A stretch of 29,063 nt of DNA, taken from positions 1-29,063 of the IMG/VR virus record IMGVR_UViG_3300042465_003132; one strand, written 5' to 3'. Position numbers and translations under genes: made by a program. Below, piece after piece: positions 1 through 29,063 of the stretch. Every line of letters starts with the position of its first letter. Positions within the stretch are counted from its first letter, which is position 1. Below the pieces are notes generated by a model, which saw only the letters and a list, made by a program, of their open reading frames with translations, was not told the origin of the DNA and ran no database searches. This DNA is from a virus.

Positions 1-1327
1 ATACGAGCTTGTCTGAACGCATTTGTAGTAAAGCAATGATGGCACGGTTTGGGTCCATACCAGACATAATTCCGTAGCGTACATCTACGCCGTACTCACC
101 CTTGATGTCACGAGATGGTGTGTACTTAAGAACGTAAGGTGTTCCATCATCTGAACCCTTGATAGTCTTTGGAATACCACCAAATACTTTCTCATCTGCT
201 TCAAAACATACTGAGATAAGTTCTTGGAACATACGAGCAAACTGTGCTTGTGCTGCTTTGATCTGTGTATCAAAGCCAGCCTGTAGTGCTTGAACACCGC
301 GACCTGTTACAACTGATGCGTCAATGTTACCTGAACGAGACTCTGGATAACGAGCACCAAGACGTAGTTCGCGCTCAAGTACGCCAGATTCTGTAAAGAC
401 TCCAGGTGGTAGTTCTAGCGGAACGCGACGAATACCTTGTGGGTTAGCAGAGCGCATAATTGAATCTGGACCAAGTGCTAACTCTTGTACATCCTGTGGA
501 ATAGCAATAGGTGCTTGGATAGATTTTTCTGCTGCTTGGATCTGCAATACTGCAAAGCGAGCACGAGCAAGCTGTACTGATAGAACATCATCAAACTGTC
601 CACGTGCTTCTCCATCAAGAGAAGAACGCATTACGACAGATGCCATTGCCTTACCTAAGATATTAGGCGTGCGTGATAGAACTAAGTTTTTACGCTCTGG
701 TAAATAAAGCAGGTCTTGGTCTTTGTCGTGGTACTTGACCATTGAGATATAAGGAGAAGAAAGGGCATACTGGTTTTTACCTAGGATTAGATCGTAATAC
801 TCTGGGTATTGTGAAGCCAATGTCTCTGCATCGGTAACGATGACCTGAGTAACAGACATAACGCGACCATAGCGATCTAACTCTGGATAAGTACCGAATG
901 GATTGAGCATACGGATACGAGGATTGTTGTCCTCAAAGTCCATCTCAACCATACCGATACCAAGACCGTAGGTGTTATACCAGTCTGCTGCTGTGTACAT
1001 CTGCAGTTGTAGGTCAGAGTTTGTTACATAAAAGTTTGCAATACGAGTTCTAGTATCTGCTGCCTTGCGTGCTGCATCTGAAACCATATTGGTTGCTGAG
1101 CAGTTAAATGATGGCAGTGGTGCCATTGCTTCTGCAAGATCGCGTGCTGCTACATCAATAAAGTTTGCAACTAGAGGCTTTGGGTATTCCTCTGAAAACA
1201 TTGCAGGGTAAACCTTGCTAATGTCTCCCTGACGTACAGAGAGCACATCACGCATTCTCTGGTCACGTGCAGCGTAGCGCGTTTGTAGGCGATTAACCTT
1301 GGCTACTACCTCTTTAGTTGATAACAA
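1..1327 (-). CDS. Portal protein, 3' end cut by window edge
   Basis: About 442 residues are visible and the frame is still open at base 1, so the C-terminus is missing. The portal is the dodecameric ring at the capsid vertex through which DNA enters and leaves and to which the terminase docks. The assignment rests on position just downstream of the large terminase in the same direction, on the size, and on a portal-like stretch about residues 140-155 (NPFGTYPELDRYGRV) followed by a long alpha-helical region. No ATG lies near the 5' end. I chose TTG at 1327 because TAAGGA sits 8-10 bases upstream, just after the stop of the preceding gene (MLSTKEVV start). Portal is likely; the exact family is not determined. 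Confidence 0.75.
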   Translation of the reverse strand, partial: MLSTKEVVAKVNRLQTRYAARDQRMRDVLSVRQGDISKVYPAMFSEEYPKPLVANFIDVAARDLAEAMAPLPSFNCSATNMVSDAARKAADTRTRIANFYVTNSDLQLQMYTAADWYNTYGLGIGMVEMDFEDNNPRIRMLNPFGTYPELDRYGRVMSVTQVIVTDAETLASQYPEYYDLILGKNQYALSSPYISMVKYHDKDQDLLYLPERKNLVLSRTPNILGKAMASVVMRSSLDGEARGQFDDVLSVQLARARFAVLQIQAAEKSIQAPIAIPQDVQELALGPDSIMRSANPQGIRRVPLELPPGVFTESGVLERELRLGARYPESRSGNIDASVVTGRGVQALQAGFDTQIKAAQAQFARMFQELISVCFEADEKVFGGIPKTIKGSDDGTPYVLKYTPSRDIKGEYGVDVRYGIMSGMDPNRAIIALLQMRSDKLV

Positions 1328-1337
1328 TTTTTTGTCC

Positions 1338-1682
1338 TTACTTATTTTTACGTGCTTTTAATTTTGCAATAGTCTTCTTATCGTTGTAACCCTTAAGAAT
1401 CACATCGGCATCTGAAGGTAACTTCTTGTTTCTGCTTGGAGGTGTTTGACCTTTATCAAGATAATCATTAAGACCTCTTGGCTTTGGCTTAGTAGTTATT
1501 TTTGGCTTTGGCATTGGTGCTGGCTTAACAGTTGGCTTTGTTGCTGTCTTCTTAGGAGCAGGCTTTGTAACTTCTAAAGCAATTTGTTTTTTAATCTTTT
1601 TCATTTCAGATACCGAAACACCAAATATAGTAGCAAGTTGTTTATCTGATTTACCAAAACCAAAATCTTTCATATTTTCCAT
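1338..1682 (-). CDS. Lys/Pro-rich small protein of unknown function
   Basis: A 114-residue protein. Residues 1-40 look like a small helix-turn-helix (DKQLATIFGVSVSEMKKIKK). The middle (about 40-70) is a low-complexity Lys-Pro-Ala-Thr linker with KPAPKK and KPTVKPAP motifs, and the tail is Lys/Arg-rich, ending ARKNK. It lies between a second basic protein and the portal with gaps of only a few bases, so it belongs to the terminase-portal unit. The putative helix-turn-helix and cationic linker suggest nucleic-acid contact, perhaps in packaging; this is inference. No enzyme motif is seen. Confidence 0.6.
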   Translation of the reverse strand: MENMKDFGFGKSDKQLATIFGVSVSEMKKIKKQIALEVTKPAPKKTATKPTVKPAPMPKPKITTKPKPRGLNDYLDKGQTPPSRNKKLPSDADVILKGYNDKKTIAKLKARKNK

Positions 1683-1685
1683 TAC

Positions 1686-2036
1686 TTAACCACCAATTGC
1701 TTTTCTAGCGTTTTTTGCTGCCTTCTTCTTTGCCTGAGTCTTAAGGATTCCGACCCCACGTGCAGCAGTCTTTTTTAGATCTTGGTTACGGCGTCCTTGT
1801 ACAACTTTTGCTGCTCTTCCTTCTGCAGCCGTTAAATTACGAGGCGTGTTGTACATACTTGCATCAAGTTTTTCAACTGCCGAAGCATTGCCACGAGTAC
1901 GCTTAGCAACTATATCAGCAGTCTTTACACTTACGCCTTTTGGAGCATTTGAAGAATTTATACGCTTACCAGGGTAAACTTCTTTATTCTTGGCTTTGAT
2001 TGCCTTCTCAACTTTTTTTCTTAACTCTTTAGCCAT
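1686..2036 (-). CDS. Lys/Arg/Ala-rich small basic protein, unknown function
   Basis: A 116-residue strongly basic protein starting MAKELRKKVEKAIKAKNKE. The frame is open 17 codons further upstream, but the start at 2036 has a strong AAGGAG seven bases before ATG, just after the terminase stop at 2050, so I use it. Lys, Arg and Ala dominate throughout, with a Gly-Arg-rich stretch near residues 85-100 and a Lys/Ala-rich C-terminus (KKKAAKNARKAIGG). Composition resembles a DNA-condensing or minor virion protein. Together with the next gene it makes a pair of cationic proteins between terminase and portal. No recognised domain. Confidence 0.6.
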   Translation of the reverse strand: MAKELRKKVEKAIKAKNKEVYPGKRINSSNAPKGVSVKTADIVAKRTRGNASAVEKLDASMYNTPRNLTAAEGRAAKVVQGRRNQDLKKTAARGVGILKTQAKKKAAKNARKAIGG

Positions 2037-2049
2037 TGTTATCTCCTTG

Positions 2050-3909
2050 TTAGATGAACGTACGATCTTTTTCTGCGAGCAGTTCATCTATGTTGATAAC
2101 TGTTCGTTTGCCTACCTCGTAGCGAGATAGAAAAGGGTTCTTCATATGATGGGTCTTATGCATACCTTGGTTGAGCATCTCTCGTGCTCTAATCTCACAG
2201 AACCACAGAGCCATTACCATATCGGTCTTACCCTTAGTAGTTGGCGACCACGTAATCAGTTGCTCGATAAGAGCTTTAACGTTTTCTGTTTGATCGCTAG
2301 GAAGATGGATAAGATTGTCTCTATGGTGTTTGCCGTCAAATTGCTTCGTTCCAAACAATGTTGACATACTGGCAACACCAAATCCTGAGTCCCATTTATT
2401 GTTTCCTGTGTGGTGTTCACGTAGTAGTACTCCTCGACTTGCAAGATTTTGGCGGATGCCTTCATCTTGTGTAAGGAAGGACTGAAAAGCGTTCTTCTCT
2501 ACTATCCACTCACTAGGCTGGTAGAGGGAAGTCCAATCAAAAATTAGTTGGCGTATCGCCGCAGGCGTAGGACGAGTGATCTTAATAGCATCAACGATAT
2601 AACGTTTATGAGTAGCCCTATCAACAGCGTAACAAACGACGGCTGTATCACCAACCATAGCGGGGTCAAGACCACAAATAAAAGAAAAGCCGTTGACATC
2701 GCGTGGATGGCCTGGGTTACCAGGAACCAAGCGACCTGCCTTACGCATACCATCTATGGAACCTCGCACACATACTGGATCAAAGATGGCATCATCTGAG
2801 ATATCTTGTTGTTGATAAACTAAAGCCCAAGTAGAAGCATCCATAGCTTGGCGTTCATTGTAGAGGTTACGACCATTCCATCTAGGATAGAGGCCGTCCT
2901 CATTCAAATCAGATTCTACTTGTCCATCAAAGGGAGCATCACTTGCAGGCCAGAGAGTCTCCCATTTGTCAGGGTCCTCATCTGTCTTTAGAAGCGCCGG
3001 CATAGCCAAGTATTTCCAAGGAACTAACCCGCCAGGGTAGCGGTCTTCGTTACGCAGTTCGCGGTATAAGTCCATAGCTGCAACTCTTGTACCAATGACT
3101 ACTAGTTTACCAGTAGGGTTCAAACGAGAGCGTACGTCCTGAGTTAACCAGCGAATCTGCTTTTCAAACTCATTAGCATTTTTTAAGGTAACAGCGTCGT
3201 CTACGATAATCATATCTGCACGCTTACCGTAGATCTGCCCACCGATACCAATGGCTTCGATGTTTGGATCTTTTTCACTGGACTCACGTAGCTCGGTACC
3301 GAAGGTAACACGGGTAGCCTGCCAGGAAGCTGACTTAGAGTTAAACCCTACGCCAGCGGCATAAGCGCTCTGGAGGTCTTCATACATAGGATGAGTCAGG
3401 CGTTGCTTGATGGCGTAGAGAAAGTCTGCAGCTAACTGCTGGGTTTGTGAAACAATCAAAACTCTAAAGTTGGGGTTACGTACTACCTGCCACGTTACAT
3501 AGTCAACCGTGATCGTAATTGACTTGGCGTGGTTGGGCGGGATGTTCAAAAGAATTCTATTGGAAGCTAGCCCTGGCTCATACTTCATAGAAGGGTGTAG
3601 CCAGCCTGGCTCTCTACCTTCGATCATATCCACAAGGTTCTGCTGGTGTGGGAATGTCTTAGAGTGGAGGAACTTTTGGCGAAACTCTGCAAAGGTGAGG
3701 TCGTGTACATCGCCGTCTTGGAACTGCTTATCCTTTAGCCCAAGGCGTGTTCTGTCAACCTTGTCTGTAAAAATCTTATCTGTGCGACGGTAGTACTCAT
3801 AGGTCTTAATGGATTTACCGGCGGAGGCGCAAGCCTGCTCAATGGTCATACCCTCTGCTACACAGCCAAGGATAATTCTCTTGGCAATGTCTGCGCTGTT
3901 ATCAGCCAT
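2050..3909 (-). CDS. terL: Terminase large subunit (packaging ATPase/nuclease)
   Basis: A 619-residue motor that powers DNA translocation into the prohead and cuts the concatemer. Residues 15-42 form a helix-turn-helix-like segment. The ATPase has a Walker A-like loop PPNHAKS at 124-130, a Walker B strand MIIVDD at 233-238, and coupling motif VVIGTR at 270-275. The RNase H-like nuclease starts at about 408 with FICGLDPAMVGDTAVV (acidic residue D415), then WIVEKNAF with E471. All expected parts are present and the length is ordinary for phages with an N-terminal helix-turn-helix. The ATG at 3909 overlaps the stop of the upstream 54-residue gene by 8 bases. No separate small terminase is obvious; the N-terminal helix-turn-helix or the small upstream gene may cover DNA recognition. 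Confidence 0.93.
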   Translation of the reverse strand: MADNSADIAKRIILGCVAEGMTIEQACASAGKSIKTYEYYRRTDKIFTDKVDRTRLGLKDKQFQDGDVHDLTFAEFRQKFLHSKTFPHQQNLVDMIEGREPGWLHPSMKYEPGLASNRILLNIPPNHAKSITITVDYVTWQVVRNPNFRVLIVSQTQQLAADFLYAIKQRLTHPMYEDLQSAYAAGVGFNSKSASWQATRVTFGTELRESSEKDPNIEAIGIGGQIYGKRADMIIVDDAVTLKNANEFEKQIRWLTQDVRSRLNPTGKLVVIGTRVAAMDLYRELRNEDRYPGGLVPWKYLAMPALLKTDEDPDKWETLWPASDAPFDGQVESDLNEDGLYPRWNGRNLYNERQAMDASTWALVYQQQDISDDAIFDPVCVRGSIDGMRKAGRLVPGNPGHPRDVNGFSFICGLDPAMVGDTAVVCYAVDRATHKRYIVDAIKITRPTPAAIRQLIFDWTSLYQPSEWIVEKNAFQSFLTQDEGIRQNLASRGVLLREHHTGNNKWDSGFGVASMSTLFGTKQFDGKHHRDNLIHLPSDQTENVKALIEQLITWSPTTKGKTDMVMALWFCEIRAREMLNQGMHKTHHMKNPFLSRYEVGKRTVINIDELLAEKDRTFI

Positions 3910-4066
3910 TGGATGCCCGTCTCATTTCTTCTACTAGTATTGCTGCCGCGATTTGGCGGCGCATTTCTAAGCGACGGGATTCTCGCTCTTGCTTGTACTG
4001 TTTCCGAAATTTCCTACTGGAGGTAGCGCGAAGGTATAACTGCTCTTCTGTGTAGTTACGTATCAT
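3902..4066 (-). CDS. 54-residue Arg/Gln/Glu-rich protein upstream of terminase
   Basis: Starts MIRNYTEEQLYLRATSS and ends EEMRRASNG. From about residue 18 on it is nearly all charged (KFRKQYKQERESRRLEMRRQ), predicted as one long amphipathic helix. Its TGA overlaps the terminase ATG (ATGGCTGA), which suggests translational coupling. It is the first gene of the leftward terminase-portal unit. It could be a reduced small-terminase-like partner by position, but nothing in the sequence proves this. No strong ribosome binding site is seen, so the start is tentative. Confidence 0.5.
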   Translation of the reverse strand: MIRNYTEEQLYLRATSSRKFRKQYKQERESRRLEMRRQIAAAILVEEMRRASNG

Positions 4067-4113
4067 CGGCGCGGATGCTCATTTCTTATACACGAGGCGC
4101 GTAGGCCTCGGCC

Positions 4114-4270
4114 GGAATCAAAGATTCCTTTACTAGGTTGAGTGTGATCTTCCTATTAGAGATAGAGCTATCCCCACTAAAAGTACTGGGCAGATCGGGC
4201 TTAACGCCCGAAGGAGCCACAGCGAACTGAGGGGTAAGTCAGTACTCGGCCTAGGGGCCTCGTAGAGGCC
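4114..4270. other. Cluster of perfect hairpins, possible structured RNA or leader
   Basis: Four stems lie in about 160 bases. GGAATC-AAA-GATTCC is at 4114-4128. An outer stem AGTACTG (4182-4188) pairs with CAGTACT (4240-4246) and encloses CGGGC-TTAAC-GCCCG (4196-4210). GGCCTC-GTA-GAGGCC is at 4256-4270. A long-range closing stem around an inner hairpin is more typical of a folded RNA than of random sequence. It could be the leader of the leftward terminase mRNA, a small RNA, or structured DNA at an origin. I could not match it to a known riboswitch class. Confidence 0.4.
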
Positions 4271-4312
4271 AACCAAGGGTCGTAAAACATACTCTCCCCG
4301 TTTTACTCCCCT

Positions 4313-4323
4313 ACTATATATAA
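4313..4323 (-). promoter_or_regulatory. Putative -10 element for leftward terminase unit
   Basis: Reading leftward, TATAGT (4318-4313) is one base from TATAAT and lies in an AT-rich TTATATATAGT run. No good -35 box lies 16-18 bases upstream (TCCAGC is there instead), as in activator-dependent promoters. The GlxR/CRP-like palindrome centred at 4365.5 would be about 60 bases upstream of the predicted start near 4306, close to the classic class I activator position. A second identical TATATATAAG box at 4375-4384 could serve rightward transcription. Assigned by pattern only. Confidence 0.35.
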
Positions 4324-4357
4324 GGCAGGAAATATGCTGGATTTCTCGTTTTACTGA

Positions 4358-4373
4358 TGTGAGTTACATCACA
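4358..4373. promoter_or_regulatory. GlxR/CRP-family operator, perfect consensus
   Basis: The 16 bases TGTGAGTTACATCACA match TGTGA-N6-TCACA exactly, and also the stricter actinobacterial GlxR form with TA at the centre of the spacer. GlxR/CRP are host cAMP-responsive regulators. The site lies between two TATATATAAG boxes in the divergent control region. For the leftward -10 at 4318-4313 it is at an activating distance; for the rightward box at 4375-4384 it would overlap the -35 region and probably repress. The site is seen directly; its use by host protein is inference. Confidence 0.55.
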
Positions 4374-4560
4374 GTATATATAAGTGCTGGTCAGAGGCTA
4401 TATTGGCAGCTTTGACTTTAGCAAATATTTTTTGTTGGGGAGTAACTGGCACACCGCGCTGGATTTTAGCAATGGGGGGTCACCGTCACCGTGAGGGTTA
4501 GACATCTGACGGGCTATTGTCTAGTTAGTTAGAAAAGATAGAGAGGCCGACTACCGTATC

Positions 4561-4701
4561 GGCTACCCCTAACCCTTAACCCTTATTCTATTTAATAACT
4601 AATCCGGCAGACATAGGCAAGGCCTAACCCATAGCCTTAACTGTTAGCCCTATCGGCTAGCTGTATCGGTTAGCGATCTAGGCCTACCGAATAGCCCTAA
4701 C
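4561..4701. repeat. Degenerate direct repeats with 60-bp spacing
   Basis: Segments starting at 4621 and 4681 share 17 of 21 bases (GGCCTA, then ATAGCCYTAAC at the 3' side), exactly 60 bp apart. A third, related segment begins at 4561 (GGCTACCCCTAACCCTTAAC) if one gap is allowed. Between them are three TATCGGYTA copies (near 4557, 4651 and 4664), and the palindromes GCTAGC and TAGGCCTA. The spacing is close to six helical turns, so bound proteins would lie on the same DNA face. Iteron-like origin or operator array are the main options. Confidence 0.4.
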
Positions 4702-4749
4702 ACCTTAGACATAATGACCCCTAATTGTCCACTATGTTTAGAGCTAAGA

Positions 4750-4782
4750 CACCTAAATAAATAAGCTCTTAGGTGCTTGACA
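4750..4782 (+). promoter_or_regulatory. Inverted repeat next to a consensus -35 box
   Basis: CACCTAA (4750-4756) and TTAGGTG (4769-4775) form a perfect 7-bp inverted repeat with a 12-base spacer, followed one base later by a perfect TTGACA (4777-4782). The -10 region is weak: candidates TTAAGT or TAAGTT lie 18-19 bases downstream. Reading rightward this would drive the small-gene block starting at 4859, with the inverted repeat as an adjoining operator. The -35 match is good and the -10 match poor, so confidence is low. Confidence 0.35.
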
Positions 4783-4813
4783 TCTATAGGGGATAGTACG
4801 TTAAGTTTATCCC

Positions 4814-4843
4814 ATTGGAGAATACCTACCTAAAAGCTCCAAT
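4814..4843 (+). other. Hairpin just upstream of first rightward start codon
   Basis: ATTGGAG (4814-4820) pairs with CTCCAAT (4837-4843) around a 16-base loop and ends 15 bases before the ATG at 4859. That start lacks a clear purine-rich ribosome site, and the GGAG of the upstream arm is locked in the stem. The hairpin could control initiation of the rightward block or bring GGAG nearer to the start. Confidence 0.35.
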
Positions 4844-4858
4844 AGATAAGAGTATGAA

Positions 4859-5095
4859 ATGGAACTACAGTTAAAGACAGCTATCAATGATGAATTGACT
4901 AGCTATGTATTCGGATACCCTTTCGGCATTGAAAAGATCGCGCCACGTGATTATGTAGTCTTCCGCGAATTCGGGTCACGTCGTATTTACTTACGTGTTG
5001 AGAGCTTTACATCTAAAGAGCAAGCAAAAGCCTATTTATCCCCAATCGTAGAAAAGTACAGCAACTCAATCATTACAGCGTTAGTGGCTAACTAA
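4859..5095 (+). CDS. 78-residue protein of unknown function, first gene of rightward block
   Basis: Starts MELQLKTAINDELTSYVFGY. It appears to be a small alpha/beta protein with strands around DYVVFREFG and RIYLRVESF, then a helix (SKEQAKAYLSPIVEKYSNS). No Cys and no membrane segment. A nearby ATG at 4854 runs into a stop after six codons, so 4859 is used despite a weak ribosome site. Its TAA overlaps the next ATG (TAATG). As the first gene after the control region it is probably expressed early. Not recognised. Confidence 0.6.
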   Translation: MELQLKTAINDELTSYVFGYPFGIEKIAPRDYVVFREFGSRRIYLRVESFTSKEQAKAYLSPIVEKYSNSIITALVAN

Positions 5096-5271
5096 TGAAC
5101 ATTCAAGAGCTAGGCATTGACAGCTACGACATCAAGCGCAGACAAGACACAATCTCCGAAACGTGGAGCTGGTGTCTTCATCTAGTCTCCGGCATTACTT
5201 TCGCCGGAGCTAGCACATCGTATGAAAAGGCCTTACAGTCAATCCAAAACTACGCAGGAAAGGTAAACTAA
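5095..5271 (+). CDS. 58-residue protein of unknown function
   Basis: Starts MNIQELGIDSYDIKRRQD and ends IQNYAGKVN. It is joined to both neighbours by TAATG overlaps, so its reading frame fits exactly between two starts and stops, which supports it as a real gene. The C-terminal half resembles a beta-hairpin plus helix (SGITFAGASTSYEKALQSI). The layout, with a short strand pair and a final helix containing an A-x-x-x-I face, echoes the preceding protein. The two may be distant relatives, but this is only an impression. Confidence 0.6.
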   Translation: MNIQELGIDSYDIKRRQDTISETWSWCLHLVSGITFAGASTSYEKALQSIQNYAGKVN

Positions 5272-5726
5272 TGAACAGCACACTAATCAAGCAAGCACTA
5301 AGTGAAATCACACAAGAATCTATGACTAATGGCTCTATGAGCTCATTATGGGAAATGTTGCCGGATTACGTCGCTGGCTCTCAATGGGTAGGCGAGATCG
5401 TAGACCTAGCCGAACAGCTCTCCGATTACTTTACAGACGGAGAAGATGTAGAAGACTACAAGCTCTCCGATTACTGTGCGGAGATAGCAGACTGTGAGAC
5501 TCAAGACTATTACAGCAACATTAACAAGCGTGTGCAAGAGCTGTCATTATGGGCATACCCTACCCTAGATGACAGCGTGGCAGAATTAGGTACCTATAAC
5601 GCCGGAACTATAACAAGCCTTAATAGTCTTTATCTGTACTGTGCTATGCGTGAGAGCCTAGACAGTATCGCCGGCTATGTGGCTAGACGTGTAGAGGAGC
5701 AAGAGGAAGAGCTGGCTAATGCGTAA
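5271..5726 (+). CDS. 151-residue acidic protein of unknown function
   Basis: Predicted all-helical and strongly acidic (LSDYFTDGEDVEDYKLSDY at about residues 49-67; EEQEEELANA at the C-terminus). Two near repeats, LSDYFTDGED and LSDYCAEIAD, sit about 15 residues apart. Three other Cys are scattered without zinc-ribbon spacing. The N-terminal helix (TLIKQALSEITQESM) is amphipathic. It overlaps the next gene by 8 bases. Small acidic early phage proteins often mimic DNA or bind host enzymes; that is a possibility only. Confidence 0.6.
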   Translation: MNSTLIKQALSEITQESMTNGSMSSLWEMLPDYVAGSQWVGEIVDLAEQLSDYFTDGEDVEDYKLSDYCAEIADCETQDYYSNINKRVQELSLWAYPTLDDSVAELGTYNAGTITSLNSLYLYCAMRESLDSIAGYVARRVEEQEEELANA

Positions 5727-5868
5727 ACCTAACTACACACTACGCAGAATAGTAGTCGGAGCTCTTGTCTTCGCTTTCATTTATTTAATCGCTGGCTATC
5801 TATGGTGGACAGGGCAAGGATTTTGCCTAGGCTCAATGACTAAATGCGTGGGAGATTTCACTAGGTAG
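5719..5868 (+). CDS. 49-residue single-pass membrane protein
   Basis: Starts MRKPNYTLRRIVVGAL. A basic N-terminus (Arg/Lys at 2, 3, 9, 10) precedes one hydrophobic helix at about residues 11-31 (IVVGALVFAFIYLIAGYLWW), then a short outside tail with two Cys (GFCLG, TKCVG) that could form a disulfide. By the positive-inside rule the N-terminus is cytoplasmic. Its ATG is inside the last codons of the upstream gene. Function unknown; a small membrane effector or holin-like protein are possible. Confidence 0.6.
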   Translation: MRKPNYTLRRIVVGALVFAFIYLIAGYLWWTGQGFCLGSMTKCVGDFTR

Positions 5869-5876
5869 GTGACTGT

Positions 5877-5904
5877 CTCTCCCTTGCTTTCGGGTAAGGG
5901 AGAG
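5877..5904 (+). terminator. Strong intercistronic hairpin without U-tract
   Basis: CTCTCCCTT (5877-5885) pairs perfectly with AAGGGAGAG (5896-5904) around a 10-base loop. No T-run follows, so it is a poor intrinsic terminator; it may protect mRNA ends, cause partial termination or mark a processing site. It sits in the only real gap (about 75 bases) inside the rightward block and splits three larger genes from the run of microgenes. Confidence 0.4.
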
Positions 5905-5943
5905 GGAGCCGGTACCTAGCCGGACAAGGAAAGAGGAGGAGCT

Positions 5944-6048
5944 ATGAAAGAAGACCTAGACCTACGCATTGCCTACACCGTACGCTTAAATGCTAAGGGT
6001 AGGGGCTCTATAGAGTACATCTACGAAGAAGAGGAGGAGAGCAAGTGA
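5944..6048 (+). CDS. 34-residue acidic-tailed peptide
   Basis: Starts MKEDLDLRIAYTVRLNAKG and ends EEEEESK. An AAAGAGGAGGAGC ribosome site precedes the ATG with good spacing, one of the strongest in the block. The glutamate run at the C-terminus is encoded by GAAGAAGAGGAGGAGAG, which also acts as the ribosome site of the next gene (GTG at 6045, overlapping by 4 bases). Function unknown. Confidence 0.5.
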   Translation: MKEDLDLRIAYTVRLNAKGRGSIEYIYEEEEESK

Positions 6049-6218
6049 GTGAACTAGAACAATTCTTAAATGTAGAAGCAGAGTGGGTATTGGAGAGATT
6101 AAGTACCGGAACGGAAAGTAACGACAGGAATTACTATCAAGGCAGACTAGATCAGCTCGCGCAAGTGAGACGATACTTAGGGCAACCTCAGATTATGAAA
6201 GAGAGGGAGAGCGCGTGA
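6045..6218 (+). CDS. 57-residue helical protein of unknown function
   Basis: GTG start within GTGA overlapping the previous stop. Sequence MSELEQFLNVEAEWVLERL then a second helix (YYQGRLDQLAQVRRYLGQ) suggests a helical hairpin. It ends KERESA, whose codons GAGAGGGAGAGC supply the ribosome site for the following gene. The helix-hairpin shape would fit a small dimeric adaptor, but nothing specific is recognised. Confidence 0.55.
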   Translation: MSELEQFLNVEAEWVLERLSTGTESNDRNYYQGRLDQLAQVRRYLGQPQIMKERESA

Positions 6219-6361
6219 GCGCCAGGGTTAAGGCTCCTACTATTCTGCGCTTAGTAGATAGTGGAGAAGTAGTAGGAGAGTGTGATCTTACTGAAGCCAG
6301 GGCCAAGGCTATTGTGAAGGCTTACGCGTTAGCTGGCTTAACAGTGGAAGCGGTAGCGTAA
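6215..6361 (+). CDS. 48-residue protein of unknown function
   Basis: GTG start overlapping the previous TGA by 4 bases. MSARVKAPTILRLVDSGEVV is a beta-hairpin-like start, followed by one helix (LTEARAKAIVKAYALAGL). Ends VEAVA. Mixed strand-helix layout with no Cys. TAATG links it to the next gene. Confidence 0.5.
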   Translation: MSARVKAPTILRLVDSGEVVGECDLTEARAKAIVKAYALAGLTVEAVA

Positions 6362-6513
6362 TGGATAAGTGTAGATACTGTGGGCTACGCGGGTTAGTGC
6401 TGTCCACTATTAATGCAGACTATTCTTGCGAGCACTGTGGACAATGGCAAGAAGCCATACTCAATAGCGCGTGGGAGATCATAGATTATGAGAGAGAGGG
6501 CGCGAGCAAATGA
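6361..6513 (+). CDS. 50-residue zinc-ribbon microprotein
   Basis: Starts MDKCRYCGLRGLVLSTINA. Two CxxC knuckles, C4-x2-C7 and C23-x2-C26 (CEHCGQW), 15 residues apart, are the layout of a rubredoxin-type zinc ribbon. A helix follows (WQEAILNSAWEIIDYERE). It ends EREGASK, whose codons carry GAGAGAGGGCG, the ribosome site for the next gene. Such ribbons bind nucleic acid or protein partners; the target is unknown. Confidence 0.6.
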   Translation: MDKCRYCGLRGLVLSTINADYSCEHCGQWQEAILNSAWEIIDYEREGASK

Positions 6514-6629
6514 GCTACGGTAGATGTTGGGTATGCGGTAGAGTAATGAGTGGCGATAGCCAAACAGTAGAGGGCAAGGTCACGTGCGACGGGTGCGGTT
6601 GGGTATCAGGTAAGGACGGGAGTTACTAA
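6510..6629 (+). CDS. 39-residue zinc-ribbon microprotein
   Basis: MSYGRCWVCGRVMSGDSQTV is followed by KVTCDGCGWVSGKDGSY. The knuckles are C6-x2-C9 and C26-x2-C29. There is almost nothing beyond the ribbon, so this is close to the minimum size for a stable zinc fold. Four-base ATGA overlap upstream, TAATG downstream. Function unknown. Confidence 0.6.
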   Translation: MSYGRCWVCGRVMSGDSQTVEGKVTCDGCGWVSGKDGSY

Positions 6630-6763
6630 TGGTTAAAATGGATACGTGGGACGAGATGAGGTGTCCGATGTGTGACGCTTGGTTTTATCCCGAAAAGAAT
6701 CAACGCAGGTGGTGTCAGGTATGCAACGACAAAGAGATAGAGGGAGAGAGCGATGAAGTGTAG
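6629..6763 (+). CDS. 44-residue zinc-ribbon microprotein with acidic tail
   Basis: Knuckles at C12-x2-C15 (MRCPMCDAW) and C29-x2-C32 (RWCQVCNDK), 13 residues apart, then an acidic tail EIEGESDEV. Starts at the TAATG overlap (MVKMDTWDEM); a second in-frame ATG three codons later is possible. The tail codons hold GAGGGAGAGAGCG, the ribosome site for the next gene at 6753, which overlaps by 11 bases. Function unknown. Confidence 0.6.
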   Translation: MVKMDTWDEMRCPMCDAWFYPEKNQRRWCQVCNDKEIEGESDEV

Positions 6764-6854
6764 AGAGTGTAAGCAGGAGAGAGAGGGCGGTATCGTGGAC
6801 AAGATAGCCTTGTGCCACGCTTGTTACATCAACATAGGGGGAGCTAATGAATAG
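6753..6854 (+). CDS. 33-residue cysteine-rich microprotein
   Basis: Starts MKCRECKQEREGGIVDKIAL and ends NIGGANE. Knuckles C3-x2-C6 and C21-x2-C24 (LCHACY) are 14 residues apart, making a possible tiny zinc ribbon. It is the fourth Cys-pair gene in a row. Next gene starts inside its last codons (8-base overlap). Confidence 0.5.
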   Translation: MKCRECKQEREGGIVDKIALCHACYINIGGANE

Positions 6855-7008
6855 AGAGTATCTAAAGGCTAAGGTTGATCTATGCCTAACACAGGCTGAG
6901 ATAGACATACAGCAACAGGAGATAGCAAGGGCTATCAAAAACCTAGAGCGTGCCAACAGTGCGCTATCGCGTATCTTTAATTTAGATGAGGAGGAGGGCG
7001 ATGAGTAA
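6847..7008 (+). CDS. 53-residue coiled-coil protein
   Basis: MNREYLKAKVDLCLTQAEID and onward is one continuous helix with heptad-like spacing (IQQQEIARAIKNLERANSAL), then LSRIFNLDEEEGDE. Probably an oligomer. The C-terminal DEEEGDE codons include GAGGAGGAGGGCG, an unusually strong ribosome site for the next gene at 7001. Function unknown. Confidence 0.55.
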   Translation: MNREYLKAKVDLCLTQAEIDIQQQEIARAIKNLERANSALSRIFNLDEEEGDE

Positions 7009-7252
7009 TGTTTACACAATTCACCCACCAAAGTCTGATCTGATTCTATTCTATGAAGTGGTAGAGCCTGACGGTGGCAATACGTGGGGTGGGGGCAGTT
7101 CAATAGAGGCTATCAAGTGGCTACAATTGGCACCTATTGGCTCACGCCTATTGATTAGTGCGTGGGATAGTGATGAAGAGGACGCTCATATGGTAGGGCA
7201 GACGATAGATGTAACCGATCTAGTTCAACAGGCAAGAAAGGTAGGACTCTAA
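7001..7252 (+). CDS. 83-residue alpha/beta protein of unknown function
   Basis: Starts MSNVYTIHPPKSDLILFYEV. I prefer 7001 to an in-frame start five codons upstream because GAGGAGGG lies 6 bases before it. Strands DLILFYEVVEP and SRLLISAWDS surround a helix (SSIEAIKWLQLA). Many residues are acidic (DSDEEDAH). No Cys. The fold suggests a compact dimeric protein. Not recognised. Confidence 0.6.
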   Translation: MSNVYTIHPPKSDLILFYEVVEPDGGNTWGGGSSIEAIKWLQLAPIGSRLLISAWDSDEEDAHMVGQTIDVTDLVQQARKVGL

Positions 7253-7425
7253 TGGCTAAGTGGAAGTGCACAGATTGTGACAATATGTTTGACATTGACC
7301 AAGGAACTTATGATATGGAGTGGGGCTTTCATTGCATCTACTGTGGTGGGCTAGATGTTTATGGAGTTATCAGCTCAACCGATATCAAGTTTGGAGCCAT
7401 TATGTTACAAAATGGATTGATGTGA
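7252..7425 (+). CDS. 57-residue zinc-ribbon protein
   Basis: MAKWKCTDCDNMFDIDQGTY: knuckles C6-x2-C9 and C28-x2-C31 (HCIYCGGLD). The first knuckle with its WKC-x2-CDNMF context is typical of ribbon domains that bind nucleic acid or RNA polymerase. The C-terminal half has strands (DVYGVISS) and a hydrophobic end (FGAIMLQNGLM). TAATG overlap upstream; one base gap downstream. Confidence 0.6.
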   Translation: MAKWKCTDCDNMFDIDQGTYDMEWGFHCIYCGGLDVYGVISSTDIKFGAIMLQNGLM

Positions 7426-7426
7426 A

Positions 7427-7624
7427 ATGGTTGCCCTGAATGGCCCTACTGAGGGCAAGATCTATCACACGTCAAGCATTACTACAAAAGTAATTGACCA
7501 CGTTAGGTACGGATCTAATCTGTTCGAGGTTACCTACTATCGGACGAAGAATGGGTGGGCTTTCCACTCGTGGAGATTGGCATTTAGTTTATACATTAGA
7601 AATGAAAAGGAGTTACGAGTATGA
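7427..7624 (+). CDS. 65-residue beta-rich protein of unknown function
   Basis: MVALNGPTEGKIYHTSSITT is followed by alternating strands (VIDHVRYGSNLFEVTYYR, WAFHSWRLAFSLYI). Looks like a small beta-barrel (SH3-like or similar). The start overlaps TGAAATG of the previous gene region and the frame to the end is well kept, with a 4-base ATGA overlap into the next gene. Another frame across the same DNA (7494-7697) looks less protein-like and does not fit the overlaps. Confidence 0.5.
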   Translation: MVALNGPTEGKIYHTSSITTKVIDHVRYGSNLFEVTYYRTKNGWAFHSWRLAFSLYIRNEKELRV

Positions 7625-7710
7625 GTTACTGGCTAGGTTTAGCTGCGGTTATGGTGGTAGTCTATGTACTTATAGTGTGGGAGGACAAGATAAATAATGA
7701 GGGAGAGTAA
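7621..7710 (+). CDS. 29-residue membrane peptide
   Basis: MSYWLGLAAVMVVVYVLIVW is one hydrophobic helix of about 17 residues, then a charged tail EDKINNEGE. The ribosome site AAAGGAG lies 8 bases before ATG. The tail codons AATGAGGGAGAG overlap the next start (14-base overlap). Tiny membrane peptides like this occur in many phages; role unknown. Confidence 0.5.
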   Translation: MSYWLGLAAVMVVVYVLIVWEDKINNEGE

Positions 7711-7984
7711 AGAAGTAAGCGGTAAGCAAGCAGTTCACTATCGAAACTACAGACGAGCAAGAGATAGGGCGCTAGTGCGCCTGTCTCACCTGTATCCCAA
7801 CGTGTATCGGGATCTGCTCGTGGAAGAGAGGGAGAGAGATGAAGACGAGGATAAGAAATGGATTAGTAGTAACACTAGGGTTAGCGTTACTATGGGTGTT
7901 CGCTCCGGACCATCACGTAAGGGTAGAGCTACCAAAAGATCTCGCAATCGTCGCAAGACACGCAACAATCGAGGAAAAGCGTGA
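7697..7984 (+). CDS. 95-residue basic protein, 3' half overlaps transglycosylase
   Basis: The N-terminal half is a helical, Arg-rich domain (HYRNYRRARDRALVRLSHLY then DLLVEERERDEDEDKKW). This looks conserved and is of a kind I associate with actinophage genomes (from memory, not searched). The C-terminal third (about residues 49-95) is very basic and low in complexity (RKGRATKRSRNRRKTRNNRG) and lies on the same DNA as the next gene in another frame. Composition suggests nucleic-acid binding. The overlap of 146 bp means the tail is constrained by the partner frame and may be less important. Confidence 0.6.
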   Translation: MRESKEVSGKQAVHYRNYRRARDRALVRLSHLYPNVYRDLLVEERERDEDEDKKWISSNTRVSVTMGVRSGPSRKGRATKRSRNRRKTRNNRGKA

Positions 7985-8255
7985 GAACAAAGCACTTATC
8001 GTTAGTTACTCAAGAGCACTCGGTTACACCAAGCGTGAAACCAAATGCCTTATCACCTTATGGACCCGTGAGAGCAGGCTTGACCACCTCGCAGACAACC
8101 CAAAATCAACAGCTTTCGGAATTGCTCAACTCCTTAGAGAGCGTAGTCGAGAGCCTGAACTACAAATCCTTCACGGCTTACGATACCTTAACGCACGCTA
8201 TCGAGGGAGTGCGTGTAGCGCTCTCAGACATTCAGACAGACGAGGATGGTACTGA
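7839..8255 (+). CDS. Membrane-anchored lytic transglycosylase
   Basis: A 138-residue peptidoglycan-cleaving enzyme. Residues 8-22 form a signal anchor (GLVVTLGLALLWVFA). The catalytic domain starts at about 50 and has LWTRESRLDHLADNP with Glu78 as the expected catalytic acid, then STAFGIAQLL (91-99) and the C-terminal LRYLNARY and GWY typical of phage SLT-like domains. The start at 7839 has GGAGAG directly upstream and is needed for the hydrophobic anchor; it lies 146 bp inside the previous gene. It is the last gene before the rightward terminator and is separate from the main lysis cassette at 15.8-17.1 kb, so it may act in entry or as an early envelope modifier rather than in final lysis. 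Confidence 0.75.
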   Translation: MKTRIRNGLVVTLGLALLWVFAPDHHVRVELPKDLAIVARHATIEEKRENKALIVSYSRALGYTKRETKCLITLWTRESRLDHLADNPKSTAFGIAQLLRERSREPELQILHGLRYLNARYRGSACSALRHSDRRGWY

Positions 8256-8274
8256 TACCTGATAGTCTAAGTTT

Positions 8275-8320
8275 AATAACCCTCAGTGTGACTGCCCTCC
8301 GCTGGGGGTTATTTCTTTTA
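8275..8320 (+). terminator. Rho-independent terminator of rightward block
   Basis: AATAACCCTCAG (8275-8286) pairs with CTGGGGGTTATT (8302-8313), 12 bp with one G-T pair, followed by TCTTTTA. It lies 20 bases after the transglycosylase stop. The 3' end of the convergent leftward FmdB-like gene (stop at 8318) touches it. The leftward face lacks a clear U-tract. Confidence 0.85.
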
Positions 8321-8491
8321 TCCACCTGTGGAATAGAACCCTTTACCTTTGAAGGTGACGCCAGGTGAATCCCACTTACGTACCATAGTTACGTGGCAAT
8401 CAAAGCAAGATGGCTCACGAGGTTCCTCGTGGATAGAACGTTCAATAGTTAATACTGTGTTGCAATCAGGGCAACGATAGTCATACTGCAT
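8318..8491 (-). CDS. FmdB-like zinc-ribbon protein
   Basis: A 57-residue protein with MQYDYRCPDCNTVLTIERS, then CFDC, then PGVTFKGKGFYSTGG at the C-terminus. The pattern Y-D-Y-x-C-x2-C, a second C-x2-C about 20 residues later, and F-K-G-x-GFY-S-T is the signature of the FmdB family of putative regulatory zinc ribbons, found in many actinobacteria and their phages. It is the last gene of the leftward replication unit; its stop is inside the converging terminator. TGATG overlap with the gene upstream. Target unknown. Confidence 0.75.
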   Translation of the reverse strand: MQYDYRCPDCNTVLTIERSIHEEPREPSCFDCHVTMVRKWDSPGVTFKGKGFYSTGG

Positions 8492-8874
8492 CAGAGTTGG
8501 ACCGCTTCCTCTATGGGTAGATAACCTACTAACTTCTCAACCTTATCAACACGATCAAACTCTGTGCTTGCTGGCATCTGATGATTAAACCATACTGGCT
8601 CCGGTAAATCCATAAGGTCAAAGGAGAAGACACCCTGCGGGGTAGAGTTAATGTAGTAGGGGATAAGATCACGCTCTGCTGCTTGGGTTATGAGCTTGCG
8701 ATACTTCATCTCTTCAATCAGCAAGGTGTCATAGTGTGTAGCCCTGCACTTTAACTCTATGTAGTGACCTGCTTGCCTGGAGATACAGTCATAGGCATCA
8801 AAGATGCCCTCAGACTTTACTAAATCTGGATACAAGTTCTCGCGCAAGAAATCAAACAGTAACTCTTCGTTCAT
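8491..8874 (-). CDS. PD-(D/E)XK-like nuclease, putative
   Basis: A 127-residue protein. Residues 24-44 show a nuclease-like core: IFDAYDCI with D26/D29 as possible metal ligands, then YIELKCR with E40-x-K42 as the ExK half-motif. The N-terminus has an early Glu (LFDFLRENLYP). This resembles small Holliday-junction resolvases or phage end-processing nucleases, but the gap between the motifs is short and no downstream Gln helix is obvious. It could also be an inactive relative. It overlaps the sigma-like gene by 4 bases. Confidence 0.5.
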   Translation of the reverse strand: MNEELLFDFLRENLYPDLVKSEGIFDAYDCISRQAGHYIELKCRATHYDTLLIEEMKYRKLITQAAERDLIPYYINSTPQGVFSFDLMDLPEPVWFNHQMPASTEFDRVDKVEKLVGYLPIEEAVQL

Positions 8875-9503
8875 TGCCAGGGACTAATCCCACCTAAGTT
8901 ATCCTGTAGTCTACGCAGTGACTGAGCACACCTACGATCTGCAGTAGAGACAGCGCACTCTAATACCTGTGCTATCTGTTGCAAGGTAAAGCTCTCGTGA
9001 TGGCGCATACGTAAGATAGCCTGGTCTTCTTGATCTAGTTTAAGAAAACCTTTCTTGATGTCTATAAGGTTTGCAAGTAAGTTGCCACCTTCTGCTGGAG
9101 ATGATGAGCCTTTAGGTTGTCCATCTCTAATCATCTCTTGTGCTTGCTCTAACACTGTGCCATCTATGACTGATGCAATAACAAAGGGAAGCAACTGACC
9201 AAGGGTTGCTGACTCGTAGTAGGCTTCATCATTGGTCTGATAGCCAGACTTAGATGCCTTCTCCTTGCGAGCATAGCGTTCTGCTACACGCTTCATCTGC
9301 CAGGCTATGCGTTGCTCGTTGTGCCTGCGTCGCTCTTCGATTGGCTCCATTAAATCTTCAGTATGATCTGCTGATCTAGTCATAGCCCAAGCCATTAGCT
9401 CTTGCTTGATGTCATCCTTTTCAACGTGCTTGTTATACCTACGATGAATAGCATTAGCAACGCTAGGAACTAGGTCATAGATTACTGGGTGTAATTCAGT
9501 CAT
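8871..9503 (-). CDS. Sigma-70 region-4-like DNA-binding protein
   Basis: A 210-residue protein starting MTELHPVIYDLVPS. The frame is open nine more codons upstream, but 9503 overlaps the previous stop by 8 bases as elsewhere in this unit. The C-terminal about 50 residues (LDQEDQAILRMRHHESFTLQ then IAQVLECAVSTADRRC) form the helix-turn-helix of sigma region 4. The N-terminal part is helical with acidic and basic patches (YNKHVEKDDIKQELMAWAM resembles sigma region 2 start). The middle has a Gly/Ser linker (GQPKGSSSPAEGGN). It could be a late-gene sigma factor or a sigma-like activator; region 2 is not clear enough to decide. Confidence 0.65.
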   Translation of the reverse strand: MTELHPVIYDLVPSVANAIHRRYNKHVEKDDIKQELMAWAMTRSADHTEDLMEPIEERRRHNEQRIAWQMKRVAERYARKEKASKSGYQTNDEAYYESATLGQLLPFVIASVIDGTVLEQAQEMIRDGQPKGSSSPAEGGNLLANLIDIKKGFLKLDQEDQAILRMRHHESFTLQQIAQVLECAVSTADRRCAQSLRRLQDNLGGISPWQ

Positions 9504-9915
9504 TGTCCTGCACTTCAGGCCATACGCCATCTAAGACCATCATTGCAATAGCTGAATAGTTTAGTAAGTCTAAGAAGGAATCACGCAAGGACTCATTGCT
9601 TGGCTCAACGCCAGAGTCTAATAGGTTATTGATGCGAGCTATCTTGTCCCACATACGTACACGCAAACCATTAAGTGGTCCACCTGGTGAATGAGCAATG
9701 TTCTTTGGGCCGTAGTCGTGATGCTTACGCACCAGTAGGTTGCCTGCTTGGTCCATAATACGCCAGACATCTGCAATGAATGCATCATTTATCTTATCGG
9801 TATAGGGCGCAGTAGTACTGTCTCTGTTTCCGTATTGATCTCTAAGATTTGAAAGCCCATATGCTGCAAAGTCTGTAGCATCGTGTCCCACTCTTGCCTT
9901 GTCATTGTCATACAT
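9496..9915 (-). CDS. DUF1599/Nmad1-like protein
   Basis: A 139-residue helical protein. Residues 63-90 carry KHHDYGPKNI then GLRVRMWDKIARINNLL, and the end has SLRDSFLDLLNYSAIAMMVL. The order HxDYG, DK-x2-R and D-x2-D-x2-NY matches the DUF1599 family (nucleotide modification associated domain 1), thought to act on nucleotides or modified bases and built like MazG helical bundles. It lies between primase and sigma-like genes. A role in the nucleotide pool or in DNA modification is inference; no methylase or hydroxylase is present in the window. Confidence 0.7.
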   Translation of the reverse strand: MYDNDKARVGHDATDFAAYGLSNLRDQYGNRDSTTAPYTDKINDAFIADVWRIMDQAGNLLVRKHHDYGPKNIAHSPGGPLNGLRVRMWDKIARINNLLDSGVEPSNESLRDSFLDLLNYSAIAMMVLDGVWPEVQDND

Positions 9916-10558
9916 TTGACTCCCCTATCAGTAACTTTCTCGTAGCATCAATTCCATTAGCCAAGTAATAATCATTGATGTCCATACCTGGTGGTAGTGT
10001 AACAATCTGTGAGTTCATTACCTCATTCGCCACGCGCTTAGCAAACTCAGCTCCAGGGTTAGACCCATCCTCTTTGACGTCATTGTCACCAACAACATAG
10101 ATAGTTTCATAACCTACAAAGAGTTTTGGAAAGTGGTTCTTCCACGCTGCAACACCTGGCACACCCACTGCTGGGATACCAAGCTCTGCGCTGGTGACTA
10201 TCGCATCTAGTTCACCTTCACATACAACGATGTGTGGTGAGTCAAGAGTGATATCACATACATTATACAGATGTGCCTTCTGCCCAGTAGGTGAACCATA
10301 CTTAGGCTTGGCATCATCTAATCGTCTAAACTTAAAGCCAACACAACCACCGGATGCAGTGATGTATGGGATAGATAGCCACCCTTCATACATCTCGTGA
10401 CCATTGATGGGGTTGGTAATAGTTCCTAACTGGAACAGTCCTGCTGTCTCCTCAGAGATCCCACGTCCTTCTAGTACGGCTAGAGTTTCTGGACTTATTG
10501 CCTGTGCGTATTGTTGCGCCGCTTCCAGTAGCAATTTCGACTGCACGTTTGAGGCCAT
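9908..10558 (-). CDS. Primase TOPRIM subunit
   Basis: A 216-residue DnaG-like fragment. Residues 1-45 match the RNA-polymerase domain start (ETLAVLEGRGISEETAGLF then QLG). The TOPRIM core has VVCEGELDAI with E114, GIPAVGVPG, and YVVGDNDV with D158-x-D160. It lacks the zinc domain, which is encoded by the overlapping upstream gene at 10452-10829. An in-frame stop lies 24 bases before its ATG and a GGAG sits 7 bases upstream, so it begins independently. It makes primers for lagging-strand synthesis. There is no helicase-binding domain at the end, unlike bacterial DnaG. Confidence 0.85.
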   Translation of the reverse strand: MASNVQSKLLLEAAQQYAQAISPETLAVLEGRGISEETAGLFQLGTITNPINGHEMYEGWLSIPYITASGGCVGFKFRRLDDAKPKYGSPTGQKAHLYNVCDITLDSPHIVVCEGELDAIVTSAELGIPAVGVPGVAAWKNHFPKLFVGYETIYVVGDNDVKEDGSNPGAEFAKRVANEVMNSQIVTLPPGMDINDYYLANGIDATRKLLIGESNV

Positions 10559-10829
10559 CGTTAAACTCCAAGTTCTCTAATATGCATACTAGGTTAGCTG
10601 CATTGCCACCCTTACCGCAGGTATGGCAGAAATATAAATTGTCATAAGTGTTGATAACTGCTGAGCGTCTACTGTCACTATGTAAACAGCAACGAACCGA
10701 AGCGCTCTTGCCTTCACGTACTTCACCTCCATAGTGAGAGACAATAACTCCTATGGGGATTGCGTTTGCATCAACGGCACCTTTGTATCTGCTCGCCTTA
10801 CGTACCCTGGACCAGTCTTGTGCTGGCAT
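10452..10829 (-). CDS. Primase zinc-binding (CHC2) subunit
   Basis: A 125-residue protein with the CHC2 zinc domain: CCLHSDSRRSAV (C48, H50), a strand NTYDNLYFCHTCGKGGNAAN (C68, C71), then the NLEFNDGLKRAVEIATG helix that normally ends this domain. The remaining about 25 residues (GNKSRNSSRTRRTWDL end) are basic and read from DNA that also codes for the TOPRIM protein in another frame. I prefer ATG 10829 with AAGGGG five bases upstream over a GTG two codons earlier. It presumably pairs with the 9908-10558 product to give one working primase. Confidence 0.85.
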   Translation of the reverse strand: MPAQDWSRVRKASRYKGAVDANAIPIGVIVSHYGGEVREGKSASVRCCLHSDSRRSAVINTYDNLYFCHTCGKGGNAANLVCILENLEFNDGLKRAVEIATGSGATIRTGNKSRNSSRTRRTWDL

Positions 10830-10930
10830 ACGCACCCCTTAAAGTCGCACTTGTCGTGCCAATTAGTTGCACGCTTGTAGTGAGCAAGTGTGTTCTCTTC
10901 TCCGCCTTTAAGGCAGTTTTGGCAAATCAT
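10751..10930 (-). CDS. 59-residue Cys/His-rich zinc-binding protein
   Basis: MICQNCLKGGEENTLAHYKR with C3-x2-C6, then HDKCDFKGCVCQHKTGPG with three Cys and His. This gives a compact treble-clef or ribbon type site. The last about 26 residues are encoded by DNA shared with the N-terminus of the CHC2 primase gene in another frame (79-bp overlap). The first base overlaps the upstream gene stop. It lies in the primase cluster, so a role at replication forks is possible but unproven. Confidence 0.6.
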   Translation of the reverse strand: MICQNCLKGGEENTLAHYKRATNWHDKCDFKGCVCQHKTGPGYVRRADTKVPLMQTQSP

Positions 10931-11136
10931 ATTTCCTCTTCAATCACATCATCTTGGAAACCTGATTCCCATTCAAGAATCTCTACTGGAGTTGGGTTGC
11001 CCTTGTATATTCTCCAACCAAAGTCTCTACCAAATGCTTGAATGTTAAACATATAGTCAGACATATCCCATTCCATTAGTTTCACACTGAACCCACGTTG
11101 ATTATGAAAAAAGATTGGTTCTCTAATTATCTTCAT
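10927..11136 (-). CDS. 69-residue protein of unknown function
   Basis: MKIIREPIFFHNQRGFSVKL and so on, mixed strands with several aromatics (FGRDFGWRIY) and an acidic end (DDVIEEEI). The open frame extends 11 codons upstream to a TTG, but ATG 11136 has GAGG eight bases before it, inside the end of the acidic peptide gene. Small, well packed, no known motif. Confidence 0.5.
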   Translation of the reverse strand: MKIIREPIFFHNQRGFSVKLMEWDMSDYMFNIQAFGRDFGWRIYKGNPTPVEILEWESGFQDDVIEEEI

Positions 11137-11233
11137 TATCTTCATCCTCTTCAGTAGTTGAAACTTCAACTACTTCTTCTACTACTGGTACTAGTATCTC
11201 TGATGTTGTGATGTTACCTTCTGGAACTGGCAT
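11123..11233 (-). CDS. 36-residue acidic peptide
   Basis: MPVPEGNITTSEILVPVVEE then VVEVSTTEEDEDNEDN. An AAAGGAGAAACAGTA ribosome site precedes the ATG, which overlaps the resolvase stop as TAATG. One acidic, probably disordered tail; 11 of the last 20 residues are Glu or Asp. Its final codons provide the ribosome site for the next gene. Function unknown. Confidence 0.45.
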   Translation of the reverse strand: MPVPEGNITTSEILVPVVEEVVEVSTTEEDEDNEDN

Positions 11234-11583
11234 TACTGTTTCTCCTTTAACCATTGAGTTAAGTCTTGGATTACCCAAGCCTGATCTATTGAAGCGTTGC
11301 GACGCTTAACTACCACATATGACAGTGGTACTTCCCCGATACCACGAGCCTTAGCATAGTTAAGCGCCTCAACTTGCGCTTCTCTCCAGAACTCAGGCAA
11401 CGAAAGGGTTGCCCTGTTCTTGAGTTCAAGGATGTAAGTTTCTCCCGCGATAACAGTTACGATGTCGCCCTCATCCTTTGCCCCAGCTTTAGTCAGACGC
11501 TCTGCTATAACTCCAGCTTTGCGGAGCCACTTCATTACATCTGTCTCGAACTGAGAACCTTTAGTCTTGTTGTACTGACTCAT
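11233..11583 (-). CDS. PD-(D/E)XK Holliday-junction resolvase-like nuclease
   Basis: A 116-residue nuclease. KGSQFETDVMKWLRKAGV (Glu13), KDEGDIVTV with D40, YILELKNRATL with E53-x-K55, and the helix FWREAQVEALNYAK with Gln70 follow the usual PD-(D/E)XK order and spacing. This resembles Hjc-type resolvases and phage VRR/RecB-like nucleases that process branched DNA before packaging. It follows the acidic 83-residue gene with a 23-base overlap. Catalytic residues are all present. Confidence 0.75.
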   Translation of the reverse strand: MSQYNKTKGSQFETDVMKWLRKAGVIAERLTKAGAKDEGDIVTVIAGETYILELKNRATLSLPEFWREAQVEALNYAKARGIGEVPLSYVVVKRRNASIDQAWVIQDLTQWLKEKQ

Positions 11584-11812
11584 CTACCAATACAACCTTG
11601 TTGATCTTATAGATGACATTGCCTTCTTCATCTTTAACTAATTCAACAACACCAGATTGCAGTAACGCACCAACGAAGTTGGTTAGGTCAACCTTGATGG
11701 AGTCAACATCTGTACGCAATGCAATGGTGGTATCACGCAGTGCATCAATCCTGAGATTGTCTCGGTAATAGTTACTAAGCGCTGGCTTATCTTCAGTTGT
11801 TTCTTCAGACAT
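11561..11812 (-). CDS. 83-residue acidic protein with coiled-coil centre
   Basis: Starts MSEETTEDKPALSNYYRDNL; the ribosome site AAGGAGG is 5 bases before this ATG, so I prefer it to one eight codons upstream. A helix (IDALRDTTIALRTDVDSIKV) with heptads leads into LLQSGVVELVKDEEGNVIYK, a winged-helix-like hairpin. Lies between the RecA/DnaB-like ATPase and the resolvase, overlapping both. Could be a loader or accessory factor for these; not recognised. Confidence 0.5.
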   Translation of the reverse strand: MSEETTEDKPALSNYYRDNLRIDALRDTTIALRTDVDSIKVDLTNFVGALLQSGVVELVKDEEGNVIYKINKVVLVDESVQQD

Positions 11813-12653
11813 TGTATCCTCCTTGGTATCCTGCAATCGTATCTTTTCTTAACATCCAACCAAACTCGTTCTGGTCTGATATCTGTACTGCTGCGTAGTT
11901 TACCAGTAGCTGTGCATATTTGCTTCCATCTGCAGTGTGTGCGCCAAACCGATTCTTTACCGGTGCTACCTTGAGTATCCCTTGCGTTGGGTCATAGCCC
12001 AGTGTAAGTATCAGTGCAGGTAACTGACTGACCTTGCCGTGAATTGCTCTGCGATGAGGTGGATTACTAGGTGACCCATACTCTGACTGTTCTGATACGT
12101 GGTGGAGTACTAATACACAGGCTTCAGTCTTGCGTGCCATATCGTGTAGCTCCATCATAATTGCTCTAAGTCCTGCCCATTCGTTGTCTGTCTCAGCAGT
12201 GATGTTCATTAGGTTATCAATGACTATCAACTCAGGTGGATGTCCATAGAGTTCAACATAGGCCCTGATCTCTAACTCCAAGTCATCAATGTTTGGAGAT
12301 GAATCAAAGACCCACTTGATGTGTGAAAGTTTATCTAAGTGTGCATTGTAGTACTGGCTATTGTCTGAAAGGTTTGCCTCTACTGTCACTTGTGAGTGAC
12401 CCGATAGATGCGATACAGACCTCATCATTACAGTAGCAGTATCAGTATCTGCAGAGAAGAAAAGTGTAGGAACATTAGCTTTGATTGCATAGATCAGAGC
12501 GAACATAGACTTACCAGCGTTAGGTGCTGCAGCTACCATACATACCTGGCCTCTGCGAAACTTAATACCTTCTGCCTTTAACCCATTCCACACATCAGGT
12601 AGTGGCGTTGCTTTGGTAAGCACTCCACTCCAAGCGCGGGAAAGATTAAGCAA
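11805..12653 (-). CDS. RecA/DnaB-type ATPase, putative replicative helicase
   Basis: A 282-residue single-domain RecA-fold ATPase. Walker A AAPNAGKS at 42-49, Walker B LIVIDNLMN at 142-150, and a His motif VLVLHHVSEQS at about 180-190. IHGKVSQLPALILTL at about 208 is the strand before the Arg-finger region, as in DnaB/Twinkle C-terminal helicase domains. There is no N-terminal DnaB domain, so the protein is a minimal helicase or recombinase core. It probably unwinds DNA with the two-part primase downstream. It could instead be a RecA/RadA-like recombinase. Next to WhiB with 8-base overlap. Confidence 0.8.
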   Translation of the reverse strand: MLNLSRAWSGVLTKATPLPDVWNGLKAEGIKFRRGQVCMVAAAPNAGKSMFALIYAIKANVPTLFFSADTDTATVMMRSVSHLSGHSQVTVEANLSDNSQYYNAHLDKLSHIKWVFDSSPNIDDLELEIRAYVELYGHPPELIVIDNLMNITAETDNEWAGLRAIMMELHDMARKTEACVLVLHHVSEQSEYGSPSNPPHRRAIHGKVSQLPALILTLGYDPTQGILKVAPVKNRFGAHTADGSKYAQLLVNYAAVQISDQNEFGWMLRKDTIAGYQGGYNV

Positions 12654-12921
12654 TGTCCTTCTCCTGTTTCAATGTAAGCCCTCGTTGACTTCTGATCTGT
12701 TGGCGTTGTCTTAAAGTAAGACCACCCCAGATGCCGAAGTATTCTTTAGTGATTCCCCATTCAGCACATTCCCTGCGATGGGGACACCTATTACATACAC
12801 TTATTGCAAATTTAGAATCTTCAACTGATACTTCTTTTTTACCGAGAAGTACATCTGGAAACCAGAAGTCACCACCGATAGTTGCACAACTAGGAGCTTC
12901 GTATTCCGAAGGCTCCCGCAT
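12646..12921 (-). CDS. whiB: WhiB-family iron-sulfur transcription factor
   Basis: A 91-residue protein with C12, then C43-x2-C46-x5-C52 (CNRCPHRRECAEW) to hold a [4Fe-4S] cluster, and the turn FGIWGGLT at 62-69 that is diagnostic for Wbl proteins. A basic C-terminal tail (RQRQQIRSQRG) contacts DNA. WhiB proteins bind the host housekeeping sigma factor and are restricted to actinobacteria and their phages, so this is the firmest host marker here. It sits between an HGxM zinc-tail protein and the helicase in the leftward early unit. In other phages, such proteins block host Wbl function or superinfection. Confidence 0.92.
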   Translation of the reverse strand: MREPSEYEAPSCATIGGDFWFPDVLLGKKEVSVEDSKFAISVCNRCPHRRECAEWGITKEYFGIWGGLTLRQRQQIRSQRGLTLKQEKDIA

Positions 12922-12923
12922 AA

Positions 12924-13286
12924 TTATTTAACCCAGATTGTGTCGCACTTATCTGGAGCACCCTTTGGTGCTGCACACATATAGCCCGACCAAGGACCCT
13001 TTTGTCCTACGCCTGAACGAAGTGACATATTGCCGTGCTTACAAGTATTACCGCCACCTGATGGTGCTGCAACTGGTGTTGCATTAAAAGATTGTGCTAC
13101 TGATGAAACTGTTGGTGCTGCCTGTCCACCTGATAGTTCTAACCCTGTTGCTCGGATGTTCATAGCATTCATAGAAAGGTCTGCAAGACCTGTCTCTAAT
13201 TCTGTAACTGTTGCTGCGTACAAGTTGATGAGTGTTCCATCGTTTAACTTGTAATTGATCTGGAACTTTGTTCCTTCTGTAGCCAT
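12924..13286 (-). CDS. 120-residue protein with C-terminal zinc-binding tail
   Basis: Starts MATEGTKFQINYKLNDGTLI with GGAGG upstream (the longer frame start is less supported). An N-terminal beta-helix part is followed by a Ser/Ala/Pro linker (SSVAQSFNATPVAAPSGGG), then CKHGNMSLRSG and MCAAPKGAPDKCDTIWVK. The final C-K-HG-x-M, then C-x8-C-x3-W layout is a tail seen on many actinophage accessory proteins (from memory). Position directly after the exonuclease gene suggests a partner of recombination, possibly a single-strand DNA protein, but this is not established. Confidence 0.6.
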   Translation of the reverse strand: MATEGTKFQINYKLNDGTLINLYAATVTELETGLADLSMNAMNIRATGLELSGGQAAPTVSSVAQSFNATPVAAPSGGGNTCKHGNMSLRSGVGQKGPWSGYMCAAPKGAPDKCDTIWVK

Positions 13287-13287
13287 A

Positions 13288-14253
13288 TTACTTGCCTCCA
13301 CTTTGTTTTACGGATAGTCGCTGACTCTCAGCTCCTACCTTCTTAGGGACAAACCCTAATAGTTTTTCTACTTCATCACTGTCAACTGACTCACGCCCTC
13401 TAACAGTTGTCCAACTTAGTTCTATACCGGAATTAGTAGTACCCAATAATCCTTCAAAGGATGCCTTCAAAGAATCCTGTTCTTTTTCTAACTCTTTAAT
13501 CTGTACTCCTAACTGTAAGTACAGTAGTGCATTCTTGTCAACATCTGCATCCTCAATGACTACATCACTGACTGGTGTACGTTCTTTTTTTAGACCAACG
13601 CATCCCATCTCACCTGATGAGTCGTAGTACTTACAATAGAACTGACAGTAGCTTGCATCTTTCTCTGGTGCTGGCGCTTCCTTTGCTTCTTTAACAGCCG
13701 CTAGCCAACCGAGTGCCTCAAGGGCCATAGACTCGTCATAGTTCTCAGTATGAACTTTGACATCTCTTTCGTCACCATCTCTAGCGATTGCTACTAGTGA
13801 CACTCGGTTGACCGCATAGCCGTTCTTAGCTAGGAGGTAGCCATACAGTTGCACCTGCCATCGTTGTTGCGTTGATGGGAAGTAAGAAAGGTTACGCACC
13901 TTGCTTGTCTTCCAGTCAATCACATCACCAGTACCAGGTACGAAACAGTCAATGTGTGCTTTCATCCCGTTATATTCAACACCAGTTTCAATCATAACAT
14001 CTGGATTATCTGCTAACGCTCTTTCAATTTCTGCGTGGATAGCAGTACCCATAATCGCAGCAAGTTTTAATTCGTTGTCATTAGTTTCAGGTTGATCGTT
14101 AAGTCTGTACCACACCTTACGTCGGCAACCACCTACCTCTGATGGGCCAATCTGTACCTGTGTAGAACGTGAACGCTTAGCATCAGTTGCACGTAGTGCA
14201 GTAAGTAATAGTTCCTTTGGGTCAGTCACTTCTTGTACTTCCAATCTACCCAT
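13288..14253 (-). CDS. RecB/Cas4-like exonuclease with putative Fe-S cluster
   Basis: A 321-residue nuclease. IGPSEVGGCRRKVWY (35-49), GTAIHAEIE (69-77), MKAHIDCFVPGTGDVIDWKTS with D102 and D113-x-K115, then QVQLYGYLL (133-141). This is the PD-(D/E)XK order of RecB, Cas4 and AddB nucleases. Cys43 plus Cys203, Cys207 and Cys218 (SYCQFYCKYY and GEMGC) repeat the one-plus-three Cys arrangement that holds a [4Fe-4S] cluster in Cas4 and AddB. A coiled coil follows (ELEKEQDSLKASFEGLL, about 254-270). Likely makes single-strand ends for recombination-based replication or repair. The start overlaps a membrane peptide gene by 28 bp. Confidence 0.8.
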   Translation of the reverse strand: MGRLEVQEVTDPKELLLTALRATDAKRSRSTQVQIGPSEVGGCRRKVWYRLNDQPETNDNELKLAAIMGTAIHAEIERALADNPDVMIETGVEYNGMKAHIDCFVPGTGDVIDWKTSKVRNLSYFPSTQQRWQVQLYGYLLAKNGYAVNRVSLVAIARDGDERDVKVHTENYDESMALEALGWLAAVKEAKEAPAPEKDASYCQFYCKYYDSSGEMGCVGLKKERTPVSDVVIEDADVDKNALLYLQLGVQIKELEKEQDSLKASFEGLLGTTNSGIELSWTTVRGRESVDSDEVEKLLGFVPKKVGAESQRLSVKQSGGK

Positions 14254-14312
14254 AAATCAAATGCTCTACCAATAACAACACCTATCAATAAACCAAATAT
14301 AAATGCTGTCAT
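14226..14312 (-). CDS. 28-residue membrane peptide
   Basis: MTAFIFGLLIGVVIGRAFDL then a charged end (WVDWKYKK). One helix with G-x2-xG small faces. Starts within the stop of the preceding gene (CTATGA). Overlaps the exonuclease start by 28 bp. Role unknown. Confidence 0.45.
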   Translation of the reverse strand: MTAFIFGLLIGVVIGRAFDLWVDWKYKK

Positions 14313-14461
14313 AGTTTTGCCTTCTCTGCTTGATCGTGCAAAAGGAAAGCAAGTCTACAGGCTTTCCAACCTTGTTCAAACCAATAGTGCGCTGCGTATT
14401 CAGTTGTTGCTGTAACTTCTCTAAACTCTGGTTCTATATATTCGTATGTATTAAACTCCAT
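14309..14461 (-). CDS. 50-residue protein of unknown function
   Basis: MEFNTYEYIEPEFREVTATT then EYAAHYWFEQGWKACRLAFLL. The second half is an amphipathic helix with aromatic residues; the end HDQAEKAKL is charged. It begins two bases after the proteasome-like gene and ends in the membrane peptide gene. ORFs on the other strand over this DNA have no ribosome site. Confidence 0.45.
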   Translation of the reverse strand: MEFNTYEYIEPEFREVTATTEYAAHYWFEQGWKACRLAFLLHDQAEKAKL

Positions 14462-14463
14462 AG

Positions 14464-15021
14464 CTACATCCTCTCCTGTACAACCAACTGTAAAGGCTTA
14501 CCAGTATTAGCGTCAAGAACCGACGCAATCTCTACGGCTTTACGGGCGTGTCGCTTTGCATATTCTAATTCCATATCAGGTTTGATGATTGAAGAAAGAT
14601 AGCCAAGAGCAAACTGACCACCACTACCAATGCCATACGCTCCGTTATTTGCTTGGAAAAAAGAGAGATCACAAGCAACACGAAAGATGTTACCGTTAAA
14701 AGCAAAGAGATAATCAAAACCGCCATCTTTGTCCACCTTGTTGTAGTCGTAGTTGTTATCGTTAAACGCTTTCATTAAACTAGGTATTACTTTCTTACCC
14801 ATAAACTGCACAGGATCTTCACCACGATAGGCAGGTGGTTTCCAATTGTAGGAAAGGATGTCACCAGGTCGTGTATCACCTGATATTGCGATGAGAAACT
14901 TACCGACTTCAACAATCTTTGGCGTACTAGTAGATAACGTTACTAGGTTGTCTTCAGTAATCTGTGAGTCAGCTACTAGAACTGCGTAATCAATACCTTC
15001 AAGCGCTGCGATTGTTGTCAT
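14464..15021 (-). CDS. Proteasome beta/HslV-like threonine peptidase
   Basis: A 185-residue Ntn-hydrolase. Starting at 15021 gives MTTIAALEGIDYAVLVADSQ, so Met removal leaves Thr1 as nucleophile; Asp17 lies at the usual distance (VADS), and the Lys of TPKIVEV at 34 is next to the canonical 33. GAYGIGSGGQFALGYL holds the Ser-Gly-Ser-type turn near residue 130. No propeptide is present, as in HslV, so it could self-assemble without cleavage. A start four codons upstream is possible but would put residues before the catalytic Thr, and its ATG lies within the -10 box. There is no dedicated ATPase such as HslU in the window; it would have to use a host unfoldase or act alone. First gene of the leftward unit. 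Confidence 0.8.
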   Translation of the reverse strand: MTTIAALEGIDYAVLVADSQITEDNLVTLSTSTPKIVEVGKFLIAISGDTRPGDILSYNWKPPAYRGEDPVQFMGKKVIPSLMKAFNDNNYDYNKVDKDGGFDYLFAFNGNIFRVACDLSFFQANNGAYGIGSGGQFALGYLSSIIKPDMELEYAKRHARKAVEIASVLDANTGKPLQLVVQERM

Positions 15022-15028
15022 ACTAGAG

Positions 15029-15037
15029 ATCATACCA
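15029..15037 (-). promoter_or_regulatory. Extended -10 promoter for a leaderless transcript
   Basis: Reading leftward, TGGTATGAT is a TGN-extended -10 box. Seven bases (CTCTAGT) separate it from the ATG at 15021, so the predicted transcription start is the A of ATG. There is no ribosome binding site before that ATG, consistent with leaderless translation, which is common in actinobacteria. No good -35 is seen, as expected for an extended -10. Confidence 0.55.
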
Positions 15038-15050
15038 GTCTTCGGCGTGT

Positions 15051-15066
15051 CGTTGCGTAAGCAACG
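15051..15066. promoter_or_regulatory. Perfect palindrome between divergent promoters
   Basis: CGTTGC-GTAA-GCAACG is a perfect 6-bp inverted repeat with a 4-base centre. It lies between the two -10 boxes (15029-15037 and 15078-15083) and covers the -35 area of the rightward promoter. It could be the operator of one repressor for both units. No T-run on either side, so terminator is unlikely. Confidence 0.45.
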
Positions 15067-15077
15067 CTACTAGGCGT

Positions 15078-15083
15078 TACAAT
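15078..15083 (+). promoter_or_regulatory. -10 box for rightward leaderless gene
   Basis: TACAAT is followed by seven bases and then the GTG at 15091, so the start of transcription would fall on the G of the start codon. A weak -35 (TTGCGT, 15053-15058) lies 19 bases upstream, inside the palindrome. The spacing copies the leftward promoter. Confidence 0.45.
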
Positions 15084-15090
15084 ATGAGCC

Positions 15091-15405
15091 GTGAGGCGAA
15101 TTAAACAGGCAGGCGCCCTTTATGGGCGCAGCAGTGGTAACCGTACAGTAACCCTTCGGTTCCGTCTACCAACCCTGCCATCGTTAAGATGGCGCAGGAA
15201 TGGCCTTCCTGACCCCTTTGGAGCCGATCTGCGGGGTTTAGGACCACTTCACGTGTGTCCGTGTGGCTCTCAGGTTTTTAATGTAATGGCAGCCTTTGAA
15301 GACTACGAGCTGGTTTGGTACTTCTTAGATGCAACCTGTGTCAGTTGCGGGAATCTAGTACTTGTTCCTTGCCCAGTAGACAAAGATGAACCACAAGCTA
15401 ACTGA
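15091..15405 (+). CDS. Zinc-ribbon protein upstream of HNH endonuclease
   Basis: A 104-residue protein. Residues 1-35 are Arg-rich (MRRIKQAGALYGRSSGNRTV). Then NGLPDPFGADLRGLGPLHVC, a C-P-C-G-S knuckle, a strand-rich FEDYELVWYFLDATC and C-V-S-C-G-N, ending LVPCPVDKDEPQAN. The C-x-CG...C-x2-CG arrangement with the FEDYE strand is a zinc ribbon I associate with actinophages (recognised by eye only). GTG start has no ribosome site but matches the leaderless promoter. It overlaps the HNH gene by 20 bases. Confidence 0.6.
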   Translation: MRRIKQAGALYGRSSGNRTVTLRFRLPTLPSLRWRRNGLPDPFGADLRGLGPLHVCPCGSQVFNVMAAFEDYELVWYFLDATCVSCGNLVLVPCPVDKDEPQAN

Positions 15406-15736
15406 GCATAACGAAGTAGAACGCACTGCCACGTGCTCTGTTTGTGGCCCAACAAAGATTAAGTTACGAGATAAGAATAATCCACTGACTAGTAGATACC
15501 GGTGCAAGACTGTCTATAAAAGAAACTTAGTAAACTCTCAGTATCCATACGCTAGACATAAAGGCACAGAATGTCAACAGTGTGGATTCATACCAGTACA
15601 CATTAGTCAATTAGATGTTGACCACATAGACGGTGACCGTTGGAATAATGCGCCACACAATCTACAAACTCTTTGTGCTAACTGTCATAGATTAAAGACT
15701 CACCTATCAGGTGATTCAAACTCTGGCATATTTTAG
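15386..15736 (+). CDS. HNH endonuclease
   Basis: A 116-residue protein. N-terminal zinc ribbon-like part (TATCSVCGPTKIKL), then the HNH core: CQQCGFIPVHISQLDVDHID (C-x2-C, then D-H), GDRWNNAPHNLQTLCANCHR (N and C-x2-C-H), ending HLSGDSNSGIF. The order C-x2-C, DH, N, C-x2-CH is the ββα-metal fold. Such free-standing HNH proteins are homing-like nucleases, or assist terminase in cutting. Here it is far from terminase and in its own small rightward unit, which fits a mobile or auxiliary role. Confidence 0.85.
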   Translation: MNHKLTEHNEVERTATCSVCGPTKIKLRDKNNPLTSRYRCKTVYKRNLVNSQYPYARHKGTECQQCGFIPVHISQLDVDHIDGDRWNNAPHNLQTLCANCHRLKTHLSGDSNSGIF

Positions 15737-15739
15737 GGA

Positions 15740-15775
15740 CAAAAAAAGAAGGCCGATCCCCGTAGGGACCGACCT
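15740..15775 (-). terminator. Rho-independent terminator of leftward late block
   Basis: Arms at 15750-15760 and 15765-15775 form an 11-bp stem with two G-T pairs and a 4-base loop; on the leftward RNA the stem is followed by TCTTTTTTTG (A-run 15741-15747 on the plus strand). It ends transcription of the virion and lysis genes just after the last holin-like gene. It also covers the 3' side of the HNH gene but has little U-tract in that direction. Confidence 0.9.
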
Positions 15776-15798
15776 CCTGTTTGCCTCGCGCTGATGGG

Positions 15799-15990
15799 TT
15801 ACTTAGACCCACGACCAAACTCTGTAGCCTTTGGGTCTATTGCCTTAAGCAGTGGACCTGCAACTGCAGCAAGTGCTGCTGATGCTAGGGCTTTTGGATC
15901 TGTTACGCCTGCAAGGTACAAAGCGATTACTGATGCAATGCCAGCACGTAGGTACGTAGCTGCAATTGCTTTTAACTTGTTCTTATCCAT
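15799..15990 (-). CDS. Small holin-like membrane protein
   Basis: 63 residues: MDKNKLKAIAATYLRAGIAS then VIALYLAGVTDPKALASAAL and AAVAGPLLKAIDPKATEFG. There is a hydrophobic helix at about 15-30 and an Ala-rich second helix at 35-50, with charged ends. The layout is typical of small phage holins. It follows the endolysin in the lysis cassette and is the last gene before the late terminator. AAGGAG lies 7 bases upstream of ATG. Confidence 0.7.
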   Translation of the reverse strand: MDKNKLKAIAATYLRAGIASVIALYLAGVTDPKALASAALAAVAGPLLKAIDPKATEFGRGSK

Positions 15991-15992
15991 TG

Positions 15993-16466
15993 TTACTCCT
16001 TTGGACTTGTTGGTTCTTTCTTCTTTGGTAAAGGCCTAACTGCTGCCTTAACTTTTGCGACAGCCTTTGGCTTGCCCAACCAAGGGAACCAAGGGGAAGT
16101 GTCGTCTCCACATCCTTCTTTGATCGAGATGTGAAGATGTTTGGTGTGCTTATTTGAACCTGTGTATTCACGGTCCCCTTCATTGGCACGATCTGCTGAC
16201 CAGATCTTGCCCTGGAAAATAAGATACTTAACACGCTTGTCTGCTTTTAGTTCTTGAAACAAATTAACACAATCAATGCCACCCAACTTATCGTGGGTTA
16301 GGTCTACACCAAATCCTGTATTGTGATCTGAGTTAGGATTCTGATGGATGTGTGCTGCTGATGGCAGTAGTCCATCCGAGGCTTTCTTGCGTAATGGTGC
16401 TATCGCTGTGGCTTGTCGAAGGACAGCAATAGCGGCAGGTGTGGCTCTCTTAACAACAGGTTTCAT
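15993..16466 (-). CDS. Endolysin, M15-type peptidase
   Basis: A 157-residue peptidoglycan hydrolase. PNSDHNTGFGVDLTH holds His48 and Asp55, and NKHTKHLHISIK holds His110/His112: the H-D-H zinc site of the M15 D-Ala-D-Ala or L-Ala-D-Glu peptidase family. RVKYLIFQGKIWSA (78-91) is a strand pair usual in phage members. The Lys/Pro-rich tail (residues about 130-157) is probably a wall-binding linker without a known domain. No signal peptide, so it relies on the holins. TAATG with the upstream membrane gene. Confidence 0.85.
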   Translation of the reverse strand: MKPVVKRATPAAIAVLRQATAIAPLRKKASDGLLPSAAHIHQNPNSDHNTGFGVDLTHDKLGGIDCVNLFQELKADKRVKYLIFQGKIWSADRANEGDREYTGSNKHTKHLHISIKEGCGDDTSPWFPWLGKPKAVAKVKAAVRPLPKKKEPTSPKE

Positions 16467-16741
16467 TATTCTCCATCTTTCTTTTCTTTTGGCTTAGACT
16501 TCAATCCATTTCCTGCAAGTACTCCAGCAAGAGAACCAGTAAGAAATACACACAAGGTACTAACAAGATCAATAAATGCAGCATCGTTAGGTGCTTGTTC
16601 TCCTAGTGGTTGTGTAATAAATAGCAGTGCATAGAGCAATGCAAAGACAGAACCAGCAAATACAATGGCAAGGATGATTCCAATTGTTACAATCAGTCTT
16701 GCGTGTAGCTCTTCTGGGGTTAATTTATTTCTTTGGTTCAT
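16466..16741 (-). CDS. Two-helix membrane protein, holin candidate
   Basis: 91 residues starting MNQRNKLTPEELHARLIVTI. The frame extends 29 codons further, but that part overlaps the lipoprotein gene out of frame and does not look real. Hydrophobic helices at about 17-40 (IGIILAIVFAGSVFALLYAL) and 60-80 (LVSTLCVFLTGSLAGVLAG), with a charged tail (KSKPKEKKDGE). Two helices with both ends probably inside, as in class II holins. Direct neighbour of the endolysin. Confidence 0.6.
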   Translation of the reverse strand: MNQRNKLTPEELHARLIVTIGIILAIVFAGSVFALLYALLFITQPLGEQAPNDAAFIDLVSTLCVFLTGSLAGVLAGNGLKSKPKEKKDGE

Positions 16742-16916
16742 CAAATACTCCAGGCAAAATGTCTTTGGTACAAGTACCAGTTGGTAAACATTGTGGGGGA
16801 TTACACTCAGGCTTTTCCCAATTCTCAAACTCTTGGCAGGGATATCTGACCCAGCCTTGGTAACCGCAACCGCTAAGAGTTATTGCGAGAAAGAAGGATG
16901 CGATAAATTTCTTCAA
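16725..16916 (-). CDS. Small lipoprotein, unknown role in lysis cassette
   Basis: 63 residues. MKKFIASFFLAITLSGC is a classic lipoprotein signal with lipobox LSGC and Cys17. The mature part has Cys at 27, 38, 43 and 49 (RYPCQEF, PECNPPQC, TGTC), likely disulfide-linked. Start is TTG, with GGAG 7 bases upstream. It overlaps the 67-residue gene by 44 bases. Position between membrane proteins beside the endolysin is typical of spanins, but outer-membrane spanins are only meaningful in Gram-negative hosts. It may act in the cell wall or as superinfection exclusion. Confidence 0.65.
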   Translation of the reverse strand: MKKFIASFFLAITLSGCGYQGWVRYPCQEFENWEKPECNPPQCLPTGTCTKDILPGVFDEPKK

Positions 16917-17076
16917 CCTGTCGCTCCAATCTATCTACCGAATCTTTAACGCTTGACCCACCATTAGGTTTAAGTTCATTGAGGTAATGCTTAACCATCC
17001 AACGCACAGCGCCAGCAAAGCCACCTACTATTGTCATCACTGCAACAGCTACTGTTGCGTAGTCTTGTGTTTGCAT
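16873..17076 (-). CDS. Membrane-anchored coiled-coil protein, holin-like
   Basis: 67 residues. One hydrophobic helix at about 7-24 (ATVAVAVMTIVGGFAGAV), then RWMVKHYLNELKPNGGSS and a coiled coil (SVKDSVDRLERQVEEIYRIL). This one-helix plus coil form with an NGGSS hinge is common in phages of actinobacteria next to endolysin and tail genes and is usually annotated as holin or minor structural protein; from memory only. TAATG joins it to the large tail gene. Confidence 0.6.
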   Translation of the reverse strand: MQTQDYATVAVAVMTIVGGFAGAVRWMVKHYLNELKPNGGSSVKDSVDRLERQVEEIYRILLSRNNS

Positions 17077-19283
17077 TAGACCGTCCTAATGGTTACTAAG
17101 AGCGTTCCGCCATAGCCGGAGAATCGCTTATCTGAAGGTGTTGCATTTCTAAAATCAAGCTCTTCGATAAGTCCAATGTAGGACTCACCAGTTCTAAAGT
17201 CTTCAACACGGATGGTGTCACCTACGTTTTCAATAGATTCTAACTGGCTCATACGGAAGTAAGCAGAACCTTCATAGCCAATCTCAACCCCGAAGTGATC
17301 TGATTCGTGGTCAAAGCAAGACAATGGATACTGGATAAGTCGCTGACGTGGGATAGCAGGCAGAGCCTTAATCTGGTAACCAGTAAACAGTGGTCCCTTA
17401 GATGTATCAGTAGTTGAACGAGTCAGTGTAAACTGGAAGCCAAGGTATTCCTGTGATGCTTGAGGATAGTTAATGTTAATCTCTGGAACAGATGACTCTT
17501 GTGCGAAGGTACCAATCCGGAAGAAGTTATCGGCATAGTCAATAGAGTCAATGTTTAGACCACCATTGGTAGTATCAATACGAGCCTGCATTAACTTGTA
17601 GATCTTTAATTCTAGTGTGTTATATCGAACATAACCTGTACGCAGGAATCCTTCTGCCATTAAGGTAGATGCTGATTCAATGTAGATAGTTCCGTCTGAA
17701 CCATTACCAGCATTGCAGTAGGCAAGGCGGTTGGTGTCACCAAGGAAAGCACAGGCTGTGGTGTAGTGACCTAACGTATCTGCTGGGTTGTATAAGTCAT
17801 AGGCATAAGGGAATTGAAGGTTACCTAATGGTTGACCCATATCTACACGGGTTACACCGACCTGACCATCAACACCAGATGCTGCCCAGATATATCTATC
17901 ACGGAAACCAAAGTCATAGACTGGTTGATCTGATTCAAAGATTAAAGCGCCGTAGGTAATAGAACCATCGAGCTGACTTGCATCTGCCATACGCATACCC
18001 TGGCTAGTACCAATAGCCATATTGCCAAGGTAGTAAGCAATCTTAAATACAATCTCACCTACTGGTAGTTCTGCTGCAGTAATAGCACTGGTTAGCGTAG
18101 GCATAGCACCAGCAGTAGACAAGGTAAACTTGTAGATGTTGGACTGGATACCTGAGTATCCTGAGATGTAGATAGCAGCACCACTAGATGTAATGCTGGT
18201 ATAGATGTGGTCAGGGTCATTGTGTGAATAGACAGCTGCAGGTAATGATGTTGCGCTAGATGAGAACTCATAGACCTTATCGTTGACGCACATTACGATA
18301 CGCTCTTTGGTGTATTCCATAACAGCGTTAGTTACAGTGATGGAGTTTTCGCTAATCATTAGAGTAGGCGATACAGAACTATCATCCGATAGTAACTTCT
18401 TGTATACTCTTAGTCTTGGAGTTCCGCTTGCTGTTACGTTAGTAACCCAGTAGGCATAGACACCATCATCGCAGAGTGCGTGTACTGCATAGTCAGTACC
18501 TGATGTGTAGTCAACGAAGTGGATAACATCTGCCACGCCTGTACCTACTGGAGATACAGCAGTAGATGCCACGTTAGATGCAGTCTTAGCATAGGTAAAG
18601 GTGGTAGTCGTAGGTACTCCAGTAATGCGGTACTCGCCATTGAAGGTCGCGTCCACACCTGAAATAGTAATCTGCATACCAGTAGATAGACCGTGTGCTG
18701 TAGTAGTTGTTAGCGTAGCTACGTTAGAAGTCAAAGCCTTGTTGTTAATAGATACAGTAATAGCTGGGAAAATCTTGTCTACATCATACTCATCAGTAAG
18801 AAGTACGCCGTTGTAGAGATTGCTGTTCTTAGTCCATTGGATAGAACGCATTAGTTGCCACGGACGACCATTAGTTCTGATACCACCTGTAGTTATGTGC
18901 TGGCTATCAGATGACTTGAGTAGTGTTGCCTGTCCCTTGGTCCAAACATCAATGCCTTTAGACTCTGTGTACTGAAAGCGAAGTGACTCATCCTGGATAG
19001 GTTCAAAGAACTTGATACCTTGTCCATAGTGAAAAGAGCTTTGGCTACGTAGCCACCAACCGGTCAGCGTTTGCTCACCAGGCTCACGGCTCTGGTCAAT
19101 CTGTTGCTTACGATACTGCGCTGTTACGCGACGATATGGTGAATCGTCAGAGTTCAACAGAAAGAACGGCAAGCCAGCGATAGCTACATCGTAGGCTTCA
19201 CCAGTTGCTGAGTAGTTAGTAGCACCTGCAGGGTTGGAAAGGGTATAGACCAGACCCTCGGTAATGTCATCGCCATAAGGCAT
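17076..19283 (-). CDS. Large tail protein with inserted Ig-like module (tail-nozzle candidate)
   Basis: 735 residues, the longest protein in the window. Residues 1-170 contain a conserved-looking PFFLLNSDDSPYRRVTAQYR. Residues 175-253 are an Ig-like insert (NKALTSNVATLTTTTAHGLS then SGVDATFNGEYRITGVPT and FTYAKT). The rest is beta-rich with recurring YIWAASGVDGQVGV-type blades, suggesting a beta-propeller like the nozzle of short-tailed phages. The C-terminal part (IGYEGSAYFRMSQLES) may be a second sandwich. Downstream of fibres and upstream of lysis, this fits the T7 gp12-like nozzle, but no direct homology is proven. AAGGATATCTCAATG gives a good start. Confidence 0.6.
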   Translation of the reverse strand: MPYGDDITEGLVYTLSNPAGATNYSATGEAYDVAIAGLPFFLLNSDDSPYRRVTAQYRKQQIDQSREPGEQTLTGWWLRSQSSFHYGQGIKFFEPIQDESLRFQYTESKGIDVWTKGQATLLKSSDSQHITTGGIRTNGRPWQLMRSIQWTKNSNLYNGVLLTDEYDVDKIFPAITVSINNKALTSNVATLTTTTAHGLSTGMQITISGVDATFNGEYRITGVPTTTTFTYAKTASNVASTAVSPVGTGVADVIHFVDYTSGTDYAVHALCDDGVYAYWVTNVTASGTPRLRVYKKLLSDDSSVSPTLMISENSITVTNAVMEYTKERIVMCVNDKVYEFSSSATSLPAAVYSHNDPDHIYTSITSSGAAIYISGYSGIQSNIYKFTLSTAGAMPTLTSAITAAELPVGEIVFKIAYYLGNMAIGTSQGMRMADASQLDGSITYGALIFESDQPVYDFGFRDRYIWAASGVDGQVGVTRVDMGQPLGNLQFPYAYDLYNPADTLGHYTTACAFLGDTNRLAYCNAGNGSDGTIYIESASTLMAEGFLRTGYVRYNTLELKIYKLMQARIDTTNGGLNIDSIDYADNFFRIGTFAQESSVPEININYPQASQEYLGFQFTLTRSTTDTSKGPLFTGYQIKALPAIPRQRLIQYPLSCFDHESDHFGVEIGYEGSAYFRMSQLESIENVGDTIRVEDFRTGESYIGLIEELDFRNATPSDKRFSGYGGTLLVTIRTV

Positions 19284-19293
19284 TGAGATATCC

Positions 19294-19509
19294 TTACGCT
19301 AGTAGAAGTTTTGCTTCGTCTGCAGTAATGCCTAATTTTGTAAGCAATGCTGCCTTAGCAGTTGCTGCTTCTGCTGCTGCAACTTCCTTCTCGTGCTCTG
19401 CTGCAGCGTATGCTGCTGCATCTGCTTCACGTTGTGCTAGTTCTTCTGCAGTTAAAGGACGTTCAACGACCTCACCTGTAGCGCAGTTTACTTCGATTGC
19501 TGTTGTCAT
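19294..19509 (-). CDS. 71-residue acidic alanine-rich helical protein
   Basis: Starts MTTAIEVNCATGEVVERPLT with AAGGAG upstream; the longer frame of 94 residues lacks support. EELAQREADAAAYAAAEHEK and KAALLTKLGITADEAKLLLA form a long helix and a final helical hairpin. This type of protein is often found beside fibre genes in phages (from memory). Likely a chaperone or tail-assembly helper; not certain. Confidence 0.6.
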   Translation of the reverse strand: MTTAIEVNCATGEVVERPLTAEELAQREADAAAYAAAEHEKEVAAAEAATAKAALLTKLGITADEAKLLLA

Positions 19510-19519
19510 TGTTTTCTCC

Positions 19520-20041
19520 TTATGAGTTTTTGATGCCGTATAGATAAAATGATGAGTACTGCATAAAATTAGCACCATTGGCTGAGCCGATAGTAATTTT
19601 ATTGATTGCTGCCGTACCTGACCAAGACGAAGCCGTTAAACCCATAGATGCGTTACTTGCATTGTTTTCGCCAACGGTGTCATATGAAACAGACTTAGCA
19701 TTAGAAAGCGCGTAATTTGGAATATAAAACTCTCCGTTACCAAATGTTGAGGCAGTCGAAGCATCTCCGCTAATCCAACCAGTCAAATCATTATAGGTAG
19801 AAGCGCTGTAGTTAAGAACAGCACTTCCTGTGCCGTAAATTAATCTTAGTCTGTAATTTGCTGCGGTTGTGTCTGTATTGAAATAAATATAGAAAGCATC
19901 ATCCCCTGCTGCACGAGTACTTCTGATACTGGTTTTTACAAGTAAATCTGTATAGGTGCTAGGTATTGAGGAAAAAGAAACTGTGGCAACGGAAGTTGCG
20001 CCAACAGTATTAGATGCGATTAGTTGGTATGTACTAGCCAT
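19520..20041 (-). CDS. Fibre/receptor-binding-like protein, paralogue 1
   Basis: 173 residues. Conserved N-terminal block YQLIASNTVGATSV then SFSSIPSTYTDLLVK, middle with FNTDTTAANY, and C-terminal SSFYLYGIKNS. Shares this scaffold with the two genes upstream but the middle is different (DLTGWISGDASTASTFGNG). Beta-rich, no signal peptide. The fold looks like a jelly-roll-like binding domain; role as receptor-binding or capsid decoration is inference. Confidence 0.6.
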   Translation of the reverse strand: MASTYQLIASNTVGATSVATVSFSSIPSTYTDLLVKTSIRSTRAAGDDAFYIYFNTDTTAANYRLRLIYGTGSAVLNYSASTYNDLTGWISGDASTASTFGNGEFYIPNYALSNAKSVSYDTVGENNASNASMGLTASSWSGTAAINKITIGSANGANFMQYSSFYLYGIKNS

Positions 20042-20043
20042 AG

Positions 20044-20535
20044 TTAAGCCGCCTTAATTCCATAGAGCGTAAAGGTTGAGCCAGTAGCATAAGTATTTAC
20101 TGAGGTAAGGACTCTAATTGTATTGATTGCAGCAGTATTACGCCATAATCCAACACCAGCCGTAACTTCACTAGTTGGTGAATTAAATCTTGCAAGAACA
20201 GTTTTGTTAGTAGTCGTGTTGCTATAATTTTGTAAATTAATAATTGCACTAATTAATAAGCCATTCATAGAGCCACCTGTCCAACTTGTTCCGATTTGTG
20301 TCGCACTAGTATCTCTACCGCTTAACGCTGAACCTAAATAACCAGTCATAAGGGTGTCACTATAATTACTTGTTGTGTCAGCATTGAATTGAAGTAATAT
20401 GCTTGATGGCCCAGTGCCTGATGCATTTGCAACCAGAACTAAATCAGTATAGGTAGATGGAATTGATGAAAAAGTAACTGATGAAACAGCACTTCCTAGA
20501 GTCTGTGTTGCTATTGGTTCGTATGTGCCTGGCAT
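20044..20535 (-). CDS. Fibre/receptor-binding-like protein, paralogue 2
   Basis: 163 residues with YEPIATQTLGSAVSSVTFSS, IPSTYTDL, FNADTTSNYS and FTLYGIKAA. Same frame of motifs as its neighbours, with its own loops. It has an AAAAGGAGCC ribosome site and a 2-base gap to the next copy. Probably arose by tandem duplication, then diverged. Confidence 0.6.
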   Translation of the reverse strand: MPGTYEPIATQTLGSAVSSVTFSSIPSTYTDLVLVANASGTGPSSILLQFNADTTSNYSDTLMTGYLGSALSGRDTSATQIGTSWTGGSMNGLLISAIINLQNYSNTTTNKTVLARFNSPTSEVTAGVGLWRNTAAINTIRVLTSVNTYATGSTFTLYGIKAA

Positions 20536-20538
20536 TTG

Positions 20539-21066
20539 TTAGGCTCCTTTTATTCCGTAGAGTGCAAAAGATGAGTATTGGGAAATTGTTTGTGAGCTAG
20601 TTAAAACAATACTAGTAACTGCCGAAGTTTGCGCCCATAAACCACTTACAAAGTCAATAACACCACCACCGTTAGTATCTGCTCCACCTAATGCTCGAAT
20701 TGTTTTGTTCTTATTGGTTGAAAAAGCATCTAATACATCAACAACTGCACCACCTGGTTGAGCGGCTTGATAAGGCATTTGTATAAAGGTTTGGCTAGAA
20801 AATCCACCCGCCGAAGCACTCGATCCATTTCCATAGAGAGTGTGGAAAGCATAATTGGAAGCACTATCTCCATTTATTCGCATTGAGTAATTGACTGGAG
20901 CTGCTGCTGTTGATGACCAACGCAACTGCAAGTGCTTATAGGTACTAGGAATAGAGCTAAAAGTAATTGTAGATGTTCCACCTGAGCCAACAGTTACAGT
21001 AGCAATAGACTGAAAATTGGCAGGATCTGAAAAATTAGCAGATGCAAAAATTCCAAGAATAGGCAT
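20539..21066 (-). CDS. Fibre/receptor-binding-like protein, paralogue 3
   Basis: 175 residues with an extra about 15-residue N-terminus (MPILGIFASANFSDPANF) before FQSIATVTVGSGGTSTITFS and SIPSTYKHL. INGDSASNY and SSFALYGIKGA align with the other two copies. The N-terminal extension could be an attachment tag to the virion. The start overlaps the upstream gene as TAATG. Confidence 0.6.
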   Translation of the reverse strand: MPILGIFASANFSDPANFQSIATVTVGSGGTSTITFSSIPSTYKHLQLRWSSTAAAPVNYSMRINGDSASNYAFHTLYGNGSSASAGGFSSQTFIQMPYQAAQPGGAVVDVLDAFSTNKNKTIRALGGADTNGGGVIDFVSGLWAQTSAVTSIVLTSSQTISQYSSFALYGIKGA

Positions 21067-21431
21067 TAGGCAATATCTCCCAACACTAACCAGTTGTTTG
21101 CGCTGGTTTGAACTGCAGATACTCCGCTGTATTGAGCGCGAGTCTTAGGTGTTGCAGCAGTTGCTCCTGTTGATGTTACTGTGACACCAGCCGCACCAGA
21201 TACTGTAATTTGACCTGCTCCTGTTTGAGCAAAGTTTAGAACAGATCCTACAGGAAATGCCACCGTTGCATTTGTTGGGATAGTTATTGCAATGGCAGAT
21301 GCGTTAGCTGCAGTAACAAGCGTGTTAACGCTATCGCTTAAAGCGAAAGTATATGTAGTTCCAGTCTGGGCATTAACCGTCAGTACTGGTGTTATCTCGT
21401 ATGCGTTAGTTTGAATTAGGTTTAGTGCCAT
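21066..21431 (-). CDS. Stand-alone copy of a fibre C-terminal module
   Basis: 121 residues. After an N-terminal MALNLIQTNAYEITPVLTVN, residues 20-121 (NAQTGTTYTFALSDSVNTLV, then VTVTSTGATAATPKTRAQYS and LVLGDIA) repeat the C-terminal domain of the protein at 21760-22566. A beta-rich Thr/Ala-heavy fold. Probably another virion surface module. TAATG to the next gene upstream. Confidence 0.6.
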   Translation of the reverse strand: MALNLIQTNAYEITPVLTVNAQTGTTYTFALSDSVNTLVTAANASAIAITIPTNATVAFPVGSVLNFAQTGAGQITVSGAAGVTVTSTGATAATPKTRAQYSGVSAVQTSANNWLVLGDIA

Positions 21432-21760
21432 TATGATATCTCGCTTCCAAATGCAGAAAAGGATGAAGTTCCATTGTTTGAATATACAGTGATTACGTCA
21501 GTTGTTGCTAGGGTCAATCCAGCTTGTAGTGTGTATTGTGCTCTTGCTGGCAACACTAACCCAAAAATAACATAGTGTTGATCTGCTAGGGTTGCTCCTG
21601 CTGGACGTACGGCAACTCTTACTGTGTCTGCGTTTGTGCTCAAGTTTACTATATTAACAGTTGACACAATAGTACTTGTTGACGCAGGGGCTGTGTATAA
21701 TGTTGTAGCTGTTGCAGCACTAGGTGCTGATTGACCTAGTACTTTATATACGGTTGGCAT
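21431..21760 (-). CDS. Small virion protein, 109 residues
   Basis: MPTVYKVLGQSAPSAATATT then LYTAPASTSTIVSTVNIVNL, then VRVAVRPAGATLADQHYVIF and AFGSEIS. Beta-sandwich layout. It resembles many small phage structural proteins (decoration or baseplate-type) in which a V-x-V-x-N-L strand precedes a short loop region. Between two genes that share a domain, it is likely in the same particle. Not assigned further. Confidence 0.55.
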   Translation of the reverse strand: MPTVYKVLGQSAPSAATATTLYTAPASTSTIVSTVNIVNLSTNADTVRVAVRPAGATLADQHYVIFGLVLPARAQYTLQAGLTLATTDVITVYSNNGTSSFSAFGSEIS

Positions 21761-22566
21761 TAGGCTATATCCCCGATCACTGTGAAGTTGTTACTTGATG
21801 TACAGATAATGGTTGCTGCACTGAACTGAGCACGTAGATTTGGCGCAGTAGACGTAGCACCAGTAGAGGTTAGAACGCTAGTTCCATCGTTTCTAATCTG
21901 GACTGTTCCTGCACCTATTTGCTGAATGTTAATTTGCTGACCTGTGGTAAATACGCCGTTAGGTACAGTCAATGTAATAGTTGAGGCATTGCTGAGCGTG
22001 ACCAATTTGTTAAGGTCACCTGCTACTAGAGTGTAAGTAGTTCCAGTCTGTGCGTTAAAGGTTAAGTTAGTATCTGTTGGTGTTGCCCACTTGACTCCCA
22101 GTGTTGCTGCAGAGTCTGCAGTCAAAACCTGTCCGTTAGTTCCAACGGCGAGATTATCCACCACACCAGATGCTGAGGCTACGAGTAGGTCAGCTTTAGC
22201 AGTTACTATTGACTCAGGTACTGCAGCATCTGCTGTAGCTACACCTGTTGTATAAAAAGTTAGATCATCAGAGGTTAGAACGTGCTTGACGGTAGCACCG
22301 CCAGTATGTGAGATAGCAGATGTTCCAGCACGACCACGAACAATTGTGAACGTATCGGTAGATACTGCTGTAATAAATACTACTTCTTCATTTTGTGTAT
22401 CAACATCGAGTGCAACTGTGAACTGGTCTACGTTCCCAGCAGCAAGAGTAACACCTCCCATTAGGGCAGAACCTGTACCAGCAGCAACTGTCATAGTAGT
22501 TGCTGTGTTAGAGATTCCCGAAGCCAGCGTCGTTTCAACGCTGATGGACGAATACTTACGAGTCAT
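21760..22566 (-). CDS. Tail fibre-like structural protein
   Basis: 268 residues. N-terminal half: MTRKYSSISVETTLASGISN, NEEVVFITAVSTDTFTIVRG then RAGTSAISHTGGATVKHVLT, which looks like a virion-attachment domain with a TxxTxxR-G strand pair seen in phage fibre/adaptor proteins. A linker with repeating NLAVGTNGQVLTADSAATLG (about 135-155) leads to the C-terminal 85-residue module shared with 21066-21431. Thr, Ala and Ser heavy. AAGGAAAGCCAATG start. Confidence 0.6.
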   Translation of the reverse strand: MTRKYSSISVETTLASGISNTATTMTVAAGTGSALMGGVTLAAGNVDQFTVALDVDTQNEEVVFITAVSTDTFTIVRGRAGTSAISHTGGATVKHVLTSDDLTFYTTGVATADAAVPESIVTAKADLLVASASGVVDNLAVGTNGQVLTADSAATLGVKWATPTDTNLTFNAQTGTTYTLVAGDLNKLVTLSNASTITLTVPNGVFTTGQQINIQQIGAGTVQIRNDGTSVLTSTGATSTAPNLRAQFSAATIICTSSNNFTVIGDIA

Positions 22567-22579
22567 TGGCTTTCCTTAC

Positions 22580-23482
22580 CTAGCGGGTGTAGTGAATACG
22601 GATTGGATACTTGTCTGCCAACTTCAACGCTTCTTCATTAAGTCGCTGTTGATAGAGAGCAAAAATATAACGAGATGCAGCAGCACCGGCAGATGATGGT
22701 AACTTGGTATCGTTTAGATCTGCTTCAGCACTACCGAGATTGATTCGTCCAGCGTCAAGATAAGACAGTAACTTGTACGCGGCTCCAAGGACGACAACAT
22801 CCTTACAAGAATCTGGTAGACCAGACACGTCAGCAAAATCATCTGTGTTGGCGTCAAGAGTGTTTGGCGTGGCTGTATACCAAACTTGAATTGTACGACC
22901 AGGTTGTACGTTCTCATAGATGTTAAGTGTATTGTTTGTATTAAAAGTTGCAGCATTTGCCATACCATCTAAGCGCCAGCGATTTACTGGTAGCCATTCT
23001 TGGCTAGAACCAGTGGTCTGCCAAGAGATAAATAGGACACCTTCAACATCATCTGGCAATGGGTATGTAACCTGAGATGCATTAAAGGTAAATGTATAAG
23101 AGTTAATAATCCAGAGCTTAGGATAGAAGCTATTGATCGTATCGTTGATAGCCTTCTTAATAGAGTTACGTGGGAAGGTTGGAGATAGAGTTACTGGAGC
23201 ATACTGTGAGTGAGGCGATGCGGTAGTTCCTTGGTATCCACGACCAAAGCCTGGGATAACGTTGAGTACGTTATTGGCCTTGTCGAATGAATCAATCCAG
23301 ATTAGTTCATCATCAATTTCAATAATACCTTTGGCTAGGTTAGAAGATGAGCCAACGGTAATTGATGTGCTAGTGGTAGTTAAACCAGCAGGGTTAGCAA
23401 CATAGGTAATACGGTCTTGACGTAAAGCGTAACCTTGTAGGTTAGCCTTTACCTCGTCCACCATTTCGTTCAGTGTTGGCAT
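22580..23482 (-). CDS. Head-tail adaptor-like structural protein
   Basis: 300 residues starting MPTLNEMVDEVKANLQGYAL. N-terminal helical segment, then a beta domain with TSITVGSSSNLAKGIIEIDD and LIWIDSFDKANNVLNVIPGF followed by GRGYQGTTASPHS, a strand pair and loop also seen in the adjacent fibre protein. NSIKKAINDTINSFYPKLW and VLGAAYKLLSYLDAGRINLG form the helical part usual in phage adaptor/connector proteins (T7 gp11-like or gp6-like). The end (ASRYIFALYQQRLNEEALK) is a helix. Adaptor is the best guess; gene order close to GT and fibre genes is unusual. Confidence 0.5.
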   Translation of the reverse strand: MPTLNEMVDEVKANLQGYALRQDRITYVANPAGLTTTSTSITVGSSSNLAKGIIEIDDELIWIDSFDKANNVLNVIPGFGRGYQGTTASPHSQYAPVTLSPTFPRNSIKKAINDTINSFYPKLWIINSYTFTFNASQVTYPLPDDVEGVLFISWQTTGSSQEWLPVNRWRLDGMANAATFNTNNTLNIYENVQPGRTIQVWYTATPNTLDANTDDFADVSGLPDSCKDVVVLGAAYKLLSYLDAGRINLGSAEADLNDTKLPSSAGAAASRYIFALYQQRLNEEALKLADKYPIRIHYTR

Positions 23483-24540
23483 TATTTCCTTTCATACCAG
23501 CCGTCTCCCCATAGTGTGAGAAGTCGTGAGAAGTATTGTTCATATTGTGGTGCGATAGCATCTAAGGAATACATAGATACTGCTCGCTTGTGTATTGCTA
23601 CTGGGTCTAAATCTTTAACCCATTCTGTTGCTGCTGCAAACTCCATTGCACTTCTGCAACGGTATCCAGTAACACCATTAGGATTAGTTTCTGTAAAAGC
23701 TCCCCAGTCTGTGGTAATCGTTGGAGTCCCACACATCTGAGCTTCAGGTACTATATTTCCAAAAGGTTCTATATAAAGCGTTGGAGCAAATAGGGCGATT
23801 GCACCACCCATTAACTTTGCTCGTTCTTCAGGACCTACCGGTCCTACCCATTCGCCATATTCAATCTTAGGATTGCCAGGACCTGCAAGAATAAGTTTCA
23901 AACCCATTTCTTTACAGACGTGCTGAACAATAGAAATACCTTTTCTATCTATCATACGTCCAACGTATAGGTAGTAGTCTTCTTTCTTTTCTTGCAATGG
24001 AAACATCTCTGGTTCTATGTATCCTGGTATTACCGCATCGTAAAAGTTACCGTTAACCATTGTTGGATTATTAAACGCAGCATAGATCGAATGCATCCAA
24101 GCATATGATTCAAAGACCCTGTACTTTGCAAAGGTCCCACCGTAGCCGATACCGAACTCAACAGTTATATGATCTGGGAAAGCATCAGCAATAGGCTTAT
24201 GTGATGCTCCACCGATAACGCAGATAAAATCTTTTTCTTCTATACGCTTGCCAAGTTCTTTTATGACATTGCCATTAAAGATCTTCCAATGAGGCAGTTC
24301 ATTATCAAACTCTGCTTCAACAAAGTGCTTACCAGCCAGCGCTTCTGCTTGTTGTTCTTTAGTGATACAAGTAATTAACTCATCACAAGGTGCTTCATTT
24401 TCTTCTCCAGCATAGAGATAAACTGTATGCCCAAGGTCTTTCATCATAATACAAAAGCGTCGTACCTTTTCAGTAAAGGCACAGATAACGTAATCTTTAG
24501 TTGTTTGCGTATGGGGCAGGCTAATAACGTGGAATCTCAT
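23482..24540 (-). CDS. Glycosyltransferase family 4 (GT-B)
   Basis: 352 residues of a GT-B retaining transferase. N-terminal Rossmann part MRFHVISLPHTQTTKDYVIC with the acceptor loops, FGIGYGGTF (129-137). C-terminal nucleotide-sugar part: YYLYVGRMIDRKGISIV (189-205), LKLILAGPG (214-222), and IEPFGNIVPEAQMCGTPTIT with E258 and E266 in the E-x7-E signature. It would transfer a sugar from UDP or GDP donor to an acceptor. No signal or membrane segment, so it works in the cytoplasm. Its neighbours are a collagen-like fibre (10 bases upstream) and the adaptor, so virion proteins are possible acceptors. Wall teichoic or arabinogalactan sugars are an alternative. Confidence 0.88.
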   Translation of the reverse strand: MRFHVISLPHTQTTKDYVICAFTEKVRRFCIMMKDLGHTVYLYAGEENEAPCDELITCITKEQQAEALAGKHFVEAEFDNELPHWKIFNGNVIKELGKRIEEKDFICVIGGASHKPIADAFPDHITVEFGIGYGGTFAKYRVFESYAWMHSIYAAFNNPTMVNGNFYDAVIPGYIEPEMFPLQEKKEDYYLYVGRMIDRKGISIVQHVCKEMGLKLILAGPGNPKIEYGEWVGPVGPEERAKLMGGAIALFAPTLYIEPFGNIVPEAQMCGTPTITTDWGAFTETNPNGVTGYRCRSAMEFAAATEWVKDLDPVAIHKRAVSMYSLDAIAPQYEQYFSRLLTLWGDGWYERK

Positions 24541-24549
24541 AAGAGAATC

Positions 24550-25702
<1,153 letters not shown>

Positions 25703-25706
<4 letters not shown>

Positions 25707-25987
25707 GATGACACTGCCCTGAGTGCTTGCGCTGCAGGTAGTTGAAAAGTACCAGCGATGAGATTACATACGCCGTTGTAATCAAGACGATTAGAAGTAG
25801 ACGTACCCGCAATCGCATTTAATACTCCCACTGTGTCTGTTAAGTTTGTTGTTACTGAACGCTGTACTGCCCATTGACGAGCAGCAAGTGCTTGGTCAAC
25901 CATTTCGCTTGGTGCTCTATAGGTGCCACCATTAGCCAAACGATTAAGTTCATCTAATAACGTTGTGCCGTATTCTCCTAGTGCCAC
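25703..25987 (-). CDS. 94-residue virion-cluster protein, unknown
   Basis: GTG start with AGGAGATATAG upstream: MALGEYGTTLLDELNRLANG then TYRAPSEMVDQALAARQWAV. Helical N-terminal half, short Thr/Ser loop (TVGVLNAIAGTSTSNRLDYN), helical end. A YRAPSEMV-type motif and length suggest a small head-completion or scaffold-type protein. Not recognised beyond that. Confidence 0.55.
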
Positions 25988-25996
25988 CTATATCTC

Positions 25997-26158
25997 CTAC
26001 TTCTTCTTAGTTCTCTTGACTGCAGCGTTATCTACTAGATTGGGGTATGGTCGCCCTGCTGCTTTGGCTCTTGCCTTTGCTTGTTTCTTTTGCTCTGGCG
26101 TTAATGCTTTTGACTTTTTATTAGGATTTGGTTTATCCCAAAATGCTGTTTTCTTCAT
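25997..26158 (-). CDS. 53-residue Lys-rich protein
   Basis: MKKTAFWDKPNPNKKSKALT then EQKKQAKARAKAAGRPYPNL and VDNAAVKRTKKK. Basic helix and a short GRPYPNLVDNAA motif that I have seen in other aquatic phage small proteins. Starts at TGCAAATGAAG overlapping the next gene's stop. Possibly DNA-binding or virion-internal. Confidence 0.55.
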   Translation of the reverse strand: MKKTAFWDKPNPNKKSKALTPEQKKQAKARAKAAGRPYPNLVDNAAVKRTKKK

Positions 26159-26433
26159 TTGCAACTACAATCCCAAGCACGAAGTGACTTGTTAATTCTT
26201 GAGTTCGGATCTCTAGCAGTCTTACTAGAAGTGTTCTTTGCTTTCATCCCACACATACGACCACAGAAAGACTTGCGCCTTGCTGCAGACTTAGGAGACT
26301 TAGCTGCCTCAGCCTTCTTGACTGGAGGCTTGAGGTTCATCCCCTGCGCTTTGGCAGAGGCACGACCCTTTGCGTTGAGGCCACCCTTTGGGTTTTTGCC
26401 CTCTGCTCTTTGCCACGCTGGAGATTTTGCCAT
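26155..26433 (-). CDS. DUF6321-like basic protein with Cys motif
   Basis: 92 residues. MAKSPAWQRAEGKNPKGGLN then AKGRASAKAQGMNLKPPVKK, RRKSFCGRMCGMKAKNTSSK and DPNSRINKSLRAWDCSCK. The order GLNAKGR, NLK-P-P, FCGRMCGMK and DPNSRINKSLRAW matches my memory of the DUF6321 family of small basic phage proteins. Several Cys suggest metal binding or disulfides. Lies in the basic microgene run downstream of the capsid. Confidence 0.65.
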   Translation of the reverse strand: MAKSPAWQRAEGKNPKGGLNAKGRASAKAQGMNLKPPVKKAEAAKSPKSAARRKSFCGRMCGMKAKNTSSKTARDPNSRINKSLRAWDCSCK

Positions 26434-26606
26434 TACTTCTTTTTGCCCATTTTCTTATTAGACATCTTTGCCTGAGACAAAGCGATAGCAACTGCTTGCT
26501 TGCGACCTGTAACTACTGGACCTCTACTAGATCCTGAGTTCAAAGTTCCTGCCTTAAATTCTTTCATCACCTTGGCAACTTTGGCCTTCTGTGCTGCCTT
26601 CTTCAT
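26433..26606 (-). CDS. DUF6496-like basic protein
   Basis: 57 residues: MKKAAQKAKVAKVMKEFKAG then TLNSGSSRGPVVTGRKQAVA and IALSQAKMSNKKMGKKK. KVMKEFKAGTL, SGSSRGPVVTGRKQAVAIAL and final Lys run are the marks of DUF6496, a small protein common in phages of aquatic bacteria. Overlaps both neighbours with TAATG. Function unknown; composition suggests nucleic-acid or capsid contact. Confidence 0.7.
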   Translation of the reverse strand: MKKAAQKAKVAKVMKEFKAGTLNSGSSRGPVVTGRKQAVAIALSQAKMSNKKMGKKK

Positions 26607-26761
26607 TACTTAGCAGCCTTGCCTGGAGCACCTGTCTGGATTGATTCATATGATGAATACTTTGATGCATTTGGGTATTGCTTGTCTGGTGATGGATAAG
26701 GCATTAGATCTTCTTCCATACCCATATCATCCATCTTGCCGTTTTCTGAGTTGTACATCAT
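26606..26761 (-). CDS. 51-residue Met/Asp-rich protein
   Basis: MMYNSENGKMDDMGMEEDLM then PYPSPDKQYPNASKYSSYES and IQTGAPGKAAK. Unlike its neighbours it is acidic in the first half, with many Met, and Pro/Ser/Tyr-rich in the second half. Probably disordered. TAATG overlaps on both sides. Function unknown. Confidence 0.5.
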   Translation of the reverse strand: MMYNSENGKMDDMGMEEDLMPYPSPDKQYPNASKYSSYESIQTGAPGKAAK

Positions 26762-26895
26762 TACTTCTCCATCTTCTTAGCAATTTTCTTAACAGTCTTC
26801 TTTACCATTTTCTTAGCAACTTTTCTTGCTTCTTTCTTTGCATCCATCTTGCCTTTTTCTGTGTATGGAAATTTCTTTCCGCCTACGTTTGGCAT
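26761..26895 (-). CDS. 44-residue Lys-rich peptide
   Basis: MPNVGGKKFPYTEKGKMDAK followed by KEARKVAKKMVKKTVKKIAK and KMEK. A short GGKKFPYTEKG leader then a strongly cationic amphipathic helix of more than 20 residues with Lys pairs. AAGGAG lies well before the ATG. The KKFPYTEKG motif appears in other phage small proteins. Could condense DNA or act on membranes. Confidence 0.55.
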   Translation of the reverse strand: MPNVGGKKFPYTEKGKMDAKKEARKVAKKMVKKTVKKIAKKMEK

Positions 26896-26904
26896 TGTTT
26901 CTCC

Positions 26905-27177
26905 TTAGTTCTTGAAGGTCATTGAGATCCCATCGAAAGCCTTACCAGCCTCGTTGGAAAGTTGGACTGCTGCATCTATATCTTTGCTCTTTGTTGAGCG
27001 TGGTTCTATGCCTTGACGTGTTGCGTCATAGTAAGACTGTAGTTCTTTGTCGTGTTGCTTTGCAGTAGGTATCCCTCTGTGGTTTGCAACTCCAACACTT
27101 AATTCTAGTTCGCCTATCTTACAGCCAAAGCATCCTTCAACATATTCAGGATGGGTCTGCCTTCTGTGTAAACTCAT
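26905..27177 (-). CDS. 90-residue protein with Cys pair, unknown
   Basis: MSLHRRQTHPEYVEGCFGCK with C16-x2-C19, then IGELELSVGVANHRGIPTAK and KELQSYYDATRQGIEPRSTK. Helical from about residue 40. The H-P-E-Y-V-E-G-C-F-G-C-K motif is one I associate with phages of actinobacteria, next to the capsid gene. Start at the ATGA overlap with the previous gene is preferred to one five codons earlier. A single metal knuckle could make a dimeric zinc site. Confidence 0.6.
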   Translation of the reverse strand: MSLHRRQTHPEYVEGCFGCKIGELELSVGVANHRGIPTAKQHDKELQSYYDATRQGIEPRSTKSKDIDAAVQLSNEAGKAFDGISMTFKN

Positions 27178-27497
27178 ACTGGAGTTAACCAACTTCCATA
27201 TCCTGCAGCGGTAAGCACCCCTGCTTGATAGTCACTAATTTCGTATTCGTGACCACCTAGGAAATAATAACTAGCTGAAGCCAAATCATCCTGGCTTGGA
27301 GTCAATGTTGCTATAACTTGAGTTCCATTAACAATTAGAGTTTGACCTCGTGGAACATCTGTAAGGCTTGGCGCAATATCACCATCAATGGTTCCACCAT
27401 TAAGACGACGACCTGCAAGGCGTGAGTATGGAGTGAACTCGTTTAGTCCTGCGCCCCAAGTTTGCCACTGGTACGGAGTTACTAATGTGTATGGCAT
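27174..27497 (-). CDS. Head protein downstream of capsid, unknown
   Basis: 107 residues starting MPYTLVTPYQWQTWGAGLNE with GGAAAGG upstream. FTPYSRLAGRRLNGGTIDGD, QTLIVNGTQVIATLTPSQDD and GGHEYEISDYQAGVLTAAGY suggest a small beta barrel. The position, directly after the major capsid, is usual for head-completion or decoration proteins. It ends with YGSWLTPV. Not recognised as a known family. Confidence 0.55.
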   Translation of the reverse strand: MPYTLVTPYQWQTWGAGLNEFTPYSRLAGRRLNGGTIDGDIAPSLTDVPRGQTLIVNGTQVIATLTPSQDDLASASYYFLGGHEYEISDYQAGVLTAAGYGSWLTPV

Positions 27498-27521
27498 ATC
27501 CAACCTTTCCTAAGTGACAGA

Positions 27522-27539
27522 GGGTAGGTTTCCCTACCC
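27522..27539 (-). terminator. Hairpin after major capsid gene
   Basis: GGGTAGG and CCTACCC form a perfect 7-bp stem closed by GAAA (leftward RNA), a stable GNRA tetraloop. There is no U-tract after it, so full termination is unlikely. Such hairpins after capsid genes often limit or protect mRNA so that capsid protein is made in excess. Confidence 0.45.
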
Positions 27540-27560
27540 CCTGCCGTTGCACTATCTGAA

Positions 27561-28745
27561 TTATCCGTTTGTTGCAGATGACTCAATGCGGAATAGAGCC
27601 GCTTCACGAAGACGTGCAAAGCCTCCGAAGTAGTACCAACCGATTGTGCGGAAACGACGTAGTGCGTCAATCTCTGGACCAATAACGGTTGAGATATCTG
27701 CAGCTTGTGCTTCAGCCAATGCTTCACGACCTGCGATAATCGCACGGTAGTTGTTGGTAAATGTAACAGTTCCTGTTGCTGCAGCAGATGTAACATCTGC
27801 GTTAGTCTTAGCATAGGAGAATGTAGTTGTTGAACCTACAACTGTAATTGTATAAGTACCATTGAAGACTGAATCTACGCCTGATACTGTTACAACCTGA
27901 CCAACACCAAGACCGTGTGCAACTGCTGTTGTCAGCGTTGCAACGTTTGATGTAAGAGCCTTGTTAGTAACTGAAACGGTAGGAGTGATTCCACCGTTAG
28001 CACCTAGGTTTAGACCGTTTAGGACACGTGGTGTCTCAACGATGAAAGCACCTTCAATAACGCCTACTGCACCAGCAACAAACGGTGTACGCTCAACGTA
28101 CTTTGTTAGCTCCTGGAATCCACCTGTACCAGTTTCAGCGCGAAGATCGGCTGACTGACGTGGGTGTAGGTATGCAGCATATAGTTCACCCATACGAGGC
28201 AATGCCTTGTTTGTGCGTAATGATACAACAGCGTTGCGGATGTCTGCAACTGTCATTGTGTCTACTGGTAGAACTCCTGCTGATGAAGTTGGAGTAGTTC
28301 CTGTTGGACCGTTTGAGTAGATCACGTTAGTTCCTGCTGAGAGGACCTGACCTACAACGTTGTCAATAGAATCTGCTGCGTTGTATGCGATGATGTCAGC
28401 AAGTGCTGAGTCAACATCGTTAAATGAAGTTAGGTTTAACTTCTTTGTTGTTGTAACTGCTGAACCGTATTCGTTCAGTGTTACTGTAACCTGTGATGGG
28501 TTACCTAATGCAATGCTTGATACATCTGATGTTTCTGTCAATGTAGAAGTAGCTTGTGCCAAATCTGAGTAGATTGAGAAAACAACTGATGATCCTGGCA
28601 TTGCCTGTTGTACTGGCTTAACATCTGCAAGTGAGCGCATTACAGGAATAGAGCGAAGCGCCATTCTTACATACTGATCGTATGCTGCTTGCACAAGTGC
28701 GGTGATGTTACCAGTACTGGTAGGGGTACCTTGTGGTGTGGCCAT
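27561..28745 (-). CDS. Major capsid protein, N4-gp56-like, with Ig-like insert
   Basis: 394 residues, starting MATPQGTPTSTGNITALVQA. YDQYVRMALRSIPVMRSLAD, TSDVSSIALGNPSQVTVTLN, MGELYAAYLHPRQSADLRAE and the end ALRRFRTIGWYYFGGFARLR follow the HK97-like N4-gp56 type. Residues 257-330 are an Ig-like module (NKALTSNVATLTTAVAHGLG, SGVDSVFNGTYTIT, TFSYAKT) placed before the last capsid helix, so it likely stands out from the shell. The same module is in the tail protein at 17076-19283. AAAGG lies 8 bases before the ATG. Clear capsid, by position and by motif. Confidence 0.85.
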   Translation of the reverse strand: MATPQGTPTSTGNITALVQAAYDQYVRMALRSIPVMRSLADVKPVQQAMPGSSVVFSIYSDLAQATSTLTETSDVSSIALGNPSQVTVTLNEYGSAVTTTKKLNLTSFNDVDSALADIIAYNAADSIDNVVGQVLSAGTNVIYSNGPTGTTPTSSAGVLPVDTMTVADIRNAVVSLRTNKALPRMGELYAAYLHPRQSADLRAETGTGGFQELTKYVERTPFVAGAVGVIEGAFIVETPRVLNGLNLGANGGITPTVSVTNKALTSNVATLTTAVAHGLGVGQVVTVSGVDSVFNGTYTITVVGSTTTFSYAKTNADVTSAAATGTVTFTNNYRAIIAGREALAEAQAADISTVIGPEIDALRRFRTIGWYYFGGFARLREAALFRIESSATNG

Positions 28746-28774
28746 TTTGTTAGCCTTTCTTTTTTAGGATCGGA

Positions 28775-29063
28775 TTAGAGTCCAGACAATCTAATGACTT
28801 CATCCAGTTCTTCTTTGCTATTTGCATTCATTAGTTTTTGCATAATGTCTCCATTGTGCTCTGGTGAAACACCAGAGTCTGCGGAGTTTGTCATACGCTT
28901 ATATGCTGCAGCATCGTTTGGATTAACATTAGGTTGTGCCTGGGTTTGGCTTGTTTCAATACCGAATACATCGGCATAGTCTTCAAGCCATTTAGATACA
29001 GACTCTTCAGTTGGGTCTATATCCTGTGGGATAAATGAAGCAATTTTGCTGTTTACCCCGCGA
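28775..29063 (-). CDS. Scaffold-like protein, 5' end cut by window edge
   Basis: The last 96 residues of a gene that runs past the right edge, in frame 2 from the end base. Acidic and helical: DIDPTEESVSKWLEDYADVF, then ETSQTQAQPNVNPNDAAAYK, then HNGDIMQKLMNANSKEELDE and the end VIRLSGL. An acidic helical protein just before the capsid is the usual scaffold or head-assembly protein. About 30 bases separate it from the capsid start. Function by position only. Confidence 0.55.
   Translation of the reverse strand, partial: RGVNSKIASFIPQDIDPTEESVSKWLEDYADVFGIETSQTQAQPNVNPNDAAAYKRMTNSADSGVSPEHNGDIMQKLMNANSKEELDEVIRLSGL

Follow-up and report, generated by a model that had tools for sequence, protein, structure and literature searches.

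The operator and the genes around it

The DNA analysed, referred to here as the window, is a stretch of 29,063 bases from an IMG/VR virus contig. Its genes include those for a terminase large subunit, a major head protein, a glycosyltransferase, primase pieces, a sigma-like protein and a WhiB-like factor. The terminase-sense unit and a unit of small genes diverge from a 792-base intergenic region, and the features in and beside this region are as follows.

2050..3909, minus strand: terminase large subunit (phrog_38, 1.9e-65)
3902..4066, minus strand: 54-aa ORF, the first ORF of the terminase-sense unit
4124..4313, minus strand: leader of the presumed terminase-sense transcript, about 190 nt, conserved and strongly structured
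4318..4323, minus strand: putative −10, TTATAT, inside the first TATATATAAG box and 17 nt after the putative −35
4341..4346, minus strand: putative −35, AGAAAT, 11 nt from the operator; GGAAAT in most relatives; not TTGACA-like
4358..4373, no strand assigned: CRP/GlxR-type operator TGTGAGTTACATCACA, which reads TGTGATGTAACTCACA in the terminase sense, with a polar A9
4375..4384, plus strand: second TATATATAAG box, adjoining the operator; loosely conserved only
4403..4431, plus strand: candidate small-gene-ward promoter TTGGCA-17-TATTTT; −10 region TTTAGCAAATATTTTTT conserved, −35 weak
4859..5726, plus strand: three small ORFs of the divergent small-gene unit (4859-5095, 5095-5271 and 5271-5726), with no assigned function

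The consensus of GlxR sites is 5′-TGTGA-N6-TCACA-3′ (PMC7999487), and TGTGAGTTACATCACA at 4358-4373 is an exact match to this palindrome. In a motif scan it was the sole perfect site in the window, the remaining nine matches having two mismatches each. The number of perfect sites expected by chance is 0.028 for the whole window and 0.00076 for the intergenic region. An earlier, sequence-only reading had proposed a perfect GlxR/CRP operator at this position and had judged a chance match in the intergenic region unlikely; the position, the uniqueness in the window and the low expectation all agree with it. Its description of an exact 16-base match holds for the ten half-site bases and the TA, but the rest of the 16 bases are not specified. 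The two TATATATAAG boxes that it described as 60 bp apart are both present, at 4315-4324 and 4375-4384 (60 bp from start to start), but the second is poorly conserved. In relatives the second box is a degenerate AT-rich stretch, and the first is kept in nearly all of those that bear the site.

Conservation of the operator in the window's own family

The sample consisted of the 80 nearest terminase relatives of the window. Contigs from 72 of these span the operator position; the other eight stop short of it or break within the operator. The operator is kept, with 0-1 half-site changes, in 52 of the 72 spanning relatives, and in all 52 the gap between the operator and CTTATATATA is an identical 33 nt. 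The terminase-sense element found at this distance past the operator reads CTTATA(T/C)ATA in these relatives. Among 40 distinct sequences the mean major-allele frequency was 0.99 in the half-sites and 0.60 in the N6 spacer, which occurred in 18 variants, so that the half-sites remain constant while the spacer varies, as in an operator. Spacer position A9 is the invariant one, a terminase-ward A9 being present in 40/40 window-clade sequences.

The operator in the window is thus real, conserved and non-random, and is not a chance match. Conservation in relatives supports the earlier suggestion of a CRP/GlxR-type operator in the phage control region. A check that had been proposed with it, whether the site keeps its place relative to the boxes, was run on the same relatives and gave a fixed distance to the first box; the site is not absent from close relatives.

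The other 20 of the 72 spanning relatives form a second clade with two AGTGA-N6-TCACT/A sites, AGTGAACCAGATCACT and AGTGACGTTAGTCACA, 46 bp apart. Relative to the terminase-sense promoter the proximal site is offset by half a helical turn, and the spacing in this clade has no simple fit to the arrangement seen in the window. It was also observed that the two AGTGA-N6-TCAC(A/T) sites of this clade (for example in L036, L039 and L060) have opposite A9 polarity.

Putative promoters on either side of the operator

On the terminase side, the layout in the window clade is the site, 11 nt, AGAAAT or GGAAAT, 17 nt, and TTATAT, with transcription predicted to start near 4311. The geometry from operator to −35 is the same as at the E7-family promoters described below, and from this AGAAAT is assigned its putative role as a −35 element. 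The predicted start coincides with the first base of the leader's first hairpin (4311-4277). This hairpin is kept among relatives, with one two-sided covarying pair, and in other relatives unrelated stems replace it. The leader (4124-4313) matched no Rfam family at the gathering threshold.

On the small-gene side, the spacing between the operator and the candidate promoter drifts among relatives, being mostly 47-52 but also 42, 54 and 60. The TTGGCA-17-TATTTT promoter, with TATTTT as a regulated −10, was therefore ranked second. The regulated promoter of the window is placed, with moderate confidence, on the minus strand in the terminase sense, because the spacing and the A9 polarity are as in the E7 family and the predicted start falls on the first base of the hairpin.

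The position of the operator could also be read in the opposite way, as a repressor or dual site at which host CRP holds back the small-gene-ward promoter. It is true that the operator precedes TTGGCA-17-TATTTT in the divergent region and sits directly against the second TATA box, and that repression of phage T1 promoters by cAMP-CRP is known in E. coli (PMC6737242). It overlaps neither candidate −35 nor −10, however, and the distance that varies (42, 47-52, 54, 60) is the one to the small-gene-ward −10, while the gap on the terminase side is invariant. As the E7-family sites are in addition phased upstream of −35 elements, which suits activation, repression seems distinctly improbable.

Inspection by eye of 4750-4782, just upstream of the small genes, showed a perfect TTGACA at 4777-4782 following a CACCTAA...TTAGGTG inverted repeat. 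This is possibly a separate small-gene promoter that has no operator.

Operators in the isolated phages E7 and F5 and their relatives

The isolates nearest to the window phage are the Planktophila phages LanE43-AprE7 (E7) and AprF5 (F5), with 46% identity in the terminase. Both are lytic; they are reported to encode a glycosyltransferase, a sigma-70 factor and WhiB (whiB), and to have as host 'Ca. Planktophila', a member of the Nanopelagicales order (PMC10202952). The 16-mer of the window recurs unchanged in both E7 and F5, within the divergent region that precedes their terminase, and F5 bears one more perfect site besides this shared one.

When 80 further relatives of E7 were taken together with E7 and F5, 77 perfect sites were found in 100 kb upstream of the terminase and none in 363 kb from the terminase on. 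A reversed-control motif gave no match in the E7-family sequence upstream of the terminase. Among 27 whole E7-family records, 19 have between one and three perfect sites, and control matches were again zero. In the small-gene direction, a TTGAC-like −35 typically comes next after the site, then a ribosome-binding site and a start codon, an arrangement that fits promoters.

The distance from the site to a TTGACA-like −35 was 10/11, 21/22 or 30/31 nt in 51 of 56 hits, and the spacings are periodic, with a Rayleigh R of 0.85 at 10.5 bp. The single promoter of the window has the first spacing of this series. A promoter-ward A9 is present in 49/50 E7-family sites, which gives the site a polarity. 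Promoter spacing is thus fixed or helically phased, the second clade of the window's family being the exception, and in the E7 family the operators lie upstream of the −35 on one helical face, as at class I promoters. Steps of one helical turn suit an activator that touches RNA polymerase from one face, and a repressor would not need them. The operator centres fall at about −54, −64 and −75. In E. coli, CRP at class I promoters is centred at −61.5 or −71.5; these positions are a few bp away from those of the phage operators and fit them only in part.

We also considered whether the block upstream of the terminase is a replication origin or a packaging (cos/pac) region, with the dyad bound by a protein serving that role. 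AT-rich boxes, palindromes and hairpins beside a terminase would be in keeping with this, as would the 19 of 57 window-family contig ends (L002-L081) that lie within 750 bp upstream of the terminase, but the contig starts share no single aligned position, and a single cos position is unsupported. E7-family genomes have up to three sites each, and a site typically precedes a small gene equipped with a −35, a ribosome-binding site and a start codon. An origin or packaging function for the dyad is accordingly very unlikely. The clustered contig ends themselves could reflect either breaks in assembly or the ends of genomes.

The presumptive host and the protein proposed to bind the operator

As its nearest isolates, E7 and F5, infect 'Ca. 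Planktophila', we infer that the host of the window phage is a freshwater actinobacterium of the 'Ca. Planktophila'/Nanopelagicales kind. The host-like genomes used for comparison are those of small, rhodopsin-bearing actinobacteria, judged to be Planktophila- or Nanopelagicus-like from genome size, GC, rhodopsin and mutual 16S distance. A search of bacterial genomes with the terminase found no prophage.

HTH_Crp_2 matched none of 21 phage records, the window included, and gave a strong match in each of two host-like genomes. The presumptive host genomes encode a CRP/GlxR orthologue with a matching recognition helix, SRETVNKALADFA, and the best PDB matches of this protein are actinobacterial CRP/Fnr-family regulators. 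In one whole host-like genome (G093) GTGA-N6-TCAC occurs in 5 copies, against a mean of 38.7 at other gaps; over the comparison gaps of 0 to 20 the counts never fell below 16. Near variants of the dyad are depleted in this genome in a graded way. The same dyad is absent from 752 kb of phage DNA from the terminase on. Twelve host-like genomes had low dyad counts relative to a reversed control, unlike ten other actinobacteria, although this control is affected by composition. Such avoidance of the dyad, at one exact spacing, is suggestive of a host protein that binds it. Host-like genomes themselves almost lack the perfect site, and most have no copy. Since the dyad is avoided, no host regulon of perfect sites could be demonstrated in them; degenerate sites could remain.

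We therefore infer that the binding protein is the host CRP/GlxR orthologue. The sequence-only reading had named host GlxR/CRP as the binder, and its proposal gains support from the presence of the orthologue, the lack of a phage CRP and the avoidance of the dyad. The protein might instead be encoded by the phage, as an unrecognised early activator or repressor whose site resembles the CRP consensus by convergence. No function is assigned to most of the small phage genes, WhiB-like and sigma-like proteins are present in the phages, and the AGTGA-N6-TCACT variation in one clade could track a co-evolving phage protein. No CRP-type helix-turn-helix was detected in the 21 phage records, however, and the site is common to two phage families with only 46% terminase identity. 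Avoidance of the exact dyad and gap by a host-like genome, graded over near variants, also points to a binder encoded by the host, and we consider a phage regulator unlikely.

Strong avoidance of GTGA-N6-TCAC, both in the one host-like genome and in the 752 kb of phage DNA, could also arise if the dyad were a restriction-modification recognition site. On that account it is hard to see why perfect copies persist in the phages exactly at promoters and in helical phase, or why the depletion is graded over near variants; we give this explanation hardly any weight. Binding by the host CRP/GlxR orthologue remains the preferred reading.

It had also been suggested that through the operator the phage reads host cAMP or nutrient state. 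Class III (PF00211) and CYTH adenylate cyclases, the two classes covered by the search, gave no match in 12 host-like genomes. The host-like CRP keeps a motif, FGELSLFDPGPRT, that resembles a cNMP pocket. As the presumptive hosts have no detectable cyclase of either class, the cAMP or nutrient reading is unsupported, and no dependence of the operator on an effector such as cAMP is claimed here.

Proposed mechanism and known systems

In the reading that we favour (probability roughly 0.62), the operator is a host CRP/GlxR site, and bound host CRP activates phage promoters in a class-I-like manner. The host orthologue would bind the phage operator and recruit RNA polymerase to the phage promoter. 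For the window clade the likeliest target is the terminase-sense promoter, with its −35-like AGAAAT/GGAAAT, its TTATAT −10 and a predicted start near 4311. In E7 and F5 the operator would act on promoters of the TTGACA type, which belong to small genes that are probably early. Binding by host CRP, activation and the start site are predicted here on a computed basis, which comprises conservation, positional bias, phasing, polarity, the lack of a phage CRP, the presence of a host CRP and dyad avoidance in one host-like genome. The idea that the site chooses between terminase-side and small-gene expression finds no support: spacing and polarity point to activation in the terminase sense in the window clade, while the E7 family has the same site at small-gene promoters. 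More tentatively, it is possible, if somewhat doubtful, that in two lytic-type freshwater actinophage families both early promoters and those of the terminase unit are driven from a perfect CRP operator, one that the hosts avoid throughout their own genomes, with host CRP as a ready-made activator, perhaps independent of cAMP, in cells without a recognisable adenylate cyclase.

GlxR of Corynebacterium glutamicum and CRP (Rv3676) of Mycobacterium tuberculosis share the consensus TGTGA-N6-TCACA (PMC7999487), and the host-like orthologue is close to them, with the same recognition helix. Unlike their operators, the predicted site described here lies in a lytic-type phage, and the presumptive hosts are without detectable class III and CYTH cyclases and nearly without the perfect site.

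Phage use of a host regulator is already known; the new part is a CRP/GlxR operator in these actinophages, of which we found no description in the open-licence papers searched. Sites for the host master regulator CtrA are likewise concentrated in promoter regions of alphaproteobacterial phages, where they have evolved in several lineages and act in lytic deferment (PMC9437464), but that regulator family and host phylum are different, and binding and regulation by CtrA were demonstrated experimentally. Host CRP also acts on promoters of phage T1 in E. coli, but in that case the effect of cAMP-CRP is to repress pir, and the context is lysogenic (PMC6737242), whereas the anatomy here suggests activation, and no lysogeny is known. 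In cyanophages, Pho boxes place sites for a host transcription factor on aquatic-phage promoters, although the factor is PhoB and the signal phosphate stress; box prediction alone is unreliable there (PMC10976474), a caution that applies to the actinophage operator too.

Few freshwater bacteria are as abundant as the Nanopelagicales, and both host and phage have been isolated (PMC10202952), which makes the claim directly testable. If true, CRP/GlxR-driven activation in lytic actinophages would join the few known examples of phages tied to a master regulator of the host, and the motif would find phage promoters in uncultured genomes. It would also raise the question of what CRP senses in streamlined, cyclase-poor actinobacteria.

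A further element, of about 48 nt, was observed right after many E7-family operators. It consists of nested inverted repeats (GCCCCGC...GCGGGGC) enclosing two inner arms, one of which has a TTCGAGA loop, and resembles a small three-way junction. Its stems differ between copies and stay complementary, for example at about −1558 in L234 and about −1723 in L090, relative to the terminase start.
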